Source of the DNA: Planctomycetota bacterium
GTDB taxonomy: Bacteria > Planctomycetota > UBA1135
Reading direction: 5' to 3'
DNA length: 64,000 nucleotides
Assembly: GCA_027623295.1 (NCBI GenBank)
Contig: JAQBXR010000008.1
Location: 1 to 64,000, forward strand
Part shown: piece by piece, positions 1 through 64,000 of the stretch
Layout: the number at the start of each line of letters is the position of its first letter
How positions within the stretch are numbered: position 1 is the stretch's first letter
The notes under the pieces: model-generated
The model's input: the letters and a program-made list of their open reading frames with translations, nothing else
What the model was told of the DNA's origin: nothing
Databases searched by the model: none
Made by a program: the position numbers and the translations under genes

Positions 1-134
1 TTGGAGACGTCCAAGCAAATGAGCAGATCGATGCCTTGTTGCCGCACCGCATCTTCTTCCACGCCCCACTTCGGCTGCATCCACGCAATCCCCGATGCGA
101 GGAAAAGCAAAAGGGTTAACCATGAAATTTTCAT
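1..134 (-). CDS. BatB-like VWA-domain protein, N-terminal fragment
   Basis: This is the first 44 residues of a gene that runs off the left edge. It begins with ATG at 134, and the ATGA shared with the batA-like stop gives a 4-bp overlap. The translation opens with a hydrophobic segment (SWLTLLLFLASGIAW). It continues through QQGIDLLICLDVS, the start of a von Willebrand factor A domain with the first part of a DxSxS metal-binding site. In the MoxR/Bat gene order a second VWA membrane protein normally follows BatA, which fits. Function is inferred only from family and context: a membrane-anchored partner of a MoxR chaperone system. Confidence 0.75.
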   Translation of the reverse strand, partial: MKISWLTLLLFLASGIAWMQPKWGVEEDAVRQQGIDLLICLDVS

Positions 135-1090
135 CGCTGCACCCTCCACCACTTTTGCCGCATCCATGCGCCGAGTATCCAGAGCGCGAGAGCCAGGCCA
201 AGCGCCCCGCGAAAACGATCCACCTGATGCCATGGCAAGCGTTCAAAGCGAGTGCGCTCCAACTCATCGATAGCGGCATAGACTTGCTTTAAGGCCACCG
301 CATCTTGCGCAAGGAAGGCCTGCCCGCCAGTGATTGCCGTGACTTGGTCCAGGCTCGCACGTGTGGCAACGGCATCGGGGCCTGCAGCAATGGCATGCAC
401 CCGCACACCCCAGTCTCGACATAAAGCCGCCGCATCGATGGGTTGAATGGCGGCACTGGACGCACTTGTGGCTACGGTTTCCTCGCCATCCGTCAACAAG
501 ACGACTACTTTGGATGTCGAATCCGCCTCCTTCAAATGCACTGCGGCGCGTGCTAATGCCGTGCCGATTCCGGTGGCATCGTCTTCGCGACCAGCTGGAG
601 TGAGTTGTAAATCATTCAGTAAAGCTTGCAGGCTGGCATGATCCAAAGTTGGCGGGCAGACGAGTCGTGCGTCGCGCGCAAAGGCAAGTAAACCCATGCG
701 ATCCTGCGGTCGCGCTTGGATGAACTCGGCAGCTGCACGGCGTGCGAAATCTAAACGAGTCGTGTTTTGCGATGCTTTATCTAGATCGGTGGCCGCCATA
801 GAAGATGACAAATCTAAGCAAAGTAAAACGTCGATGCCCTGCTCGGTCACCGGTGCACGTTCGCGCTGTTGCGGACGTGCGAAAGCCAAAATGAGAAGCA
901 GGAAAGCACTTACTTGAATCAGCAAGGGCAAAGCGCGGGTGCGTTGTCGTGGACTGCGCGGCAAATGCGGAATAAAGATATAGGGTGCAAATGGCTTCGC
1001 GTGTGGTCGGCGTAATAAGCGAATGCTCAGCGCAAGTGGAAGCAGCCAAGCCCACCACAGTAAATGCGGATCCTGCAAGCTAAAGTTCAT
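131..1090 (-). CDS. batA: BatA-like membrane-anchored VWA-domain protein
   Basis: This 319-residue protein has two N-terminal membrane segments (about 7-24 and 51-70), a von Willebrand factor A domain (about 84-265) and a C-terminal membrane segment (about 292-308). The metal-ion-dependent adhesion site is complete at its first motif, DLSSS at 93-97, with a later LLTDGEE strand. This is the Aerotolerance-operon BatA architecture: the VWA domain faces the periplasm and is thought to work with a MoxR AAA+ ATPase. It overlaps its upstream and downstream neighbours by 4 bp, so it lies in one polycistron moxR-DUF58-orf-batA-batB. The substrate is unknown. Confidence 0.85.
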   Translation of the reverse strand: MNFSLQDPHLLWWAWLLPLALSIRLLRRPHAKPFAPYIFIPHLPRSPRQRTRALPLLIQVSAFLLLILAFARPQQRERAPVTEQGIDVLLCLDLSSSMAATDLDKASQNTTRLDFARRAAAEFIQARPQDRMGLLAFARDARLVCPPTLDHASLQALLNDLQLTPAGREDDATGIGTALARAAVHLKEADSTSKVVVLLTDGEETVATSASSAAIQPIDAAALCRDWGVRVHAIAAGPDAVATRASLDQVTAITGGQAFLAQDAVALKQVYAAIDELERTRFERLPWHQVDRFRGALGLALALWILGAWMRQKWWRVQR

Positions 1091-1578
1091 AGCTCACCCT
1101 CTGCATGTTGCTTCATCCAGATCTCCGCGTGGTCCAACACCCACGTCCACTGCTCCTTGGTGGCGAGACATTTTGCGAACAGAATACGGGTGGTGAAATG
1201 AAGCAGGTCACGCAAACCATCGCGTGCGTCTGGGCTCGCCTCGCGCAACAGCTCTTGTTCGGTGGAGCTCCAAGAGGAACCGCATGCACGGCGCATCAAC
1301 AAAGAAAGTGTTAAGGCTTCCTGGAGTTGCGTTTGGGATAAGTTTGGGAGCGCATTTCGTAGAGCTTGTATGTCTTCCAACAAAGAGGACGCTTCAGGAA
1401 GAGGTTCCAACTGTGGCGCCTGTGGTGTGGATTTTCGCTGCAGTAACCACTTCGCATAAATATGCAGTGCCACAAACACCCCAACCATCAACACCACCCA
1501 CGCTAAATAATCAACTGGCAATGCCGCAACATCGCTCGGCAGTTCGACTTCCCCGAGTTGCATGGCAAAACCAAACAT
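1087..1578 (-). CDS. Single-pass membrane protein of the MoxR/Bat operon
   Basis: This protein of about 163 residues has one membrane segment near the N-terminus (about 24-45, DYLAWVVLMVGVFVALHIYAK... region) and a helical cytoplasmic tail. It occupies the position that DUF4381-type proteins usually take between DUF58 and BatA genes. I cannot confirm that family by eye. I chose the ATG at 1578, which overlaps the preceding TGA as TGATG. A TTG one codon upstream is possible. The tail is rich in Leu, Gln and Glu and has no catalytic motif. It is probably a structural or adaptor subunit. Confidence 0.7.
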   Translation of the reverse strand: MFGFAMQLGEVELPSDVAALPVDYLAWVVLMVGVFVALHIYAKWLLQRKSTPQAPQLEPLPEASSLLEDIQALRNALPNLSQTQLQEALTLSLLMRRACGSSWSSTEQELLREASPDARDGLRDLLHFTTRILFAKCLATKEQWTWVLDHAEIWMKQHAEGEL

Positions 1579-2492
1579 CAACTCCCCCCGCGCCCGCGAC
1601 GCCTTTGGAAGAACTGCAAAATCGGACGTGCCACGGCATCGGGATCCGGAGTGGTTGGAATTGGAACATCTAGCAAAGCCACCCCAGCTTGCTGCAACAT
1701 CTGTCGCGTTTCAAAATCCCATTTCTCTACGCGTTCCCCATAAGCCTCGCGCACGGTAGCACTGTCGCCATCGATCAAGCGACGCCCACCGCCTTCCGCG
1801 TCGCCTAAACTCCACAAACCCGAGGGCATCTTGCGCAACTCTGCGGCCAATAAACGCACCGCAATCACTTCATGACGTTTAGCACATTCCTGCAAGGCGG
1901 GTTGCCAGCCATCGCCCAAGAAATCTGAAACCAAAAACACTGCACTATGATGCGGTAAAGATTGCGCTGCCATACGTAAAGCAGGAGCTGGGTCACTCTT
2001 CCCCTCGGCCGCCGGCAAAGACAAGAAGTCGCGCACAATGCGTAACACATGACTCAATCCTTTTTGCGGTGACTCATAGCGCCGCACCTCTTGGTCATAG
2101 CCCAAGAAAGCAACGCGATCGTCATATTGCACCGCCGCCAACATGAGGCATGCGCAAACCCGCGCTGCCATTTGCCGCGCAGACCAGGCGCCAAAACCGC
2201 ACTCCATAGAGGCCGACAGGTCCAGCAAGAACGCCAAGTTCAGCTGTCGTTCATCGACGAAACGCTTCACAAAGGGTCGCCCCATGCGCGCAGTCACGTT
2301 CCAGTCCACACTCCGCGGGTCGTCGCCCTCGACGTATTCACGCACTTCCTCGAACTCGATGCCGGTGCCGCGGAACACCGAACGATACCCACCAGCCAAA
2401 GCGCCCTGTACAAAACGACTACTCTGCACTCGAATATGTCGCACCTCGCGCAGCAATTGCTGCAGCTCAAGGTCGACCGAGGAAGGTGTCAT
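1578..2492 (-). CDS. DUF58 domain protein of the MoxR operon
   Basis: This 304-residue soluble protein carries the DUF58 signature GDDPRSVDWNVTAR (56-69) followed by a VWA-like fold (AFLLDLSASM, with a DxSxS site). DUF58 proteins are found next to moxR genes and are presumed partners or targets of the AAA+ ATPase. The gene starts 8 bp after the moxR stop and ends overlapping the next gene, so co-transcription is nearly certain. The C-terminal tail is arginine/glycine rich (RRRGRGGS). There is no signal peptide, which fits cytoplasmic DUF58 proteins. Confidence 0.88.
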   Translation of the reverse strand: MTPSSVDLELQQLLREVRHIRVQSSRFVQGALAGGYRSVFRGTGIEFEEVREYVEGDDPRSVDWNVTARMGRPFVKRFVDERQLNLAFLLDLSASMECGFGAWSARQMAARVCACLMLAAVQYDDRVAFLGYDQEVRRYESPQKGLSHVLRIVRDFLSLPAAEGKSDPAPALRMAAQSLPHHSAVFLVSDFLGDGWQPALQECAKRHEVIAVRLLAAELRKMPSGLWSLGDAEGGGRRLIDGDSATVREAYGERVEKWDFETRQMLQQAGVALLDVPIPTTPDPDAVARPILQFFQRRRGRGGS

Positions 2493-2500
2493 GCTAAGCC

Positions 2501-3490
2501 TTAAGGAACCGGAACCGTTTGCAGAATCGTCGTCAGGAGATCTTCTACCGAAACGCCTTCTGCCTCGGCTTCGTAGGTCGTCACCAAACGATGGCGCATG
2601 ACCGACGGAGCCACTGCCTTAATATCCACCGGAGTGACAAAGGCGCGGCCCTGTAAAAACGCCTGCGCCTTAGACGCTTGCGCCAGCGATAAGGTTGCGC
2701 GCGGCGAGGCACCATAAAGAATCAGCGGCGCCATGGAAGCCAAACCGGCTGCTTCTGGTTCTCGGGTAGCAAACACTAAGTCCAAAATGTATTGACTTGC
2801 AGCTTCCGAAAGCAAAACTTCATCGAGCAATTTACGCGCGGCCAAGATTTGATCTAACTCAGTCACCTTCTTTGGACGCGGTGGCCCACCATTGCGCGCC
2901 ATTCGTTTCATAATGAGCGCTTCCTCTTCTCGCGACGGATGTTTCACCACCACCTTCAACATGAAGCGGTCAATCTGAGCTTCCGGCAACGCATAAGTAC
3001 CTTCCAACTCCACGGGGTTCTGAGTGGCCAACACCAAGAACGGGTGCGGCAGCTTCCGCGTATCTCCAGCCAAACTTACTTGCCGCTCTTGCATAGCTTC
3101 CAACAACGCCGATTGCACTTTGGCAGGCGCCCGGTTGATCTCATCGGCCAGCAAAAAGTTACTGAACACTGGCCCTTCCCGCACTGACCATTCCCCACGA
3201 TCGGGGTGATAAACATGGGTGCCGAGCAAATCAGAGGGCAGCAAATCTGGAGTGAACTGCACGCGCCGGAAGCTGCCGCCAAGCGCCCGTGCCAAAGTCT
3301 CCACGGCAAGAGACTTAGCCAATCCAGGAAGGCCCTCCAGCAGGACGTGGCCATCGGCAAGCAAAGCTAGAAGCAAGGACTCAATCAGAGATTCCTGCCC
3401 CACAATCACGCTTTGCATTTCACGACGCAAATCCTTCAGGAAAGCGCCTTCGGCAGCAATCCGTTCTCCTACTTGGTCCACCTTTTCCAC
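2501..3490 (-). CDS. moxR: MoxR-family AAA+ ATPase
   Basis: This 329-residue protein has Walker A GLPGLAKS (53-60), Walker B LLADEINR (113-120), a sensor-1 region LATQNP and the arginine-rich lid typical of MoxR. MoxR ATPases act as chaperones that insert cofactors or assemble complexes, usually with VWA proteins like those downstream. The start is GTG at 3490. A TATGCT hexamer ends 6 bases before it (3497-3502), so the message is probably leaderless. It heads a five-gene minus-strand operon reaching the left edge. Confidence 0.93.
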   Translation of the reverse strand: MEKVDQVGERIAAEGAFLKDLRREMQSVIVGQESLIESLLLALLADGHVLLEGLPGLAKSLAVETLARALGGSFRRVQFTPDLLPSDLLGTHVYHPDRGEWSVREGPVFSNFLLADEINRAPAKVQSALLEAMQERQVSLAGDTRKLPHPFLVLATQNPVELEGTYALPEAQIDRFMLKVVVKHPSREEEALIMKRMARNGGPPRPKKVTELDQILAARKLLDEVLLSEAASQYILDLVFATREPEAAGLASMAPLILYGASPRATLSLAQASKAQAFLQGRAFVTPVDIKAVAPSVMRHRLVTTYEAEAEGVSVEDLLTTILQTVPVP

Positions 3491-3496
3491 CTGGAA

Positions 3497-3502
3497 AGCA
3501 TA
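3497..3502 (-). promoter_or_regulatory. -10 hexamer of moxR (TATGCT), leaderless spacing
   Basis: On the minus strand TATGCT is followed by six bases and then the GTG start of moxR. A -10 element ending at -7 puts the transcription start on the first base of the start codon. No convincing -35 or Shine-Dalgarno sequence was seen. Confidence 0.45.
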
Positions 3503-3576
3503 ACAGTCCTTGGTGGCCTGAAATGATGCCGGCCGGGGGTTGGTTGCCGGGCGAAACTGGTAGCCTTGTACCCATC

Positions 3577-5718
3577 ATGCGTGGACTTCGCTCTTGGATT
3601 TTTACACTCGCCTTTTCCGCTTTGCTTGCCGCCCCGAGCCTGGCTCAGCAAGCCAATGATTTGCCCCCTGGCGTGACGCGCGAGCAAATGTGGTACGCGC
3701 CTACCGCCAAGGATTGGGCGCAGCCAACTTTGATCCCTTGGCAGCGCACTTGGGCCGACGCGGTGGAGCTGTCGAAGCAATCCAAGAAGGCGATTTTGAT
3801 CTGCGTCAACATGGATGGCGAAATTGCCTCCGAGCACTGGGCAGGCATTCGTTATCGCGAGCCAGAGATCGCCGCCTTGTTTGAGCAGTATGTTTGCGTA
3901 ATCGCCTCCACCTTCCGTCATAACACCCGCGATTACGATGCCCGCGGCAACCGCATTCCGTGTCCAAGATTTGGCGCCGTGACTTGTGGCGAGCATATCT
4001 GGATGGAGCCGATGGTCTACAGCAAATATCTCGACGACACGCGCGTTTCACCGCGCCACGTGATGGTTGAGTTAGATGGTTCTGAAACCTACGATCTTTA
4101 TTATGCGTACAGCATTACCGCGGTTGTAGAAACCGTGCAAAAAGGTTTGGCGGAGCGCACCATTCAGCCTGAAGATCCTCCGCGCGGCGATCGCAGCCTT
4201 GCTGAATTAGTCGCTAGCCCCAACGCCGCCGACCGCGCTTTGGTGGAGCAAAACTACCTTTCTGGGGACCGGCAAGCCCGTCAGGAAATTCTTGCCGCCG
4301 CAAAACAGTTGGGTGGTGCAGCCCCAGTAGATCTTTTACGCCAAGCGGCCTTTGGTTTTGATGGTGAACTCAGCGGAGCTGCCTTGGATTTACTCTCTGC
4401 ATCGGAACGGGATAAAGCGGTTGGTTTGATTGATGACCTACTCCGTGGGCCGTTGGAGCCGGAACGTCGCATTGCCTTGTTAGCGGCACTGGAAGGCCTT
4501 GGCGAACAGGTGCCGGTTGCGAAAAGATTGGCGTCGGTGCATCGCGGATTGAGTGGTCGCTCCGAGTTGTTGGATTTAGATGCATGGCGAAATGGCATGG
4601 CCAACTCCAAGGAAGCTTCGAAAACTGCGACCCCCAACGAACTCTTTGAAGAAGCGGTTCGCCCAGAGAACATTGCAGCCCTATCGAGCTCGAATGCCCG
4701 CGTGCGCAAAGTGGCCGAGGAGAATTTCCGCTTGGCCCTGCAATCGGCAGTAGACAAAGTCGTGGCCGCAACCATGAATGGGCAAAGCGAAAGCGAAATA
4801 AATTGGAATCATTACGCCAGGATTGCCATTGCCTCAAAGTACTTGGGCAACGATGCGACCGAAGAAGCACACCGTGCCGTCATGAGCTTGCCTGCTGGAG
4901 AAAGTAGCTGGAATGCCTATGCGGTCCTTTCCATTTTTGCCGATGGCCGCCGCGACTCGATTCGCAAAGCCGCCGATGCAAATCAACCTTGGCCCAAAGA
5001 CTGGCTCAGTGAAACGCAATCTGCATTCGCCGTTTTGCTACAACACCCATTCGCAACCGACGCCGAAGTTGCACGTCACTACGACTTCTTGATTCGCCTT
5101 CGCGCTGTCCCAACCGCAAGTCGCGCGTTGCAGGACGGGCTCATGCGCTTCCCTGATTCTTGGATGCTGCATGAACGTTTCCGCCTCATCCTTGCCTCCG
5201 AAAAAGGGGTCGATGGTGTCGAAGCGGGTTACAAGACCTGGTTACGTCGGGCAGATGCTCCGCAATATTTGAAGTGGTATGCCGCACAGGCATCGCTTTT
5301 CGCTGCCGAGCAGATGCGCCGCGAAAATCGCCTGAACGATGCCGACGCCGCCTACCAGCGCGCGCTCGACATGTTCGCGGAGCAACGTACCGACGATCCG
5401 CAAACCACGGATAGTTCCAAGACCTATGAAGTCCTCGCCTACGCCGGCCGCGCACGTTTGGCGCTCGACTTTGGCGACACCGCTGCCGCTGCAGATTTCA
5501 TCCTTACCGCCTTCCGCCACCACCCCGATTCTGCTGCAAGCCTAGACGGGCTCATGGTAACGCCAGTAGGCACCGCTAAAAAGATTCTCGTCGCAGCGCA
5601 AGATGCTGGGGAAGAGGCCATCGTTAAGGAAATCCAAAGCGCGCTCGAGGACCTCAGCAACCGCGACACCGGGCTCCTAGAATTGCCTGCCTTCGAACGC
5701 CCCGTGAATCCGCGCTAA
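3577..5718 (+). CDS. Secreted thioredoxin-like protein with helical repeats
   Basis: I start this gene at the ATG at 3577, which gives 713 residues and a good signal peptide (MRGLRSWIFTLAFSALLAAPSLAQ). An upstream ATG would place 18 unrelated residues before it. Residues about 40-140 resemble the thioredoxin-fold segment of proteins that start with a KKAILI(C)V strand, but the CxxC motif is absent (VNMDGEIAS). The rest is Ala/Leu-rich helical repeat, HEAT/TPR-like, ending with tetratricopeptide-style helices. It is probably periplasmic with an unknown role. It is followed without a gap by the glutaminyl cyclase gene. Confidence 0.7.
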   Translation: MRGLRSWIFTLAFSALLAAPSLAQQANDLPPGVTREQMWYAPTAKDWAQPTLIPWQRTWADAVELSKQSKKAILICVNMDGEIASEHWAGIRYREPEIAALFEQYVCVIASTFRHNTRDYDARGNRIPCPRFGAVTCGEHIWMEPMVYSKYLDDTRVSPRHVMVELDGSETYDLYYAYSITAVVETVQKGLAERTIQPEDPPRGDRSLAELVASPNAADRALVEQNYLSGDRQARQEILAAAKQLGGAAPVDLLRQAAFGFDGELSGAALDLLSASERDKAVGLIDDLLRGPLEPERRIALLAALEGLGEQVPVAKRLASVHRGLSGRSELLDLDAWRNGMANSKEASKTATPNELFEEAVRPENIAALSSSNARVRKVAEENFRLALQSAVDKVVAATMNGQSESEINWNHYARIAIASKYLGNDATEEAHRAVMSLPAGESSWNAYAVLSIFADGRRDSIRKAADANQPWPKDWLSETQSAFAVLLQHPFATDAEVARHYDFLIRLRAVPTASRALQDGLMRFPDSWMLHERFRLILASEKGVDGVEAGYKTWLRRADAPQYLKWYAAQASLFAAEQMRRENRLNDADAAYQRALDMFAEQRTDDPQTTDSSKTYEVLAYAGRARLALDFGDTAAAADFILTAFRHHPDSAASLDGLMVTPVGTAKKILVAAQDAGEEAIVKEIQSALEDLSNRDTGLLELPAFERPVNPR

Positions 5719-6519
5719 ATGAATCCTCGCCTTTTCCTCTTCCCCCTCTTCCCCCTCGCAGCTCTTGCTCTGTCCGGCTGCACCAGTGAACCAAGCGAAC
5801 CGCGACCGATTCAAACTTATCGGGTGGTGAATACTTATGCGCACGATCCACTCGCTTACTGCCAGGGTTTGATTTATCACGAAGATCGCCTCGTGGAAAG
5901 TACTGGTCAATACGGCAATTCCTCGGTGCGCCATGTCGACCTAGTTACGGGAACGGTGGTCAAGAAACGCGCGCTCGATCCGCGCATGTTTGGCGAAGGG
6001 CTCACCTTCCACGATGGTGAGTTATGGCAACTCACCTGGAAGGTTGGCATTGCCTTTGTCTTGGATCCAAGCACCTTAGAGGTGAAGCGCGAAATGACTT
6101 ACACCGGCGATGGCTGGGGCATCACTTCGAATGGAAGCCAGTTGATTACTTCCAATGGCTCCGACACCCTGACCTTCCGCGACCCTAAAACCTTTAAAGA
6201 AATTCGCACCATTCAAGTGCACGACGGCGATGTGGTGTTCGACTTTCTTAATGAACTCGAATGGATCGATGGCGAAATTTGGGCGAACGTCTGGAAGCGC
6301 GAGTACATCGTACGGATCAATCCTAATACTGGGCAGATCAATGATTGGGTTGACATGCGTGGCCTTTACAACTCGAACGATAACCCGCATCCGGATAGCG
6401 TGTTAAATGGCATCGCTTGGGACAAGGCAAACAATCGCATTTTTGTCACTGGTAAACTTTGGCCAACCCTCTTCGAGATTGAAGTTCTCGACCGGGCAAA
6501 CCCAAGCGCAAAGAAATAG
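5719..6519 (+). CDS. Glutaminyl-peptide cyclotransferase (plant/bacterial type) lipoprotein
   Basis: This 266-residue five-bladed beta-propeller enzyme of the glutamine cyclotransferase family converts N-terminal glutamine to pyroglutamate. Family signatures visible are YCQGLIYHEDRLVESTGQYG, GEGLTFHDGELWQLTW and NELEWIDGEIWANVW, then DSVLNGIAWD near the end. A lipobox (LALSGC, Cys at 20) predicts an outer- or cytoplasmic-membrane lipoprotein. The ATG follows the upstream TAA directly, so the two genes are translationally coupled. It ends one base from the convergent ClC gene. Confidence 0.92.
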   Translation: MNPRLFLFPLFPLAALALSGCTSEPSEPRPIQTYRVVNTYAHDPLAYCQGLIYHEDRLVESTGQYGNSSVRHVDLVTGTVVKKRALDPRMFGEGLTFHDGELWQLTWKVGIAFVLDPSTLEVKREMTYTGDGWGITSNGSQLITSNGSDTLTFRDPKTFKEIRTIQVHDGDVVFDFLNELEWIDGEIWANVWKREYIVRINPNTGQINDWVDMRGLYNSNDNPHPDSVLNGIAWDKANNRIFVTGKLWPTLFEIEVLDRANPSAKK

Positions 6520-6520
6520 C

Positions 6521-8260
6521 CTACTCCTGATGATCCGCAGTTTGCACGATGAGTTCCGTGCGGTAGCGGTCAAACAGGGTGGATTTAGAAACGGTGCCGA
6601 GGAACTTACCTTCGGCATCGACCACTGGGAGAACCCATGCGCCCGACGCTGCGAAGACCTCGGAAGCGCCAAGTAGGGTTTCGGATTCAAGGAGATGCGG
6701 TGTCTCGACATCCATCACTGTGTCGACCGGGGTGACTCGACGCACCACTTCATCGAAGATCACTCCACGCAGAGAAGTGAGGTCAAGCATGCCCATAAGC
6801 TTGCCATCGTCGTCCAGCACGGCGAAGTGATTGCGCACAGTGGTTGGCAGCTGACGTGCAAGGTCATCTAAGCTACTTCCACTTTGAATGGTGATGGATT
6901 CGTGATCCAACATCTCCCCCACTAGCATTTCAGACAAAATACGCCGGTCAGAACCTGGCCGCATCAATTGCCCGCGCTCCGCAAGTTCCCAGGTATAGAA
7001 GCTGTGGCGCAGGAAGGTGCGCGAAACCAAAACGGAAACCACGGACACCAGGATTAGTGGCAAGGTGCCAAACCACCCGGAGGTGGTTTCTAAGGCAAGC
7101 ATAATGCCGGTAAACGGCGCTTGCATGGCTCCAGCGACCAATCCCGCCATGGCCGCTAATGCGAAAAACTCGGGCGCTGCAAACTCCAAGGACGGGAATA
7201 CGGCATTAATCAAACCGCCAAAGCCATAACCCAGGACTGCGCCTAGCACCAAGGATGGAGCAAAGATTCCGCCCGGCGCATTGCTGCCCAAAGTCAGTGT
7301 TGTGGCAAGTAGTTTGACTAAAAGTAAAACTAAGAGTCCCGCGCCGACATGCAGCTCTCCATTTAGGGCATCACTCACGGCTTCGTAGCCTTCGCCGATT
7401 GCGGCAGGCTCGAGCAAACCTAAGGCACCCACGCAAAGGCCGGCGAGTCCAGCAACCAAACCGATTTTCCCATATACGATCTTTGTCTTCAAGCTTCGCG
7501 TAAAACGCTCCATCTTGAAAATCATGGCGACCAAAAGCACCGACAACAATCCGGCAAGGGCGCCTAGAACACCACTCGCCAATAAATCGCGGCCAGCCCA
7601 AGCCATGTCTCCACCCGTCACTTCAAAGGCACCATGCGACCCCATTGCTAGGCGCCCCAACTCGGTAGCCACCGTTGCCGCAACAGCAATCGGCAACAAC
7701 GCACCTAAGGTCCATTCCGCAAGCACCACTTCCATGGCGAAGATCATGCCGGTAAGCGGCGCATTAAAGATGGCACCAATACCACCCGCCACACCGCAAG
7801 CCAATAACAGCACGCGTTGGCGTTCGGCCAAACCCATGCCGTTGGAGAGGGTGCTCCCTACCGCCGCTGCGCTGTAAACAATTGGGCCCTCCAAACCTGC
7901 CGAGCCACCGGAAGCCACGTTAACCAAACTTCCAATCAAGCGACTGACAATAGAGCGTCGGCGCATGTGGCCTCCCTTCTGCGTAACCGCTTCTAGAACG
8001 GCAGGAACTCCATGGCCACCGGGTTCGCGAAACAAAACGCGAATCACCAAGACACCCAGTAACGCGCCAACACCGGGCAAGATCAACATGCCCCACCACA
8101 CTTCGCGTATTGGCTCCAGCGCTTCGAACAATAAGTGCACGCCACTGCGTAACGCCACCGCAACCGCAGCGCTTGCGATTCCAACCAGCAACGCAGCCGA
8201 GGCTAATTGCCAGGGCTCAGAACGAGCACCGCGGGTCCGAAAAACTGATTCCCGCTTCAT
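6521..8260 (-). CDS. ClC-family chloride/proton antiporter with C-terminal CBS pair
   Basis: This 579-residue protein has about ten membrane helices in the ClC arrangement and a cytoplasmic CBS-domain pair (about 445-575). The anion-filter motifs are present: GGSAGLEGPIV, whose glutamate corresponds to the external gating Glu, and GGIFAPSLVLG. Retention of the gating Glu argues for H+-coupled exchange rather than a passive channel. It overlaps the upstream HTH-EIIA gene by 4 bp, so its expression is tied to that regulator. The CBS domains may bind adenine nucleotides (family knowledge). Confidence 0.93.
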   Translation of the reverse strand: MKRESVFRTRGARSEPWQLASAALLVGIASAAVAVALRSGVHLLFEALEPIREVWWGMLILPGVGALLGVLVIRVLFREPGGHGVPAVLEAVTQKGGHMRRRSIVSRLIGSLVNVASGGSAGLEGPIVYSAAAVGSTLSNGMGLAERQRVLLLACGVAGGIGAIFNAPLTGMIFAMEVVLAEWTLGALLPIAVAATVATELGRLAMGSHGAFEVTGGDMAWAGRDLLASGVLGALAGLLSVLLVAMIFKMERFTRSLKTKIVYGKIGLVAGLAGLCVGALGLLEPAAIGEGYEAVSDALNGELHVGAGLLVLLLVKLLATTLTLGSNAPGGIFAPSLVLGAVLGYGFGGLINAVFPSLEFAAPEFFALAAMAGLVAGAMQAPFTGIMLALETTSGWFGTLPLILVSVVSVLVSRTFLRHSFYTWELAERGQLMRPGSDRRILSEMLVGEMLDHESITIQSGSSLDDLARQLPTTVRNHFAVLDDDGKLMGMLDLTSLRGVIFDEVVRRVTPVDTVMDVETPHLLESETLLGASEVFAASGAWVLPVVDAEGKFLGTVSKSTLFDRYRTELIVQTADHQE

Positions 8261-8937
8261 TGCCCAAACCCATCTTCGAGTTTGGCCATGAGTGCCAGGA
8301 GGTCCTCAGCCGAAGCGTGATTCCGAAGCGCATCTACAAAAGCTGCGTCACGCAATACAAATGCAATGCGTGACAACACGCTTAAGTGTTCCTTCGGACT
8401 TGGGCTCAACAATAGAACTGCCGTATGCACCGGCTCGTTATCCAAAGCTTTCCAATCTGCAACGCCATCTAACATAGCAATCACCACCATTGGCTTTTGC
8501 ACAAAGCCCTTCGACGGAGTACGCGGATGCGGAAGAGCCACACCATGTCCTAAGGCGGTCGATGCCAATCTTTCGCGCCCCTGCAATTGCTCGAGCAAGG
8601 CCAGGCGATCACAACTTTCCTCCAGCGGCGCCAACTCGACTAAGTTGGAAAGTACTTCGCCGGCCGAAACCCCGGGTACCTTATGCAAGATGTGGCCACG
8701 CGAAACCGCGGCAATCAAAGGTTGCTGTTCAGGGTCCACCGGCAGAGGCGTGGCGGTCGCCTGCCCCGCTCCAATGCTCAAGCCTTGATTGCGAGCCCAT
8801 TGTCCAAGCTCCGCTTCTTCAAAGCGGAACTCACCACTCGGGCGCATGACTCCCAACCGGCCCTGCCTCGCCCACCGTCGTACCGTTGCAGGTGAAACGC
8901 CGAGCATTTTGGCGGCTTGCTGAAGGTCGAGTGCCAT
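8257..8937 (-). CDS. MerR/excisionase-type HTH fused to a PTS EIIA(Ntr) domain
   Basis: This 226-residue two-domain protein has an HTH_17-like DNA-binding head at 1-45 (AAKMLGVSPATVRRWARQGRL) and a PtsN-like EIIA domain at about 75-220. The phosphorylatable histidine is conserved at His137 in GVALPHPRT. EIIA(Ntr) proteins report nitrogen and potassium status through phosphorylation. Here the fusion suggests phosphorylation-dependent DNA binding. It is the first gene of an operon with the ClC antiporter. A TAGAAT hexamer lies 9 bases before the ATG (8947-8952). No PTS sugar permease is nearby. Confidence 0.88.
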   Translation of the reverse strand: MALDLQQAAKMLGVSPATVRRWARQGRLGVMRPSGEFRFEEAELGQWARNQGLSIGAGQATATPLPVDPEQQPLIAAVSRGHILHKVPGVSAGEVLSNLVELAPLEESCDRLALLEQLQGRERLASTALGHGVALPHPRTPSKGFVQKPMVVIAMLDGVADWKALDNEPVHTAVLLLSPSPKEHLSVLSRIAFVLRDAAFVDALRNHASAEDLLALMAKLEDGFGQ

Positions 8938-8946
8938 GAGCCGCGA

Positions 8947-8952
8947 ATTCTA
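8947..8952 (-). promoter_or_regulatory. -10 hexamer (TAGAAT) of the HTH-EIIA/ClC operon
   Basis: The hexamer ends nine bases before the ATG on the minus strand, predicting a leader of only a few bases. It shares a 75-bp intergenic region with the divergent sulfotransferase relic. Confidence 0.4.
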
Positions 8953-9000
8953 TCCCATTCTAGAGGCCATGCACCTACGGGATTTGAGAACCCCAGCCGA

Positions 9001-9006
9001 TAGACT
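9001..9006 (+). promoter_or_regulatory. -10 hexamer (TAGACT) of the sulfotransferase relic
   Basis: It has six-base spacing to ATG 9013, the same leaderless geometry as intact genes in the window. The promoter may therefore have outlived its gene. Confidence 0.35.
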
Positions 9007-9012
9007 CTACGC

Positions 9013-9511
9013 ATGGCCGATTCGAATTCCCCAAGCGCTGCCCAAAGCCAGATTGCAGTGGAGCCATTCTTTATTATCGGAGCCGAGCGTTCCGGCACCA
9101 CCCTGCTGCGCTTGATGCTGGATCACCATCCGCAGATTCGCTGTCGCTTTGAGTCGGACTTCTTTGTTGACCACTTGACCGAGGAGGGCGACGACTTACC
9201 CGGCGCCAGACGCCTCCGCTGCCGAACGCTGGAAGCACAAACTGAGCAAGCGCGATGTGCAATGGGTCGAAGAAAAAGCTGGCCCATGGCTAGAGAAAGC
9301 CGGTTATGAAAAGTCTGAGTTCGAAGCCATCGTTCTCTCCGATGCTGACCGTGCCGCCCTGCGCAAACAAAATCGTTGGGGCAAGTTTCGCTTTCGCGCC
9401 AAGCGATTGGGTTGGGTTACCGTAATGAGCTCGGCAATGGCCAAGCGGATCGGCATGCGTGGACTGGCAAAGCGGCTGGATTTCCGCATGCAGGAAAAGC
9501 TTCTCCGCTAG
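9013..9511 (+). pseudogene. Sulfotransferase relic with internal deletion and frameshift
   Basis: Frame 1 from ATG 9013 encodes FFIIGAERSGTTLLRLML, the PAPS 5'-phosphosulfate loop at the N-terminus of sulfotransferases, and stays recognisable for about 60 residues. From about 9205 the homology continues in frame 2 with a typical sulfotransferase C-terminus (DASAAERWKHKLSKRDVQW, then EEKAGPWLEKAGY) to a stop at 9511. Roughly half of a normal protein of about 300 residues is missing between the pieces, and the reading frame has changed. A TAGACT hexamer at 9001-9006 still precedes the ATG by 6 bases. Confidence 0.85.
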
Positions 9512-9567
9512 GCGACTACGGTATTTCGCCCACACCGCCGATATAGCTTAGGAATGCGCAATTCTCC

Positions 9568-9951
9568 GTGGTAGCTCCGCTGAAGGAGCGAAATGGGATC
9601 CTTCAGGGTCTCCACATTCACCTCCACGTGGAAGATGAAATGGGGCAACCATTACAAGGCACTAGCATGGTATGTGACCGATTCCTGACAAATAGCTCCG
9701 GCCGGGTCGATACGGGATCGACTAACCGGGAAGGCGACTTTAGCTTCACTCAATTCCCCGCGGGGGCATGGACCCTTAGCTGGAAGGCTCATGCTGCAGC
9801 CGACGAGAACGCGGCTTTGAAGAAGGCCATGCATCTCACGGTGGACGACGCCCTTGAAGTCCAAATCATTCTGCCCGCTGAAATGCTCCACGCGCCATCC
9901 GAAGATCCGCAAAGGGGTGTCGGAATTTATTCAGTGGAAGCAACCGAATAG
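9568..9951 (+). CDS. Small hypothetical protein with carboxypeptidase-regulatory-like strand pattern
   Basis: A GTG at 9568 opens a 127-residue frame, and an in-frame stop lies at 9544-9546. The pattern VEDEMGQPLQGTSM, then GSTNREGDFSFTQFPAGAWTLSW, looks like one CarboxypepD_reg/Cna-B-type beta-sandwich: a variable loop, then 'G.F.F..l.aG.w.l'. There is no signal peptide. Given the decayed surroundings, this may be the surviving end of a longer surface protein. I do not recognise a specific family. Confidence 0.4.
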   Translation: MVAPLKERNGILQGLHIHLHVEDEMGQPLQGTSMVCDRFLTNSSGRVDTGSTNREGDFSFTQFPAGAWTLSWKAHAAADENAALKKAMHLTVDDALEVQIILPAEMLHAPSEDPQRGVGIYSVEATE

Positions 9952-10012
9952 CGAGTTTCGACTCAAAGTTGAGTTAAGATTTGGCCTGAATAGTGGATGC
10001 CCCCTTATTCCA

Positions 10013-10909
10013 ATGAGCCCTACTCAACGCATTCTTCTCACTGGTCGCAATGGTCAACTTGGCACCGAGTGTGGCCTTGTGATTCCCGCAGATTGCGAGG
10101 TCATTGCGGTGGACTTTCCCGAGTTCGACCTGGCCGATGCCGACGTGCTCGCCAGAACTGTCCGTGAGGTGCAGCCAGATATGTTGCTGCATGCCGCTGC
10201 CTGGACGGCCGTCGATAAGGCCGAAGAATGGGAAGCGGAAGCGCATGTCATCAACGCAACCGCGACCGATATCCTCGCATCCTGCATGGCGGAAATTGGT
10301 GGCCGCATGGCTTATCTCTCCACCGACTATGTTTTTTCCGGGGAAGGCAGTGTGCCGTGGCGGGAACACGATCCGGTGGCACCACTTAATGCTTATGGGC
10401 GTACCAAACTTGCTGGTGAACAAGCGGTGGCAGCCCATCTCGGAGACCGCGGTCATGTGGTACGCACAAGTTGGCTGTACGGCCGATGTGGCGCAAACTT
10501 CGTCCGCACCATGCTCCACTTAATGAGTTCAGGACGCGCCTTGAAAGTCGTCGAAGATCAGGTTGGCTCACCAACTTGGGCTGGTGGATTGGCCAAGGCA
10601 CTGTTCGCACTCGCACGTGCCTCGGAAGCGCCTCCCATCCTTCACTTCACCGATGAAGGCATCGTGTCGTGGTTCGATTTCGCGATCGCGATTCGCGCAT
10701 GCGGTTTAGCCAACGGCCTTGCACTAGAAGAATCCTCGGTCACCGCGTGCCCAGGTAGCGAATATCCGACCCCTGCCGCGCGTCCATCCTGGAGTCCCTT
10801 GTATTTCTCCGATGCCTGGCACGACCTCGGCATAGCCCCTTCCAATTGGGAACAAGCCCTGCAAACGGCACTTCCACTCCTTCTCAAAGAAGACGCTAAG
10901 GCTACCTAA
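10013..10909 (+). CDS. rfbD: dTDP-4-dehydrorhamnose reductase
   Basis: I start at ATG 10013 (298 residues); sequence upstream in frame is not family-like. It is an extended SDR with the NAD(P) loop GRNGQLG near the N-terminus, the conserved STDYVFSG and the catalytic YGRTK. It reduces dTDP-4-dehydro-L-rhamnose to dTDP-L-rhamnose, the last step of rhamnose donor synthesis. It is the first of the four rml genes here. It is separated from the other three by an acyltransferase relic of about 200 bp, so the four genes were probably not a single tight operon. Confidence 0.92.
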   Translation: MSPTQRILLTGRNGQLGTECGLVIPADCEVIAVDFPEFDLADADVLARTVREVQPDMLLHAAAWTAVDKAEEWEAEAHVINATATDILASCMAEIGGRMAYLSTDYVFSGEGSVPWREHDPVAPLNAYGRTKLAGEQAVAAHLGDRGHVVRTSWLYGRCGANFVRTMLHLMSSGRALKVVEDQVGSPTWAGGLAKALFALARASEAPPILHFTDEGIVSWFDFAIAIRACGLANGLALEESSVTACPGSEYPTPAARPSWSPLYFSDAWHDLGIAPSNWEQALQTALPLLLKEDAKAT

Positions 10910-10918
10910 GCGCTGTGA

Positions 10919-11119
10919 CTGCCGCATCCAGCGCCACTCTTTACGCAAATACTGCGCACCAAACCTAACGCAATACGCGGATACCATGGCGTCACGCTCT
11001 TCTTCGCCATCTCGGGATTCCTGATTACGACCGTGTTGGTGGTGATTGCAGCCACCCTAAGCTTCAAAACCTTCGAGGCTTATTTCCTTAAATTGAAGTC
11101 CCGGTTCTCTACTTCGTGA
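10919..11119 (+). pseudogene. Acyltransferase-3 (OafA/YrhL-type) relic
   Basis: Reading frame 2 across this stretch gives GYHGVTLFFAISGFLITTVL, the signature HGV.LFF..SGFLI of integral-membrane O-acyltransferases. About three residues later it reads ATLSFKTFEAYFLKLKSRFS and a TGA (11117-11119). That is the extreme C-terminus of the same family (ATLSY..FE.PFL.LK..F). The whole catalytic membrane domain (about 250-300 residues) between these motifs is missing, so it is an in-frame internal deletion. No usable start codon remains upstream. Confidence 0.72.
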
Positions 11120-11147
11120 TACGGTTCCGCCTTACCCTTCGCATGCC

Positions 11148-11153
11148 TAAAAT
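11148..11153 (+). promoter_or_regulatory. -10 hexamer (TAAAAT) of rfbB
   Basis: It ends 6 bases before the ATG at 11160 and abuts an alternative ATG at 11154. The spacing argues that the leaderless start is 11160. Confidence 0.45.
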
Positions 11154-11159
11154 ATGTCC

Positions 11160-12233
11160 ATGACAGCCCCCCAACGTGTCCTTGTGACCGGAGGAGCAGG
11201 TTTCATTGGCTCTTCCGTAGTCCGCCACCTGCTCGCTGATTCCCAAGCCAAAGTTCTAAACTTTGACTCCCTAACCTATGCCGCCAATCTCAAATCCCTG
11301 GAGAGCTGCTCAAACGATGCCCGCTATCGTTTTCAGCGTGGCGACATTCGCGACTTAGCTGCCGTAAAGGAAGCCTTCCGTAGTTTTCGTCCGACCCATG
11401 TTTTGCACTTGGCCGCAGAATCCCATGTCGACCGTTCGCTGACTGGCCCCCAAGCATTCATTGAAACCAACGTGGTCGGCACCGGCATCATGCTGCAGGC
11501 GGCACGGGATTACTTTGACTCTCTCTCTGGCGAAGAGAAAAGCGCCTTCCGTTTCTTGCATGTTTCCACCGACGAAGTGTTCGGAAGCCTGGAGGACGAT
11601 GGCATGTTCACGCCAACCACGCCGTATGATCCGAGCTCTCCGTATTCTGCTTCGAAGGCGGCATCGGACCACTTGGTGCGAGCTTGGGGAAGGTCCTTTG
11701 GCCTACCGATTCTTATTACCAACTGCTCCAACAACTACGGGCCTTGCCAGTTCCCTGAAAAGTTGATCCCTCTCATGATCCTAAACGCCAAGGAAGGCAT
11801 TGCACTTCCGGTGTATGGCAAAGGCGACAACGTGCGCGATTGGCTATACGTGGAAGATCATGCACGTGCGATTTGGAGCGTAGCGCAAAAGGGTCGTCTC
11901 GGAGCGACCTATTTGATTGGTGGCGAAGAAGAACGCACCAACCTCAGTGTCGTCCATACCATCTGCGACATTTTAGATGAAGAGGTTCCGCATGCTGACA
12001 TCAAGGACCGCAAATCTCTTGTGGAATTTGTAACCGATCGCCCGGGACACGATTTCCGCTACGCGATTGATTGCAGTGCCACCCAAAAAGAACTCGGGTG
12101 GTCTCCACTTGAGAGTTTTGAAACTGGGTTACGTCGCACCATTCTTTGGTACCTAAATAACGACCCTTGGCTTGAATCGATACGCAGTGGTTCGTATCGC
12201 GCATGGATGGAGGAGAATTACGCATGGCGCTAA
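11160..12233 (+). CDS. rfbB: dTDP-glucose 4,6-dehydratase
   Basis: This protein of about 357 residues has the Rossmann loop [10 protein letters not shown], the active-site Thr-Asp-Glu in HVSTDEVFG and the catalytic YSASKAASD. It converts dTDP-glucose to dTDP-4-dehydro-6-deoxyglucose. Two ATGs two codons apart are possible (11154, 11160). I chose 11160 because a TAAAAT -10 hexamer ends exactly six bases before it. Its stop overlaps the rfbA start by 10 bp, and rfbB-rfbA-rfbC form one transcription unit. Confidence 0.95.
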
Positions 12234-13108
12234 ATCGCAAAGGCATTATTCTTGCTGGCGGTTCGGGCACACGTTTGCACCCCATCACGCGCGCAGTTTC
12301 CAAACAACTGCTTCCGGTTTATGACAAGCCAATGGTCTACTACCCATTGAGTGTGTTAATGCTAGCCGGCATTAAGGAGATCTTGATTATCTCTACCCCA
12401 CAAGACACGCCGCGTTTTAAGGATCTCCTGGGCGATGGCAAGCGTTGGGGTTTGGACTTTCAGTATGCCGTGCAGCCAGAGCCGAATGGTTTGGCGCAAG
12501 CATTCCTCATTGGCGAAAAGTTCCTCGATGGAGCGCCGAGCGCCTTGGTGCTTGGTGATAACATTTTCTACGGCCAAGGATTCTCATCGGAGTTGGCTGC
12601 AGCATCGGCACAGGAATCCGGCGCACGCGTTTTCGCCTACCATGTGCAAGATCCGCATCGTTACGGCATTGCCGAGTTCGACGCCAACGGCAAAGTACTC
12701 AGCCTTGAAGAGAAGCCGGAGCATCCTCGTTCCCATTTCGCGGTCACTGGCCTGTACTTTTACGATGAGCGTGCAGTCGAGTTCACCAAAAAACTCTCGC
12801 CAAGCAAACGTGGGGAGTTGGAGATAACCGACCTCAACAAGCTCTACCTGGAAGCAGGAACCCTGCAAGTCTGCACTCTTGGACGTGGCTTCGCCTGGCT
12901 TGACACCGGAACCTATGACTCTCTCATTGAAGCGGGATCCTTTGTGCAAACCGTCGAAAAACGCCAAGGCATGAAGATTGCATGTCCGGAAGAAATCGCA
13001 TGGCGCAAGGGCTTCATCGATGCGGCGCAGCTGACCACCCTGGCCGAAGAGCTCAAGAACAGTGGCTATGGCGACTATTTGCTTCAGCTTCTGGAGGATG
13101 GAAAGTGA
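12224..13108 (+). CDS. rfbA: Glucose-1-phosphate thymidylyltransferase
   Basis: This 294-residue enzyme has the nucleotidyltransferase signature [25 protein letters not shown] and VLGDNIFYG. It makes dTDP-glucose from glucose-1-phosphate and dTTP, the first step of rhamnose donor synthesis. The ATG at 12224 lies inside the end of rfbB and gives the normal N-terminus ([13 protein letters not shown]). The ATG seven codons upstream would add non-homologous residues. Its TGA overlaps the GTG start of rfbC. Confidence 0.95.
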
Positions 13109-13668
13109 AGGTAGAAAAAACCGCACTGGATGGCGTTCTCATCTTGAAGCCCAATGTACACGGCGATGAACGTGGGTTTTTCATGGAGAGCTGGAACCGT
13201 CGCACCTTCAAGGAAGCTACCGGCATCGAACCAGATTTCGTGCAAGACAATCACTCTTCCTCCACCAAGGGAGTCTTGCGTGGATTACACCTGCAAAGGC
13301 CACCGGTGCCACAAGGCAAATTGGTGCGTATCGTGAGCGGCTCTGTTTTCGATGTCGCCGTCGATGTCAATCCAAGCTCTCCAACCTATAAGCAATGGGT
13401 TGGGGTAGAGCTAAGTGCAGAAAACCATAAGCAGCTTTGGATTCCTGCCGGCTACGCGCATGGATTTCTCACTTTGAGTGACCACGCCGAGATGCTCTAC
13501 AAAGCAACCAACTTTTACGCGCCAGAGACCGAGTGTTGCGTCCTTTGGAACGATGCAGAAATCGCTGTGAACTGGCCGCTCGAAGCGGATCAAACGCCAA
13601 CTTTATCGGACAAAGACTTGAAGGGCATTGCGTTGAAAGAACTCGAGAGCCAAGGAGCTCTCGGCTAG
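13105..13668 (+). CDS. rfbC: dTDP-4-dehydrorhamnose 3,5-epimerase
   Basis: This 187-residue cupin starts at a GTG that overlaps the rfbA stop as GTGA. Conserved segments are [28 protein letters not shown] (catalytic His) and [11 protein letters not shown]. It epimerises C3 and C5 of the 4-keto-6-deoxy sugar. The length matches the family. The neighbouring rfbA and rfbB and the upstream rfbD complete the pathway, so dTDP-L-rhamnose can be made although most nearby transferases are broken. Confidence 0.95.
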
Positions 13669-13677
13669 GCATAAAGT

Positions 13678-14703
13678 ATGGCGAAAGCTGCGATTCGCAA
13701 CTTGCTGGCGCAATCTAGTCGCGTCGCAGGATTCTTGAGCTCGATGGAACGTGAGTCCACGGCGCACCTCAATGTGCTTTGCTATCACCGCATTCTGCCG
13801 AGTGCGGAGAAGGCCGCCTACTTCAGCCCCGACCTGGTGGTCACACCAGAAGCCTTTCGCAAACATTGTGAAACCTTAGCAAAGCACTATCACGTGCTTC
13901 CGGTAAGCGAAGCCATGGCACTGAAGCCTTTGGTAAAGGAAAAGCAATGGGAGTACTTGGAGTCTCGCGTTGCAGCAAACACGCGACGCACCTTAGATTT
14001 CCTAGATCAGTTCGGACACACGGCTACTTTTTTCATCCTTGGGCGCATTGCCGATGAAATGCCCGAATTAGTGAGAGAGATTGTGGACCGTGGGCATGAG
14101 GTTGCGAGCAAGGGCTATGAACCTCGGGACCTTCATGAGATGTCCCGCAATGCCTTTCGTGAAGATGTCTTAAAAACCCACAATGCCTTGGAGAATGCTA
14201 CGGGACTCCAGGTCATGGGCCATCGCGTAGCCAAGGGCCATTTAGGCACCGATGATACTTGGGTGAAGTCGTATGAGTCCCCCTTCAACATGTACTTCCA
14301 TGTTTGGGAACTCGATCCTGACTTGCCCAAGATTGCATCGGCTGGATGGCTGCGACGTATACGTCAATATCGCAACTTGCGGCGCATGCCTGAGATTTTG
14401 GGGTACTACTTAGAGCATTATCGCTTTGAGAGCATTGCTTCCTTCCTCGACTTAAAGCTGGAGAAGGTTGATGAGCACACCCCTGTTGAGCGCGCACCAG
14501 AAGCCGTCCGCTTGCCGATTTCAAAGTTAGATGGAAATGCCGCGCAGCCGCAAGAACTGGAGCCGGTCACGGTCATTGTTCCTTGCTTCAACGAGGAACG
14601 CGTCCTGCCGTATCTTGCACGAGTGCTAGATAACTTGCGCTTGTCTCTTGGCAAGCGCTACGCCATTCTGATTGCGAAATCATTCGCCAAGGTCGCAACA
14701 TAG
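13678..14703 (+). pseudogene. Polysaccharide deacetylase / glycosyltransferase chimera left by in-frame deletions
   Basis: This open frame of 341 codons joins pieces of at least two genes. Residues 1-80 look like a NodB-type deacetylase N-terminus (LNVLCYHRILP) but stop before the TFDDG metal site. Residues about 85-195 match the exosortase-associated deacetylase family (RVAANTRRTLDFLDQFG, TATFFILGRIADEMPELVRE). Residues about 200-265 are its C-terminus (YFHVWELDPDLPK). Residues about 285-325 are the start of a family-2 glycosyltransferase (VTVIVPCFNEERVLP), which then shifts frame. No complete catalytic domain survives. A TAAAGT hexamer abuts ATG 13678. Confidence 0.75.
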
Positions 14704-15107
14704 GGATTGCCGGAACCATGGTCACGGCATCGCCATACCACCCATTGGGCGAAGCGGTTGGCGTGCCTAAATGGCGCCTGTGCTTATCGCGAGGCCTGTC
14801 GAGTCTATACCGCATTATCTTAACCCATAAGTTCTCGACCTACACCAGCTGCTTTCGGGTTTATCGGAAGTCGCAAATGAAGGACTTCAAGTTGAAGAAT
14901 CAAAACTTCCTTGGGGTTGTCGAGATGTTTGCAACGCTGGACGCGCAATGAGCAAACCTCGTGGAATGCCCTGCTGTTTTGGAAGCGCGTATCCTGGGTC
15001 ACTCGAAAATGAAAACCCTGCGCACCATTCTCGGACATCTTGGTTTGTTAGTGCGTGTGATTTTCATCCGCATGTTCCCCCCCAAAAGACCAACCGCTTC
15101 TGCTTGA
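14680..15107 (+). pseudogene. C-terminal relic of a family-2 glycosyltransferase with a nonsense codon
   Basis: In frame 0 the GT2 homology resumes after a loss of about 100 residues. It reads GRNIGIAGTMVTAS, then HKFSTYTSCFRVYRKS and NFLGVVEMFATLDAQ, then an in-frame TGA (14949-14951). The same frame continues with VECPAVLEARILGHSKMKT and a membrane tail to a TGA at 15105-15107. The interrupted residue is normally glycine, so GGA to TGA is the simplest explanation. The ORF therefore carries both an internal deletion and a point nonsense mutation. Confidence 0.75.
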
Positions 15108-15556
15108 TGAATAAACCAAATTCCACTTCGCGCTTACGCTTAGCGGTGGTTTTAGGCACCCGACCGGAAGCGATTAAGCTGATTCCCGCCGAACGCGCCT
15201 TCCTTGATTCGCTTGCAGCGGGCATCGATGCGGATTCCGGCATGTTGGCCTTGGACCGTGTGCTTAGTCAGGCCACTCCTTCGGTTCTAACCGTAAGCTC
15301 CATGGATTTGCAGAAACTGCAGACCATTCAAGATCAAGCCATGGCCCAGCTTGAATCAGAACCCGGGGTGAAGTTCCAGCGGCCAAACCTATCGAGCGAA
15401 TACTCCAAGCCGGCCGATGCCGTCGAACAGCAACTTGCCGATTGGTGGGAAGAATTGTTAGGCGTAGAAAAGGTTGGCGCCGAAGATGACTTCTTTGAAG
15501 TGGGCGGTCACTCCTTAGTTGCGGTGCGTTTATTCGCGCAGATCAAAAAGAAATGA
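15107..15556 (+). pseudogene. In-frame chimera: WecB N-terminus joined to a PKS KR end and carrier domain
   Basis: ATG 15107 overlaps the preceding stop. The first 27 residues end in LAVVLGTRPEAIKLIP, the N-terminus of UDP-GlcNAc 2-epimerase (WecB). The frame then passes directly into a polyketide-synthase-like ketoreductase tail (GIDADSGMLALDRVLSQAT, PSVLTVSSMDL). A phosphopantetheine carrier domain follows (EDDFFEVGGHSLVAVRLFA, with the attachment serine present), and it stops after IKKK halfway through the carrier fold. One deletion has joined two unrelated genes; a second removes the end of the carrier. It could be translated but cannot be a working enzyme. Confidence 0.75.
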
Positions 15557-16287
15557 GTGACCAACCCATGTATGCCATTCAAGCGCGCGGACTTCACGGC
15601 GATGACCGCCCCCACCGTCGTTTTGAAGACATGGCCCGAGATTATCTAGAAGAGATTCGCAAGGTTCAGCCTGAAGGTCCTTACCTCTTAGGCGGATTCT
15701 CCGGTGGCGGGATTACGGCTTTTGAAATGGCGCAACAGCTAGAAGCTTCGGGCGAAAAAGCGGCCGCGGTAGTTCTACTCGACACCCCCATCACACATAC
15801 GCCAAGCGCAAACCTTTTGCAGCGTTTGTGGATTGTCGGCACGCGCTTAAAACGCGATGGCTTCCAATTCCTGCTGGAGTGGCCACGCAAACGCTTGGCC
15901 TGGGAACTGAAACGTCGACAACAAAAACGTTCCCCACAACAGCGCGACTTAGCGCCGGCGGAATTCCGCTCTGAGATGATTCAGGACGGCTTTGTTGAAG
16001 CCCTGAGCCATTACGAACTGCGGCCTTACAGCGGGAAAATGACCTTGTTTCGCCCGCCACTCGACACCACCTTCAGGCTTCCCGGCGGTGTGATTGCGGA
16101 TTGTTATCGCGAAATCCAGAACCCTTATAACCATTGGACTCCCTTCGCGAAGGGTGGCATCGATTGTTTCGAGGTGACCGGCGACCACGACAGTATGGTT
16201 TTGGAGCTGCATGTGCGCGTCCTAGGCGATAAAGTTTGCCAAGTGCTAAGCGACGCGCAAGATGCCATCGCCAAACGCAAAGCCTAA
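15553..16287 (+). pseudogene. NRPS/PKS-type thioesterase lacking its N-terminus
   Basis: Residues 1-240 match a type-I thioesterase from QPMYAIQARGLHGD onward. The nucleophile motif GGFSGGG and a late GDHDSMV histidine are present. The first two or three strands of the alpha/beta hydrolase fold, including the oxyanion-hole strand, are missing; normally the domain begins about 40 residues earlier. The ATG at 15553 overlaps the carrier fragment stop by 4 bp, a by-product of the deletion between carrier and thioesterase. It was probably once a terminal module KR-ACP-TE. Confidence 0.7.
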
Positions 16288-16984
16288 ACCCGTGGAAAAA
16301 GATCTCGAACTACTCCGCAGCCGTTTGCCGGACGGAGTCATACTTGAAATCGGCGTAGTGCACAACGCCATGCAAAAACTTTGCCCTGAAGAGCAAGCTA
16401 TGGTTGCACAAGCCGTCGCGAGCCGACGTTTTGAATTTTCCACCGCGCGAGTCTTGGCACACAAAGTCATGCTTCAGCTTGGCCACATAGAGGCGCCACT
16501 TTTCGCGCACCAGGACCGGAGTCCGGCTTGGCCAGAGGGCATCGTGGGTTCCCTAAGCCACAGTCGCAAACATTGCGCCGCGCTGATTGCGAATCAGCAT
16601 CCGCAACTTCTCGGGCTTGGCGTCGACATTGAAGACTTGCGCCCCTTAAAGCCCAATCTGTTTGACCAGATCCTTACCCCAGTAGAGCTCGACATGATGC
16701 AAGCCGCGCTTCCTGAAAAACAGCATGCCACCCACGTGCTCACCATCTTCGGGATTAAGGAAGCCATCTTCAAAGCCATGCTGCTACTCGGCAATCACGG
16801 TCTCGGCTTTCACGCCATGGAAATCGATGTCCTGTCCGATCCATCACAGCCCAAAGTAAAGGCGCTCGCCGATCTGCAGCAACGCCTACCTCTAGGTTGC
16901 CTGCCCCAGGTTCATCATCTAAAGCGGAACCAAGTTCTACTCAGCGTTGCTGTACTTGAAGCGACAAAGCCAATCACTTCATGA
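16262..16984 (+). CDS. 4'-phosphopantetheinyl transferase, Sfp/EntD type
   Basis: This protein of about 230-240 residues looks complete. It has the N-terminal arginine helix EFSTARVLAHKV, the Mg2+ site GVDIEDLRP (Asp and Glu) and the FGIKEAIFKA motif with catalytic Glu and Lys. It transfers phosphopantetheine from CoA to carrier proteins. The start is either ATG 16262, which overlaps the thioesterase, or GTG 16292, four bases after its stop. It is the one biosynthetic gene of the former PKS/NRPS locus without visible damage, perhaps because it also serves other carrier proteins. It overlaps the next gene by 4 bp. Confidence 0.85.
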   Translation: MPSPNAKPKPVEKDLELLRSRLPDGVILEIGVVHNAMQKLCPEEQAMVAQAVASRRFEFSTARVLAHKVMLQLGHIEAPLFAHQDRSPAWPEGIVGSLSHSRKHCAALIANQHPQLLGLGVDIEDLRPLKPNLFDQILTPVELDMMQAALPEKQHATHVLTIFGIKEAIFKAMLLLGNHGLGFHAMEIDVLSDPSQPKVKALADLQQRLPLGCLPQVHHLKRNQVLLSVAVLEATKPITS

Positions 16985-18738
16985 CCGAGACCTTCGCCAC
17001 CGACCTTCCTATACCGCAGAGCCTTTTGTGCCTGCTGTTGGTGGTTGCGTTTTGGTGGCCTGCATGGCGATGGCTTGAGCTTGGTGGCCGTAATCAAGAA
17101 CAACTTTTAAGCCAGCGCATGGCCATGGCTTTCGTGGTGGCCTTTGGAGTGTTCTCTCTACTCACCGGCCCAATGCTGCTGTGGCACATGAGTTCTCAGC
17201 TAGCCATGACAAGTGTTTGCGCGGTTTGGGTGGTAGCCGGTATCGGCGCAGAACTTGCGTGGCGAAAAAACCCAAGAACCGTCTCGCCCGAAAAAGGCGA
17301 GGTGCCCACCGGATTACATCAAGCGCAACACACGACCTATTTCCTGCCTGCGCTACTACTCAGCCTTGCCGCAACAACAAGCCTTGCCTTAGGGTTCCTG
17401 CCAAGCAAGATAGCGCTCGGCCTGATGACCTTTTGCCTTCTCCTCAACCTATGGATTGCAAGGAAAGGCAAAACGCAAACCGTTGCAATCTCCGCGAAAG
17501 CGAACCCCATTACAAGTATTCTTTTCTCTTCTTTGCTCGGTATCGGATTGGTTTCCCCGGCCTTCCACCACCGCGCCCAGCAGACGACAACCTTTATCTT
17601 TCCGAAACTTTAATCCTGCAAGACTCGCCGGCAATGGGGGAATTTGCGCCCACGCATCGCGGTGAACCCTTACCCGCGAACCCGGTTTATGCCTTACAGT
17701 CCTTTGAATTATGGGGTGCCATGCTGGCACGCTTTTCGGGACTGCACCCACTCATCGTCACGCGCAGTTTACTTGGCCCGATCTTGCTGCTTTTGAGCCT
17801 TGCGCTTTATGCCGGGCTCCTGCGTCGCATGATTCCGATCGGCTTACTTCAAGTCGGTATGGTTTTCTTACTCGCGTATTTCGTTTTTGGCATCAGTAGT
17901 CACTGGACGCCAAACAACTATCTGTTAACCCGACCGCAGCAAGGCAAAACGTGGTTAATGCATGCTGGGGTGCTTGCAGTTCTGATTCAAAGCCTGCAGT
18001 TTTTCAAGCAATCCAACCGGCAGAACGGTTTGCTACTGTTCTTTATTTCCTGTGCATGCCTGGTCTGGGCACCTACCTTATGATTGGATCCGTGACTTGG
18101 CTGCTGGCATGTGGGGATACTTGCGACTCTTCTGGCTACTTCCTTTTCCTCTTCTTTTTGGCGCATTAGGTGCAGGAGTCTATGCCTCTTTTCTGCGCGA
18201 AGGAAAAGGCGCGACGTACTCAACCATCGCCATGCTTGGCTTGCTTGCTCTCATTCCTTTATGCGGAACGCACTATGTTTGGAGCCGCAGCGATCTTTAC
18301 TCCGCTGCCGATAAAGGCATCGTGATGTATGAAGTGGAGAACCCCTATAAAATCCCGCAAGACCTGCTCCGCTTGGCAAATAAAATGCAAGGCTTAACCC
18401 TTGGCCCGGAGCATCGGATTCTTGCTCATCTGAACGAAGTGACTCACCTTGCACCGTTGGTGAAAGATTTTGACTTCGTGTTCGCAAGAGATTTCCAAAC
18501 TCCGCCTCCCCTGATTGCTCTAGGCCGAGCTGAGGAAGCGCAACGCCGAGAGCGACTCGCAGCGATCTTTTTGGATGGCAACATGAAGTCCATCGAGGCG
18601 GCGCCACTGCTTCAGTCGGAGCTAGCAAGTTATGTCATCGTGAGCCCATACACTGCTGACTTAAGCAATCAGTTACTCGAGCTCAATTACAGCTTACGCT
18701 TCGGAAGCGGGCCGTACGAACTTTGGGTTAGAGACTGA
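16981..18738 (+). pseudogene. Broken polytopic membrane protein (DUF6077-like), three frames
   Basis: A large membrane protein is split over three frames. Frame 1 from 16981 to about 17575 has several helices. Frame 0 continues from about 17580 (RPADDNLYLSETLI, then helices) to a TGA at 18081-18083. Frame 1 then resumes to 18738 with two helices and a globular tail (SELASYVIVSPYTADL). The order of helices, an N-terminal PxDDxFYL-type loop and a soluble C-terminal domain resembles DUF6077 proteins of surface-polysaccharide loci. That name is tentative. At least two frameshifts or small deletions make it non-functional. Confidence 0.65.
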
Positions 18739-18836
18739 GCGAACTCTCCCATCGGCAAGACCTCGAAGGCTGCCGCGTATAGATCCAAGTAGTGGCCGAC
18801 CTGTTGCGAAGGCTCAAAACCTTAAACTAAAACTCA

Positions 18837-19050
18837 ATGGGAAATGGGTCCGCGAATCGACCCACCTCAGTCCTTACCCTAGTGGTCTTGGGCATGACCG
18901 ATTCTTTTGAGGAAGATCGGGAAGAAATCCTAGATTTCCTGCAGAAACGTCTCCGTCTCACCGACGAGCTCGGCTGGATGGATGAACACCACCTGGCAAT
19001 CTTGCTTCCGGCGAGATCTGGGACGGTGAAATCGAGCCGCTTGCACCCCT
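18837..19050 (+). pseudogene. N-terminal regulatory part of a sugar transferase, cut off by a frameshift
   Basis: Frame 0 from ATG 18837 reads VLTLVVLGMTDSFEEDREE, then LQKRLRLTDELGWMDEHHL, AILLPA. This GGDEF-like input segment precedes the catalytic domain in some planctomycete sugar transferases. It then leaves frame. The catalytic domain follows in frame 2 (see next entry), with a linker (EIWDGEIEPLAPLFLV) whose beginning overlaps. A short deletion and frameshift separate the two halves. Confidence 0.6.
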
Positions 19051-19063
19051 GTTCTTGGTCCCC

Positions 19064-19663
19064 ATGCCACGCGGCAAACGCGCGTTGGACATCTTGGGAG
19101 CAGGCGTTCTCTTCCTCATGGCTCTACCGGTCATGGCCATTACTGCACTGGCAATCCGCCTCGAATCCAGAGGCCCCATCATTTTCCGCCAGACACGGGT
19201 TGGACATGGCGGACGCGGTTTCACTCTGCTGAAGTTCCGCTCCATGGTGGTCGACGCCGAGGAGCTGCAAGAAAAGCTCGCCGAAGACAACCTGCGTGAC
19301 GGCCCGGCGTTCAAGATTGCCAATGACCCTCGCATCACACGGGTCGGTAGATTCATCCGCGCATCTGGAATCGATGAGTTGCCTCAGTTGCTGAACGTTC
19401 TACGCGGCGAAATGACCTTGGTCGGTCCACGTCCGCCGATCCCGCATGAGGTTCACAGCTACGAAGAGTGGCAAAAGGCACGTTTGCGTGTGGTAGGTGG
19501 ATTGACATGCATCTGGCAGGTCAATGGCCGCCTGGAAAACGTCAGCTTCCGTGACTGGATGCGCCAAGACATCCGCTACGGCTCCAAGTTCTCCGCGACC
19601 CGCGATATGGGTTTGATTGCGAAAACTGCCTGGGTTGTCCTGTTCTCGCGCGGCGACCACTAG
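19064..19663 (+). CDS. Bacterial sugar transferase, catalytic domain (polyprenyl-phosphate glycosyl-1-phosphate transferase)
   Basis: ATG 19064 gives 199 residues that form a complete PF02397-type domain. There is an N-terminal re-entrant helix (RALDILGAGVLFLMALPV), FRQTRVG, the GFTLLKFRSM basic motif, GIDELPQLLNVLRGEM with the catalytic Asp-Glu, VGPRPP and a C-terminal WQVNGR. It moves a sugar phosphate from a UDP-sugar to undecaprenyl phosphate. A free-standing domain of this size resembles PglC-type enzymes, so it may still work although the upstream regulatory half is out of frame. Translation initiation is uncertain. Confidence 0.75.
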   Translation: MPRGKRALDILGAGVLFLMALPVMAITALAIRLESRGPIIFRQTRVGHGGRGFTLLKFRSMVVDAEELQEKLAEDNLRDGPAFKIANDPRITRVGRFIRASGIDELPQLLNVLRGEMTLVGPRPPIPHEVHSYEEWQKARLRVVGGLTCIWQVNGRLENVSFRDWMRQDIRYGSKFSATRDMGLIAKTAWVVLFSRGDH

Positions 19664-19689
19664 GCGCACGACACAGGCCTTCGGGCTGC

Positions 19690-19695
19690 TAAACT
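19690..19695 (+). promoter_or_regulatory. -10 hexamer (TAAACT) of mqnE
   Basis: Six bases separate the hexamer from ATG 19702, the leaderless geometry recurring in this window. Confidence 0.4.
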
Positions 19696-19701
19696 GGCAT
19701 C

Positions 19702-20874
19702 ATGGATCTTCCCCTGGAAGCCCTTGAGCAGCGTGCAAGTCGAACTGGACTTGCCGGAATCCCAACCCGCGTCATGCATGGTGAACGGCTTAGTGAAGCC
19801 GATTGCCTTGCCATGTATCGCAGTGACGACGTCTCCTTACTGGGACTTCTAGCGAATCACGTGAAGGTGAAAATGCACGGCGACGTGGCGTTTTACAACG
19901 TCAACACGCACGTCAATTACACCAACTTCTGCAACCAGTTTTGCGGTTTCTGTGCATTCCAACGCCGGCCGGGTGACGATGGCGCCTATTGCATGACTCC
20001 GGATCAGGTGTACGAGGAGCTGAAAAACGCGAATCCGGAAGCCACCGAAGTTCACATGGTGGCTGGAGTTTGGCCCGCCCTAAAGTACGACTACTTCTTG
20101 GAGATTCTGCGTGCGGCAAAATCAGCGCGCCCAGACATCCACGTCAAAGCCTTCACCATGGTGGAGATTGACGAGATTGTGAACTTAGCCAAGAAGCCGT
20201 TACCCGAGGTGCTCGATGAGCTGCGCGAAGCCGGTTTGGATTCGATGCCTGGCGGCGGCGCAGAAGTGTTCTCCGAACGCGTCCGTCAGCAGCTTTATCC
20301 GCGCAAAATGAACGCCGAGCGTTGGTTGGAATTGGCCCGTGGCATTCATGAGTACGGTTTCAAAACCAACTGCACCTTGATGTACGGCATGACCGAAACC
20401 TTGGAGGAGCGCGTTGACCACTTGAGTCGCCTGCGCGCCTTGCAGGATGACACCAACGGTTTCCAGACCTTCATTCCGCTGGCCTTCCACCCCGACAACA
20501 CCCCTATGTTGTCGCACATTCAAAAACCAAGCCCGACGGAGCGCTTGCGTTCGATCGCCATTAGCCGCTTGTTCTTGGATAACGTGCCGCACGTAAAGGC
20601 TTACTGGATTATGTTGGGTTTGGCCACCGCACAAGCAGCCTTATCCATGGGCGCCAGCGATCTCGATGGCACGGTCAGTCAAGAAAAGGTCTACCACAAC
20701 GCCGGTGCGGATACTCCAGAAGTCCTTTCGCGCAGTGACATCCACCGTCTCATTCGCGAATCTGGACATGTCCCGGTCGAGCGCGACACTTTGTACAAGG
20801 TCATCCGTGACTTCCGTAGCGGCGATCCTGATTGTGGATTGACTGCTCCACAAAGTGAAGCCGTTTCGGTTTAG
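19702..20874 (+). CDS. mqnE: Aminofutalosine synthase (radical SAM)
   Basis: This 390-residue radical SAM enzyme has the cluster motif CNQFCGFC (Cys77, 81, 84), TEVHMVAGVWP, VKAFTMVEIDE, SMPGGGAEVFS and FIPLAFHPDNT. It joins 3-[(1-carboxyvinyl)oxy]benzoate with SAM to form aminofutalosine in the futalosine route to menaquinone. MqnE rather than MqnC is favoured by these motifs and by the adjacent mqnA, the preceding step. mqnA starts 5 bases after its stop. Confidence 0.93.
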   Translation: MDLPLEALEQRASRTGLAGIPTRVMHGERLSEADCLAMYRSDDVSLLGLLANHVKVKMHGDVAFYNVNTHVNYTNFCNQFCGFCAFQRRPGDDGAYCMTPDQVYEELKNANPEATEVHMVAGVWPALKYDYFLEILRAAKSARPDIHVKAFTMVEIDEIVNLAKKPLPEVLDELREAGLDSMPGGGAEVFSERVRQQLYPRKMNAERWLELARGIHEYGFKTNCTLMYGMTETLEERVDHLSRLRALQDDTNGFQTFIPLAFHPDNTPMLSHIQKPSPTERLRSIAISRLFLDNVPHVKAYWIMLGLATAQAALSMGASDLDGTVSQEKVYHNAGADTPEVLSRSDIHRLIRESGHVPVERDTLYKVIRDFRSGDPDCGLTAPQSEAVSV

Positions 20875-20879
20875 GCCGC

Positions 20880-21665
20880 GTGAAGAAATCCTCTGAGGTC
20901 CGCTGGCGGGTCGGGACGGTGCCGTACTTGGTGGCACGGCCGCTGACCTTTGGCTTGGCGGAACATCCGCAAATCGATCTGCTGGAAGCACCTCCCTCGG
21001 AGCTGGCCTCCATGCTGCGTTCCGGCTCCCTCGATGTTGCTTTGGCCTCCTCGGTTTTAGCTCTGGGCAGCACTCCTTTGAAAATGTGGGCCGATGGCCC
21101 GGTGATTGCCAGTGATGGCCCCATTCATTCGGTGTTGTTGTTTTTGGCACCCGGCGTGGAGAGCCCAAACGATGTACATCGCTGGTATGCAGATCCGTTC
21201 TCGCGAACCGGTCGGCGCCTAACCGCATGGCTGATGAAGCACGCTTGGAACAATGAAGGCGCAGAGATTCTGGAAGTCCCTGCACACGCCGATGCCTTTG
21301 AGATCGCCGCTGCGGAAGGTGTAGATGCGGTGCAATTAATTGGAGATCCTGCGCTGTTGGCCCATCAGGCAAATCCGCATTGGACCGCGGTGGATTTAGG
21401 CAGTGCATGGAAAGAAGCCACGCACAAGCCGTTTGTATTTGCGGGTTGGATGCAACGCAAAGGATTCGAGATTGGTGCTTTGGGAAAGATTCTTGAGGCG
21501 GCGGCCGAAGCGGGATTGCAGAAGCGTCAAGTCCTGGCACAACAAGCTGCTGCTGGAGATGACGCCCAAGCGGCCTTCCTGACACAGTATTTATGTGAAG
21601 ATTTGCGCTACCGCCTACAGCCAAGCGAGGTGATGGCGTGTCTAGAAGAATTTCGCGTGTCGTGA
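20880..21665 (+). CDS. mqnA: Chorismate dehydratase
   Basis: This 261-residue protein of the periplasmic-binding-protein-like MqnA family has the N-terminal VGTVPYLVARPL, the LRSGSLDVALASSV strand-helix and a C-terminal helical tail. It dehydrates chorismate to 3-[(1-carboxyvinyl)oxy]benzoate, the substrate of MqnE. The start is GTG 20880, just after mqnE. The organism therefore probably respires with menaquinone made by the futalosine pathway. mqnB/C/D are not in the window. Confidence 0.9.
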   Translation: MKKSSEVRWRVGTVPYLVARPLTFGLAEHPQIDLLEAPPSELASMLRSGSLDVALASSVLALGSTPLKMWADGPVIASDGPIHSVLLFLAPGVESPNDVHRWYADPFSRTGRRLTAWLMKHAWNNEGAEILEVPAHADAFEIAAAEGVDAVQLIGDPALLAHQANPHWTAVDLGSAWKEATHKPFVFAGWMQRKGFEIGALGKILEAAAEAGLQKRQVLAQQAAAGDDAQAAFLTQYLCEDLRYRLQPSEVMACLEEFRVS

Positions 21666-21762
21666 GAAGCAGCACTCCGTCTTCGGGATGTGTTCCACCG
21701 CCTGACTCCCCTTCCATTAGTCCGCGAGGCCCGAGACGGCTCATCGCGACGCCGGGCTTATC

Positions 21763-21819
21763 ATGGTTGGCGTGCACGCCGCAGCCCTGGAAATCGACGT
21801 AACCATTCCAGGCCCATGA
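21763..21819 (+). other. Possible N-terminal stub of a DUF503 (YlxP-like) gene
   Basis: An 18-codon frame (MVGVHAAALEIDVTIPGP) resembles the first strand of DUF503 proteins, which normally continue with SLKEKR. Here it ends at a TGA overlapping the LON gene start. It could be a relic or a chance leader peptide. It is too short to decide. Confidence 0.25.
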
Positions 21820-22463
21820 GCCAACTCCTTCCCGTCTTCCCGCTTCCAAACCTGATCCTCTACCCGGGGTCCTTGGTGCCGCTGCATCTGTTTGAGCCGC
21901 GCTATCTCAAGATGCTAGAAGACATGCTGGCCGCCAAGGAGTCGGATCTGATTGCCGGCACATTGCTTCCTGGATGGGAAGAAGGATATTTCGAAAGCCC
22001 TGCTCTTTACCCGGTGGCGGGAGTCGGCAAGGTTCAGCAAGTACGCAAAGATGAAGCCGGCAACTTCAACCTGGTTTTGAGAGGCATCCAAAGGGTGCGC
22101 ATCGTGTCGGAGCCAGAGCGCGATGAAGATGCCATGCCTTACCGCAAAGTTTTAGCGGAGCCACTGCATGAAGAAAAGGTTTCGGGCGCCGACGCACCCA
22201 AAGAGGCCGATGCCTTGATTCTGGCGCTTCAAGCTTTGTCAGGTGGTGCTGCAAACCATGCCATCGGCAAGAGCCTGAACTACCTGGCCGATGTCCTCCT
22301 GGTGCAGTTGCCGCTTAACATGCAAAAGAAATTGGATCTCTTTGCCGAGGTCGATGCTCGCGCACGTGCACAAGCCGTGCTGCAAGCATGGGCAGATTTG
22401 CATCGTGGAGAACTTCCTCCGCCGGCAACTCCAGGACCTAACTTTAGGCCAGACAGCAATTAG
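21816..22463 (+). CDS. LON N-terminal substrate-binding domain protein
   Basis: This 215-residue stand-alone LON-domain protein starts at ATG 21816. The sequence LPVFPLPNLILYPGSLVPLH, FEPRYLKMLED and GVGKVQQV is characteristic of the Lon substrate-recognition domain without protease or ATPase parts. These proteins are widespread and their function is unclear; a role in protein quality control is only suggested. An upstream in-frame extension exists but is not family-like. A 150-bp gap separates it from mqnA. Confidence 0.88.
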   Translation: MSQLLPVFPLPNLILYPGSLVPLHLFEPRYLKMLEDMLAAKESDLIAGTLLPGWEEGYFESPALYPVAGVGKVQQVRKDEAGNFNLVLRGIQRVRIVSEPERDEDAMPYRKVLAEPLHEEKVSGADAPKEADALILALQALSGGAANHAIGKSLNYLADVLLVQLPLNMQKKLDLFAEVDARARAQAVLQAWADLHRGELPPPATPGPNFRPDSN

Positions 22464-22485
22464 CCGGAGGCTCTCTGGGCTCTGG

Positions 22486-22491
22486 TAAAAT
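22486..22491 (+). promoter_or_regulatory. -10 hexamer (TAAAAT) of trmL
   Basis: It ends exactly six bases before the GTG start at 22498, predicting a leaderless message that begins on the GTG. Confidence 0.45.
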
Positions 22492-22497
22492 CTCGCT

Positions 22498-23052
22498 GTG
22501 GAGCTTCTCCTCGTCCATCCTCAGATTCCGCACAACACCGGTTGCGCTGCGCGGCTTGCTGCAGCCACGGGACTGCGCTTGCACTTAGTCGAACCGCTTG
22601 GGTTTTCATTAGAAGATCGTTACCTCAAACGTGCCGGCTTAGATTATTGGCCCATGGTTGACCTCATGGTGCACAAGGATTGGAACCAGACTGCTAAGTT
22701 TTTTGAGAAAGAGAGTGAGCGCCCTTTGGAGCAACGTTTACGTTTGTTTTCGGCACGAGGCGGCGAGTCTTTATTCGGCGCAAGCTTTGAGCCCGATGAT
22801 ATTTTGGTGTTCGGTTCCGAAGGCCAAGGACTACCGGCGGAGTTGTTGGCGCAATACCCGAACAACCGCGTTTACATTCCGATTCGCGAAGGCGTGCGCA
22901 GCTTGAACCTGGCAAATGTGGTTTGCCTTGGCGCCTACACCGCTATGGTCCAAGCCGGTGTGCCGCTGCCCAATAACGCGGGCGGCCATGTACGCGACGA
23001 GGCTGCCGATGCTTATCCGCAGCCCGCCGATGTAGCGAAACGCTCGAGTTAG
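22498..23052 (+). CDS. trmL: tRNA (cytidine/uridine-34 2'-O)-methyltransferase
   Basis: This 184-residue SPOUT methyltransferase has the N-terminal HPQIPHNTGCAARLAAATG, the FGSEGQGLP knot motif and SLNLANVVCLGAY. These are TrmL signatures. It methylates the ribose of the wobble base of certain tRNA-Leu species using SAM. The start is GTG 22498, supported by the -10 spacing. The C-terminal 20 residues are a non-conserved tail. Its stop overlaps the stop of the convergent nuclease gene. Confidence 0.9.
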   Translation: MELLLVHPQIPHNTGCAARLAAATGLRLHLVEPLGFSLEDRYLKRAGLDYWPMVDLMVHKDWNQTAKFFEKESERPLEQRLRLFSARGGESLFGASFEPDDILVFGSEGQGLPAELLAQYPNNRVYIPIREGVRSLNLANVVCLGAYTAMVQAGVPLPNNAGGHVRDEAADAYPQPADVAKRSS

Positions 23053-24344
23053 TTTGCGCTCAGTTCTGCGGTCACTGGAAAGTGATCGGAACAGCACTTC
23101 AAGCTGACCCCAGTGATGGAGTCCACCACCTCAGAGGCCTTAACGTCTTTCGCCAAAGCTGGCGTGAACAACATGAAGTCGATGCGCGTGAGGTACGGCT
23201 TCTGGTTGTAAGTCACCTTCTCGGTGCCTTCGCAAGAATCCACCAAGCCGATGTCGAAAAACTCCTGCAAGGTCGATTCCCCGACCACTTCATTAAAGTC
23301 GCCGGTAATGAAACCGCGATAACCCGGATCCTTTTCCATTTCCGCAGCAATAATGCCAGCCGCAGCATGTGCTTCCGAGGTGCGGATGACATCGGAGTTT
23401 TCACCGCCGTTTTGGGACTTGAAGTGCACGACGTAAGCATCGGCATTCAACTTTCCACCAATGGAGACGCGGAGTAGGTCGCGGCGAAACTTTTGCTCGC
23501 GACCTGCGGAGTCCTTAAAGCGTAAGTGGCGGTAAGAAGTCACCGAGTTGATCGGCAGACGCGTCAAAACACCAACATCGATGCCACGGCCATCATTGCC
23601 CTCAAAGAGCACCACTTCATAACCGAGATCCGCAAGGTAATCGCGATTGAACTGCTCCAGGATCGCGCGGTTCTCAACTTCCTCTACGCACAGGACATCG
23701 GGGTTGATGGCGTGGATGCCATCGGAGATGCGTTGCATCCGATGCGGTGCGATAAAGGATGGATTGGTGCGTTGGTCATCGGAGTAAGGGTCGTCGAGTT
23801 CATCGAAGAAGTTCTCCAGGTTCCAGGTCATCAGGCGTACACCCTCGGATGCCGCAGCAACACGCACCGCAGCTTGCGGAGTCAGGATTGGATTGGCGGC
23901 AATCTGGGTGCCATCGGCAAAACGAATCTGACTCAGCTTCTCGACAATGATTTCGGAGGAGCCTTTGTACTCCTTGACCTTGCCTTGAATCAAGACCTCG
24001 CGGCCTAAAAACAAATCTGCCGGCGGAACCGGAAACTCACATCCGAGCGAGGAAAAGATGACGCCGGTGAACTTACCTTTCCAATCCTCCGAGAAGTTCA
24101 GAAAAGTAGCTTTCCCGCTGTCATGGGTCCGCAACACGGTTCCGCGCACCAGCACGATTTGACCAATGTAATCATCGGCTTTCTCCCAACTGATTTCCGG
24201 AATGGAATCCTGCTGCGCGGGCTCTTGCACCGCCTTCGGTGCAGGAGTGTCTCCAAATTTAACGGCAGCACGATCACTTTCCTGCGCCTGCGCAGTGCAG
24301 GAGAAAAGTAAAACCAAAACTAACCATAGCGAAGTACGTTTCAT
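23049..24344 (-). CDS. Secreted endonuclease/exonuclease/phosphatase-family protein with OB-fold
   Basis: This 431-residue protein has a signal peptide (1-20, cleavage after AQA), an OB-fold-like segment (about 45-150, QIVLVRGTVLRTHDSGKATF) and an EEP nuclease domain (about 170-430). Catalytic motifs are MTWNLENF, the metal-binding EVEN, GDFNEV and the terminal DHFPVTAEL. It is likely a periplasmic or secreted nuclease for nucleotide scavenging. It overlaps proS by 4 bp, so this secreted enzyme is translationally coupled to a tRNA synthetase gene, an arrangement without obvious functional logic. Confidence 0.85.
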   Translation of the reverse strand: MKRTSLWLVLVLLFSCTAQAQESDRAAVKFGDTPAPKAVQEPAQQDSIPEISWEKADDYIGQIVLVRGTVLRTHDSGKATFLNFSEDWKGKFTGVIFSSLGCEFPVPPADLFLGREVLIQGKVKEYKGSSEIIVEKLSQIRFADGTQIAANPILTPQAAVRVAAASEGVRLMTWNLENFFDELDDPYSDDQRTNPSFIAPHRMQRISDGIHAINPDVLCVEEVENRAILEQFNRDYLADLGYEVVLFEGNDGRGIDVGVLTRLPINSVTSYRHLRFKDSAGREQKFRRDLLRVSIGGKLNADAYVVHFKSQNGGENSDVIRTSEAHAAAGIIAAEMEKDPGYRGFITGDFNEVVGESTLQEFFDIGLVDSCEGTEKVTYNQKPYLTRIDFMLFTPALAKDVKASEVVDSITGVSLKCCSDHFPVTAELSAN

Positions 24345-26083
24345 CGTCCTGCCTCCTTAACCAATTCCAATGCCCGCTTCATCGCCTCATCGGCGGTGAT
24401 GCCTTCCTTGCCCTCCGTGTTGGAGCGTAAACTGTATTCAACCCCGCGGTCAGCAGCGTCGCGGCCGACCACAATGCGAATCGGGATGCCAACGAGATCG
24501 GCATCTTTGAATTTCACACCTGGGTTGACCTTCTTGCGTTCATCCCAAAGCACATCCACACCTGCCGCTTCCAGCTGATCGTGAATCTCAAGCGCCAAGG
24601 CATCTTGCTCTTCGTTGCCAGTCTTCATTTGAATCAAGTGCACCGCATAAGGCGCAATCGGTAGCGGCCAAATCATGCCACTGTCATCGTGGTTTTGTTC
24701 AATCGCACTAGCTGCAACGCGCGAAACCCCAATGCCATAACAGCCCATCCACATCGGCTTGGTCTTCTGGTTCTCATCGGAGAAGTTAGCTTGCATGGCT
24801 TCCGAGTATTTGGTGCCCAACTGGAAGATGTGTCCGACTTCAATGCCGCGGGTGATTTCGATTTCACCCTCACCCTCGACCACGGTATCCCCCGCCTGCA
24901 CGGTGCCGAAGTCCGACGTTTCTGGCTGCTCCAAATCACGGCCGAAGTGCACATCTAGGTAGTGCATGTCGGTTTCATTTCCGCCGCAAAGGAAACCCTT
25001 CACGCCGTTCACCGAGCTATCAGCAATCAAACGTACGTTGTCGGCCAAGCCAATCGGTCCAGCAAAGCCGACCTCAGCACCGGTGGCCGCTTTCACCGTG
25101 GTCTCATTCGCGAGATCCAACTGCAGGGCATCGAGGAAGTTGAGCAACTTGGTTTCGTTCAACTCACGATCGCCGCGGCATAAGACTGCGACTACGCCTT
25201 CGGTGCCATCGGCATAGGTCACCGAATACAGCACCGTCTTTAACATGCGCGTCAAAGAAAGGTTTGGGAACAGTTCCAGCAAGGCGTTGCAAGAACGCGC
25301 GTCGGGCGTGGCTTCCTTATGCATAGCCACATCTTCTGCACACTCCGCGGCGGCAGGAATCTTGGACACAGCCTTTTCTAGGTTGGCGGCGTATCCAGTG
25401 GCGCGACATACCGCAATGCCATCTTCGCCAGTCTCGGCATCGACCATGAACTCTTCCGATCCGCATCCACCAATCGCGCCAGAATCGGCCTCCACCGGAG
25501 TGAAGCCCAACCCACAACGCGAGAAGATGTTGCGATACACCTCGCGCATAGTGGCATAGGATCCCGCCATGGCTTCCTCACTCACATCGAAGGAGTAAGC
25601 ATCCTTCATGATGAACTCGCGACCGCGCATTAAACCGAAGCGTGGACGAATTTCATCGCGGAACTTGGTTTGAATCTGGTAAAGCGTGACCGGCAACTGC
25701 TTGTAGGACTGCACCTGACGCTTCACGAAAGTGGTGATGACTTCCTCATGGGTCGGACCAAGGCAAACCTCAGAACCCTTACGGTCACGGAAGTTGAACA
25801 AAATGCCTTCGCTTTTATAACGATCCCATCTTCCTGACTCTTCCCACAACTCGCGTGGCTGAAGGGCTGGCATGAGCAGCTCTTGGCAACCGACACGATC
25901 GTGCTCCTCGCGCACGATGTTCTCGACCCGGCGCAAAACACGCCACATCATGGGGCCATAGACATAGATTCCAGCGGCCAGCTTGTGCAAAAAGCCGGCA
26001 CGGGCCATAAGGGCGTGAGAGCGAACCTCGGCGTCGGAAGGCTCGTCGCGAAGGGTCACAAAAAGAAGGCGGGAAAGGCGCAT
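24341..26083 (-). CDS. proS: Prolyl-tRNA synthetase, bacterial type with editing insertion
   Basis: This 580-residue class II synthetase has motif 2 (TKFRDEIRPRFGLMRGREF), motif 3 (MGCYGIGVSRVAAS), an INS editing domain in the middle (about 230-400) and the C-terminal anticodon-binding domain. The length and the insertion identify the bacterial ProS type. It charges tRNA-Pro and hydrolyses Ala-tRNA-Pro. It is the first gene of a two-gene unit with the nuclease. Confidence 0.97.
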   Translation of the reverse strand: MRLSRLLFVTLRDEPSDAEVRSHALMARAGFLHKLAAGIYVYGPMMWRVLRRVENIVREEHDRVGCQELLMPALQPRELWEESGRWDRYKSEGILFNFRDRKGSEVCLGPTHEEVITTFVKRQVQSYKQLPVTLYQIQTKFRDEIRPRFGLMRGREFIMKDAYSFDVSEEAMAGSYATMREVYRNIFSRCGLGFTPVEADSGAIGGCGSEEFMVDAETGEDGIAVCRATGYAANLEKAVSKIPAAAECAEDVAMHKEATPDARSCNALLELFPNLSLTRMLKTVLYSVTYADGTEGVVAVLCRGDRELNETKLLNFLDALQLDLANETTVKAATGAEVGFAGPIGLADNVRLIADSSVNGVKGFLCGGNETDMHYLDVHFGRDLEQPETSDFGTVQAGDTVVEGEGEIEITRGIEVGHIFQLGTKYSEAMQANFSDENQKTKPMWMGCYGIGVSRVAASAIEQNHDDSGMIWPLPIAPYAVHLIQMKTGNEEQDALALEIHDQLEAAGVDVLWDERKKVNPGVKFKDADLVGIPIRIVVGRDAADRGVEYSLRSNTEGKEGITADEAMKRALELVKEAGR

Positions 26084-26147
26084 GGCGGGGCATAGTTTAG
26101 CCTTCCCGGTCGCAAGCTGGAGCAGCGGCTCCTTAGCCTCGGAATGG

Positions 26148-26153
26148 TAGCAT
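26148..26153 (+). promoter_or_regulatory. -10 hexamer (TAGCAT) of the repeat-protein gene
   Basis: Eight bases separate the hexamer from ATG 26162, so any leader would be about two bases. Confidence 0.4.
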
Positions 26154-26161
26154 AGGCCGAC

Positions 26162-28804
26162 ATGAACTCTCGGTTTGCCTTGCCACTCCTCCTCGTAGTC
26201 CTGCTCGCTGCGGGCATTTGGGTCCTTTTCGGTGGGTCCAACGGAAATGACTCGCTGAATGACCCCGAGAACACCACATCGTCCTCTACCGATCTGGACC
26301 CCGCCAAGTTTGCCAACGCTGGTTCTTCAAACGGCTCGCAGAGTAATCCGGAACGAGTCAATCTCGGTACGGGACAAGGCTCGGAGCAAGATCCGAATCA
26401 GGCTTCTTTCCAGCCACAGAACTTAGCCAGCTTTTATGGCATGGTGCAAGATGCGCAAGGCACACCACTGGAAAATGTCACCATTCACGCTTACGGCTTA
26501 TCCGGATGGGCGGACAACTGGAATGGCGACGAAAACCTATTGGCGGTGCATTGGGAAACCATTTCTGACACCCATGGTTTTTTTGAGTTCCCGCAAACGC
26601 CGCGCGACCGCTTGCGCTTCCTGATTGAATTCGAGCACCCTGAGTTCGCAAAGGAAGAACTCTCCAACCTTGCTGCCAACATTGGTCGGAGCTTTGATTT
26701 AGGTGCAGTCTCCATGGGCCCTGGCTTCGAGGTCGATGGCACCGTATTCGACGCGCAGGGCAGCCCACTCGCTGGCGCACTGGTGACTGCTTATCGCGAT
26801 AGTCAAACCTTTAGTTTCTCTAAGGCGAATCAGGCCACGCGCCCGATTATGGACGGAGTCACTAGCGATGCCAAGGGCAAGTTCCACATGGTTGGTTTGC
26901 CGCAGCGTTCGATTCGTCTCCAGGCCTCGGCGCAAAACTTCTTTGCAGGATGGTCGTCCTCCATCGCCGGCAAACACGAAGAGAAACAAGCAGGCGTTGA
27001 AATCCAATTAGAGCTCGCTGCGGGCACTTCTGGGATTGTCATGGATGAGAAACGTAATCCCATCGCCAATGCGCGGGTGGTTGCAGGGGCGAGTGCACAA
27101 AGTTTTTCGGGTCGTGAAGTGGAATCCGTGGAAACTATCACCGACGCCCAAGGTCGTTTTTCGATGTCGCTACCAGAGGACACCGAAGAGCTTGAGTTCA
27201 CAGTTGGAGCACAAGGTTTTTGGGTCATGGAATACAACCACGGTAAAAAACCCTTAAACGATCCCATCGAAATCAGCTTGACCCCGATTGCGCCGCTCAC
27301 CGGTGTCGTCGTCGATGAAGCCGGACGCGGGGTGGCTGGTGCGGAAGTTAGCTTGGTGGAAAACCGTCAAGGAAAAATTAATCCACGCGACATGGTGGCC
27401 AACGTCAAGGTCATCGCTGACGAAAACGGTGCGTTTAGCTTAATCCCAAACCTGCGCAACGCATTGGGTGAGCGCTTTTCAGTTTACGCTTGGGATGAAA
27501 CCCACGCCGTAGGCAGCAGTGAGATGTTCCGTTTACGCAGTGCCAAGCGCTACGAGGAACCAGATTTGCGCATTACGGTAGGGCGCGGTTTCTTTGCCAG
27601 TGGCAGTATCGTCGACCCCGATGGCAACCCGGTTGCAAAAGCGCGGGTTCATCTGCGCTCCTTACGCAAAGGCCGTAAAACCGCCTTTGGCCAGGCTTCC
27701 GATGGCATCCGCCAAGGCGATATTTTCGGGCAACAGTCCAGCGCCGCCGATGGCAGCTTTCGCTTTGAAGGACTCGCGGCCGATGATTACCGGATTGAGG
27801 CTTATCACGTAGGCCTCTCCCCTGCCATGTCTCCACCCTTCACTCTCATTGACCAAGATTTCGAGACCACCCTGCAGCTGCAGCGTCCGGCCTCCATTGT
27901 TGGTCAGGTGGAAGGCCCCTATCAGGCTTTCCCGAACTTAAGTGTGAGTGCGCAATCCGCCGGCCTCGATCCGATTGATGTGCGCCTAGATGGCAAAGGT
28001 CAGTTTCGCTTCGACGAAGTCATGCCCGGGACCTGGACGGTGCAACTCCGCGACGGAGAACAAAGCGGGAGCGGTTCCAGTTTAATTTGGGGAAATGCGA
28101 AGCCTCTTTCCGAGCTCAAAGACCTGCAAGTGACTGCTGGCTCCACCGCGCAAGCGAACTTAATTATCGACCTTGCGGGACGTGGAAAAGTTAGCGGCAT
28201 CGCCCAGATCAACGGCGCGCCGGCAGCCGACCACTTTATTTTTGCCGTCCCCAATGCGACGGAGAACCAAGGTGGAGGCAGTTTGTTTGGTGGCTCCAAC
28301 GCGGAGCAACAAATGCGCGTGGCGACCTGCGACTACACCGGCAAGTATGAAATCGCAGCCTTAAGCGGCGGCGATTACTGGCTCATTCTATGCAAGCCTG
28401 GAGCCTTTCCGGATGGCATTAACTTCTCGAATACGGGCGGCAATGAGCCTCCCCGCGGTCTTCAAGGGCAAAGTATCCGAGTCGGCGATGGCAATGATCA
28501 AGAGACCAACTTCGCCGTCTTCACCGGCTCCCTCACCCTCCTCATCAGCAATCCGGATAGCGGGCGGTCCACCAGCGCGCGCCTGATTCCCGACCCCGCC
28601 GACGGGCGCCGTAACCAAAGTTTCTTCCTGCGTCGTAAGGGCCATGAGCTCCACGACATTGCTGCCGGTGGTTATCTCCTGCAACTCCGTATTGGCGACG
28701 AGTGGATCTCGACCCACATTAACGTTCCTTCTGGTTCTCAAGCGGAAATCCCGGTGGAACTGCCTACGCAACCATCGAAAGAGAAATCGAAGAAGCCTCG
28801 ATGA
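26162..28804 (+). CDS. Membrane-anchored protein with multiple carboxypeptidase-regulatory-like repeats
   Basis: This 880-residue protein has an N-terminal membrane anchor (about 5-24) and a Ser/Asn/Gly-rich linker. At least five beta-sandwich repeats then start with variants of 'G.V.D..G.P...A.V', for example GMVQDAQGTPLENV, GTVFDAQGSPLAGA, GIVMDEKRNPIANA, GVVVDEAGRGVAGA and GSIVDPDGNPVAKA. Such repeats occur in large planctomycete surface proteins and probably serve structural or adhesive roles. The tail is lysine rich (KEKSKKPR). It overlaps the next gene by 4 bp, and the two probably act together. Confidence 0.8.
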   Translation: MNSRFALPLLLVVLLAAGIWVLFGGSNGNDSLNDPENTTSSSTDLDPAKFANAGSSNGSQSNPERVNLGTGQGSEQDPNQASFQPQNLASFYGMVQDAQGTPLENVTIHAYGLSGWADNWNGDENLLAVHWETISDTHGFFEFPQTPRDRLRFLIEFEHPEFAKEELSNLAANIGRSFDLGAVSMGPGFEVDGTVFDAQGSPLAGALVTAYRDSQTFSFSKANQATRPIMDGVTSDAKGKFHMVGLPQRSIRLQASAQNFFAGWSSSIAGKHEEKQAGVEIQLELAAGTSGIVMDEKRNPIANARVVAGASAQSFSGREVESVETITDAQGRFSMSLPEDTEELEFTVGAQGFWVMEYNHGKKPLNDPIEISLTPIAPLTGVVVDEAGRGVAGAEVSLVENRQGKINPRDMVANVKVIADENGAFSLIPNLRNALGERFSVYAWDETHAVGSSEMFRLRSAKRYEEPDLRITVGRGFFASGSIVDPDGNPVAKARVHLRSLRKGRKTAFGQASDGIRQGDIFGQQSSAADGSFRFEGLAADDYRIEAYHVGLSPAMSPPFTLIDQDFETTLQLQRPASIVGQVEGPYQAFPNLSVSAQSAGLDPIDVRLDGKGQFRFDEVMPGTWTVQLRDGEQSGSGSSLIWGNAKPLSELKDLQVTAGSTAQANLIIDLAGRGKVSGIAQINGAPAADHFIFAVPNATENQGGGSLFGGSNAEQQMRVATCDYTGKYEIAALSGGDYWLILCKPGAFPDGINFSNTGGNEPPRGLQGQSIRVGDGNDQETNFAVFTGSLTLLISNPDSGRSTSARLIPDPADGRRNQSFFLRRKGHELHDIAAGGYLLQLRIGDEWISTHINVPSGSQAEIPVELPTQPSKEKSKKPR

Positions 28805-29736
28805 GCGCGTTTTCTACAGGGCGCATATTGCGTGGCATCGGTTGGTTGGCTTTGCCCTTCCTCACCATCGTTCTGATTTTGCACTTTGGTGCAGAGCCGT
28901 TCGATCCTGAAGAAATGGAAGCCATGCCAGAAAGCTTGGAAGTTGCAACGCCAGCTCCCAATTTCCCCGTTGCGGTAAAATTGGAACGCGCCAACGGAGA
29001 GCCTGCGGTAAACGGTGTGGTTTTGTTTTTTGCGCCGCAGCTGATTGCATCGCGCATGGATGAGGCCGGAATTGCGCATGCCTCTATGAGTGTCGAAGGC
29101 GATTTAAAGTTCCTCGCCTTTGCTCCCGGACACATGCTAAAGGAGGGATTGCTGCCTGCATCAGCACGTTTCGGCAAGACTCCAGTACGCCTCGCGCTGC
29201 TACCGGAACCGGTCATCGAACCTGGAGAAAAGCTGGTCTTCCTGCCGCGCCAAATCACCTTGGTCGATGGCGATGACAACCCGATGCATAATGTTTTACT
29301 GCTCGTGCGGGACCTAGACCGCCCCGGTGACGAACCGTGGATTGCATTTGCGAATGCACAAGGCATTGCTCAGATTCCAGATGCCACCACCAAGGCCCTG
29401 CAAGTGCAAGCCTATGCGCCTGGGTTGCCACCACGCAAGGCATCGTTATTGGGTGCGTGGGACATGCCTGCTAAACAAGTGGAAATCCGCTTTCAAGTCG
29501 ACGCCGCCTATGTACAGGTTGACGGCCTTCCACCGCAAGGCTTGCTCGCTTGGAAACGCTCCGATTTGCTGCAACTCCTTCCCATGATTCAGATTTCGGG
29601 AGATGGAGAAATCGCACTCGGTCCGATGCCTCCCGGCCGCTATCGCTTAGAAGTCAATCAGCGTACGGTCGATATCGACTTCCAAGCCGGCCGCCAATCG
29701 CTCAATTTTGGCGCGGCGGCTGCAGCACAGAATTAA
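28801..29736 (+). CDS. Membrane-anchored hypothetical protein coupled to the repeat protein
   Basis: This 311-residue protein has an N-terminal membrane segment (about 11-28) and an extracytoplasmic region. At least two beta-sandwich-like units resemble the partner's repeats (VKLERANGEPAVNGVVLFF, ITLVDGDDNPMHNVLLLV). There are no catalytic motifs. The ATGA overlap with the upstream gene implies coupled translation. The stop lies in TTAA, which is also the stop of the convergent gene. Confidence 0.65.
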   Translation: MSAFSTGRILRGIGWLALPFLTIVLILHFGAEPFDPEEMEAMPESLEVATPAPNFPVAVKLERANGEPAVNGVVLFFAPQLIASRMDEAGIAHASMSVEGDLKFLAFAPGHMLKEGLLPASARFGKTPVRLALLPEPVIEPGEKLVFLPRQITLVDGDDNPMHNVLLLVRDLDRPGDEPWIAFANAQGIAQIPDATTKALQVQAYAPGLPPRKASLLGAWDMPAKQVEIRFQVDAAYVQVDGLPPQGLLAWKRSDLLQLLPMIQISGDGEIALGPMPPGRYRLEVNQRTVDIDFQAGRQSLNFGAAAAAQN

Positions 29737-31418
29737 CCGTCTAGGTTCAAAGGTTGAAGATAGCCGCCCAATGGCGCTTCTTCCGCGGGCACAAAACCGT
29801 ACAGCGGACGCCCTTCCAAGCCGAGCCACTGCACCAGGCGTTGCGGAGTCATGCGATGGCTGGTGCGCAAGATGACCGGGGCTTTGGAATCGAGTTCCGC
29901 TGGGGAAGATGGCGTCCAATACTTGTAACCGTGCTCTTTATCTCCTTTGTACTTCGGCGGCAAAAAGATGACCGCGCCGGCATCGGGCGGAGCTTCTGCT
30001 TGCACCACGCGTTGCGGTGCAGATCGGGCAAAGCTTTCGGTTTGAATGAGATCCCAGCGGATGGTGAAAACAACACCGCCCGTACTTACCATGGCGATCA
30101 ATAAACCGCGGCGCCAAGCAACGGGAGCTTGCTGCATGAGAAGCAGTAAACCTAAACACAAGAATGCCAAACTTTCCGCGGCATAAAGCGGTCCAAGGTA
30201 TGCCCGATGTCCGGCGTACCAGTGCAAGCTGTAAACCATAGGTAAGCCACTCGCAATCAAAATCGCAGCACCGCCATCGCGCTTGCGCAAACGCCAGGTG
30301 CCCCAAAACGCAAGACCGGCACCACCGAGCATGCCGCCGATAGCAACCGCCCAACGCCCACTTTGACGCAATAGCCCGGCGAAGAAATCGCCATTGCCAT
30401 AAACGTCTTGCGGAAGTTTTTCAGGACCGATAAACCACGGTCCATACTTTTCGGCGTACAGCGCATAGACCGGTTTGAAAGCGTCCCCGGTGTAGTGGTA
30501 GTTCCACCACATGGCCAGAGCAAGGAAGGGAACACCGCCAAGGACGGCTAGCGGCAGTGTTTTCAAACGATGCTTATGTATGGCCAGCACAAAACCAAAA
30601 ATCAACGCACAAGTGAGGCCGGTGAGTGGGCGCGAAAGGAAAACCCAGCCTGCCGCAGCACCAACCGCAATGGCCCATTTAACCGATCCTGCGCGGGCGT
30701 GCAGCAAACCCAAATAGCCAAACATAACCGCGGGCAGAGTGAACACCTCGGACTGCATCGAGGTGTGCATAAGCAGGAAGAAGGGCGAGGTTCCGAGCAA
30801 AAGCACCGCCATGCCTGGCGTGCGGAGACCTAGTCGTTTCGCGATGAGCAAGATGAGCCACAAATCCAACATCGCCGCGAGCAAGGTGGAAAACATGGGG
30901 TTGCCGACTAATACGCCTGGCGCTAGGGCCATCGAAGTACCCGGTGCGTATTTAGAGAAGCGTCGATCGGTTTCGAGGTCTTCGAAGACCTGACGTCGGC
31001 GGAAAGAGTCGAGTAGGAACAGGGCATCGAGGTCGGTCTCGCCTTTTGCATGAGGCAGAGCTTCGGCCATGGCGCCATCGGCCATCAACTCGGCTTGAAA
31101 AACGTAGGCTCGCTCATCGTTGGTTACTGGACCATCTAAAGCGAACATCGCCACCAACGGAGGCACCAAGGCGATGAGGAAAGCAAACTTCCAGGGAAGC
31201 TTCGCCAGCGGATTGGGATGTGCGCGCAGGGCAAGCACCACTCCGAAGACCAAAATTGAGGCGGCTACCGGGATATCCCAACTTTGAAGCGCCTCTGCGT
31301 CCAACATCCAGGCTAAAAAAGCCGGCACCGCGCCCAAGCCAAGTGCGAGTAGAAGCTGCCGACTGCCGATTAAATCGAACTCCAGCCCTCCCGATGCCTG
31401 GTCTAGGTTTTCCTTCAT
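29733..31418 (-). CDS. Polytopic membrane protein, GT-C (ArnT/PMT-like) glycosyltransferase fold
   Basis: This 561-residue protein has about eleven to twelve membrane helices. An acidic pair in the first extracytoplasmic loop (TNDERAYVFQAELMA) is typical of lipid-linked-sugar GT-C transferases. A later conserved-looking loop reads SKYAPGTSMAL. It would transfer a sugar from a polyprenyl donor to an external acceptor; the substrate is unknown. It is divergent from the next gene with only 24 bp between starts. It shares a 4-bp stop overlap with the gene to its left. Confidence 0.65.
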   Translation of the reverse strand: MKENLDQASGGLEFDLIGSRQLLLALGLGAVPAFLAWMLDAEALQSWDIPVAASILVFGVVLALRAHPNPLAKLPWKFAFLIALVPPLVAMFALDGPVTNDERAYVFQAELMADGAMAEALPHAKGETDLDALFLLDSFRRRQVFEDLETDRRFSKYAPGTSMALAPGVLVGNPMFSTLLAAMLDLWLILLIAKRLGLRTPGMAVLLLGTSPFFLLMHTSMQSEVFTLPAVMFGYLGLLHARAGSVKWAIAVGAAAGWVFLSRPLTGLTCALIFGFVLAIHKHRLKTLPLAVLGGVPFLALAMWWNYHYTGDAFKPVYALYAEKYGPWFIGPEKLPQDVYGNGDFFAGLLRQSGRWAVAIGGMLGGAGLAFWGTWRLRKRDGGAAILIASGLPMVYSLHWYAGHRAYLGPLYAAESLAFLCLGLLLLMQQAPVAWRRGLLIAMVSTGGVVFTIRWDLIQTESFARSAPQRVVQAEAPPDAGAVIFLPPKYKGDKEHGYKYWTPSSPAELDSKAPVILRTSHRMTPQRLVQWLGLEGRPLYGFVPAEEAPLGGYLQPLNLDG

Positions 31419-31426
31419 TCCGCACC

Positions 31427-31436
31427 AGGTTATCCT
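31427..31436. promoter_or_regulatory. Overlapping divergent -10 elements
   Basis: On the plus strand TATCCT (31431-31436) ends six bases before ATG 31443. On the minus strand TAACCT (31432-31427) ends eight bases before ATG 31418. The two hexamers share two base pairs, so both promoters cannot be occupied at once. The -35 regions would lie in the opposite gene's coding sequence. Confidence 0.4.
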
Positions 31437-31442
31437 CCCCCC

Positions 31443-32426
31443 ATGGCATTGTCTTGGATTGGCCGTTTGCAGGGCGCCTTCGTGGTGTGGAGCCTGCTTT
31501 TCTTACTCGCATCTCTCATCGGTGCGGCAAGCGTTGGCTTTCAGCCAGAGCGCGGCCGCTACATGGCTTCCGAGTTTCAAGCTGGCCAATCTGCGCATCC
31601 GCGCTTTGTGCTTTCGCTGTTTCAAAATCCGCAAGGGCGTAAGGCCGTCATCCTAGACGCGGCTCCTGATTCTCTGGTAAGCGGGGTGGAGCCTGAATTG
31701 ATTGGCCACTTGGTCAAACAACTGCGCTCCAAGGGAATGATCGTGGTGCAAACTGCTGGCGGAGATGCCATTGCCGCGGCGAAGGATGCCGATGTCCTGG
31801 TTCTAACCTGCGATCTCCCGCAATACATCGACCTCGATTTTCAAGCGCTCGCAAGCGCCATGCGCGGTCGCTATCTCCTGGATTATTCCGGCCACTGGGA
31901 CAACACCAAGGGCGATGCTGCTGGCCTGCCTATTCAGAACCTTGCACGCCACTATTGGCCGCACTGGCTGGACCCAGATTTAGAGATTTACGTGGAGCAT
32001 TTACGTGCAACCGTTCCCGAAGGCGATGGCATCTTATTGTTACCCGGACGGCAAATGATGAACACCCAAGCCCGCGCCCGCTGGTACCTGACGCTTAACG
32101 TGAAGCTGGGTGGACGTCGGCTTTACTTATGGAACCCGCAAAAGGGCACTTCCTTTGTCACCGAGTACTTTGAATGGGTGCAGGAATATCAAGAGAAGCA
32201 ACCGTGGAGCCAGACTCAGCCGATTCGCTTGCCTCAGCGCGATTTCTCCGCCATCACTGATTTTGCGCCTACCCGCACCCTCACCAAGGAAGAAGTCGCC
32301 GCTGCGAAACGCTGCGATGTTCAGTGGATCCTGTTCTGGTCCCATCAGCCAGACTTCCGTGTAGCTGACTGGGAGTTGGTCCCGGTAGAGACAGCCCTTG
32401 CCTGGACTGCGGAGGCGAACTCATGA
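31443..32426 (+). CDS. Membrane-anchored hypothetical protein of a glycan cluster
   Basis: This 327-residue protein has one N-terminal membrane segment (about 11-32). A Rossmann-like stretch (ADVLVLTCDLPQYIDLDFQA, MRGRYLLDYSG) recalls the C-terminal domain of UDP-sugar dehydrogenases (ADAL.L.TEW..F..LD). No nucleotide loop GxGxxG is visible, so enzymatic activity is doubtful. It overlaps the next membrane protein gene by 4 bp. Ugd lies three genes downstream, which supports a link to nucleotide-sugar or glycan metabolism. I do not recognise a named family. Confidence 0.55.
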   Translation: MALSWIGRLQGAFVVWSLLFLLASLIGAASVGFQPERGRYMASEFQAGQSAHPRFVLSLFQNPQGRKAVILDAAPDSLVSGVEPELIGHLVKQLRSKGMIVVQTAGGDAIAAAKDADVLVLTCDLPQYIDLDFQALASAMRGRYLLDYSGHWDNTKGDAAGLPIQNLARHYWPHWLDPDLEIYVEHLRATVPEGDGILLLPGRQMMNTQARARWYLTLNVKLGGRRLYLWNPQKGTSFVTEYFEWVQEYQEKQPWSQTQPIRLPQRDFSAITDFAPTRTLTKEEVAAAKRCDVQWILFWSHQPDFRVADWELVPVETALAWTAEANS

Positions 32427-33949
32427 GTTTCCTAAACGGATTGCTACTCATCGTCCTCGCGCTTGGCATTGGACGCGTTCTTCTCCCTTCCCGTGCAGTC
32501 CTGAAACGCTCGTTGTGGGAAGAGCTTGGTGTGGCCTACTTGCTCGGAACTGCAGCGATTACGGTTTTGATTACGGCTGGTTTTGCAGTCGGCCTCAACA
32601 TGAGTCTGCTGTGGTGGCTGCCTCTATTAGGTGGTGCAGGTGCTTGGGCGGTCGATTGGAAACGACGCGAAAGCCAAGGCGCTTGGGCCGATGTTGCATG
32701 GAGCAAAGGGGTCGGCATGTTGCTGTTGGCGGTTGCCGTGGCATCTTTTGCCGCCTCAATTGCTCTGCCACTAAATGAGTTCGATCCGATTTATCACTTT
32801 GCCTATCGCGGTAAAGTTCTGCATTACGATGGCACCCCGCTCAGTGAAGCTATTACCGGCATGGTGAACCCCGATGGCTACGGCCGCATGGTCACCCACC
32901 CGAACTATCCCTTCGGCATTCCGATTCTGGAAGCTTGGTCGGCACACCTCGGTGGATGGTCCGAGCGTTGGGTGCAACTCCCGCTCGCTTTATGGAGTGC
33001 TTGCCTGCCGATGGCCGTTGCTCTTGGACTACGCAATGTTTCGAAGCAAGCAGCAAGTATGGGTGCACTGATTGCTGCGGCAACTCCCATGCTTTACTCA
33101 GCCAACTTCCCCGTAGATGGCTTCGGAAATCTCAGCATGGCCGGCCTTGGTGGTGAAACCATGCTTGGCGGCGGCGCGGATTTAGCCGTCATGGCTATGT
33201 TCGGTGCCGCATGTGCACTTTTGCTGCGTGCCTATCAATCCAATGATCGACGCACGGCTGTTTGCGCATCGCTCGCACTTGCAGGCGGGGTGGTTATGAA
33301 GAATGAAGGCCTTGCCCTTGCTGGCGTTTTAATGCTTGCAGTTTTGCTCGCCCACCTTTTCCCACCGCGGCGCACCAAGGTCATGTTGCCTTTTGTGGCC
33401 ATTGCCATCGTCTTGATCCTTCCATGGCTTGGCTTGCGCTCGCAACTGCCGGCCATCGATGAAAACTACAGTGAGCAAATGACGGTTGAAAATGTCATGC
33501 ACTTCCTGGGTGGCGGGCGCGAGCTGGTGGAGAAGTCACCGTTGGCGTTCAACAGTCGCGAGCCCGTAAACCTTGAAAGTGCCCCCGCACGCATTGGATT
33601 AGTGGCCGCCGCCTTTGGCAGTGAGTTCGTGGATTGGCGCAGTTGGGGTGTGTTGTGGTTGCTGGCTCTGCTCGGATACCGTTCTGCATGGATCTGGTGG
33701 CTGACTCTGTGGACCGGTATGCCGCTGACGCGGAAGCGCCTAAAGACTGTGGAGCTACGTTGGCTCGGCATGGTGGTGGTTGGAGGTGTCCTGCTCTACT
33801 TCCTGATTTTGCTGGTGACGCCATGGAATTTCCCCTCTTTACGCGAAAAGGGAATCCCCGAACGCCTGCTGGTTCACCTAGTCGGACCGATTGCTTTGCT
33901 CTTCGCTGCGGCGAACTTTGCAAAGAACAGCAAGGAAGAAGGCTCTTAA
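32423..33949 (+). CDS. Large polytopic membrane protein, GT-C-like
   Basis: This 508-residue protein has ten or more membrane helices. An acidic motif after the third helix (NEFDPIYHFAYRGKVLHYD) recalls the first loop of GT-C glycosyltransferases, and a later loop carries HPNYPFGIPILEAW. It is translationally coupled to the upstream membrane-anchored protein. It is likely an envelope glycan transferase or flippase-like protein; the substrate is unknown. Confidence 0.6.
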   Translation: MSFLNGLLLIVLALGIGRVLLPSRAVLKRSLWEELGVAYLLGTAAITVLITAGFAVGLNMSLLWWLPLLGGAGAWAVDWKRRESQGAWADVAWSKGVGMLLLAVAVASFAASIALPLNEFDPIYHFAYRGKVLHYDGTPLSEAITGMVNPDGYGRMVTHPNYPFGIPILEAWSAHLGGWSERWVQLPLALWSACLPMAVALGLRNVSKQAASMGALIAAATPMLYSANFPVDGFGNLSMAGLGGETMLGGGADLAVMAMFGAACALLLRAYQSNDRRTAVCASLALAGGVVMKNEGLALAGVLMLAVLLAHLFPPRRTKVMLPFVAIAIVLILPWLGLRSQLPAIDENYSEQMTVENVMHFLGGGRELVEKSPLAFNSREPVNLESAPARIGLVAAAFGSEFVDWRSWGVLWLLALLGYRSAWIWWLTLWTGMPLTRKRLKTVELRWLGMVVVGGVLLYFLILLVTPWNFPSLREKGIPERLLVHLVGPIALLFAAANFAKNSKEEGS

Positions 33950-33975
33950 ACTCAAAACGGAGGCCGAAATCGCCG

Positions 33976-33981
33976 TAAAAT
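33976..33981 (+). promoter_or_regulatory. -10 hexamer (TAAAAT) of the sulfatase-fold gene
   Basis: It ends seven bases before ATG 33989. The upstream gene stops at 33949, so the 39-bp gap holds a promoter of its own. Confidence 0.4.
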
Positions 33982-33988
33982 AGACTTC

Positions 33989-35497
33989 ATGGCATGGAAA
34001 AACCGAAGGAATCTGACCGGCGTTTCACTCTGCACCGCATTGTTGGCGGTTGGCGTGGCATCGTGCGGGGGTGACCCTTCTAAGACGGTGGACGCTCCAA
34101 TCGTCCTCGGCAACGGGAAATCGGTCATTCTGATATCGATTGACTCCCTAAGAGCTGACTTTACAACGCCTTACGGACACACTCCAATCTTCGCGCCAGA
34201 GGAAGAAACGACCCCCTTCCTGGCCAAGCTAGCTAAGGAAGGTGTGCTTTTTGAGCACACATCGGCCGCCGCACCATGGACCTTGCCGAGCCACGTTTCC
34301 ATGCTTTCTGGCATGAATCCGGTGGAGCACGGGATTCGCTCGCGGAAATATGCCATTCACGAGGACATCGACCTGATCTCAAATGTCTTCCAAAACGCTG
34401 GTTACAAGACTGGGGGCTTTTTTACCGCTCCATTCCTGCACCCATCGTGGGGATTCGGGCGCGGTTTTGACGTCTACATCCCGTCCGCCGATTACCTCGG
34501 CACGATTGAGGCTGGAGCTGCCCTAGCAGCACATGGAAAGAGTGAGCTGGTGGAAGAGATCCACGCTTCCTCGCACACCGACAACCGCACCGGCGAACAA
34601 GCCATCGACCACGCAGTGCAATGGCTGGAGCACGACAAAACTTACGAAGAGCCGTTTTTCCTTTTCGTGCACCTTTGGGATCCGCACTACGACTACTTCC
34701 CGCCCGAGGAGTATCGCAAACAGTTCCTTCCCAATGACGATGGCTCGGTCAAGGGCGATGAACTCATGCTGCCAGATCGCGAGCCATCCGCCCAGGAACT
34801 CGAAGTCTTGAAAGCTCTTTATGAAGCCGAAATTCGTTACACCGATGACCAAATCAAACGCCTTTACGAGCAGCTCGAAGCTTGGGGCTTAGCTGACGAT
34901 GTGGTCTTTGCCGTAGTCTCCGATCATGGCGATGAATTCATGGAGCACGGCAACCGCGGGCATCACCTTACTTTGAAAGAGGAAGTGATGAACGTGCCGA
35001 TGATTATCCATGCACCTGGTTTGATTGACGGCAATCAACGCGTCCAAGCCAGTGTTTCGATTACCGACATCTCCCCGACCTTGATTGACCTTGCGGAGTT
35101 GCCAGCGTGGACCGATCGCACTGGCCAAAGCTTGCGCCCTTTGTGGGAAGACGAGGACACTGACCGTGAAGTGGCGATGGATCTTTTGCGTCCGACCAAA
35201 AAAATTCAGTTGCTCGGCTATCGCTATGGCATGAAAAAAGGAATCCTCAATGTGCCGCAACGGAGAGTGCGCGTGTTTGATTTAGAGATGGATCCGGGCG
35301 AACTGAATTCTCCTGAACCCTTCCTTATGAACTCGGACAACCCCTTCGTGGTGGCCACGATAAACTTCCACACGCGGATGCTTGAATTTAGCCATGATGT
35401 GGAGAATGTCAGCGAGACCCCCGCCATGAAAGAGTCTCTGAACGCACTTGGCTATACCGACGACGTCAGCAATGACGACGAAGACGACGAGAAATAA
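33989..35497 (+). CDS. Sulfatase-fold (alkaline phosphatase superfamily) lipoprotein with Thr at the nucleophile position
   Basis: This 502-residue protein has a lipobox (VGVASC, Cys about 28) followed by the superfamily metal site ISIDSLRADF, then APWTLPSHVSMLSG, and a second metal motif VVSDHGDEF. Formylglycine sulfatases have (C/S)xPxR at the nucleophile. Here the aligned residues are T-L-P-S-H, so no formylglycine can form. A threonine nucleophile suggests a phosphodiesterase or phosphotransferase such as envelope glycan modification, not sulfate-ester hydrolysis. The C-terminus is very acidic (DDVSNDDEDDEK). It is followed by ugd after 14 bp. Confidence 0.8.
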   Translation: MAWKNRRNLTGVSLCTALLAVGVASCGGDPSKTVDAPIVLGNGKSVILISIDSLRADFTTPYGHTPIFAPEEETTPFLAKLAKEGVLFEHTSAAAPWTLPSHVSMLSGMNPVEHGIRSRKYAIHEDIDLISNVFQNAGYKTGGFFTAPFLHPSWGFGRGFDVYIPSADYLGTIEAGAALAAHGKSELVEEIHASSHTDNRTGEQAIDHAVQWLEHDKTYEEPFFLFVHLWDPHYDYFPPEEYRKQFLPNDDGSVKGDELMLPDREPSAQELEVLKALYEAEIRYTDDQIKRLYEQLEAWGLADDVVFAVVSDHGDEFMEHGNRGHHLTLKEEVMNVPMIIHAPGLIDGNQRVQASVSITDISPTLIDLAELPAWTDRTGQSLRPLWEDEDTDREVAMDLLRPTKKIQLLGYRYGMKKGILNVPQRRVRVFDLEMDPGELNSPEPFLMNSDNPFVVATINFHTRMLEFSHDVENVSETPAMKESLNALGYTDDVSNDDEDDEK

Positions 35498-35511
35498 CCC
35501 CCCCTCTTAGC

Positions 35512-36840
35512 ATGAAAATCACCATCGTTGGAACTGGATACGTCGGCCTTGTGGCAGGCACCTGCTTTGCCGAAATGGGCAATACCGTTACCTGCATCGA
35601 CATCGATGCGGGAAAGATCGCGCGCCTACAAGAAGGCCACATTCCGATCTACGAGCCCGGCTTGTCCGAGCTTGTGTTGTCGAATGTCCGCCACAACCGT
35701 TTGCTCTTTAGTACTGACTTGAAGAAGGGCGTGGAAGATGCACGCGTTGTATTTATCGCAGTAGGCACGCCATCGGGCGACGATGGTGCCGCGGACTTGA
35801 GCGCAGTTTTCAAGGTAGCTGCGGACATTGGCAAGCATGCGAATGGCCCTAAGTTGATTGTCGATAAATCAACCGTACCTGTAGGTACTGCGGCACGCGT
35901 AAAAGAGCTTTCACAGGCGGAAACCGAACACCTTATGTCGGTTTGCTCGAACCCGGAGTTCTTGAAAGAAGGCGCCGCTATCGATGACTTCCTCAAGCCA
36001 GACCGTGTGGTGATTGGTGCGGAGAACGAGGAAGACTTTGAGATCATGAACGATCTCTACAAGCCATTCGTGCGTAACGGCGCGCCGATCTACAACATGG
36101 ATCCGCTGTCCGCCGAGATGACCAAGTATGCAAGCAACGCCATGCTTGCCACGCGGATTTCCTTCATGAATGAGATTGCCAACATCTGCGATGCGGTTGG
36201 CGCCGACGTCAGCATGGTGCGTCAGGGCATTGGTTCTGACTCACGCATTGGCAAGCCCTTCCTCTACTCCGGTATTGGATACGGCGGTTCCTGCTTTCCG
36301 AAAGATGTGAAAGCCATCATGCATACGGCGCGGGAATACGGCACCAAATTCAAGATTCTGGAAGCTGTAGAAGAGGTCAACAAGGACATGAAATCCCTCA
36401 TGTTACGCCACATGGTGAACCTGTTCGGTGAAGATCTCACCGGCCTCACGATTGGCCTATGGGGTTTGGCGTTCAAGCCTCGCACCGATGACATGCGCGA
36501 AGCTCCAGCGATTACCTTGGCAAAAGGTTTGCTCGCTCGCGGTGCCAACGTTCGTGCAACCGACCCGGAAGCCATCGCCAATGCGCGTGCGCTGATCGGC
36601 GAGGAAGTCACTTACATGGAAGACCCTTACGAGGTCATCGACGGCGCCGACGCACTTATTCTTTGCACCGAGTGGAATGAATACCGTCGCCCAGACTTTG
36701 AGCGCATGGCTGGCATGATGAAGCGCCGTCTGATTTTAGACGGCCGTAACATCTACCCGGCGAGCCTCATGCTCAAGCACGGCTTTGAGCGTTACGGCGT
36801 GGGAATTCCGCCGGTGCACGCTGGTGTAGCCGCTAAATAA
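35512..36840 (+). CDS. ugd: UDP-glucose 6-dehydrogenase
   Basis: This 442-residue enzyme has the NAD loop GTGYVGLVAG at the N-terminus, EFLKEGAAIDDF, the catalytic cysteine at residue 261 in GYGGSCFPKD, and a C-terminal UDP-binding domain (LWGLAFKPRTDDMREAPA). It oxidises UDP-glucose to UDP-glucuronate for surface polysaccharides. It is probably co-transcribed with the sulfatase-fold gene. It is convergent with the haem operon, 15 bp away. Confidence 0.95.
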   Translation: MKITIVGTGYVGLVAGTCFAEMGNTVTCIDIDAGKIARLQEGHIPIYEPGLSELVLSNVRHNRLLFSTDLKKGVEDARVVFIAVGTPSGDDGAADLSAVFKVAADIGKHANGPKLIVDKSTVPVGTAARVKELSQAETEHLMSVCSNPEFLKEGAAIDDFLKPDRVVIGAENEEDFEIMNDLYKPFVRNGAPIYNMDPLSAEMTKYASNAMLATRISFMNEIANICDAVGADVSMVRQGIGSDSRIGKPFLYSGIGYGGSCFPKDVKAIMHTAREYGTKFKILEAVEEVNKDMKSLMLRHMVNLFGEDLTGLTIGLWGLAFKPRTDDMREAPAITLAKGLLARGANVRATDPEAIANARALIGEEVTYMEDPYEVIDGADALILCTEWNEYRRPDFERMAGMMKRRLILDGRNIYPASLMLKHGFERYGVGIPPVHAGVAAK

Positions 36841-36845
36841 GCGGC

Positions 36846-36870
36846 AAGCACACCTCTAGGCAAAGTGCTT
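36846..36870. terminator. Weak inverted repeat between ugd and the haem operon
   Basis: AAGCAC (36846-36851) pairs with GTGCTT (36865-36870) across a 13-base loop. It lies in the gap between convergent stops and extends into the end of the oxidase gene. The stem is only 6 bp and there is no clear U-tract, so the terminator call is tentative. Confidence 0.2.
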
Positions 36871-38223
36871 TGCTTGAATTCTCTCGCTTACCGCGAGAGC
36901 TTGCTTCAACACCGCATTAACGCCGACACCAAATAGGGAGTCACCCGCGAAGTAGAGCCCTGGCAGTTGCCTTTCCCACTGCTGGAAGACGGCAAGCCGC
37001 TCCAAGTGCCCAAGCGCGTACTGCGGAATGCCACCTGCGATACGTCGCATCCATACCCTTTCTGGATCTCCCTGAACCCCAAGCAAGTCACGCAACGGAT
37101 GCAAGGCTGCCTGCTGCAAGGCTTGATCAGAAAGGTTTGCAGCCTCAGGGTCAAAGCTTCCACCAAGCAAAACGCGAAGCTGGACTTTCCCGCTAGGCGT
37201 TTGACTGGGGAAAATCGTACTAGGGTACTGAACGCCCAACGGACGAAATCCTTGACCACGCAAAGCCAAGAAGCCGAAGCCACTTAGCGGATGCGCAACC
37301 TGCTCGCGCGCATAAGCAGCAGTCACCACTTGCAGGGAAGCACCCTGAATTCCCGCAGCGGCACGGCGCAAACTGCCGTCTCCTTCCTCTAACAATTGCG
37401 CGGTCACACATGCAGGAGTTGTGAAAACCACATGGTCGGCCTGTCCCACTTCTTGGCCGCCTCGAAATAAAACCCAAGCCCCATGGCGCCAAACGACTCG
37501 ATCAATTTCGGTGCTTCCGTGGTAAGCAGAGCCCAAGGATTGAGCTGCAACCTGAAGCAGTTGGCCCATACCCTGTGGCAAACTATGTAGCTTGCCGCTG
37601 GTTGTGGGGCTTTCACCAGCCTTCAGCTGAGCCTTCTTTTTGCGCATATGTCGCATCGCACCGCGCAAACAGGACCCCGACTCCGATTCCCACCCAGCCA
37701 TAAGAGGGAATGCCGCTTGCACCGATAAGGCCCGGGCATCGCCACCAAAAATACCGGACACCATGGCGCCAAAAAAAGTATCCGCAACTCCTTTTCCGAA
37801 CCGGCGTGTTGCGAAATCATGAATACTCTCCTCGCCATCCCGCCGCGCGGAGATAAAAGGCTCCCGCATAAGACGAAGCTTTGCGGCGCCCGACAAAAGA
37901 GGAGTGCGCAAAAAACTAAGCGGCCCTGAAGGCAGCAAGTGCAAGCTCCCGTCCTTCAAAAGCCAACGTTGCCCTTGTGCCTCTTCAGCAGGCAAAGCTT
38001 CCAGTCCAAGTTGGTTCACAAAGGCGGCAACCGCTGGTTCTTTATCCAACCAGCCGAGGGGGCCAAGCTCCACCACGTAGCCGTCCTCCTGCACCGTTTG
38101 AACTTTGCCACCCGGGACGCAGTCCTTTTCAAGCACCGCAACCTTTATCCCCACTTGTCGCAAAAAACTTGCACAGCCTAAGCCACTTAACCCAGCACCA
38201 AGAATTGCAACGTCGGTCTTCAC
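36856..38223 (-). CDS. hemY: Protoporphyrinogen oxidase, HemY type
   Basis: This 455-residue FAD protein has the dinucleotide motif AILGAGLSGLGCASFL at the N-terminus, the GGKVQT and GYVVELGP segments of the amine-oxidase/PPO family and a C-terminal FAGDSLFGVGVNAVL. It oxidises protoporphyrinogen IX to protoporphyrin IX, using oxygen in known HemY enzymes. It is the last gene of the haem operon and overlaps hemH by 4 bp. An oxygen-independent HemN upstream plus HemY is a mixed pathway. Confidence 0.9.
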   Translation of the reverse strand: MKTDVAILGAGLSGLGCASFLRQVGIKVAVLEKDCVPGGKVQTVQEDGYVVELGPLGWLDKEPAVAAFVNQLGLEALPAEEAQGQRWLLKDGSLHLLPSGPLSFLRTPLLSGAAKLRLMREPFISARRDGEESIHDFATRRFGKGVADTFFGAMVSGIFGGDARALSVQAAFPLMAGWESESGSCLRGAMRHMRKKKAQLKAGESPTTSGKLHSLPQGMGQLLQVAAQSLGSAYHGSTEIDRVVWRHGAWVLFRGGQEVGQADHVVFTTPACVTAQLLEEGDGSLRRAAAGIQGASLQVVTAAYAREQVAHPLSGFGFLALRGQGFRPLGVQYPSTIFPSQTPSGKVQLRVLLGGSFDPEAANLSDQALQQAALHPLRDLLGVQGDPERVWMRRIAGGIPQYALGHLERLAVFQQWERQLPGLYFAGDSLFGVGVNAVLKQALAVSERIQAKHFA

Positions 38224-39203
38224 TTTTCCAGTGTTTCCACAACGATGGACTTCAAGATGGCAATGAGCGAGGCATCGGTGTTGAACACGGCAACTCGGGA
38301 GTAATGCTTCACTCCACTCTCCAAGGCTTCGTCGCGCAACTCTTGATCGATCTCATACAAAGTCTCGATGTGATCGTTCACAAAGGATAAGGGAAGCACC
38401 ACGATGTTCTCGACACCCTCAGCGCCAAGTCTTTGCAAGGTTTCAACCGTCGCTGGCTTCACCCACGCGGTCGGTGTTGCGCGTGATTGATAAGCCAAAG
38501 TTAACGCTAGGTCTTGCGGCAATCGCTCGCGCAGACCCGCGACACAGTCTTCGATTTCATCGACATAAGGGTCGCCGGCTTTGACGTACGAAACCGGCAA
38601 TCCATGGGCAGAAATCACCAAGTGAGGTGCCTGAGTTGAGTCCCGGCGAGCAAGCTCTAGTGCCTCCATAGTCATAGCAGTCACGGCATCTAAATAATCG
38701 GGACGCGAGCCCCAACGCATGACTTTGGTGACTCGATGAGCGTCAACACCCTGCTGCTTCATGCACCGATCCAAGTCGACAAAAATGGCCTTGGTACTTG
38801 CCGTGCTGTATTGAGGGAACATCGGAAGAGCAATCCAGCGTTCACAGCCATCTGCGATGGATTGGCGCAAGGCTTCCGCCACCGTCGGCGGGGTGTATGC
38901 CATTGCGGCGTAACATCGAAAATCTCCTTGATTCTGCAAAGCCGTCTGCAGCAAGCTCGCTTGCTCGATAGTGATGCCATTGTTCGGGGAACTACCACCA
39001 ATCTTTTGATACTGCGCTCTGACAACGGGAGCGCGACGCTTGGCCACCCAGTGTGCAAGCGGTTTACGGAACCATGAAATCGGCGCCGGCAACTGCACCA
39101 AATAAGGATCCTGGAACAGATTACTAATGTACGACTGCACCTCATCGAGGCTCAGAGGTCCACCCATCTGCAAAAGCAGGACTCCGGTGCGCGGTTGATT
39201 CAT
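38220..39203 (-). CDS. hemH: Ferrochelatase (protoporphyrin or coproporphyrin)
   Basis: This 327-residue protein has VLLLQMGGPLSLDEV, the metal/active-site segment VISAHGLPVSYVKAGDPY, LAYQSRATPTAWVKP and VLPLSFVNDHIETLYEID. It inserts Fe2+ into the porphyrin ring. It overlaps hemN and hemY by 4 bp each. The presence of HemN upstream favours the protoporphyrin route rather than the coproporphyrin route. Confidence 0.94.
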   Translation of the reverse strand: MNQPRTGVLLLQMGGPLSLDEVQSYISNLFQDPYLVQLPAPISWFRKPLAHWVAKRRAPVVRAQYQKIGGSSPNNGITIEQASLLQTALQNQGDFRCYAAMAYTPPTVAEALRQSIADGCERWIALPMFPQYSTASTKAIFVDLDRCMKQQGVDAHRVTKVMRWGSRPDYLDAVTAMTMEALELARRDSTQAPHLVISAHGLPVSYVKAGDPYVDEIEDCVAGLRERLPQDLALTLAYQSRATPTAWVKPATVETLQRLGAEGVENIVVLPLSFVNDHIETLYEIDQELRDEALESGVKHYSRVAVFNTDASLIAILKSIVVETLEK

Positions 39204-40588
39204 ATCGTACGTGAATATCGTCCCTGCTTAAGTTGCTGCTCTAAGTACCGGTCAAACAACATGCACACATTGCGCAAAAAATGTCGCCCTAAATCCGTCA
39301 CGACTAACTCTTCTTCATTGCGCATTACGAGGCCATCCGTTTCAAACTCAGCCAAGGCTTCCCATGCTTCTGCAAAGTGTTCTTTGAAGGGCTTGCCAAT
39401 CATGGATTCCGCTTGCGCATAGGCCACTCTCTGATTGCACATGAGCCGTTCGATTACGATTTTTCGTACTTGGTCATCGAGATCAAGTGCATGCCCTTTC
39501 GATACCGCACTCGAACCGTTATCCAAACTTTCATTCCAACGGTTTAGCTTGGTGTGGTTTTGCATGAAGGCATGCCCAACCTCGCTAATCGCGGACATTC
39601 CAAAGCCCACGTAATCCGACGCCGGCTTCACGGTATATCCCATGAAGTTCCGATACAAACGATGCTCATCCACTGCCACCGCCATTTCATCTTCAGGCAA
39701 AGCGAAATGATCAAAGCCGATCTCTCGATATCCGCCCTCTTTACTTAAGCGACGCGAAGCTGTGCGCAGCAATTCGATCTTCAACTCCGACGCTGGCATT
39801 AAATCTTCTGGCATACGCTCTTGATGCTTATGCAACCAAGGCACGTGCGCATAAGAATAAATCGCCAGGCGATCTGGACGCATACGCAAGACTTCATCCA
39901 AAGTGAAATTCCATGTGTCCATGGTTTGCCCAGGCAGCCCATAAATCAAATCGAAATTGACACTGTTGAAGCCAAGAGCGCGCGCTTTGTTGAGCACGTG
40001 CTCGGTTTGAGCAACTGTCTGATGACGATTGATTAAATCTTGCACCCCAGGATCAAGGTCTTGCACTCCAAGGCTCATGCGACGAAAACCAAGGCGCGCC
40101 AGAGTTTCCAACTGCGTGTCCGTCGTCACCGGTGGGTGCACTTCAATCGAGAGCTCTGCATCGGGCAGGATTTCGAACTGCTCATTTAGCTTCGACCAAA
40201 CTCTCTCCAACTCTTCCGGAGGTAGATGAGTAGGCGTGCCTCCGCCCCAATGAATGCCGCTCACTTTACGACGATCAGGAAGATGCCCCGCTACCTGCTC
40301 AATTTCCTTCTCTAACCGAGCAAGATATTCCTGAAGGACGTCGTCGCGACTTGATATGACGACATTGCATGCACAGAACAGACAACGCTTTACGCAAAAA
40401 GGAAGGTGGACATAGAGCGCCAAGGGAGCACTACTATTCTGATTGGCTTCCTTTAAGGCAGCATGCCAATGAGTTTCCTGAAAGGCGTCGCTCCACACAG
40501 GTGCCGTCGGATACGAGGTATACCTCGGGCCCGTGCAATCGTATTTCTCGACCAGCGCTGCGGGAAGATTAACTTGGTTGGCTTGCAT
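39200..40588 (-). CDS. hemN: Oxygen-independent coproporphyrinogen III dehydrogenase
   Basis: This 462-residue radical SAM enzyme has the cluster motif CVKRCLFCAC (CxxxCxxC plus the extra Cys of true HemN), an N-terminal GPRYTSYPTAPVW, GGGTPTHLP and SLGVQDLDPGVQ. The N-terminal tripwire-like extension and full length distinguish it from HemW. It decarboxylates two propionates of coproporphyrinogen III without oxygen. It overlaps hemE by 20 bp. Confidence 0.94.
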   Translation of the reverse strand: MQANQVNLPAALVEKYDCTGPRYTSYPTAPVWSDAFQETHWHAALKEANQNSSAPLALYVHLPFCVKRCLFCACNVVISSRDDVLQEYLARLEKEIEQVAGHLPDRRKVSGIHWGGGTPTHLPPEELERVWSKLNEQFEILPDAELSIEVHPPVTTDTQLETLARLGFRRMSLGVQDLDPGVQDLINRHQTVAQTEHVLNKARALGFNSVNFDLIYGLPGQTMDTWNFTLDEVLRMRPDRLAIYSYAHVPWLHKHQERMPEDLMPASELKIELLRTASRRLSKEGGYREIGFDHFALPEDEMAVAVDEHRLYRNFMGYTVKPASDYVGFGMSAISEVGHAFMQNHTKLNRWNESLDNGSSAVSKGHALDLDDQVRKIVIERLMCNQRVAYAQAESMIGKPFKEHFAEAWEALAEFETDGLVMRNEEELVVTDLGRHFLRNVCMLFDRYLEQQLKQGRYSRTI

Positions 40589-41591
40589 GCTGATTTACCG
40601 CGTCCTTCAGGACTTGAAGGTTTTCGATGGGGGTTTGTGGGAGCAGCCCATGTCCCAAGTTGAAGACGTGTCCCGGGCGTTGGGCATTGGCTTCCAGAAT
40701 GGACCGGACCGCGCTTCTAACTTGACTCGCATCGCCGAGGAGGACTCCAGGATCCAGGTTGCCTTGCACTGGAAAATCTCCTAAAAACTCGCGCGACTTT
40801 GCAAAAGGCATACGCCAATCGAGGCTGATGGCATCGGCGCCAGTCTCGGGCATGGTCTCTAGTAAATGGGCACCATCTTTCACCAAGTAAAGCAGGGGTA
40901 CCTTGCCCTTCAGTGCATTGAAAATACGTTGCACTGCTGGAAGTGCGAAACGACGGTAAGTCCTTTCATCGAGCAAACCAGCCCAAGTATCAAACAGTTG
41001 CACTGCTTCCGCTCCGGCGTTGATTTGCATTTCAAGATAGGAAATCGTCATGTCCGCTAGACGCGCTAGCAAATCCCCGAAAAAGGAACCTTCCTGATAC
41101 ACGGCAGCACGCAATCGAGCATGCTCACGACTTCCACCACCACCCAGCAGGTAGGACGCCATCGTAAAAGGTGCTCCGGCAAAACCGAGCATGGTGCATT
41201 CTGGATTCAGCTTGGCGATAACCAAACGAATGGCTTCTGCAACATGGCTAAGCTCACCTCCTTCCACCGGTTTCACGCGATGTAAATCTTCCGCACCTTG
41301 CAAGGGGCGTTCAAACACCGGGCCGGGGCGAAAGTCGATGCCGAAGTCTAACGGCATTAAGGGAGTAAGGATGTCTGCAAACAGGATGGCGCCATCCCAG
41401 CCAAAGCGTTCGATGGGCTGCAAAGTAACCTTGGCTGCCAACTCCGGTGTGCTAGCCATCTTGACGAAACCATGCTCTTCCTTCAGTGCACGATACTCCG
41501 GAAGCACGCGACCGGCCTGGCGCATTAACCAAATTGGAGTGCGTTCAACATGTTCTCCATTTAAGGCACGTAAGAGAATTTTTTGACTCAA
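40569..41591 (-). CDS. hemE: Uroporphyrinogen decarboxylase
   Basis: This 340-residue protein has the N-terminal TPIWLMRQAGRVLPEYR signature, with active-site Arg residues, and later FAGAPFTMASYLL. It converts uroporphyrinogen III to coproporphyrinogen III. The length is normal. It overlaps hemL by 4 bp and hemN by 20 bp. Confidence 0.96.
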   Translation of the reverse strand: MSQKILLRALNGEHVERTPIWLMRQAGRVLPEYRALKEEHGFVKMASTPELAAKVTLQPIERFGWDGAILFADILTPLMPLDFGIDFRPGPVFERPLQGAEDLHRVKPVEGGELSHVAEAIRLVIAKLNPECTMLGFAGAPFTMASYLLGGGGSREHARLRAAVYQEGSFFGDLLARLADMTISYLEMQINAGAEAVQLFDTWAGLLDERTYRRFALPAVQRIFNALKGKVPLLYLVKDGAHLLETMPETGADAISLDWRMPFAKSREFLGDFPVQGNLDPGVLLGDASQVRSAVRSILEANAQRPGHVFNLGHGLLPQTPIENLQVLKDAVNQHASQPS

Positions 41592-42898
41592 CGACTTTCC
41601 TCAAGAGCTGCCGAAAAGGCTCCCGCAGCGTGTTCTAAATCAGAATGGTGCATGGCCAGGTTTAGGAACCCAACCTCAAAAGCGGACGGCGCAATCATGA
41701 CCCCGCGCTTCAAAAGTGCATGAAAGAAGCGTGCATGGCGATCGCCTCCCTCTTGCGGAATCGCAGCAAAACTCCGAGGAACTTGCTGCGAACCAAAACA
41801 TAACCAGAACAGGGACCCTTCCCGCACCAAGCAGAGTGGTGCTCCGGCCTCGTTCTCACGAGCAATCAAAGGCATTAACAAGTCTTCCCAAGCTTGGCCT
41901 AGTTCTTCAAGCTTGGCCCAAGCATCTTCCGCCTGCAAAGTGTTTAGTGTGGCTAAGCCGGCAGCCATTCCAAGTGGGTTGCCGCTGAGAGTTCCAGCTT
42001 GATACACACCTCCATCTGGGCTGATGAGATTCATTAACGCTGCAGATCCACCGTAGGCACCGACTGGCAAACCGCCTCCAATAACCTTGCCGTAGGTGAC
42101 AAGATCGGCGTCGATGTTGGCCACGGCACAAAAACCACCTGAGGCAATACGGAATCCAGTAATGACTTCATCGACCACCAAAAGGGTGCCGTGATTTCGG
42201 GTCAGGCGGCGTAACTCCGCCCACCACTCTTTACGTTGGGGCAGTAAACCACAGTTTGCAGGAATCCCTTCCACAAAAACTGCGGCGGTTAGGTCTCCGT
42301 TTTGGGCAAACCAAACTCGCAGGGCTTCCTCATCATCTAAGGGAAGAACATCGGTGAGAGAGGAACAAGACCCAGGCACGCCCGCGGAAGAACTCTCACC
42401 AAAGGTCGCCAATCCTGATCCAGCTTTCACTAAAAAGGAATCGGCGTGGCCGTGATAGCAGCCATCGAACTTCAACATTAGGTCACGCCCGGTTGCTGCC
42501 CGCGCAAGACGCAAGGCAGACATGGTGGCTTCAGTGCCGGAGTTTACGAAGCGGATTTTTTCTACCACTGGAGACAGGGCGCAAATCAGTTCTGCTAGTT
42601 CCGTTTCGGCAAGGCATGGAGCGCCAAAACTGGGGCCGCGCGCTGCTGCTTGTTGTACCGCCAACACCACGGCTGGCGGAGCGTGGCCCAATATCAACGG
42701 GCCCCAGGAGCCGACAAAGTCCAGGTATTCGTTGCCATCGACTGTTTTGACTCGGCAACCGGAAGCCGATTCGAAAAACAATGGATTCCCTCCAACCGAA
42801 CGATAAGTGCGCACTGGGGAGCTCACTCCACCAGGCATGACCGCTTCCGCGCGTTGAAAGAGCTGGGCAGAAACTTCTGTAGAGCGTGCTGTTTTCAT
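41588..42898 (-). CDS. hemL: Glutamate-1-semialdehyde 2,1-aminomutase
   Basis: This protein of about 436 residues is a class-III PLP enzyme. The PLP lysine sits in TYGKVIGGGLPVGAYGG and the N-terminal PGGVSSPVR is typical of HemL. It forms 5-aminolevulinate from glutamate-1-semialdehyde, the second enzyme of the C5 pathway. I prefer ATG 42898, which overlaps the hemB stop as ATGA. An ATG three codons earlier is also open. Confidence 0.95.
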   Translation of the reverse strand: MKTARSTEVSAQLFQRAEAVMPGGVSSPVRTYRSVGGNPLFFESASGCRVKTVDGNEYLDFVGSWGPLILGHAPPAVVLAVQQAAARGPSFGAPCLAETELAELICALSPVVEKIRFVNSGTEATMSALRLARAATGRDLMLKFDGCYHGHADSFLVKAGSGLATFGESSSAGVPGSCSSLTDVLPLDDEEALRVWFAQNGDLTAAVFVEGIPANCGLLPQRKEWWAELRRLTRNHGTLLVVDEVITGFRIASGGFCAVANIDADLVTYGKVIGGGLPVGAYGGSAALMNLISPDGGVYQAGTLSGNPLGMAAGLATLNTLQAEDAWAKLEELGQAWEDLLMPLIARENEAGAPLCLVREGSLFWLCFGSQQVPRSFAAIPQEGGDRHARFFHALLKRGVMIAPSAFEVGFLNLAMHHSDLEHAAGAFSAALEESR

Positions 42899-43887
42899 GA
42901 CAACCATCCCTCTCTTGCAATCCGGCTGGCGTGATAAGTCACGATGAGATCGGACCCAGCGCGGCGCATGCTACCGAGGATTTCGAGCACCATTGTACGT
43001 TCATCAGCCAAGCCTTCCTTGACCGCAAGTTGCACCATGGCGTATTCGCCGCTCACGTTGTAAGCCACCACCGGTACATCTGCAATTTCGGAGACCAGAC
43101 GAACAATATCGAGGTAGGCAAGCGCAGGCTTCACCATGACCATGTCGGCACCCTCCTCTAAATCGAGTTGCACCTCACGCAGGGCTTCCCGTGTATTCCG
43201 CGTATCCATCTGATAACTGCGTCGATCTCCAAAACCTGGGGAAGATCCTGCAGCCTCCCGGAATGGTCCATAGAAGCTGCTTGCATATTTCGCGGAGTAA
43301 GCAAGGATGCCTGTGTTCTCGAAACCCTGGCCATCGAGATGGCTCCGAATGGCTCCAATGCGGCCATCCATCATGTCCGACGGGCAAATAAAATCAGCAC
43401 CAGCCTGTGCAAGAACACCCGCCATCTCAGCTAGGGCGAACACGCTCTGGTCATTCACCACTTGCCCCCCTTCCACAAATCCACAATGACCGTGATCGGT
43501 GTAAGGGCATAAACAAACGTCGGTCATTACGCAGAGGTCATCGCCGAAGTTTTGCTTCAAGAGCTGCACCGCTTGGGGCACCTCTCCTTGAGCATCAAAA
43601 GCGCCGGAAGCCTTTGCATCTTTAGCTTCTGGGACGCCAAACAACATGACCGCACGGACGCCTAAGTTTAAGTCACGATCCACCTTCATCAGCAAGCGAT
43701 CGGCACTCAAACGTGCAATTCCAGGCAGGCTGGCAATCGGCTCTACGCGATCTTTACCAGGAACCACAAAGTGCCCTTGGACCAAACGTCGCAATGGCAA
43801 ATCGCCTTCTGCAATCATCTCTCGAAGATTAGCATTACGACGAAGGCGTCGAGGCCGGTGTGTCAGGGAAAGGGATGGGTCAGGCAT
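42895..43887 (-). CDS. hemB: Porphobilinogen synthase (5-aminolevulinate dehydratase)
   Basis: This 330-residue enzyme has the Zn-binding cysteine-rich loop DVCLCPYTDHGHCG, the Schiff-base lysines in YSAKYASSFYGPFREA and MVMVKPALAYLDI, and PSDMMDGRIGAIR. The three cysteines in the loop indicate the Zn2+-dependent type. It condenses two 5-aminolevulinates. It overlaps hemD by 8 bp. Confidence 0.96.
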   Translation of the reverse strand: MPDPSLSLTHRPRRLRRNANLREMIAEGDLPLRRLVQGHFVVPGKDRVEPIASLPGIARLSADRLLMKVDRDLNLGVRAVMLFGVPEAKDAKASGAFDAQGEVPQAVQLLKQNFGDDLCVMTDVCLCPYTDHGHCGFVEGGQVVNDQSVFALAEMAGVLAQAGADFICPSDMMDGRIGAIRSHLDGQGFENTGILAYSAKYASSFYGPFREAAGSSPGFGDRRSYQMDTRNTREALREVQLDLEEGADMVMVKPALAYLDIVRLVSEIADVPVVAYNVSGEYAMVQLAVKEGLADERTMVLEILGSMRRAGSDLIVTYHASRIAREGWLS

Positions 43888-44599
43888 GGTTTAAGAATTC
43901 CGTCAGAGCCTCGGGAGTGGGTTCTTCTAGGCACCCGAAAAGTGGGAACTGCGCGGCTTGGGCAGCATCCCTAGTCGTCTCACCAATGGCAAGCACCGGA
44001 TAATCGGCAGGAGTCTCAACTCGTTCCACTAAGCTTTCCACACCACTCGGTGAGAACAGGAAAATGGGTAAGTGCGGTGCCGGGGGTGGACCGGGCAAGC
44101 TTTGATTTCGGTAGGCCGCAACCTCCACCAAGCTTCTTCCGCTAGCGACCAATCGGGTCGCCAACTCAGGACGCGGAGTTTCGGCACCAAAAAACACCAA
44201 AGAACCCAACACTGGGTCACTGAGGAAAACCTCGGCTAGGGAATCTCCATTTCTCCTTGGGGCTACGTAATCTGCATGCCTACCCTTAAGCGCTCCTTTT
44301 CCAGCGCTCAGTAAAGCTGCCGACTGAGTTCCAATGACAGCGTATTTACAACTCGGTAACTGGCCGCTGCTTTGGCAGAAGTCAAACCATTGCAACAAGC
44401 CGTTTCTGCTGGTAATAAACAGGCAGTCTTGCTCACCAAGATGACGTAGGAGGGTGCTGTTCTCTGAAGAAAGTGGCAAGGGACTTTGCTGTAGCAAGGG
44501 AAGGGCTCGGCCAATCCAACCCGCATGCGAGGCCGCTTCAAGCCAATCGACGCAATGGTCCTCTGCACGGCCAATCCAAAGGACTGGCGAAGTCTCCAC
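43880..44599 (-). CDS. hemD: Uroporphyrinogen-III synthase
   Basis: This 239-residue protein of the poorly conserved HemD family is identified by position between hemC and hemB. Supporting segments are DCLFITSRNGLLQWF, YAVIGTQSAALL, VFFGAETPRPELATRL and FLFSPSGVESLVE. It closes hydroxymethylbilane with ring-D inversion. It starts with GTG sharing one base with the hemC stop (TAGTG). Confidence 0.88.
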   Translation of the reverse strand: METSPVLWIGRAEDHCVDWLEAASHAGWIGRALPLLQQSPLPLSSENSTLLRHLGEQDCLFITSRNGLLQWFDFCQSSGQLPSCKYAVIGTQSAALLSAGKGALKGRHADYVAPRRNGDSLAEVFLSDPVLGSLVFFGAETPRPELATRLVASGRSLVEVAAYRNQSLPGPPPAPHLPIFLFSPSGVESLVERVETPADYPVLAIGETTRDAAQAAQFPLFGCLEEPTPEALTEFLNHA

Positions 44600-45531
44600 T
44601 AGGCTTCCTCGTTGGACAACAAGGCTTCTAAACAGGCCTTGATGAGAGTATCGTCTTGTTCGCCATGTACATCGGCACTACGCAAGCTAGGGAAGGAAGG
44701 TCGCTTTTGCTCTTCTTCGTTAGGTCCTAAAGCGGCCATCAAACGCATAGTCTCGCCTTCGACCACGGAAGTCGCACCTAAGGGTAGACCGCAACCGCCG
44801 CCAAGGGCACGCAACATGGCACGCTCAAGCTTTACGCCTCTTGCACTTTCCGGGTGATGCAAAGTTGACAGGAGACCCTTTGTTGTAGAGTCATCCTGGC
44901 GACATTCCAAAGCCAAGGCGCCTTGACCTGGAGCGCCTGGCCACTTCCATGGATCTAACTTTACCACCGTGAAGGCAGAGAGATCCAAATCTAAGCGACG
45001 CAGGCCGGCGCCGGCTAGGAGGATGGCGTCGTACTCTCCATCCGCTAGCTTGGCCAACCGGGTTGGAACATTGCCGCGCAATAAAGTGGGCACCACATTG
45101 GGTGCATAGTGATTCAAGAAAGCTAAACGTCGGGCGGCGGAGGTTCCCACGCGCGAAAAATCATGGAGAGGAATGAGGCTTGGTGCCGATGGTGTGTAAG
45201 CCTTAGGGCGTATCACTAACCAATCTCGCGTTTCTTCGCGAACAGGAATTGCCGCAAGACAAAGACCTGGAGTTTGCTCTGCTGGCAAGTCCTTTAAGGA
45301 ATGCACGGCATAATCAGCATCGCCGCTGAGAACTGCATCTTGAACTTCCTTGGTGAATAGACCGATACTCCCAACATCAGCCAGCGCAACATCGGTCCGT
45401 TGATCACCAATGGTCCGGACGATATGCAGTTCGGATTTTATTCCGTGGGATTGCTCTAGGTGAGCAGCAACCCATTTCGACTGCGTTGTCGCGAGATCAC
45501 TTCCCCGTGTAGCTAAGCGCAATAGATCCAA
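44599..45531 (-). CDS. hemC: Hydroxymethylbilane synthase
   Basis: This 310-residue enzyme has the N-terminal LRLATRGSDLATTQS, VHSLKDLP, RVGTSAARRLAFL with its binding arginines, and GGGCGLPLGA carrying the dipyrromethane-cofactor cysteine. It polymerises four porphobilinogens. It starts 16 bp after hemA. Confidence 0.96.
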   Translation of the reverse strand: MDLLRLATRGSDLATTQSKWVAAHLEQSHGIKSELHIVRTIGDQRTDVALADVGSIGLFTKEVQDAVLSGDADYAVHSLKDLPAEQTPGLCLAAIPVREETRDWLVIRPKAYTPSAPSLIPLHDFSRVGTSAARRLAFLNHYAPNVVPTLLRGNVPTRLAKLADGEYDAILLAGAGLRRLDLDLSAFTVVKLDPWKWPGAPGQGALALECRQDDSTTKGLLSTLHHPESARGVKLERAMLRALGGGCGLPLGATSVVEGETMRLMAALGPNEEEQKRPSFPSLRSADVHGEQDDTLIKACLEALLSNEEA

Positions 45532-45547
45532 AGCAACATTCCTAAGA

Positions 45548-46867
45548 TTAGTCGTTAAGAGGGTTCGCTGCTTTATCTCGCTCCTCTTGTGCAGCGAGGC
45601 GCCCTGCCTGACGTAGGCGGCCGAGAATCAAATCGCCCATGGGCAGTTCTCGCAAAGTATTGCGCAATGCGACAAGCGGCACCTGAACCGTTAAGTCGGC
45701 CAAACGTAATGCAAATTCTTCGAACAAAGCAAGGTCTTCGGGATCGAGGTGTGCCAACTTCGTCTTGGCCCAGCGGCTTGCCTCACTCTTTGCTCGTTCT
45801 TCAATCGATTGGCGCAGCTTATCCGCCACAGGGTTAAGGTTCCTACGGAAGATTTTCTCCCGAAAATGAAGTCCTCCTTCACGCAAATAGGGGCGAATGG
45901 TTCTCTGTAGAACTCGCCCGGCAACTTGGTTTGTTTCGGCCTCGGAACTAACCTCTAAAACGTCATAGCGCTTGAAACCAGGCAACTCACGAATACTCGC
46001 TTCCGTATCTGCAGGCACTCCGAGATCTAAAATTAGGCGTTCCTCCTCTTGCTTTGGCAATTGAGCTAAAGCCTTTGCGAACACTAAGGGTGCAAAGGAC
46101 CCCGTAGCCGTGACCAAATGGTCAAAGTCTTGAGGGCAAGCTTGGAAATCACTCAGTGACTGAGAAACGCCACCATGCTTTTCAGCCAACTCTTGTGCGG
46201 TGGCCTGGGTGCGATTTACAAAGCAGAGGGAAACCTGGAGCCAACCAGCCAAACGCTGCCCAATTTCACGCACCATTTCACCACTACCCAAAAGAGTAAT
46301 CCGCGCCGGTTTTGTACTCACCTTCTTCCGCAGAATATTTGCTGCGACCCCTGCAACAGAGGTCGGCAAATGGGTGTAATCCACTTGTTTACGAACCCGG
46401 CGAGAAAGCTTGACAGTCTCATCTCCGAGCATGCCCAGCCAGTGTTTACAAACATCTTGCTCGCGCGCTTCAAAAAGTGCGCTGCGAAACTGGCCGACCA
46501 CCTGCTCATCACCCAACACCTTTGAGTCTAAGCCACACAACATGGCGCTTAAGTGTCGATGGGTGGCGTCGCCACTAAGCGCGAAACCAACCGAGTCCAC
46601 CAAATCGGCCAATGGCTCCTGGGGGTTCGCAAGGCTGCCTTTTTGCTCGAACCAAGTACCGAAAGCACGAAGCACACGGTCTGGTGAGCAATGTTCATGA
46701 CTCACCCAATAGGTTTCAACCCGATTGCAGGTGCGCAAATGAAGGATTTCATCTACGCCAAGGGCAAGGCGATACTCCTCCAGGGACCCTGGGGCCTCTG
46801 AAAACCAACCAATCTCCTCCGAGGAGGCACGGTGATGCGTCACGCCGACAACTCCGAATCTATCCAT
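45548..46867 (-). CDS. hemA: Glutamyl-tRNA reductase
   Basis: This 439-residue enzyme has the catalytic cysteine at residue 47 in HLRTCNRVETY, the NADPH loop LLGSGEMVREIGQRL and a C-terminal dimerisation helix. It reduces glutamyl-tRNA to glutamate-1-semialdehyde and commits carbon to haem. It heads the nine-gene haem operon. Its promoter differs from the leaderless ones: a TATGAT hexamer (46890-46895) lies 22 bases before the ATG, with AAGG in between. Confidence 0.96.
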   Translation of the reverse strand: MDRFGVVGVTHHRASSEEIGWFSEAPGSLEEYRLALGVDEILHLRTCNRVETYWVSHEHCSPDRVLRAFGTWFEQKGSLANPQEPLADLVDSVGFALSGDATHRHLSAMLCGLDSKVLGDEQVVGQFRSALFEAREQDVCKHWLGMLGDETVKLSRRVRKQVDYTHLPTSVAGVAANILRKKVSTKPARITLLGSGEMVREIGQRLAGWLQVSLCFVNRTQATAQELAEKHGGVSQSLSDFQACPQDFDHLVTATGSFAPLVFAKALAQLPKQEEERLILDLGVPADTEASIRELPGFKRYDVLEVSSEAETNQVAGRVLQRTIRPYLREGGLHFREKIFRRNLNPVADKLRQSIEERAKSEASRWAKTKLAHLDPEDLALFEEFALRLADLTVQVPLVALRNTLRELPMGDLILGRLRQAGRLAAQEERDKAANPLND

Positions 46868-46889
46868 GTCTGTGCCTTTTCAGCGGAGC

Positions 46890-46895
46890 ATCATA
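46890..46895 (-). promoter_or_regulatory. -10 hexamer (TATGAT) of the haem operon
   Basis: TATGAT on the minus strand ends 22 bases upstream of the hemA ATG. The leader of about 16 bases contains AAGG, a weak ribosome-binding site. This is a leadered contrast to most other promoters here. Confidence 0.35.
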
Positions 46896-47225
46896 CCCCT
46901 GCTTGGTGCCTTCATGTCGAAAAAGCCCAAGTTGGACTCCCCCATAAAAGCCCAACTCCCTGGAAATTAAACTCCGGCAACATCTCGGCCAAAACCATTC
47001 AACTCCACGCCCCAATAAGGAGATGATCGGCAATCAATCCGAATAAGAAGGGCCATCTCTGTCCTCTTGCTGCGGACCAATCGCGTTCGGGTTTTGCAGC
47101 GATTGAGGCCCTGCAGGCATTCCTTGAGCAGAAATGGAAGCGAACAGTTCTCTGAACGGCTCTTGCGGTCTCCGCCAGCACGATACCTTCCGCTCCCTAG
47201 CCTCCAAGAAGGGGCCGCTTGGGGT

Positions 47226-47231
47226 TAGAAT
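47226..47231 (+). promoter_or_regulatory. -10 hexamer (TAGAAT) of the transketolase gene
   Basis: It ends eight bases before ATG 47240, a nearly leaderless spacing. No Shine-Dalgarno sequence is possible in the remaining bases (AGCCGCCC). Confidence 0.45.
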
Positions 47232-47239
47232 AGCCGCCC

Positions 47240-49576
47240 ATGGCTCGCCCCATCCCCAAATTTGAAACCCTTGCAGCTGACTTTTCCAATTGGGAAAAAG
47301 TCGGTGACATGATGGACCAGTGCATCGACCTGATGCTCAACCATCGGCAGTCTGGTCACCCCGGAGGTTCACGTTCAAAAGTGCAGACCATGGTCGCACT
47401 GACCCTTTCCGGCACCATGCGCTGGGATGTGCGTCGTCCGGATAAAGCTTTCAGCGATAAGTTTGTGCTTGTTGCAGGACACTGCGTTCCTGTGGTTTAC
47501 GCCATGCTTGCGGTTTACAACGAAGCGCTGCGCCGGATGCATGCAAAAACTGGCGATGACAAGTACGCGGTTTACGGCGGTGAAGAACGCACCTTGGTTT
47601 GGGAAGACTTGCTTAACCTGCGTCACAACGGCGGCCTTTCGGGTCATGCAGAAGCAGAAGGCAAAACCATGATCTTTGCAGCAAACACTGGACCTTCGGG
47701 TCACGGTGCTCCGGTTGCAGCAGGTATCGCACTTTCTTTGAAGCATGCTGGCGCTGAGGAAGTTCGCGTGTTTGCAGTAGAAGGAGAAGGCGGCCACACC
47801 GCCGGATGTCATCACGAAACCAAGGCCACCGCTTGGGGACTTGGTCTCGGCAACCTCAACTACTTGTTGGATTGGAATGACAACGGTATCGATCCGCGCC
47901 CGTACTCCGACATGGTTTATGGCGAGCCGCAAACCTGGTTTGATTCCTACGGTTGGATTACCAACGGTGCGGAAGATGGCAGCGATTACGCCCAAGTCAC
48001 CAAAGCTATGTTGGCCAGCGTTTTCGCGGAAGGTGACCAACCGCGTTGCACGTGGTTTAAGACCATTAAAGGCCGAGGTTATGGCGTTACTGGTTACGCA
48101 TCGCACGGCGCGGCGCACAAGCCAAACTCCCCTGTCTTCTGGGAGACTAAGGAGTACTTCGCCAACAAGTACGGCGTTTCCTTCTCGGGCCAAGGCGAAG
48201 AACGTCCTGCTAGCAGCGAAGATTTTCGCCAACAAACCGCAGACAACCTTGTGGTCACCATGTCCTTGCTGGACGACGACACCTTCTGCGCTTGGCTCGC
48301 AGATCGCTTGGTGGCACTTGGAGATAGTGTTCCTAAAATCGTAGAAGGCTTCAACCTTAGCGAGATGGATCCGACCAAAGATCCGGAACTAACTGACCCG
48401 GCGCAACTTCCGGATCACGTGTTCATCAAGCCAGGCACCATGGCACCAAACCGTAAAGGTTTCGCCCTGATTGGTGCGCACTTGAACGCCGTCGCTAGGA
48501 AAAAATACGGGCGCCCAGTTGTGATCGCATGCTCTGCTGACCTTGCAGATAGCACCAACATTTCTGGTTTTGCGGAAGACTCCGGTGGCGAAGAAGGCTT
48601 CGGTTGGTATGATCGCAAAGGCAATACCGCCGGCGCATTATTGCCGACCACCATTACCGAATTCAGCAACTCAGGCCTCATGTGTGGCCTTGCTGCTACC
48701 AATATGGCAGCGGATCCAGAGAAGAGTTTTGTAGGGTTTTGGGGCGCATGTTCCACTTACGGAAGTTTCTCTTACCTCAAGTACGGCCCCATGCGCCTGT
48801 ACTCGCAACTTGCGCAAGACAGCCCGCTGAAGCTCGGCAAGGTGATCTGGGTTGTGGGTCACTCCGGTCCAGAGACCGCAGAAGATTCGCGCACCCACTT
48901 CGGCATTTTCGCGCCTGGCATCACGCAGTTCTTCCCGCGTGGCCAGGTCATGGACATTCACCCCTACGAGCCAAACGAAGTCGGGCCCTGCCTGCTTGCG
49001 GCTCTAGCGCAAGATGTGCCAATCGTGGCCATTCACCTCACACGTCCGAACATTGAGGTGCCAGATCGTCCGGCCTTAGGCATGGCATCGCACATGGATG
49101 CGGCCAAAGGGGCTTACCTGATTCGCGATTACGATGCCTCCCGCCCTGCCGATGGCTGCATCATTGTCCGCGGTACTTCCTCCACTGCATCCGTGGTGCA
49201 ACTGCTGAAGAACGGCGCTTTCGATGGCGATGGCCCGAACGTCAAGATTGTGGCCGGAGTCAGTCATGAGTTGTTCATGGTGCAGTCCGAAGCTTACCGT
49301 GAATCCATCATCAGTAAGGAAGATTGGTTCAACAGCACGGTGATTACTAACGGCGCACGTCAAATGATGTGGCTGTGGACCGCGCACCAAACCAGTTACG
49401 CATACGCAATGGGTTCCGATTGGGACAACCGTTGGCGCACCGGTGGTTCGGGTGAAGAGATCCTTAAAGAGGCTCACCTCGATCCAACGAGTTTGCTCGC
49501 AGGCATTCAACACTTTGTCGCCGACCGCGACAAGCGTTTTGCTGAAGCAAGTGCACCGGCTCCGGCGCACGCCTAG
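47240..49576 (+). CDS. Transketolase-family thiamine-diphosphate enzyme, long divergent form
   Basis: This 778-residue protein has the transketolase layout: N-terminal TPP domain (HRQSGHPGGS, GLSGHAEAEGK, NTGPSGHG, LLDWNDNGID), central pyrimidine-binding domain (TITEFSNSGLMCGLA, with Glu at the expected catalytic place, and GHSGPETAEDSRTH) and C-terminal domain. Normal enzymes have about 660 residues. The canonical GDG of the diphosphate motif reads GEG (VEGEGGHTAGCHHE). It may be a true transketolase of a deep branch or a related ketol transferase. It is monocistronic, and no other pentose-phosphate gene is near. Confidence 0.8.
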   Translation: MARPIPKFETLAADFSNWEKVGDMMDQCIDLMLNHRQSGHPGGSRSKVQTMVALTLSGTMRWDVRRPDKAFSDKFVLVAGHCVPVVYAMLAVYNEALRRMHAKTGDDKYAVYGGEERTLVWEDLLNLRHNGGLSGHAEAEGKTMIFAANTGPSGHGAPVAAGIALSLKHAGAEEVRVFAVEGEGGHTAGCHHETKATAWGLGLGNLNYLLDWNDNGIDPRPYSDMVYGEPQTWFDSYGWITNGAEDGSDYAQVTKAMLASVFAEGDQPRCTWFKTIKGRGYGVTGYASHGAAHKPNSPVFWETKEYFANKYGVSFSGQGEERPASSEDFRQQTADNLVVTMSLLDDDTFCAWLADRLVALGDSVPKIVEGFNLSEMDPTKDPELTDPAQLPDHVFIKPGTMAPNRKGFALIGAHLNAVARKKYGRPVVIACSADLADSTNISGFAEDSGGEEGFGWYDRKGNTAGALLPTTITEFSNSGLMCGLAATNMAADPEKSFVGFWGACSTYGSFSYLKYGPMRLYSQLAQDSPLKLGKVIWVVGHSGPETAEDSRTHFGIFAPGITQFFPRGQVMDIHPYEPNEVGPCLLAALAQDVPIVAIHLTRPNIEVPDRPALGMASHMDAAKGAYLIRDYDASRPADGCIIVRGTSSTASVVQLLKNGAFDGDGPNVKIVAGVSHELFMVQSEAYRESIISKEDWFNSTVITNGARQMMWLWTAHQTSYAYAMGSDWDNRWRTGGSGEEILKEAHLDPTSLLAGIQHFVADRDKRFAEASAPAPAHA

Positions 49577-49585
49577 GTTTCGTGA

Positions 49586-49954
49586 TTACTCGGCCGTGAC
49601 CTTCGATTGAAAGGTCATGGCCAAACCACCTGGGGCGAGTAGATAGTAGATGCGTTCGCCATGCGCTTCCATTGGGCCTTTCGGACTCAAACCTTGGGAA
49701 CGCGCATGTTCTGCCACAGCATCGGCGTCCTCCACTTCCAACTGAAGCATGATGCCCGGTGGCATGCCCTCTCCTTCGGGCCAAACTTCCACACGACTAT
49801 CGCCAGCGTGGAAAAGCCCTCCTTGCGGAGAATCTGGGTCACCGGCTTGAAGCGGTTGCGCTACGCAAGCCAGGCCTAATCCTAGGCCCAGGAATTCCAC
49901 CAGAGCATCAGAATCTGGAGAGACTGCGACAAAGCGGATGCCTTTCAAGTTCAT
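49586..49954 (-). CDS. VOC-superfamily (glyoxalase-like) protein
   Basis: This 122-residue protein has the two beta-alpha-beta-beta-beta modules of the vicinal oxygen chelate fold. Module one is GIRFVAVSPDSDALVEFL; module two is IMLQLEVEDADAVAEHARSQG, then YYLLAPGGLAMTF. The substrate cannot be told. It lies 9 bp downstream of the ABC permease gene on the same strand and may be read with that operon. Confidence 0.75.
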   Translation of the reverse strand: MNLKGIRFVAVSPDSDALVEFLGLGLGLACVAQPLQAGDPDSPQGGLFHAGDSRVEVWPEGEGMPPGIMLQLEVEDADAVAEHARSQGLSPKGPMEAHGERIYYLLAPGGLAMTFQSKVTAE

Positions 49955-49963
49955 GCGCTCATC

Positions 49964-50878
49964 CTACACGCTTCGCCGCAACCAACGTCGGGCGAGGTCG
50001 GAAAGGATGTCCGCAAACATGACTAAAACGCCACCCAAGATTACGAGGAAAATCAACTCGTCGTACTGGTCGTGAGCGCGGGATTCAGAAATATAATAAC
50101 CCAGAGAAACTATGCCGAGCATGCCAAGAACCGTGGCCTCGCGAACGCAAGTTTCAAAACGATAGAAGAAGTAAAGCAGATAGCGGCCGAGGGCCATTGG
50201 GAAAACACCGGCGATGGTAATCTCCTTGCGCGTTGCGCCAGCCATCGACATAGCGCGCAGTGGCTCGGACGGAAGGTTCTCAATCGTTTCTCCTCCAAGG
50301 CGACCGAGAATACCGGAGTTGTGAATCGCAAGAGCGAGGATCGCCGGCCAAGCACTGCTGCCCAACATAGCGAGCAACAAGTAAGCCCAGATGTATTCTG
50401 GGATCGCGCGCAGCAAGATGCACAGAATACGCACCGCTTGGGCGACATGATCTAAGGCATGGTTGCATGCACCATGTCCGGCGGTTGCGTGCGGCACAAA
50501 CGGATGCGCACTCATTAAGTTTCGCGCGCCAAAGGCACCAAGAATAGAACCTATACCCCCGGCTAAAACAATCGCGATGACAGAAATACCAAGAGTAGCC
50601 CCCATGCCGCGCCATCCGTATAGGTTCATCTGTTCCGTCACCCATGCGCCAAGAGAAGCCCCGTCGCCTGGTTGACGTAATGGGTCAGGCAAAGCACGTT
50701 CGGCAAACCGGCTAAAGTTGTCCATGCGTCGGGCGCTGAATAGATCGGCAAAATCGATATCCGAGAAAATCCACGCAAGAGCAATCAGGCCAAGCGCTAT
50801 CCAGCCAGAAATCTGAAGCATCCTGCTGCGCGGGCGTTGCGCCCAAAGCTGCACCACGGAATCTGATGGGTGACTCAA
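49964..50878 (-). CDS. PhnE-type ABC permease, second subunit of putative selenium-oxyanion importer
   Basis: This protein of about 304 residues has five or six membrane helices and the permease coupling motif around EPLRAMSMAGATRKEIT. It matches the PhnE family. I set the start at TTG 50878, which overlaps the preceding TGA as TTGA; an ATG at 50911 would give a 37-bp overlap. The last permease of a phnD-C-E-E order. See the binding protein for the substrate argument. Confidence 0.82.
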   Translation of the reverse strand: MSHPSDSVVQLWAQRPRSRMLQISGWIALGLIALAWIFSDIDFADLFSARRMDNFSRFAERALPDPLRQPGDGASLGAWVTEQMNLYGWRGMGATLGISVIAIVLAGGIGSILGAFGARNLMSAHPFVPHATAGHGACNHALDHVAQAVRILCILLRAIPEYIWAYLLLAMLGSSAWPAILALAIHNSGILGRLGGETIENLPSEPLRAMSMAGATRKEITIAGVFPMALGRYLLYFFYRFETCVREATVLGMLGIVSLGYYISESRAHDQYDELIFLVILGGVLVMFADILSDLARRWLRRSV

Positions 50879-51732
50879 ACGACAAACCTCCGCCGCAATT
50901 GTGCACTCCACGCTTCCAGTACTAGGACCACTAGGATCAAAGCATAAAGGTAGGTCCAGACCTCGTGGTAGTGGAGATTTTCAAACGACTGCTTGAGGTA
51001 AAGCCCGACGGTAGTAAATCCAAAAAACCCGAGCACCGCAGAAGACCGCACCGCACATTCAAATCGATAGAAGGTGTATGCCGCGATATCGGGCAGTGTG
51101 CGTGGAAGGCGCGCAAAAAGGAAAACTCGACTTTGTGAGGCTCCGATTTGACTTAAGGCATAGGATGGCCGTGGATCGCTCTCATCTAACATTTCTGAAA
51201 ACACTTTGGCTAGCGTGCCTGTGTAAGGAATGAAAATGGCAAGCACTGCTGCCGCGGGGCTTAACCCAAGTGCAGCAAGAAGCAGCAAAGCCCAAAGCAG
51301 TTCATGAATAGAACGCATGGCGGTGAGCGAAATGCGAATACTCCAACGCACGACTCCCCAAGCTTTACCGCGTGTTGCCCAAAAACTTTCAGAAGCCAAC
51401 ACACCGAGTAGCATGCCAAAAACAAAAGATAGGGAGATGGCAGCGATTGCGTAAACCAAAGTCCCCCATAATCCTTTTGCGACTTTCAGCAGGAAGGGTG
51501 GCGCATCGGCAGGAAGGTAACCGCCGGACTCATAATCCAATGCAGGCTGGAGGGCAGCGACGAAGAACTCGCGGACTAAAACTGCGCCATCCCCTTTTGA
51601 CAACAAACCGCTTCCGTCTAATCCTAAGCCCAAAAAGGCCAAAATGCCCGCAGCCAGAATCCCGGTGAGCACCCGCACGCGATGGGATGATTCCTTCCCG
51701 CCCAGGCCTGCGAAATCAGCGGCCCTCGCCAA
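50875..51732 (-). CDS. PhnE-type ABC permease, first subunit
   Basis: This 285-residue membrane protein has about six helices and the coupling loop DPRPSYALSQIGASQSRVF. It pairs with the second permease to form the channel. The first about 45 residues include a helix (VLTGILAAGILAFLGLGL) and then a long periplasmic loop as in PhnE. It overlaps the ATPase gene by 17 bp and the next permease by 4 bp. Confidence 0.82.
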   Translation of the reverse strand: MARAADFAGLGGKESSHRVRVLTGILAAGILAFLGLGLDGSGLLSKGDGAVLVREFFVAALQPALDYESGGYLPADAPPFLLKVAKGLWGTLVYAIAAISLSFVFGMLLGVLASESFWATRGKAWGVVRWSIRISLTAMRSIHELLWALLLLAALGLSPAAAVLAIFIPYTGTLAKVFSEMLDESDPRPSYALSQIGASQSRVFLFARLPRTLPDIAAYTFYRFECAVRSSAVLGFFGFTTVGLYLKQSFENLHYHEVWTYLYALILVVLVLEAWSAQLRRRFVV

Positions 51733-52498
51733 AGGCCGTCTCCTCTAGATGATACAAATCATGAATTTGCTCTTCGCACAAAGCCGATGGCGGACCATCG
51801 TACGCAACCTTGCCATGGCGCAATCCCAAGACGCGGGGAAAAAAATCACGGGCCAGATTTAGGTTGTGCAAAGAAACGACCAAGGTCCAGCCATCTTCCT
51901 TAGCGAGTTCCACCATGAGCCGGATCAAACTACGTGCGCGAGCTGGGTCTACCGAGGCAACCGGCTCGTCGGCCAACAAGCAAGTTGGTTGCTGATAAAG
52001 CGCCCGAGCTAGGGCAACGCGCTGTTGCTGTCCACCTGACAAGGAGTCGGTGCGTTGAAACAACTTTTCGCCAATGCCAACGCGTTCCAATATCTGATGC
52101 ACTTCCTGCAAGTCCTCTTTTTTGGTGCGCATCATGGAACGTAGGGCAGACAGAAAGCCTCTTTGTCCAAGACGTCCGGCGACCACGTTCTGCGAAACGC
52201 GCAGGTTTGGCACCAACGAATGATCTTGATGCACAAACCCAATTTGGGAACGCAGCGAGCGCAACTCTTCTGGCTTCAATTGGTCCAGGCGCACTCCGTC
52301 CACTTCTACATACCCTTTCCGCGGGCCGATGACCCCAGTAAATGCTCGCAACAAGGTTGTTTTACCAGCACCACTAGGGCCGACTAGAGCCACGTGCTCT
52401 CCTGCCCCAATCTCAAGACTGAGGTCTTGAAGGACAGGTTTACCGCCAAGCTGGACATCCACTCCTGAAAGTCGAAAAGCCGCTGGCGGTGTAGTCAT
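51716..52498 (-). CDS. PhnC-type ABC transporter ATPase
   Basis: This 260-residue ATPase has Walker A GPSGAGKTT, the signature LSGGQQQRVALARAL and Walker B CLLADEPVASVD. It is of the phosphonate-type importer family. It is followed by two permeases and preceded (18 bp) by the binding protein, which gives a complete four-gene importer. Confidence 0.9.
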   Translation of the reverse strand: MTTPPAAFRLSGVDVQLGGKPVLQDLSLEIGAGEHVALVGPSGAGKTTLLRAFTGVIGPRKGYVEVDGVRLDQLKPEELRSLRSQIGFVHQDHSLVPNLRVSQNVVAGRLGQRGFLSALRSMMRTKKEDLQEVHQILERVGIGEKLFQRTDSLSGGQQQRVALARALYQQPTCLLADEPVASVDPARARSLIRLMVELAKEDGWTLVVSLHNLNLARDFFPRVLGLRHGKVAYDGPPSALCEEQIHDLYHLEETAFGEGR

Positions 52499-52516
52499 AA
52501 AGAAACGAGAGCTCGG

Positions 52517-53422
52517 TTAATTCAAGAAGCCAAGCTTCGAAGCCAACTCTACAATCGGGTCAAAATCCTTATTCTCAGCCAAGATTAGGCCTTCCTCACG
52601 ATCGATGGCCTTTAACAAGTTGGCATCGGTCATGTTCAACAAGGCCGTTTGCACCTTGTCGACGAAACCTTCCCCATACACTTGATCGAGCGCTGGGTGC
52701 GCAGTCCAGTTGTAGTCTGGGTAAGTCGGGGTGACCCAAGCGATGCGGCACTTCTCAGCATCGAGTTGACCCTCTGCGACCATAAGATCGTAAGTCTTGT
52801 AGTTCATCGCGCCGGCTTGAAAGGTGCCTGCTTCCACCAACTTGGCGGTCTTGTCGTGCGATCCAGAGAACGCAGCCTCGGCACCAAAGAAATCCTTAGG
52901 CGAACGCCCGGTGTTCTCAACAATAAAGTGTTCCGGCATTAAGCGACCAGAGGTGGATTGGGGCGAGCCAAAGGTAAAGCTCATGCCTTCTAGGCCCATC
53001 GGGAAGGAGTCGGACTTTTGCACCGACGTTTCACCATTGACCACGAAGTAGGAAACGAATTCCGGGTCCGATTTACCTTGGGCGATGGCACGGGAGCCGT
53101 CGACCGTGGAGCGCGCTTGCACACCACTCAATCCGCCGAACCAGGCGAGCTGAACATCGCCATTGCGGAACATTTCAACCGAAGCGCTGTAATCTGCAGT
53201 GGGCACGTACTCCACAGGAACCCCGAGTTGCTCACTCAAATAAGCGGCTACTGGCTGAAACTTGGCCTCCAGTTCGGTGGAGTCATGGTCCGGAATTGCA
53301 GTAAAATAGAGGGTTGAGGAGGTCTCGTTTGACTCTTTTTCGGTGCCGCCACAAGCAGCAAGGGCCAAAATAAAGGCGAGTACGCCGAAAGGCAGCAAAT
53401 GAGATGAAGACCTAGGGCTCAT
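52517..53422 (-). CDS. PhnD-like binding lipoprotein, putative selenate-binding type
   Basis: This 301-residue lipoprotein (lipobox LALAAC, Cys24) has FTAIPDHDSTELEAKF, LAWFGGLSGVQAR, FTFGSPQSTSGRLMPEHF, FSGSHDKTAKLVEAG and YPDYNWTAH. From memory these segments fit the PhnD paralogue family annotated as putative selenate ABC transporter binding protein (SAIPDENPTEL, WFGG.T.VQAR, STSG.LMP, YDYNWT) better than PhnD itself. Phosphonate or phosphite remains possible, but no catabolic gene for either is in the window. A TAAATT hexamer ends 6 bases before the ATG. Confidence 0.78.
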   Translation of the reverse strand: MSPRSSSHLLPFGVLAFILALAACGGTEKESNETSSTLYFTAIPDHDSTELEAKFQPVAAYLSEQLGVPVEYVPTADYSASVEMFRNGDVQLAWFGGLSGVQARSTVDGSRAIAQGKSDPEFVSYFVVNGETSVQKSDSFPMGLEGMSFTFGSPQSTSGRLMPEHFIVENTGRSPKDFFGAEAAFSGSHDKTAKLVEAGTFQAGAMNYKTYDLMVAEGQLDAEKCRIAWVTPTYPDYNWTAHPALDQVYGEGFVDKVQTALLNMTDANLLKAIDREEGLILAENKDFDPIVELASKLGFLN

Positions 53423-53428
53423 CCACGC

Positions 53429-53434
53429 AATTTA
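53429..53434 (-). promoter_or_regulatory. -10 hexamer (TAAATT) of the importer operon
   Basis: It has exactly six bases to the ATG at 53422 on the minus strand, leaderless geometry. The hybrid kinase gene ends 40 bp further upstream. Confidence 0.45.
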
Positions 53435-53473
53435 GCACCACCAATCCTCACATGGGAAAATACTTTTACTTGC

Positions 53474-56194
53474 CTAGAGCTGCGACCAGCGCTTCAGCAC
53501 GTCTTCCAAAATGCCGCGGTGGACCGGCTTGGCAATGTAGTCATCCATGCCTGCAGAAAGGCACTTTTCACGGTCGCCTTGCATAGCATTGGCGGTCATT
53601 GCAATAACGGGGACATGTGATTTGCCCGCCTCCCCCTTGCGGATGGCAGCCGTCGCTGCATATCCATCGAGCACTGGCATTTGACAGTCCATGAGCACAG
53701 CGTCGTATTTTTTCACCGAGACGGCATCGCGCGCTTCCGCTCCATTGGCGGCAATGTCGACCTCGCAGCCGAGGCCTTCGAGCATCTTAGTGGCAACCTT
53801 TTGGTTCACGAAGTTATCTTCGGCAAGCAAGATCCGAACACCGTTTAGTGGCCGGTAGCTCTCGGTTGCTTGAGGATTTTCCGCCTGCGGATTTCCCACG
53901 GTAGGCTTAAAACCGGGCCCTTCTCCCCGACTCAAAGCCTCTTCCGCAAGCGCGGACTCCACTTGAGCAAGTAGGGCTTCGACAGATTGGGCTTGGTCTT
54001 CTGGGGCAGGCATTTCCGCCTCAGGCTCCGGTTGAATCCTCCCCTGCACAAGCCCTTCCAGCAGGCGCGAGCGGCGCACAGGCTTCACCATGGATTCATC
54101 AATCACCTTCCGGTAATCCTCAGGAAACATGGAGCGATCACATACCGATGACAGGAGAACAATCTTGATCCCAGCATAGCGCTCATCGGCACGCACGCGA
54201 ACGGCAAGGCTGATGCCATCTTCATCCGGCATTTGGTAGTCCACGACCATGCGATCAAAGGCGTGACCATGGTGAGTGGACTCTTCCAACATTTGCCACG
54301 CGGCTTGCGCAGACTCCGCTTGTTTCACTTCACAATCCACCCCTTCTAGCTGCTTGCGCAATACTTTAAGATTGGTGATGTTGTCGTCCACGATGAGGGC
54401 ATGCAAGCCAGCCAGGGTGGCCTCCTCTCCCACGACTTCCTCAACTCCTTCCAGTGACATGCCATCGAGGCGCACGGTGAACCAAAAAGTCGAGCCCTTC
54501 CCGAACTCACTCTCGACACCCATTTCACCGCCCATCAACTCAGCGAGTTGGCGAGAGATCGTGAGGCCAAGGCCGGTTCCGCCAAAGCGACGCGTGGTGG
54601 AAGCATCTGCTTGAGTGAAGGCGCAGAACAAATTGTCAATCGCTTCCGGGCGAATGCCAATCCCGGTATCAGTGACTTCGAAACGGATGCGACCCGCATC
54701 CGACTTCTTCACGCGCAAAACCACTTCTCCACTCTCCGTAAACTTGATCGAGTTACCGACTAAGTTCGAGATGATTTGGCGTAAGCGGCCTGCGTCGCCC
54801 TCGACTATTTTGGGCAGGTCTTCTTCTAGATCGAGCAAGAGCTCTAGGTTCTTTACAGCAGCGTTGGAGCTTAATGCCGTAGCCGTATCCTCCAACATGG
54901 TTGATAAAGAGAACTGAACACTATCTAACTCTATCTTGCCGGCTTCAATCTTGGAAAAGTCCAGGATGTCATTGATGATGACCAACAATGCTTGGCCGGA
55001 ATGCAAAATGGTCTGTGAAAAGTCGGCCTGTTCTTCATCCAAATCGGTCTGGGAAAGCAATTCCGCCATGCCAATCACGCCATTCATTGGGGTTCGAATT
55101 TCATGACTCATGTTGGCAAGGAATTCGCTCTTCGCCTTATTCGCTTCCGTGGCATTGCGCGTAGCATCTTCAAGCTCACCCATCTGTTGACGTATTTGCG
55201 CCGACATCCGAGAGAAAGAAGAAACAAGTTGACCGACTTCATCTTTACCTGAGTCCTGGAAGTCCACCGTGAAATCACTACTCCTGATGGAACTCTCAAT
55301 CTTCGCGGCAAGTTTTCGAATGTGATCTAAACGGCGCCCAATGACCAGTAAACCTGCGATTAAGAATAAGGCACCTAACCCAGCGGTGGTCACTAAATAG
55401 TTGCGCGTCGAAGCACTGAGTGCAATCGCGTGCTGCGTGCGGTCAGCGATAACCTGTACCAGAACTCCCGTAGAACCTTCAAACAGTAAAATCTGGGCAA
55501 AACCACCATGCACCAAGTCCTCTTGGATGCCATCCATCTCACCATCCATCATCTCCAATCGCTTCACCTCAAGGGGGTCGGTAGAAACCAACTCCCCCAG
55601 TGGAGTCGTAATCACCACCGTGTTACCAATGCGCTCTTCAAACAATTCAATTAGGGCACCTAGGTCTGCTTGCACAGCAATCCAGCCAAGAACTTCTTGA
55701 CCATCGCGCATAACGGGCTGCAATAAAACCGGAGCGCCAGAAGCGCTAGCCTGAATTTGGGTTTTTGTGATTTGCTTTAGATCAAAGTCATCCCGCAAGA
55801 AAAACTTTTCATGTCCACCTGGACGGGGACCAATCAGGGCGGAGATGGGAGCGGTATTTGCTCCAATAATGCTCAGCTCTTCCACCGAAGAGCCCAAGGA
55901 ATGGTCGCGGAAATAGGCACTCAAATAGCGCTGCAGCCCTGGCGCATTGCCCTCTTCCAGCAAGCTTTTCAATTCCGGTTCCGCGCTAATACCTTCGACG
56001 AGGTCCATGGAATTCCTTTCCCATTCGGTTTCCTGTCGTGACCAAAGCGCTGAATAGACCTGCGAAACCTCCTTGCTGTGCAAGGAATCCAGACGGTCAT
56101 GTACAGCGTTCCAGCCAATCCACGAAATAAACGCGGTGCCTGCTACAAGGAAGCAGGCCCAAACGGCGGTTTTGAAGAGGAGGCTTTGATGCAT
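53474..56194 (-). CDS. Hybrid sensor histidine kinase with two receiver domains
   Basis: This 906-residue protein has TM1 at about 8-28, a periplasmic CHASE-like sensor (30-260) and TM2 at about 266-287. Then follow HAMP (about 288-340), HisKA with His364 in [15 protein letters not shown] and HATPase (about 465-585; [19 protein letters not shown]). REC1 (about 605-720, Asp in [11 protein letters not shown]) and REC2 (about 785-905, Asp in [12 protein letters not shown]) complete it. There is no HPt domain, so a separate phosphotransfer protein must exist. It reads the same way as the importer operon and ends 51 bp before it, so it may sense a related signal, but this is only positional. Confidence 0.92.
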
Positions 56195-56271
56195 GGGGGC
56201 CTATGGGTGTCATTTCTATCGACACAATCGAATCCCACCCTTTAACCGCAATTTTCACCCTAAAAACGCAG

Positions 56272-56277
56272 GATAAT
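56272..56277 (+). promoter_or_regulatory. -10 hexamer (GATAAT) of the selenoprotein gene
   Basis: It has six bases to ATG 56284. Together with the lipoprotein signal this fixes the start at 56284 rather than an upstream GTG. Confidence 0.4.
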
Positions 56278-56283
56278 GGAGCC

Positions 56284-56766
56284 ATGCGAAAAGTATTTTC
56301 TTTGCTTATCACCCTGGGCCTAGTCGCTGCGCTTTGGTGCAGCCTCTTTTCCTGCACTAGCCTCCAAGGGGAGATGGCACCCCCATTGATGGGTGGAACG
56401 CAAGTCACCGATGGCCTCATTTTGGCCGATTCAGAAACGCCTCAAACCGAATGGCGACTACTCGCCTTTTTCAGCCCCACCTGAAGCCCTTGCGTGGCCG
56501 AAGTGCCGCATCTCGTGAAGATGCAAAAAGAGTTTGGTGGAGAAGATTTTTCCGTAGTTGGACTCATGCAGGGAAACGCTCAAGCAGCCAGCCAGTTCTC
56601 CCTTGCTCAGAAACTGAACTATCCGATCTTCGCCAACAGCAAAGACTTCGACGCCTACGATGTCATGTTCTTGCCGGTCACCTACCTGGTGGACCCCTCT
56701 GGCATGATTGTGGCCGATGACCTTGACGATGCTGAAAAAATTCTCGCGCAACGCTCCGTCCGATGA
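56284..56766 (+). CDS. Selenocysteine-containing TlpA/thioredoxin-like lipoprotein (UxxC)
   Basis: From ATG 56284 the frame stays open for 160 residues apart from one TGA at 56482-56484, codon 67. Around it the protein reads RLLAFFSPT-U-SPC-VAEVPHL, exactly where TlpA/ResA proteins have WCxxC followed by (A/E)E(M/V)P. Cys70 is retained, so this is a UxxC redox motif. The cis-proline LPVTYLVDPSG follows as expected. A lipobox (SLFSC, Cys24) places it outside the cytoplasmic membrane. Homology continues without frame change on both sides of the TGA, which argues for selenocysteine rather than a nonsense mutation. The stop overlaps the next gene by 4 bp. Confidence 0.85.
56491..56510 (+). promoter_or_regulatory. 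Candidate bacterial SECIS stem-loop after UGA67
   Basis: TGC (56491-56493), bulge GT, GGC (56496-56498), loop CGAAGT, GCC (56505-56507), GCA (56508-56510) form a 3+3 bp stem with a bulge. The apical loop begins 15 bases after the UGA and has G at its second position. This is close to the usual bacterial SECIS geometry, though slightly short. It was folded by eye. Confidence 0.5.
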
Positions 56767-58574
56767 ATAGCTGCACTCCACTTCTGCTGCTTAGCGCTTT
56801 GCTTTTTGCAAATGGAACCGATGCTGTTGCACAAAACTCCACCGAAAAGATTCGTGAAACACCAAGCACACTTGCGCAGAGTGTTGGGTCAGGAGTGGAG
56901 TGGAGGACTGATTTATCAACCGCCATTGAGGATGCAAAAAAATCTAAGAAGCCCATCTTCTGGTATGTGCATACCTTGGAAGGCAGCTTCATGGATCGAC
57001 AGCCAGAGGTGGACCGCTACATGATGGGTGGTCCTTTTAGTTGGCCCGCCATGGTCCAGTTATTGAACGAAGATTACATCCCGTTGCGTTTAGCGGCAGA
57101 CCGTAAGTTGTGCAAAAAATATGACCTTGCACCCGTACAGTTCATTGAACCTGGGATTCTAGTTTTGAGCTCTAGCGGAAAGGAACAATCACGCTTGGAT
57201 CGCATTACCACCATGCACCCTGGATGGTTTCAAACGCAGTTCAATCTCCATTTAGGGGAGGTTTCTAATTTTCCTGGAAGCTTGGGAGAGGAGCGGTGCC
57301 TTCAGTTTTACCAAGAGATTCCAGCTTCGGAAACTTCTCAAGAATCATTCTCTAAGGCGCTTGCCGAACTCGATTCAACCCATCAAGCGGAAGCCACTTG
57401 GCTATACGCCGCGGGCTTGCATGACTTGCGCAAGGAGCTTGCCGCACAGGAAGTCCTGAAGGGCATGCTGAATCAATTCCAACATCACCCGCTTGCTGCA
57501 AAAGCCGCACTTGAACTGGAAGGGCAAGGACCGTACTGGAGAGGGTTCGAATCTTACGATGCCATCCCATTGGAGGCACTTGCGGCAAACAATTCGGGAA
57601 CGCTTGCACCTGCTGGCGCCTTCAGCGTGAAGGGTGTGGAAGAACGCTCCGTTGCGTTTTTGGCACGCACGCAGTCAGAAGACGGTGCCTGGCGCGACAG
57701 CATCTATGACTTTGGCGGCACTGACAGCATGCCCAATGTCTACGCTGCCGTCACTGCAATCAATGCACGGGCTCTAGTGGGGAAGGCCAACGCAAGCGAA
57801 ACCCTGAACCGCGCACTGAAGTACTTGGCATCGGATGACATCTTGAATCTAGAGGATCAGGACGAGCTTATCTGGGCTTACCTCTACCGAATTCGTTTGT
57901 ACTGCGCCATCCTCGAGCAAAAGGGTCCACCCGCCGAGGGCATCGACAAGCTGCTCAAGCACAACGTGAGTGGGCTGGTTGCCATGCAGGCCAAAAACGG
58001 ATCTTGGTCCCACGAATATCAAAATCCTTTTGTGACTGCATCGTGCCTAATCGCTCTATTCGACGCTTCTGGGAACCGTGCAGATCCGGAGAATTTGGAG
58101 GGCATCGTTAAGAGTGCACTAATTCCACTGGAGAATTCGCGCTCCAAAAAAGGTGCTTATAGCTACAACCTTGGCAACAGTAGCTCCCCTCTTGCGGGCA
58201 GTGTAGGTCGGACTCCGGTTGGTGAGCTTGCGCGATACTTCTGGGGTGTGTCCAATAAGAAGGACCTTTCGAATGCGGTCAGCAATAGTTTTCGCGAGCA
58301 AGAGCCACTGTTCCTTGCACGCAAATATGACGACCACACCGACATGCATGCCTACGGCGGCTTCTTCTTTTGGTACTCCATGCTCGGACGCACCGAGGCG
58401 ATTGTGGAATTGCCGAAAGGAAAACAGCGCGAGCAAGCCATCGCGCAACAACAAGAACTCATTCTTGCCTTGCCCGAGATCGATGGAGTCTTCATTGACT
58501 CGCATGAACTCGGGCGTAGTTACGGCACCGGTATGGCGTTGTGGTGCTTAGACTTACTCGCTGAGAAAGACTAG
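56763..58574 (+). CDS. Secreted protein: thioredoxin-like head plus alpha/alpha-toroid repeats
   Basis: This 603-residue protein has a signal peptide (cleavage near VAQ, about 24). A thioredoxin-like N-terminal region (about 45-160; EDAKKSKKPIFWYVHTLEG) lacks a CxxC. The C-terminal region (about 280-600) has repeats such as VAFLARTQSEDGAW, VAMQAKNGSWSHEYQNPFVTA and YSYNLGNSS, resembling terpene-cyclase/prenyltransferase toroids. The catalytic DxDD of squalene cyclases is absent. It is translationally coupled to the UxxC selenoprotein, so the pair may act together in the periplasm. Confidence 0.65.
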   Translation: MNSCTPLLLLSALLFANGTDAVAQNSTEKIRETPSTLAQSVGSGVEWRTDLSTAIEDAKKSKKPIFWYVHTLEGSFMDRQPEVDRYMMGGPFSWPAMVQLLNEDYIPLRLAADRKLCKKYDLAPVQFIEPGILVLSSSGKEQSRLDRITTMHPGWFQTQFNLHLGEVSNFPGSLGEERCLQFYQEIPASETSQESFSKALAELDSTHQAEATWLYAAGLHDLRKELAAQEVLKGMLNQFQHHPLAAKAALELEGQGPYWRGFESYDAIPLEALAANNSGTLAPAGAFSVKGVEERSVAFLARTQSEDGAWRDSIYDFGGTDSMPNVYAAVTAINARALVGKANASETLNRALKYLASDDILNLEDQDELIWAYLYRIRLYCAILEQKGPPAEGIDKLLKHNVSGLVAMQAKNGSWSHEYQNPFVTASCLIALFDASGNRADPENLEGIVKSALIPLENSRSKKGAYSYNLGNSSSPLAGSVGRTPVGELARYFWGVSNKKDLSNAVSNSFREQEPLFLARKYDDHTDMHAYGGFFFWYSMLGRTEAIVELPKGKQREQAIAQQQELILALPEIDGVFIDSHELGRSYGTGMALWCLDLLAEKD

Positions 58575-58577
58575 CGA

Positions 58578-59210
58578 CTAACTGTCGTCAACTTCACCGG
58601 TGAGGGTGTGATTGCCAAAGCGATCCATAGAGACGAACTCTTCGAAGTCCAACAAACCCATCCGTGGACGAGCAGCAGTCAACGCTTTGCCCAAGGTAAT
58701 CATCAGTAAGGGTGGGTGATCTTCTGGTAAGCCAACGATTTCTGCGACTTTCACCGGATCAAACCCAATCATAGGGCAAGTGTCGTATCCCATGTCCTTT
58801 GCCAACAGCATCATGGTCATGCCGGCCAGACCAATCGTGCGCGCGGCTTCATCGCGCTGAATGGCGCCGTTCGAGTAAAAACCCGGAATCATGCCGCCGA
58901 ACATTTCTTTCACTGCGTCGGAAGCTTTACGCAGAGTGCGGTCTATGTTGGTGTGGCCATTTAGATTGCCCGCGCAAATAATCGTGGCTGAAGCGTCTTT
59001 CACCTGCGCTTGATTCCACGCTGCTGCGCACAACTCATCTTGCACTGCCTGATCGGTCACCACTACAAAATGCCAGTTCTGCATATTGAAAGAGGTTGGG
59101 GTTAGAGCGACATGAGCCATTAGATGGCGAATCTCGTCTTCACTCAGGCGATGTTCGGAATCGTAAGCCTTTACAGACCGACGTTGACGGAGGGCATCGA
59201 GCAATTCCAT
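58578..59210 (-). CDS. Nitroreductase-family FMN oxidoreductase
   Basis: This 210-residue protein begins LLDALRQRRSVKAYDSEHRL with the FMN-binding RRSV(R/K) motif. It continues TPTSFNMQNWHFVVV (FMN-phosphate and ring contacts) and GYDTCPMIGFDP, the nitroreductase core. It is likely an NAD(P)H-dependent flavoenzyme acting on nitro compounds or quinones. A TAATAT hexamer (59217-59222) ends six bases before the ATG, inside the stop of the adjacent SDR relic. Confidence 0.88.
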   Translation of the reverse strand: MELLDALRQRRSVKAYDSEHRLSEDEIRHLMAHVALTPTSFNMQNWHFVVVTDQAVQDELCAAAWNQAQVKDASATIICAGNLNGHTNIDRTLRKASDAVKEMFGGMIPGFYSNGAIQRDEAARTIGLAGMTMMLLAKDMGYDTCPMIGFDPVKVAEIVGLPEDHPPLLMITLGKALTAARPRMGLLDFEEFVSMDRFGNHTLTGEVDDS

Positions 59211-59216
59211 GGCGGC

Positions 59217-59222
59217 ATATTA
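59217..59222 (-). promoter_or_regulatory. -10 hexamer (TAATAT) of the nitroreductase gene
   Basis: It has six-base spacing to ATG 59210, consistent with a leaderless message. It overlaps the TAA stop of the SDR stub, so the promoter sits at the end of a dead gene. Confidence 0.4.
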
Positions 59223-59435
59223 GCGTTCCCGCTTATGCCACTTCTGCAGCACTTCCGCCTCTTTCTCGGCCTTCAAGCTGCCACCAAGCGCCTTCGGATG
59301 ATCTTCCCAATCAAAGGTGTCACGAATGGTTTCGCCAGAGGGGCGATAAACCAAACCTGCAGCTACTGCTTTTTCAGAGTTGGAAGTGCTGTTTGGATAA
59401 GCCTCGGGAATCCACAGCGGCATTTCTATCCAGCA
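59220..59435 (-). pseudogene. C-terminal stub of an NAD-dependent epimerase/reductase (SDR)
   Basis: On the minus strand the frame reads EMPLWIPEAYP, AVAAGLVYRPSGETIRDTFD and EAEVLQKWHKRER, then TAA. This matches the last about 70 residues of extended SDR proteins (lPlWiPe.., aaGl.fRP..eTv.dTl.w, E.e.L..W). The N-terminal Rossmann domain and start are absent. The homology stops at about 59435, where the plus-strand relic begins. Confidence 0.65.
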
Positions 59436-59436
59436 A

Positions 59437-59637
59437 AAATACAAATCCAAGTCCTTTCTCGATACTTTCGTCTATCGTGGCGGCGACAGCGCCGTATCTT
59501 GGATGTACGACGGGTTCTCGCAGCTCCTAAGTGGTGGTGGACTTTCACTCGTTGTTGTCACCCTTCGCCGCACTTTGGACTGGTTCCGCACTCCGCCTCG
59601 GGCGTATGCACCAGAAACTCGAAACCCCCCAACCTGA
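59437..59637 (+). pseudogene. C-terminal stub of an NTP/NDP-exchange (ADP/ATP carrier-like) transporter
   Basis: Frame 1 reads KYKSKSFLDTFVYRGGDSAV, SWMYDGF, then a hydrophobic helix (LSLVVVTLRRTLDW) and TGA at 59635-59637. The KYKaKsfiDTfvyRGGD string is a hallmark near the C-terminus of nucleotide-exchange transporters. All N-terminal helices are missing. It lies head to head with the SDR stub, so one deletion probably removed both N-termini and the promoter region between them. Confidence 0.6.
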
Positions 59638-59655
59638 CTCTGACTCGAACTCTGA

Positions 59656-60216
59656 ATGAAAAAAATCGCACTCATCGCTGCCTGTGCAGCACCTCTTTTC
59701 GGCTCCTGCGTGGTAGCCGTCGGCAATGGCACCCACGCCAATGATTGGACGTACGACCTTGAGGTCGAGAAGGCCGTTTGCGTGATTCGCGGCACCGAGG
59801 GCAACGAAAATGTCACCGGCACGGTCACTTTCACCGAGCATAAAGACGGCGTTTTCATTGAAGCGCGCATTACCGGTCTCGCGCCGGGCGCACATGGCTT
59901 CCACATCCATGAGTTCGGTGACCTCTCGACCACCGATGGCAAGTCGGCTGGCGGGCACTACAACCCAGAAGGCCATGACCACAGCGGCCCTTCTTCCACG
60001 AAGCGCCACGAAGGCGATCTAGGCAACATTGTGGCCGATGCTAATGGGGTAGCTGAGTACTCGCGTTACGACGACGACCTCAATCTCGTCGGCAAGCACT
60101 CCATCCTCGGACGTGGTGTGATCATTCACGCCGGCGAAGATGACCAGCGCAGTCAGCCTACCGGTAATGCCGGCGCTCGCGTCGGTTATGGCGTGATTGG
60201 AATCGCTCAGCAGTAA
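59656..60216 (+). CDS. sodC: Cu/Zn superoxide dismutase lipoprotein
   Basis: This 186-residue protein has a lipobox (LFGSC, Cys17). Metal ligands are in GFHIHEFGD (two Cu His), GGHYNPEGHDHSG (bridging and Zn His) and HEGDLGNI (Zn Asp). The active-site arginine is in TGNAGARVGYGVIG. Both cysteines of the usual intramolecular disulfide are missing: no Cys after FGD, and the final RxxCGVIG reads RVGYGVIG. It removes periplasmic superoxide. No -10 hexamer at leaderless spacing was seen. Confidence 0.93.
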   Translation: MKKIALIAACAAPLFGSCVVAVGNGTHANDWTYDLEVEKAVCVIRGTEGNENVTGTVTFTEHKDGVFIEARITGLAPGAHGFHIHEFGDLSTTDGKSAGGHYNPEGHDHSGPSSTKRHEGDLGNIVADANGVAEYSRYDDDLNLVGKHSILGRGVIIHAGEDDQRSQPTGNAGARVGYGVIGIAQQ

Positions 60217-60237
60217 GCGCGCGCTTTCAAAACCGAA

Positions 60238-61260
60238 TCAACGTAAATGAGCGGTGCTCCCTTGGGCACCGCTCATCCAATTCCCGTCGACGGCATGAAA
60301 GCCGGGCAACGCGGTGGAGAAGGGTGCCCAGTGCAAGCCGTCTGTAGAAACATCGGTGCCAGTTGGGCCTACTGCGATCCACTGCTTACGTCGCGGGTGC
60401 CAGGAAACTCCGGAGCGATATCCGGCCGGCATGGTCTCCGCAGCCTGCCAACTGAGACCGCCATCGGTGGTGCGCGCTGCAATCGTCAGCACCTGATTCT
60501 CTAGCTCATAATCACCGCCCACCAGCACGCCGTTTTGCGCATCGCGGAAGGCGATAGAGAAGATCCCGCTGCCTGCAGTTCCGGCGGATAAAGGTGAGGC
60601 CTGAACCTGCCAACTATGACCGCCATCGGTGCTGCGATAAACCCGTGCCACCGAACCACCTGTGGCAATCCAAGCTAGGTCTGCACCGGCCACCGCCAAA
60701 GAAGTGCCACTGGCAGCAAATGCGTACTCGCCATCGATGGCTTCGGGCAACCCAGCCACGGGAACCGGGGTCCAATGGCGTCCTCCATCTTCGGTACGGA
60801 GCACGGTGAGGCGGCCATCCACGGGATCGCCAACCAACAAGCCTCGGTCACGATTCCAGAAGGCAATGCCATCCCAGAAGCCCTCTGGCTCCTGATTGGT
60901 GGCACAAATTTCCCAAGAAATTCCTCCATTTTCGGTACGAAATACCCGTGATGCCCCTCCCGGACCGGCCGACATGAGCACGACCTCGTCCGCTGAGAAA
61001 GCTTCGATGTCACGGAAATCGAGCACGTCATCGGCACTCAATTGAGGCGCACGGGAGATCCAAGTGCGTCCAGCATCGCGCGATACGGCCACGGAGGACT
61101 GACTTCCAGAAACCCATGCGGTCCGGGAACCGACCTGGCTCAAACCTCGTAAAGAGGGAGCATTGGGAAGCTCATTTAGAACCGGTGCGGTCCCACAAGC
61201 GCTCAAGCCAAGCGCAGCTCCGGCAAGGCCCACCATCCTGAGAGTGCGGCAAAGGAGCAT
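60238..61260 (-). CDS. BNR-repeat (YCF48/photosystem-stability-like) lipoprotein
   Basis: I start at ATG 61260 (about 340 residues), which gives a lipoprotein signal (LGLSAC) after MLLCRTLRMVGLAGAA. The upstream part would run through the terminator hairpin of the next gene. Sialidase/YCF48-like Asp-box repeats are visible: SRDAGRTWIS, TENGGISWEI, TEDGGRHWTP, STDGGHSWQV, TTDGGLSWQA. The fold is a beta-propeller outside the membrane. Function is unknown; catalytic sialidase residues are not evident. Confidence 0.8.
   Translation of the reverse strand: MLLCRTLRMVGLAGAALGLSACGTAPVLNELPNAPSLRGLSQVGSRTAWVSGSQSSVAVSRDAGRTWISRAPQLSADDVLDFRDIEAFSADEVVLMSAGPGGASRVFRTENGGISWEICATNQEPEGFWDGIAFWNRDRGLLVGDPVDGRLTVLRTEDGGRHWTPVPVAGLPEAIDGEYAFAASGTSLAVAGADLAWIATGGSVARVYRSTDGGHSWQVQASPLSAGTAGSGIFSIAFRDAQNGVLVGGDYELENQVLTIAARTTDGGLSWQAAETMPAGYRSGVSWHPRRKQWIAVGPTGTDVSTDGLHWAPFSTALPGFHAVDGNWMSGAQGSTAHLR
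60247..60276. terminator. Strong inverted repeat at the sodC / BNR gene junction
   Basis: ATGAGCGGTGC (60247-60257) and GCACCGCTCAT (60266-60276) form a perfect 11-bp stem with an 8-base loop. It lies within the last codons of the minus-strand gene and 30 bp beyond the sodC stop. The minus-strand side is followed by TTTACGTT and later TTTT, so termination of the minus-strand gene is more plausible. It could serve both. Confidence 0.5.
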
Positions 61261-61274
61261 GAAAGAAAGTGATT

Positions 61275-61298
61275 CGGGCAGCGTAAATACGCTGCCCG
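61275..61298 (-). terminator. Rho-independent terminator of the histone gene
   Basis: CGGGCAGCGT and ACGCTGCCCG form a perfect 10-bp stem with a 4-base loop (61285-61288). On the minus strand it is followed by AATCACTTTCTTT. It lies 18 bp after the histone stop and 15 bp before the BNR gene start. Confidence 0.7.
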
Positions 61299-61315
61299 AA
61301 AACACTTACAGCGAC

Positions 61316-61513
61316 TTATTTGTCGACTCCAAAGTCACGGTCCATGACCGTCTTACGCTTTCCCGACTCTGCGGTTGCGATGGCATTATCGCACATGGCG
61401 CGAATTAGCTCAGAAAGGCGTGCGGCAACGGCACCGGAGGTAGACATGCCAGACTTGGCCTTGATGTAGGCCTTAATCTTGGATTGTACGACGAGAACTT
61501 CTTGATTAGACAT
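61316..61513 (-). CDS. Bacterial histone-fold protein (Bd0055-like)
   Basis: This is a 65-residue single histone fold. Alpha-1 is VVQSKIKAYIKAKS, loop 1 is GMSTS, alpha-2 is AARLSELIRAMCDNAIATA and loop 2 is GKRKTVM. Alpha-3 is DRDFGV. The RKTVM.RD string matches the archaeal/bacterial histone RxTxxxxD signature. The pattern is very close to Bdellovibrio Bd0055 (ILVV.SKVKK.IKE.. MNTSAE.. GRKTVMARD). It should dimerise and bind DNA. The start is ATG 61513 with a strong AAGGAG about 8 bases upstream, unlike the leaderless genes; upstream in-frame residues are not part of the family. It has its own terminator, so it is probably monocistronic and well expressed. Confidence 0.88.
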   Translation of the reverse strand: MSNQEVLVVQSKIKAYIKAKSGMSTSGAVAARLSELIRAMCDNAIATAESGKRKTVMDRDFGVDK

Positions 61514-61657
61514 TGGGAGCTCCTTGAAAACGAAGATTGATGAGACCGTCTCCTTTTCCGTTTGGAGGCCATTAGGCAACAGCTCGTAAAAAGGGCGGGT
61601 GGACCAGTGTAGCAGCGAAATTCGGCTATGTGGCGGCTCAGCTAGATTCTGGCACGC

Positions 61658-62668
61658 CTAGAGCTTTTCCAATTGCACATCACGGGCACCCTCAAAGAAG
61701 GCCTTCCAGCGATTTCCAAGCCAGGCCGTGGCTGGAACTTGCTCCAACTGTGAGCCTTTGAGTTCGCCAGCAAGGCACGTGCCGGTCATGCGAGACCACA
61801 GGCTGCCGGTCTCGAAATCGCGCATGAGAGGTTTGGCTCCTTCGGTTTCTGGATCGGCGGCAAGAGCCGCAAAGTGGAGTTGACGCTCTCCAATCTGACT
61901 ACGAAAAGCCACCGCATAGACCGCATCTTGATCAAAGCAAACCACGAGCGGGGCATCGAGCAAAGTGGTGTCCAAAACCGGCAACCGACTGAGCAAGGAA
62001 TAGCGGAACAGGGTGACGTTGCGCCCCTCCCCAACCGAAAGCCCGAAACTGGAAATCCGGTCCTTCAAGGTGAAGGTTCCCATCATGCCGCTCACCTTCT
62101 CGCCGAGCAGTACGCCGGTGTCAGGGTGGCGCTTTTTCCAAGTCTTGTACGGCATGATCTCGGAAGGAATGAAGCCAAGCTTTTTACCTTTCAGCTCCCC
62201 CTTCAGGGCTTCGCCCGTCACATGCAACCATTTCGAATTGGTCTGCTTGTCATACATCATAAAGGAGTTACGGTAGAGCACGCCCTCGTGCCCGAAGTTC
62301 AAAACCTGTCCATCTAGAGTGCGGCCATACACGATGGCCGTTTGGCAAAGCGGTCACCAACTCACCGCGACAGGAATTTCGCCGCAGGTGTCGTTGACTA
62401 ACTCCACACCGCCCATGACCGAAATCGGATAGGCGCGCGCTTCCCCACCTAAGAAGAGGCCGATGACCGGTTCCTCGGGATCGATCTCGAGGCCAGTTTC
62501 CAGAACCGTGGCCATGGGTGGATGATGCAAGACGGGAAACTGATCTGGCGCCATGACCTGACGCATTCCCTTGTCATAGTTGGCTTCACTGAACACATCT
62601 TCCGTCTGCGCGGAAAGTCCAGTAACGCTTGCCGCGGTAATAAAAAGAATGGTGGCGATGGAGCGCAT
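61658..62668 (-). CDS. Selenocysteine-containing DUF3179 periplasmic protein (UxxC)
   Basis: This 336-residue protein starts at ATG 62668 (signal peptide MRSIATILFITAASVTGLSA). One in-frame TGA occurs at 62356-62354, codon 105, within GEIPVAVSW-U-PLC-QTAIVYGR. DUF3179 proteins have VtYCPLC at this point. The first cysteine is replaced by UGA and Cys108 is kept. Before the UGA are EARAYPISVMGGVELVND, and after it YRNSFMMYDKQTNSKWLHV and LLGEKVSGMM, all DUF3179 segments in the same frame. The function of DUF3179 is not established; the UxxC site suggests redox or metal chemistry. A TATGAT hexamer ends 7 bases before the ATG. Confidence 0.88.
62322..62340 (-). promoter_or_regulatory. Candidate bacterial SECIS hairpin after UGA105
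   Basis: On the minus strand CGGCCAT (62340-62334), loop CGTGT and ATGGCCG (62328-62322) form a perfect 7-bp stem. The apical loop starts 21 bases after the UGA and has G at its second position. Distance and loop fit the known bacterial SECIS model. Confidence 0.65.
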
Positions 62669-62675
62669 GTGTCCC

Positions 62676-62681
62676 ATCATA
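62676..62681 (-). promoter_or_regulatory. -10 hexamer (TATGAT) of the DUF3179 selenoprotein gene
   Basis: It ends seven bases before the ATG at 62668. It overlaps two upstream in-frame ATGs, which supports the downstream start. Confidence 0.4.
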
Positions 62682-62737
62682 GGCCGCGAGACGTCTGTTT
62701 GACCATATTTTCTAGAAAACCACGAATTAGACCTTTC

Positions 62738-63166
62738 CTAATGCTCTTGTGCGGGGTACAGCACGCGATAAAGCGTACGCACCTGCTTTGGGTCCAAAGT
62801 GTTACGCACCTGCAGCAAAGTTTCGATGTTGTTATCGACTTCCTTATTCCGCAGCTCGCACAGCTTGGCCGCCAATGCCTTTACCTGCTTTTCGTCCATG
62901 ACTTCGGCGGAAAGGGCAATCCGCAACTCATCGCTCACGGTCTGAGTATCGCGACGTAACTCATCTGCAGCATCACAGCATGCTATGCCGCAGCGATTCA
63001 GCACCCCGATTTGTGCAGGGCTGAGGTCCAGGTCTGCGTATTGCGCCGGCGGATCAACCTTGACCTGGGTCGATGCCTGGGTCGGCTTTTGGTACTGCAC
63101 AACATTCAAAGCAAGGCTCGCGAGGAATGCGCCTCCCATAAAAACGATCAGATACTTCCTAACCAT
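62738..63166 (-). CDS. CpxP/ZraP-like periplasmic sensor with a CxxxCC motif
   Basis: ATG 63166 overlaps the stop of the previous gene as TAATG and gives 142 residues with an N-terminal membrane anchor (YLIVFMGGAFLASLALNVV). The helical body has LDLSPAQIGVLNRC, CGIACCDAADELRRD and TLDPKQVRTLYRVLYP. This is the LxPxQ two-helix layout of heavy-metal-resistance/Spy-type proteins. The cysteine cluster CGIACC suggests metal or thiol sensing. It is the third gene of a sigma/anti-sigma operon, as in metal-responsive ECF systems. Confidence 0.7.
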   Translation of the reverse strand: MVRKYLIVFMGGAFLASLALNVVQYQKPTQASTQVKVDPPAQYADLDLSPAQIGVLNRCGIACCDAADELRRDTQTVSDELRIALSAEVMDEKQVKALAAKLCELRNKEVDNNIETLLQVRNTLDPKQVRTLYRVLYPAQEH

Positions 63167-63594
63167 TAGTTCGCCTCGTTGTTGGAGATGTAAGTCGCCA
63201 AAGTCACTTCCGGCCAAGGAGTGCTGTTCTGCAAGCCATCGACGTAGGCTGCTGGGTCATGCACCAAAGGCACTTCCTGACGCAGATGATCCACCAGATG
63301 CAAACCGCCCGCTGCGAGACTAGTTTTCACGGTACCGCCCGCGGTGCGAGTGACCGCTTGCTCTAGGCCGAAGAACACTAAGAAGCCAAGCATGCCTGCT
63401 GCGGCAAAGCGCAAACGGCTTTGGAAGCGTGAAACCCCTCCAAGAATTGGCGCCCCAGACTCATCCTGGGAGACCGTGAATTGAAACCTCAAAATTGCAG
63501 CTTCTTCAATGCGCTGCCACAGCCCTTCTGGGGCAGTCGGCGCATGCAGAACTTGACGCTCTTTTGAGTTGAGAATTTGGTCTTTAGGTTTCAT
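63166..63594 (-). CDS. Putative membrane anti-sigma factor
   Basis: This 142-residue protein has a cytoplasmic N-terminal half (ILNSKERQVLHAPTAPEGLW), one membrane segment (about 64-82, LRFAAAGMLGFLVFFGLE) and a periplasmic tail. There is no zinc-binding HxxxCxxC motif of ZAS anti-sigma factors. The call rests on its place directly after the ECF sigma gene (4-bp overlap) and its single-pass topology. The sequence itself is not recognisable. Confidence 0.55.
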   Translation of the reverse strand: MKPKDQILNSKERQVLHAPTAPEGLWQRIEEAAILRFQFTVSQDESGAPILGGVSRFQSRLRFAAAGMLGFLVFFGLEQAVTRTAGGTVKTSLAAGGLHLVDHLRQEVPLVHDPAAYVDGLQNSTPWPEVTLATYISNNEAN

Positions 63595-64000
63595 TCGTTC
63601 ATCACTCCTAAATCAATGGCGGAGCCTGAGGCAAGTTGGCGAAACTTATCTCGTGCGCGAGAAAGGCGAGACATGACGGTGCCTTGAGGGAGGTCAAGGA
63701 TTTCACTGATCTCGCGGTAGCTGAAATCTTCCACTTCGCGGAGGAGGAAAATCGTGCGTGCCTCTTCGGGCATGCGTTTGAGGACATCTTGCACCAAAGC
63801 GACGGTTTCCTGCTGCTGCAGGCGTCCGCTGCCGTCGACCATAGAAGTTGGAGCAGCCTGCGGAAGCGCATCCAGCGAAGTCGCGGACTTGCGCTTGCGG
63901 CTCTTCAGTTGGTTCAGGCAAAGGTTCACGGTAAGGCGATGAATCCAGGTGGATACCTGACTCCGCCCAGCGAAGGTTCCGGCTTTGGCAAAAACGCGCA
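63591..64000 (-). CDS. ECF-family RNA polymerase sigma factor, C-terminal part
   Basis: The gene enters from the right edge. In frame from 63998 it reads VFAKAGTFAGRSQVSTWIHR, then LTVNLCLNQLKSRKRK (regions 2.3-2.4). A linker follows, then region 4 with MPEEARTIFLLREVEDFSYR and a helix-turn-helix LPQGTVMSRLSRARDK. It would direct transcription of its own operon and others in response to a periplasmic signal relayed by the next two genes. The start lies outside the window. Confidence 0.92.
   Translation of the reverse strand, partial: RVFAKAGTFAGRSQVSTWIHRLTVNLCLNQLKSRKRKSATSLDALPQAAPTSMVDGSGRLQQQETVALVQDVLKRMPEEARTIFLLREVEDFSYREISEILDLPQGTVMSRLSRARDKFRQLASGSAIDLGVMNE

Follow-up and report, generated by a model that had tools for sequence, protein, structure and literature searches.

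An in-frame UGA at codon 67 of a short planctomycete gene is almost certainly read as selenocysteine (Sec), a reading that draws on the Sec machinery genes of the genome, the conservation of the UGA, purifying selection and a covarying hairpin. The product is very probably a membrane-anchored, extracytoplasmic selenoprotein of the TlpA/ResA type with a UxxC motif, to which Sec would be delivered via SelB and the hairpin. The gene lies in what we refer to as the window, a 64,000-nucleotide stretch of contig JAQBXR010000008.1 from a Planctomycetota metagenome-assembled genome (MAG; assembly GCA_027623295.1), and its features are listed together with its neighbors in Table 1.

Table 1. Positions in the window of the Sec lipoprotein gene, its predicted functional sites and neighboring genes.
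Feature	Position	Strand	Basis or remark
Sec-TlpA/ResA-like lipoprotein gene (predicted)	56284..56766	+	160 codons with UGA read through; terminator TGA 56764-56766
Putative lipobox Cys24 (LFSC, residues 21-24)	56353..56355	+	sequence pattern, by eye
UGA codon 67, predicted selenocysteine	56482..56484	+	frame and aligned TGA of orthologues
Cys70, second (resolving) Cys of UxxC	56491..56493	+	invariant in orthologue alignment
bSECIS-like hairpin GCAUCU-CGUGA-AGAUGC (mRNA)	56508..56524	+	geometry and covariation
Pro131 in LPVTY, aligned with ResA LPTTF	56674..56676	+	alignment to orthologues and ResA
Divergent hybrid sensor histidine kinase gene	53474..56194	-	named by eye
Gene of 603-aa protein (toroid)	56763..58574	+	ATG overlaps the lipoprotein TGA terminator by 4 nt
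Presumed nitroreductase-like gene, convergent	58578..59210	-	provisional name
Second selenoprotein gene (predicted), DUF3179	61658..62677	-	TGA 62354-62356 at VSW-U-PLC; start 62677 chosen by eye

The initial annotation had described a 160-codon frame with a lone TGA, and this is borne out: the TGA at 56482-56484 is the sole interruption of the frame from 56284 to 56763, which ends on a terminator of its own. The codon sits in the motif FFSPT-U-SPC-VAEVP (USPC). It had been placed at the first redox Cys of a TlpA/ResA motif, and position 67 indeed falls on the first Cys of WCEPC in ResA, the best solved relative by sequence. Because the ResA match spans codon 67, homology flanks the TGA on both sides in the same frame as claimed, and the second Cys, which was said to be retained, is invariant among the orthologues. 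Ordinary gene calling yields two fragments of 93 and 90 aa, the split that had been foreseen; annotation pipelines would therefore divide the gene and miss its relatives. By eye, the N-terminus looks like a lipoprotein signal that would serve as a membrane anchor. A pattern similar to LFSC, L-x-[AS]-C, is found in most orthologues, while L032 is without the Cys.

With Cys placed at codon 67, the best Pfam match of the protein is PF00578 (44.1 bits, cut-off 26). The NCBIfam models for ResA (NF002854) and TlpA (NF047696) score 39.4 and 26.1 bits, below their respective cut-offs of 170 and 230 bits. An AlphaFold2 model, computed with six orthologues as input, has a mean pLDDT of 84.8, and ResA/TlpA-type thiol:disulfide oxidoreductases lead a fold search with this model, in which some peroxiredoxins also rank. 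We take Pro131 to be the cis-Pro that a thioredoxin fold would be expected to have.

We next consider function, where a ResA/TlpA-like reductase role is the prediction that we somewhat favor. SelA and SelD would make Sec on tRNA-Sec(UCA), and SelB, on the hairpin just past the UGA, would deliver it at codon 67. Outside the cytoplasm, the Sec67 selenolate may attack a disulfide or an oxidized thiol, and Cys70 would resolve the selenylsulfide. A DsbD-type membrane protein could then re-reduce the lipoprotein, and a DsbD_TM protein is encoded in the genome. The outcome would be an envelope reductase that acts fast on disulfides (or on sulfenates/peroxides). It is unlikely that the protein instead has a peroxidase-like function, on the peroxiredoxin side of PF00578. 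Although this family is the top Pfam match and peroxiredoxin structures appear in the fold search, the UxxC aligns with the CxxC of ResA, and the genome encodes Sec-peroxiredoxins separately (L066 and L069), their U being the peroxidatic residue.

The UGA is conserved among close relatives. A search of 26 genomes of the family found an orthologue in eight (at least 198.6 bits, the next match scoring 68 bits), each with one TGA, and these TGAs form a single alignment column. Likewise, the best 11 matches in 101 genomes have exactly one TGA each. To avoid bias at the codon, named genomes were scanned with only the post-TGA part as query, which gave seven loci. Four of these appear to correspond to relatives already in the set, and L062 (isolate 8_bin.1) is a ninth orthologue from outside the family set, again with the TGA. 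The remaining two, L064 (27% identity) and L065 (23%), are Cys proteins from Phycisphaerales and lie outside the clade. Codon 67, the position at which the initial annotation proposed to align homologues, is thus TGA in all eight family orthologues and in L062, and no other residue occurs among them.

The sequence past the TGA is under purifying selection. Between L028 and L029, dN is 0.079 and dS 0.70 in this part, with 7, 4 and 33 changes at codon positions 1, 2 and 3; between L025 and L026 the values are 0.30 and 1.51. It could be argued that the TGA is a plain stop, arising from a nonsense mutation, pseudogene or assembly error, with the downstream frame decaying. A deletion remnant of the gene does exist in G003, a genome of the same genus, and errors occur in MAGs, as the internal TAG of a nitroreductase relative (L125) illustrates. 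However, the same TGA recurs in orthologues from separate MAGs, selection persists beyond it and no further internal stop was seen in the orthologues, which makes this explanation very improbable. The gene itself is dispensable, since it is lost in G003 and 18 of the 26 family genomes have no orthologue that scores as high as those eight. A plasmid collection gave only six matches, all distant.

The source MAG, G000, comprises 2.45 Mb in 34 contigs and is 87.8% complete. All four genes of the Sec system, for which a search had been suggested, are present: selA (472 bits), selB (284.9 bits, or 310.2 including a C-terminal piece; cut-off 242), selC (a tRNA-Sec of 71 bits, cut-off 47, with the anticodon tca (UCA) according to ARAGORN) and selD (303 bits), which has its own in-frame TGA near the N-terminus (SSG-U-AAKLP). 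The genes selC and selD share one contig. Among G000 and 100 relatives, selB scores above the cut-off in 93 of 101 genomes. The eight in which it falls below are G008, G021, G023, G053, G056, G079, G087 and G099; apart from G056 (89% complete), none of them exceeds 81% completeness. A genome-wide reassignment of UGA, for example to Trp or Gly, would also leave the frame open. We consider such a variant code scarcely credible, given that ResA has Cys at this site and that a complete Sec system is present. Furthermore, the lipoprotein gene itself ends on TGA, and so do 21 of the 53 long ORFs of the window, which shows that no general reassignment of the codon has taken place.

A small bulged hairpin at 'nearly' SECIS distance had been reported downstream of the UGA. 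The hairpin is present, but it is unbulged, with a 6-bp stem and a 5-nt loop that has G in second and U in third place, and its loop starts 29 nt past the UGA, inside the 16-37 nt of the bSECIS model. According to the available text of PMC13188914, this model further specifies a loop of 3-9 nt with G in the first two bases, a stem of 4-16 bp and a minimum free energy (MFE) of at most -7.5. The geometry of the hairpin agrees with the published model. The energy criterion depends on the stretch that is folded, since the hairpin alone reaches -5.6 kcal/mol, compared with -7.1 in context and -10.7 for a 44-nt segment.

Covariation supports the stem. Across 11 clade sequences there are 7 two-sided changes, against 2.6 after shuffling, and 0 of 500 shuffles scored as high; 83.3% of cells are paired (71.3% shuffled), and the true register scores 0.309 whereas slid registers score 0.003-0.170. 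Across 27 Sec sequences, 15 two-sided changes compare with 6.7 after shuffling, although kinship among sequences can inflate all such counts. In L028 and L029 the consensus stem is broken, and a shifted hairpin with one mismatch is found instead. Folding of single sequences was no stronger than that of synonymous shuffles (L025, p=0.105 in the strict and 0.134 in the looser scan), and a 59-nt segment folded no better than its shuffles (z 0.35). Against synonymous shuffles, the strict hairpin scan of 24 TGA genes gave a weak combined signal (Fisher p 0.035), and the looser scan gave p 0.009 for the TGA genes vs 0.93 for eight Cys homologues; hairpin energies of TGA and Cys genes were not clearly apart (Mann-Whitney p 0.086). 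The single-sequence tests are weak because the conserved VPHLVQ peptide itself biases codons toward a hairpin. Given the weak shuffle signals, the case for a SECIS element therefore rests on covariation. An Rfam search of a 600-bp region returned no SECIS-type match.

It may be that the UGA is also a selenium-gated regulator: when selenium is lacking, translation would stop at codon 67 to give a short lipopeptide, or Cys would be inserted. Bacterial Sec codons in general show such selenium-dependent behavior, and a divergent sensor kinase adjoins the gene in several relatives. Nothing here, however, separates a switch from constitutive Sec insertion, and we regard a switch as rather improbable. 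By tblastn, the kinase is a neighbor in 5 of 12 other loci (L026, L027, L029, L032 and L036) and the toroid gene in one (L036). The latter encodes a protein with no Pfam match and only weak similarity to squalene cyclases. The initial annotation had coupled the lipoprotein to this toroid-domain partner. The two genes adjoin only here and in G003 (L036/L127), where the toroid gene is kept at 73% identity and the Sec gene is reduced to a 39-codon deletion remnant. The toroid gene is therefore a local neighbor and not a conserved partner, and we rejected a two-gene Sec/toroid module.

Elsewhere in the neighborhood, a nitroreductase gene immediately follows the Sec gene in six relatives (L026-L030 and L032). 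In the nitroreductase relative at L125:9667-10296 (G004), codon 69 is an internal TAG, which points to either an error or a pseudogene. Between the two selenoprotein genes of the window is a gene that by eye resembles Cu/Zn superoxide dismutase (59656-60216, + strand), a match to which is also present in L126 and L127.

To look beyond the family, 392 genomes of the phylum were searched, and 16 had a match at E <= 1e-17. Among these, L109 is a further UxxC member of the clade. L110 (1732-1785, - strand), from outside the order, has two in-frame TGAs in a UPVU (UxxU) motif, possibly a diselenide active site. The hairpin GCGCCU-CGUGC-AGGCGC follows the UPVU. L108 and L114 have Leu at the Sec site with the second Cys kept, while L111 and L112 have Gly and the second Cys is gone; these four have likely lost redox activity rather than changed Sec to Cys. 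After repeats and short alignments were taken out, the 72 loci listed gave 60 domains for a tree, whose 102 columns are few and limit the inner forks. One clade of 18 rows has U in 14, Leu in 2, Gly in 2 and Cys in none, and the 42 rows on the other side contain 23 U and 19 Cys (split support 99/97). The motifs of L106 and L102 are odd, and their branches are long. Codon 67 is thus free of unrelated residues within the family, as the initial annotation would have it, but farther out four of the 18 clade members have Leu or Gly, which limits the claim.

The queries carried Cys, so that Cys members would have scored better, and the absence of Cys from the clade is therefore no search artifact, though limits of sampling and of the E-value still apply. 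Tentatively, the clade may be a Sec-only group of exported planctomycete TlpA-like lipoproteins that has no Cys form and in which selenium is obligatory. Where Sec was lost, it would have given way to Leu or Gly and the enzyme would have been abandoned, and at least one branch would use UxxU. In this proposal, the whole order, probably oxygen-respiring, would keep Sec mainly for envelope and peroxide redox. If true, a Sec protein without a Cys form lets one ask what selenium does that sulfur cannot.

The lipoprotein gene is one of several apparent selenoprotein genes in G000. In the DUF3179 gene (190 bits), the TGA takes the place of the first Cys of CPLC (UxxC), and it is kept in all four relatives with the gene (L123, L125, L126 and L127). 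A fifth stretch, L124, has no DUF3179 match though about 9 kb continue past the preceding gene. Of the 12 PF00578 matches in G000, five have an in-frame TGA: the lipoprotein gene itself, a 2-Cys-type peroxiredoxin (L066) and a Bcp-like one (L069), both typed by eye, and two TlpA-like WUGPC proteins (L070 and L075). Together with selD (L056) and the DUF3179 gene, this makes seven selenoprotein genes. The number is a lower bound, and a census of TGA genes in the window, which missed the lipoprotein gene itself, is not exhaustive.

This setting is less expected than the class of the protein: the 2.45 Mb MAG combines seven selenoprotein genes with a gene for cytochrome oxidase (COX1, 468.5 bits). 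In the available text of PMC5029168, species with at least six selenoprotein genes are termed selenoprotein-rich, and 78.3% of them are given as anaerobic; by this definition the MAG would count as selenoprotein-rich, yet it encodes an oxidase. Reviews including PMC5029168 describe, in their available text, rich bacteria as mainly anaerobic Thermodesulfobacteriota, Clostridia and Synergistota, with aerobes rarely retaining selenoproteins. A planctomycete order in which selB is nearly universal, and of which the one genome examined encodes several Sec redox enzymes and a cytochrome oxidase, would be a useful counter-case to this pattern. Sec systems of planctomycetes are already in print, as the accessible part of PMC4807772 gives six putative selenoproteins in one planctomycete isolate. 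The term 'planctomycet' does not occur in the available text of PMC13188914, PMC9312934, PMC9402790 or PMC5029168, and the accessible portions of the open-access literature on planctomycete selenoproteins, including PMC8938466, contained no account of this lineage.

The exported UxxC thioredoxin had been called unusual. However, the available text of PMC13188914 lists PF00578 UxxC/UxxU, redoxin UxxC, UGC TlpA and DUF3179 UxxC/T selenoproteins, and that of PMC9312934 also lists PF00578 and DUF3179 selenoproteins; the lipoprotein is therefore a new member of an already known selenoprotein class. With Bacillus ResA (PDB 1st9/2h1b) it shares the thioredoxin fold, the position of the first redox residue, the LP-T motif and a Glu three residues past the second Cys, at the place of ResA E80, but ResA has Cys where Sec is predicted here, and the score against the NCBIfam ResA model stays below its cut-off. 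The UGC TlpA selenoprotein (cd02966; available text of PMC13188914) likewise has an exported TlpA-like domain with Sec, whereas its catalogued motif is UGC and the motif here is UxxC, in a protein that scores low against the TlpA model. Also comparable are the peroxiredoxin-like thiol:disulfide oxidoreductase selenoproteins of PF00578, examples of which (e.g., WP_010940744.1) are set beside the lipoprotein by their description. They share with it the domain, the UxxC, the in-frame UGA and the downstream hairpin, and a UxxU relative (L110) exists on the planctomycete side too. What differs is that the present protein belongs to a clade of planctomycete lipoproteins in which no Cys form was seen.

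Follow-up and report, generated by a model that had tools for sequence, protein, structure and literature searches.

The minus-strand gene at 61658–62680 almost certainly encodes a DUF3179 selenoprotein, in which an in-frame UGA would specify selenocysteine (Sec) as the first residue of a UPLC motif. This reading rests on computed evidence of three kinds: conservation of the in-frame UGA, a complete set of Sec machinery genes in the same genome, and a covarying SECIS hairpin. The window, by which we mean the whole 64,000-nucleotide stretch analysed (G000:C16:1–64000), comes from a 2.45 Mb assembly that is 88% complete. The gene and its parts are as follows.

61658–62680, minus strand: predicted DUF3179 selenoprotein gene; 340 codons from ATG 62680, 336 from ATG 62668; stop codon TAG
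62354–62356, minus strand: UGA predicted to be read as selenocysteine; U109 from ATG 62680, U105 from ATG 62668; position 1 of UPLC
62090–62566, minus strand: first DUF3179 repeat, with the UPLC motif; profile match; pLDDT 94.6 when modelled alone
61661–62089, minus strand: degenerate second repeat, lacking the Sec/Cys residue; 40% identical over 42 residues

On the minus strand between 61658 and 62680, the TGA at 62354–62356 is the sole internal stop, and it sits where the CPLC motif of the DUF3179 family has its first cysteine. A first-pass annotation of this DNA had read CPLC as UPLC with the TGA as codon 105, which is correct when counting from ATG 62668, and had placed both halves of the protein in one frame with family signatures. 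The read-through product bears this out: it matches DUF3179 (PF11376) at 190.6 bits (E 5e-56), above the gathering score of 27 and hence a member of the family, with signal both N- and C-terminal of the UGA. A scan of the whole genome with the DUF3179 profile returned two matches, both within this frame. The N-terminal segment, judged by eye, looks like a signal peptide, which points to an exported protein. An AlphaFold2 model of the protein (61661–62680) is β-rich with two repeats (pLDDT 91.1, pTM 0.87). PDB searches gave nothing meaningful by sequence and no significant match by fold; a Rieske fold was considered and rejected (E ~0.1–0.2 or worse; target-normalised TM ~0.5, up to 0.59; Cys/His ligands not conserved, by eye). 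In a viral library, the model matched an uncharacterised Indivirus (giant virus) protein, A0A1V0SD44 (E 6e-9, TM 0.40/0.56); this suggests that a giant virus encodes a DUF3179-like protein, and the match carries no functional information.

Ten genomes of the same taxonomic family, the window's own among them, carry DUF3179 with an in-frame TGA, and together they represent seven genera; a genome was included when its match contained one in-frame TGA or when, on reading, a TGA stood at the DUF3179 motif codon. The position of the UGA codon is identical at the sites read in the family, the class and the phylum. When homologues were aligned at the CPLC site, a check proposed in the first-pass annotation, the UGA fell on their cysteine, and this column held only Sec or Cys in all 27 of 27 aligned proteins. 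Other letters at the site in the phylum-wide reading appear to come mostly from these proteins' degenerate second repeat. Variation around the Sec residue was also seen: 11 DUF3179 selenoprotein loci have a UxxA motif, with no second cysteine, and the second cysteine is absent from UPLA and UPLT relatives. One same-family genome (G011) carries an additional, diverged DUF3179 copy with USVC, and in another the DUF3179-Sec copy (L062, G004:C27) has an apparent frameshift shortly past the UGA, reflecting either a pseudogene or an assembly error.

A hairpin follows the UGA of the window's gene.

62322–62340, minus strand: candidate bacterial SECIS hairpin; 7-bp stem CGGCCAU/AUGGCCG, loop CGUGU

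The perfect 7-bp stem, the loop (CGTGT in DNA), the 13-base gap between UGA and stem, and a loop beginning at base 21, that is, after 20 nt from the UGA, had all been described in the first-pass annotation, and each is exact. Its assignment to bacterial SECIS geometry likewise stands. The bSECIS constraints quoted in PMC13188914 cover loop, stem, spacing and energy (below -7.5), and the 5-nt loop (G second, U third), 7-bp stem, 20-nt spacing and folding energy (-11.0 kcal/mol) of this hairpin agree with all four; the window's hairpin shows no difference from the consensus as quoted there, whereas in two subgroups of relatives, UVIC/UVVC and UPLC-D/N, the loop lies 1–2 nt further on. Taken alone, the hairpin stands out only mildly (z -2.7 for the bare 25 nt, -2.1 for 35 nt and ~0 for a 56-nt stretch), and its energy did not differ significantly from that of synonymous recodings (z -0.26). 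Across relatives, Sec and Cys sets differed only modestly in the same recoding comparison (mean z -1.17 versus -0.38; Mann–Whitney p 0.0005). Chance is excluded by conservation and covariation in relatives rather than by the single hairpin. A scan of the window for UGA-plus-hairpin combinations returned the DUF3179 site as the sole convincing one, missing a second selenoprotein gene (below) in which the hairpin is farther from the UGA. A covariance model of the SECIS element, run against the window's own genome, found the DUF3179 site at E 2.8e-12 and its next match at 0.03; in this search for further selenoproteins, the weaker matches had no plausible flanking gene.

Covariation was assessed after in-frame sites were placed in a gap-free alignment of the hairpin region. 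In the class set (n=21 UGA sequences), 93.2% of stem positions are paired, with two-sided changes at 6 of the 7 pairs. In the phylum set (n=51 UGA rows), which omits 13 sequences whose loop register differs, a row containing unread bases and two odd rows (L150, L183), pairing reaches 95.0% and two-sided, compensatory changes occur at 7 of 7 pairs. The covariation score of the phylum set was 0.585, against 0.182 (sd 0.020) for shuffled alignments and at most 0.114 for slid versions, and 0 of 500 shuffles did as well. The 33 Cys homologues gave no clear signal: 51.9% paired, with a score of 0.194 versus 0.156 (sd 0.026), matched by 42 of 500 shuffles. The encoded residues vary together with the stem (e.g. 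AIVYG, GVVYS, GMVYA), and since the amino acids change with it, protein conservation does not explain the pairing. Hairpin covariation, another check put forward at first pass, is therefore strong among UGA-containing relatives and without clear signal among Cys homologues. The hairpin and the UGA are both conserved in relatives, the opposite of one refuting outcome that the first-pass annotation had named.

The genome encodes the full Sec machinery, whose absence the first-pass annotation had named as the other refuting outcome: SelA (472 bits), SelB (640 aa, 310 bits once its pieces are joined, bearing a SelB-wing_3 winged-helix domain), SelD (303 bits) and tRNA-Sec (71 bits, anticodon tca). 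The SelD gene (L103, 198–1370 of G000:C24) has an in-frame UGA of its own, at codon 16, and is immediately followed by the tRNA-Sec gene. Among same-family genomes, tRNA-Sec scored above the cut-off in 23 of 26 and SelA in 22 of 26. Two fragmented assemblies contain the UGA gene though one (G013) has no tRNA-Sec above the cut-off and the other (G014) was negative in the SelA search. Planctomycetes with Sec machinery have been described previously (PMC4807772).

Directly upstream of the DUF3179 gene lie three further genes on the same strand.

62738–63217, minus strand: LTXXQ/Metal_resist-like small protein; directly upstream, a conserved neighbour
63166–63594, minus strand: 142-aa protein with one hydrophobic segment, in the position of an anti-sigma factor; no Pfam match
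63591–64000, minus strand: ECF sigma factor, 191 aa; runs past the window end, to ~64166 on contig C16

The sigma factor, one-TM protein, Metal_resist-like and DUF3179-Sec genes overlap or are closely spaced, and the same gene order is found in G003, G004 and G005 and in a genome of another genus, G019 (loci L061, L062, L063 and L067). Adjacent ECF sigma factors (PF04542/PF08281) were identified in the window's own genome and three relatives. The small protein next to the DUF3179 gene scores 29.0 bits for Metal_resist in the own genome (cut-off 29.2) and 34.7 in one relative, and is above the cut-off for LTXXQ in both. The 142-aa protein gave no profile match; its single hydrophobic segment and conserved position make it a candidate anti-sigma factor. 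This arrangement resembles CnrYXH of Cupriavidus metallidurans, in which an ECF sigma factor, a small one-TM protein and a Metal_resist/LTXXQ-like protein also adjoin. It differs from that system in that the middle protein here has no Pfam match, the sensor is putative, no efflux pump follows, and a selenoprotein gene lies downstream. On the other side of the DUF3179 gene are a YCF48-like gene, a Cu/Zn superoxide dismutase (SOD) and a nitroreductase, and in G003 that side likewise holds a Cu/Zn SOD gene as well as a similar neighbour; the nitroreductase and Cu/Zn SOD genes (58578–60216 of the window) are close to both of its selenoprotein genes.

Turning to mechanism, SelB carrying Sec-tRNA-Sec would bind the hairpin just past UGA-109, as code, machinery and covariation together suggest, and the ribosome would then place selenocysteine at UPLC position 1 rather than terminating. 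A literature search found no paper on DUF3179 function. Because no residue but Sec or Cys occurs in the column and the motif resembles CxxC, the Sec and the cysteine three residues on most likely act as the catalytic selenol/thiol pair in a redox enzyme of the periplasm; redox catalysis is, on balance, probable, with a periplasmic thiol/selenol enzyme as our best guess. Exchange of the CxxC type is not a possible mechanism in all members, since UPLA and UPLT proteins have no second cysteine and would need either a mono-selenol mechanism or an external thiol. Co-transcription with the ECF sigma, anti-sigma-like and Metal_resist/LTXXQ-like genes is probable in the window's genus and in one other genus of the family. 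Gene order further hints that the selenoprotein may be produced in response to envelope metal or redox stress, a form of control that we regard as doubtful but worth entertaining. Speculatively, DUF3179-Sec might be the stress-induced periplasmic effector selenoenzyme of a CnrYXH-like ECF system, in which UxxA and UxxT forms act by a single selenol without a resolving cysteine.

The Sec protein could instead bind a metal or another ligand, for example in copper or mercury capture, and perform no redox catalysis. The Metal_resist/LTXXQ-like neighbour, the CnrYXH-like gene order, the UPLA and UPLT relatives with no second cysteine and the weak Rieske-like fold resemblance would all accord with such a role. 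We nevertheless consider it unlikely: the Cys/His cluster ligands of Rieske proteins are not conserved in the alignment, as judged by eye, known selenoproteins mostly use Sec for catalysis, and the nearby Cu/Zn SOD and nitroreductase fit oxidative stress equally well.

Two alternatives to the selenoprotein reading itself concern the codon. A CPLC gene might have gained the TGA through nonsense mutation, or through a base error, as would fit a metagenome-type assembly and a frame that is intact apart from this one stop. Sites read across the phylum, however, comprise 67 distinct UGA (against 33 Cys), all at the exact codon; among the matches listed from a 392-genome draw of the phylum, a hand count gave ~62 with one TGA, 2 with TAG only and none with TAA; and the downstream frames remain open and conserved, with a covarying hairpin. 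In a tree of 99 domains, built with the Sec column masked, Sec/Cys labels change ~6 times (bootstrap 5–7) versus a mean of 28 for shuffled labels, and the clade that holds the window's protein, 23 rows drawn from several families, is all Sec; by this phylogeny, the Sec is an old trait passed down by descent rather than the product of a recent mutation. Conservation thus excludes a pseudogene or sequencing error for practical purposes, in line with the first-pass view that a chance nonsense mutation was unlikely. Decoding of the UGA as another residue (e.g. Trp or Cys), whether a near-cognate tRNA, a suppressor tRNA or a changed code were responsible, would be compatible with a frame that is open under codes such as table 4, but is equally far-fetched given that the alternative in the column is always Cys and never Trp, that UGA serves as an ordinary terminator (e.g. 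at the end of the 56203–56775 gene and in several relatives), and that tRNA-Sec and a covarying SECIS are present.

The selenoprotein reading of the DUF3179 gene had also been argued at first pass from a second UxxC selenoprotein within 6 kb. That gene is real and the argument correct, although it is not needed.

56203–56775, plus strand: second predicted selenoprotein, TlpA/ResA-like thioredoxin-fold protein with UxxC; UGA at 56482–56484

Its UGA is kept in many relatives within the family, and a recurrent sequence downstream of it, e.g. CATCTCGTGCAGATG, could be a candidate SECIS. Elsewhere in the own genome, a thioredoxin-like match (L104, G000:C17:15961–16215, minus strand) contains one in-frame TGA, and its relatives have TWUGPC. 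The taxonomic family seems rich in thioredoxin-like selenoproteins.

DUF3179 as a selenoprotein family is not new. A selenoprotein of this family was reportedly first described by Zhang and Gladyshev in 2007, from an Olavius algarvensis symbiont. The protein studied here shares with the listed DUF3179 selenoprotein the same Pfam family (PF11376) and the same UxxC with Sec in the first position; it differs in its host lineage, here Planctomycetota, and in having relatives with UxxA as well. DUF3179 (UxxC/T) appears in the lists of bacterial selenoprotein families in PMC9312934 and PMC13188914; the entries for it there give UxxC/T and not UxxA, and their accounts of DUF3179 selenoproteins make no mention of the ECF-sigma gene order. 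What looks new is how broadly the Sec form occurs and is inherited across Planctomycetota, along with the UxxA variants and an ECF gene order upstream, and the confident two-repeat β-rich model also adds to what is known of DUF3179.

Automatic annotation that takes UGA as a stop splits genes of this kind, and with a single in-frame TGA in ~62 of the matches listed, mis-annotation of the DUF3179 family is probably widespread in the phylum. The SECIS alignment obtained from DUF3179 relatives is clean and transferable. Given an invariant Sec/Cys position and the gene order, the function of this uncharacterised domain becomes testable.
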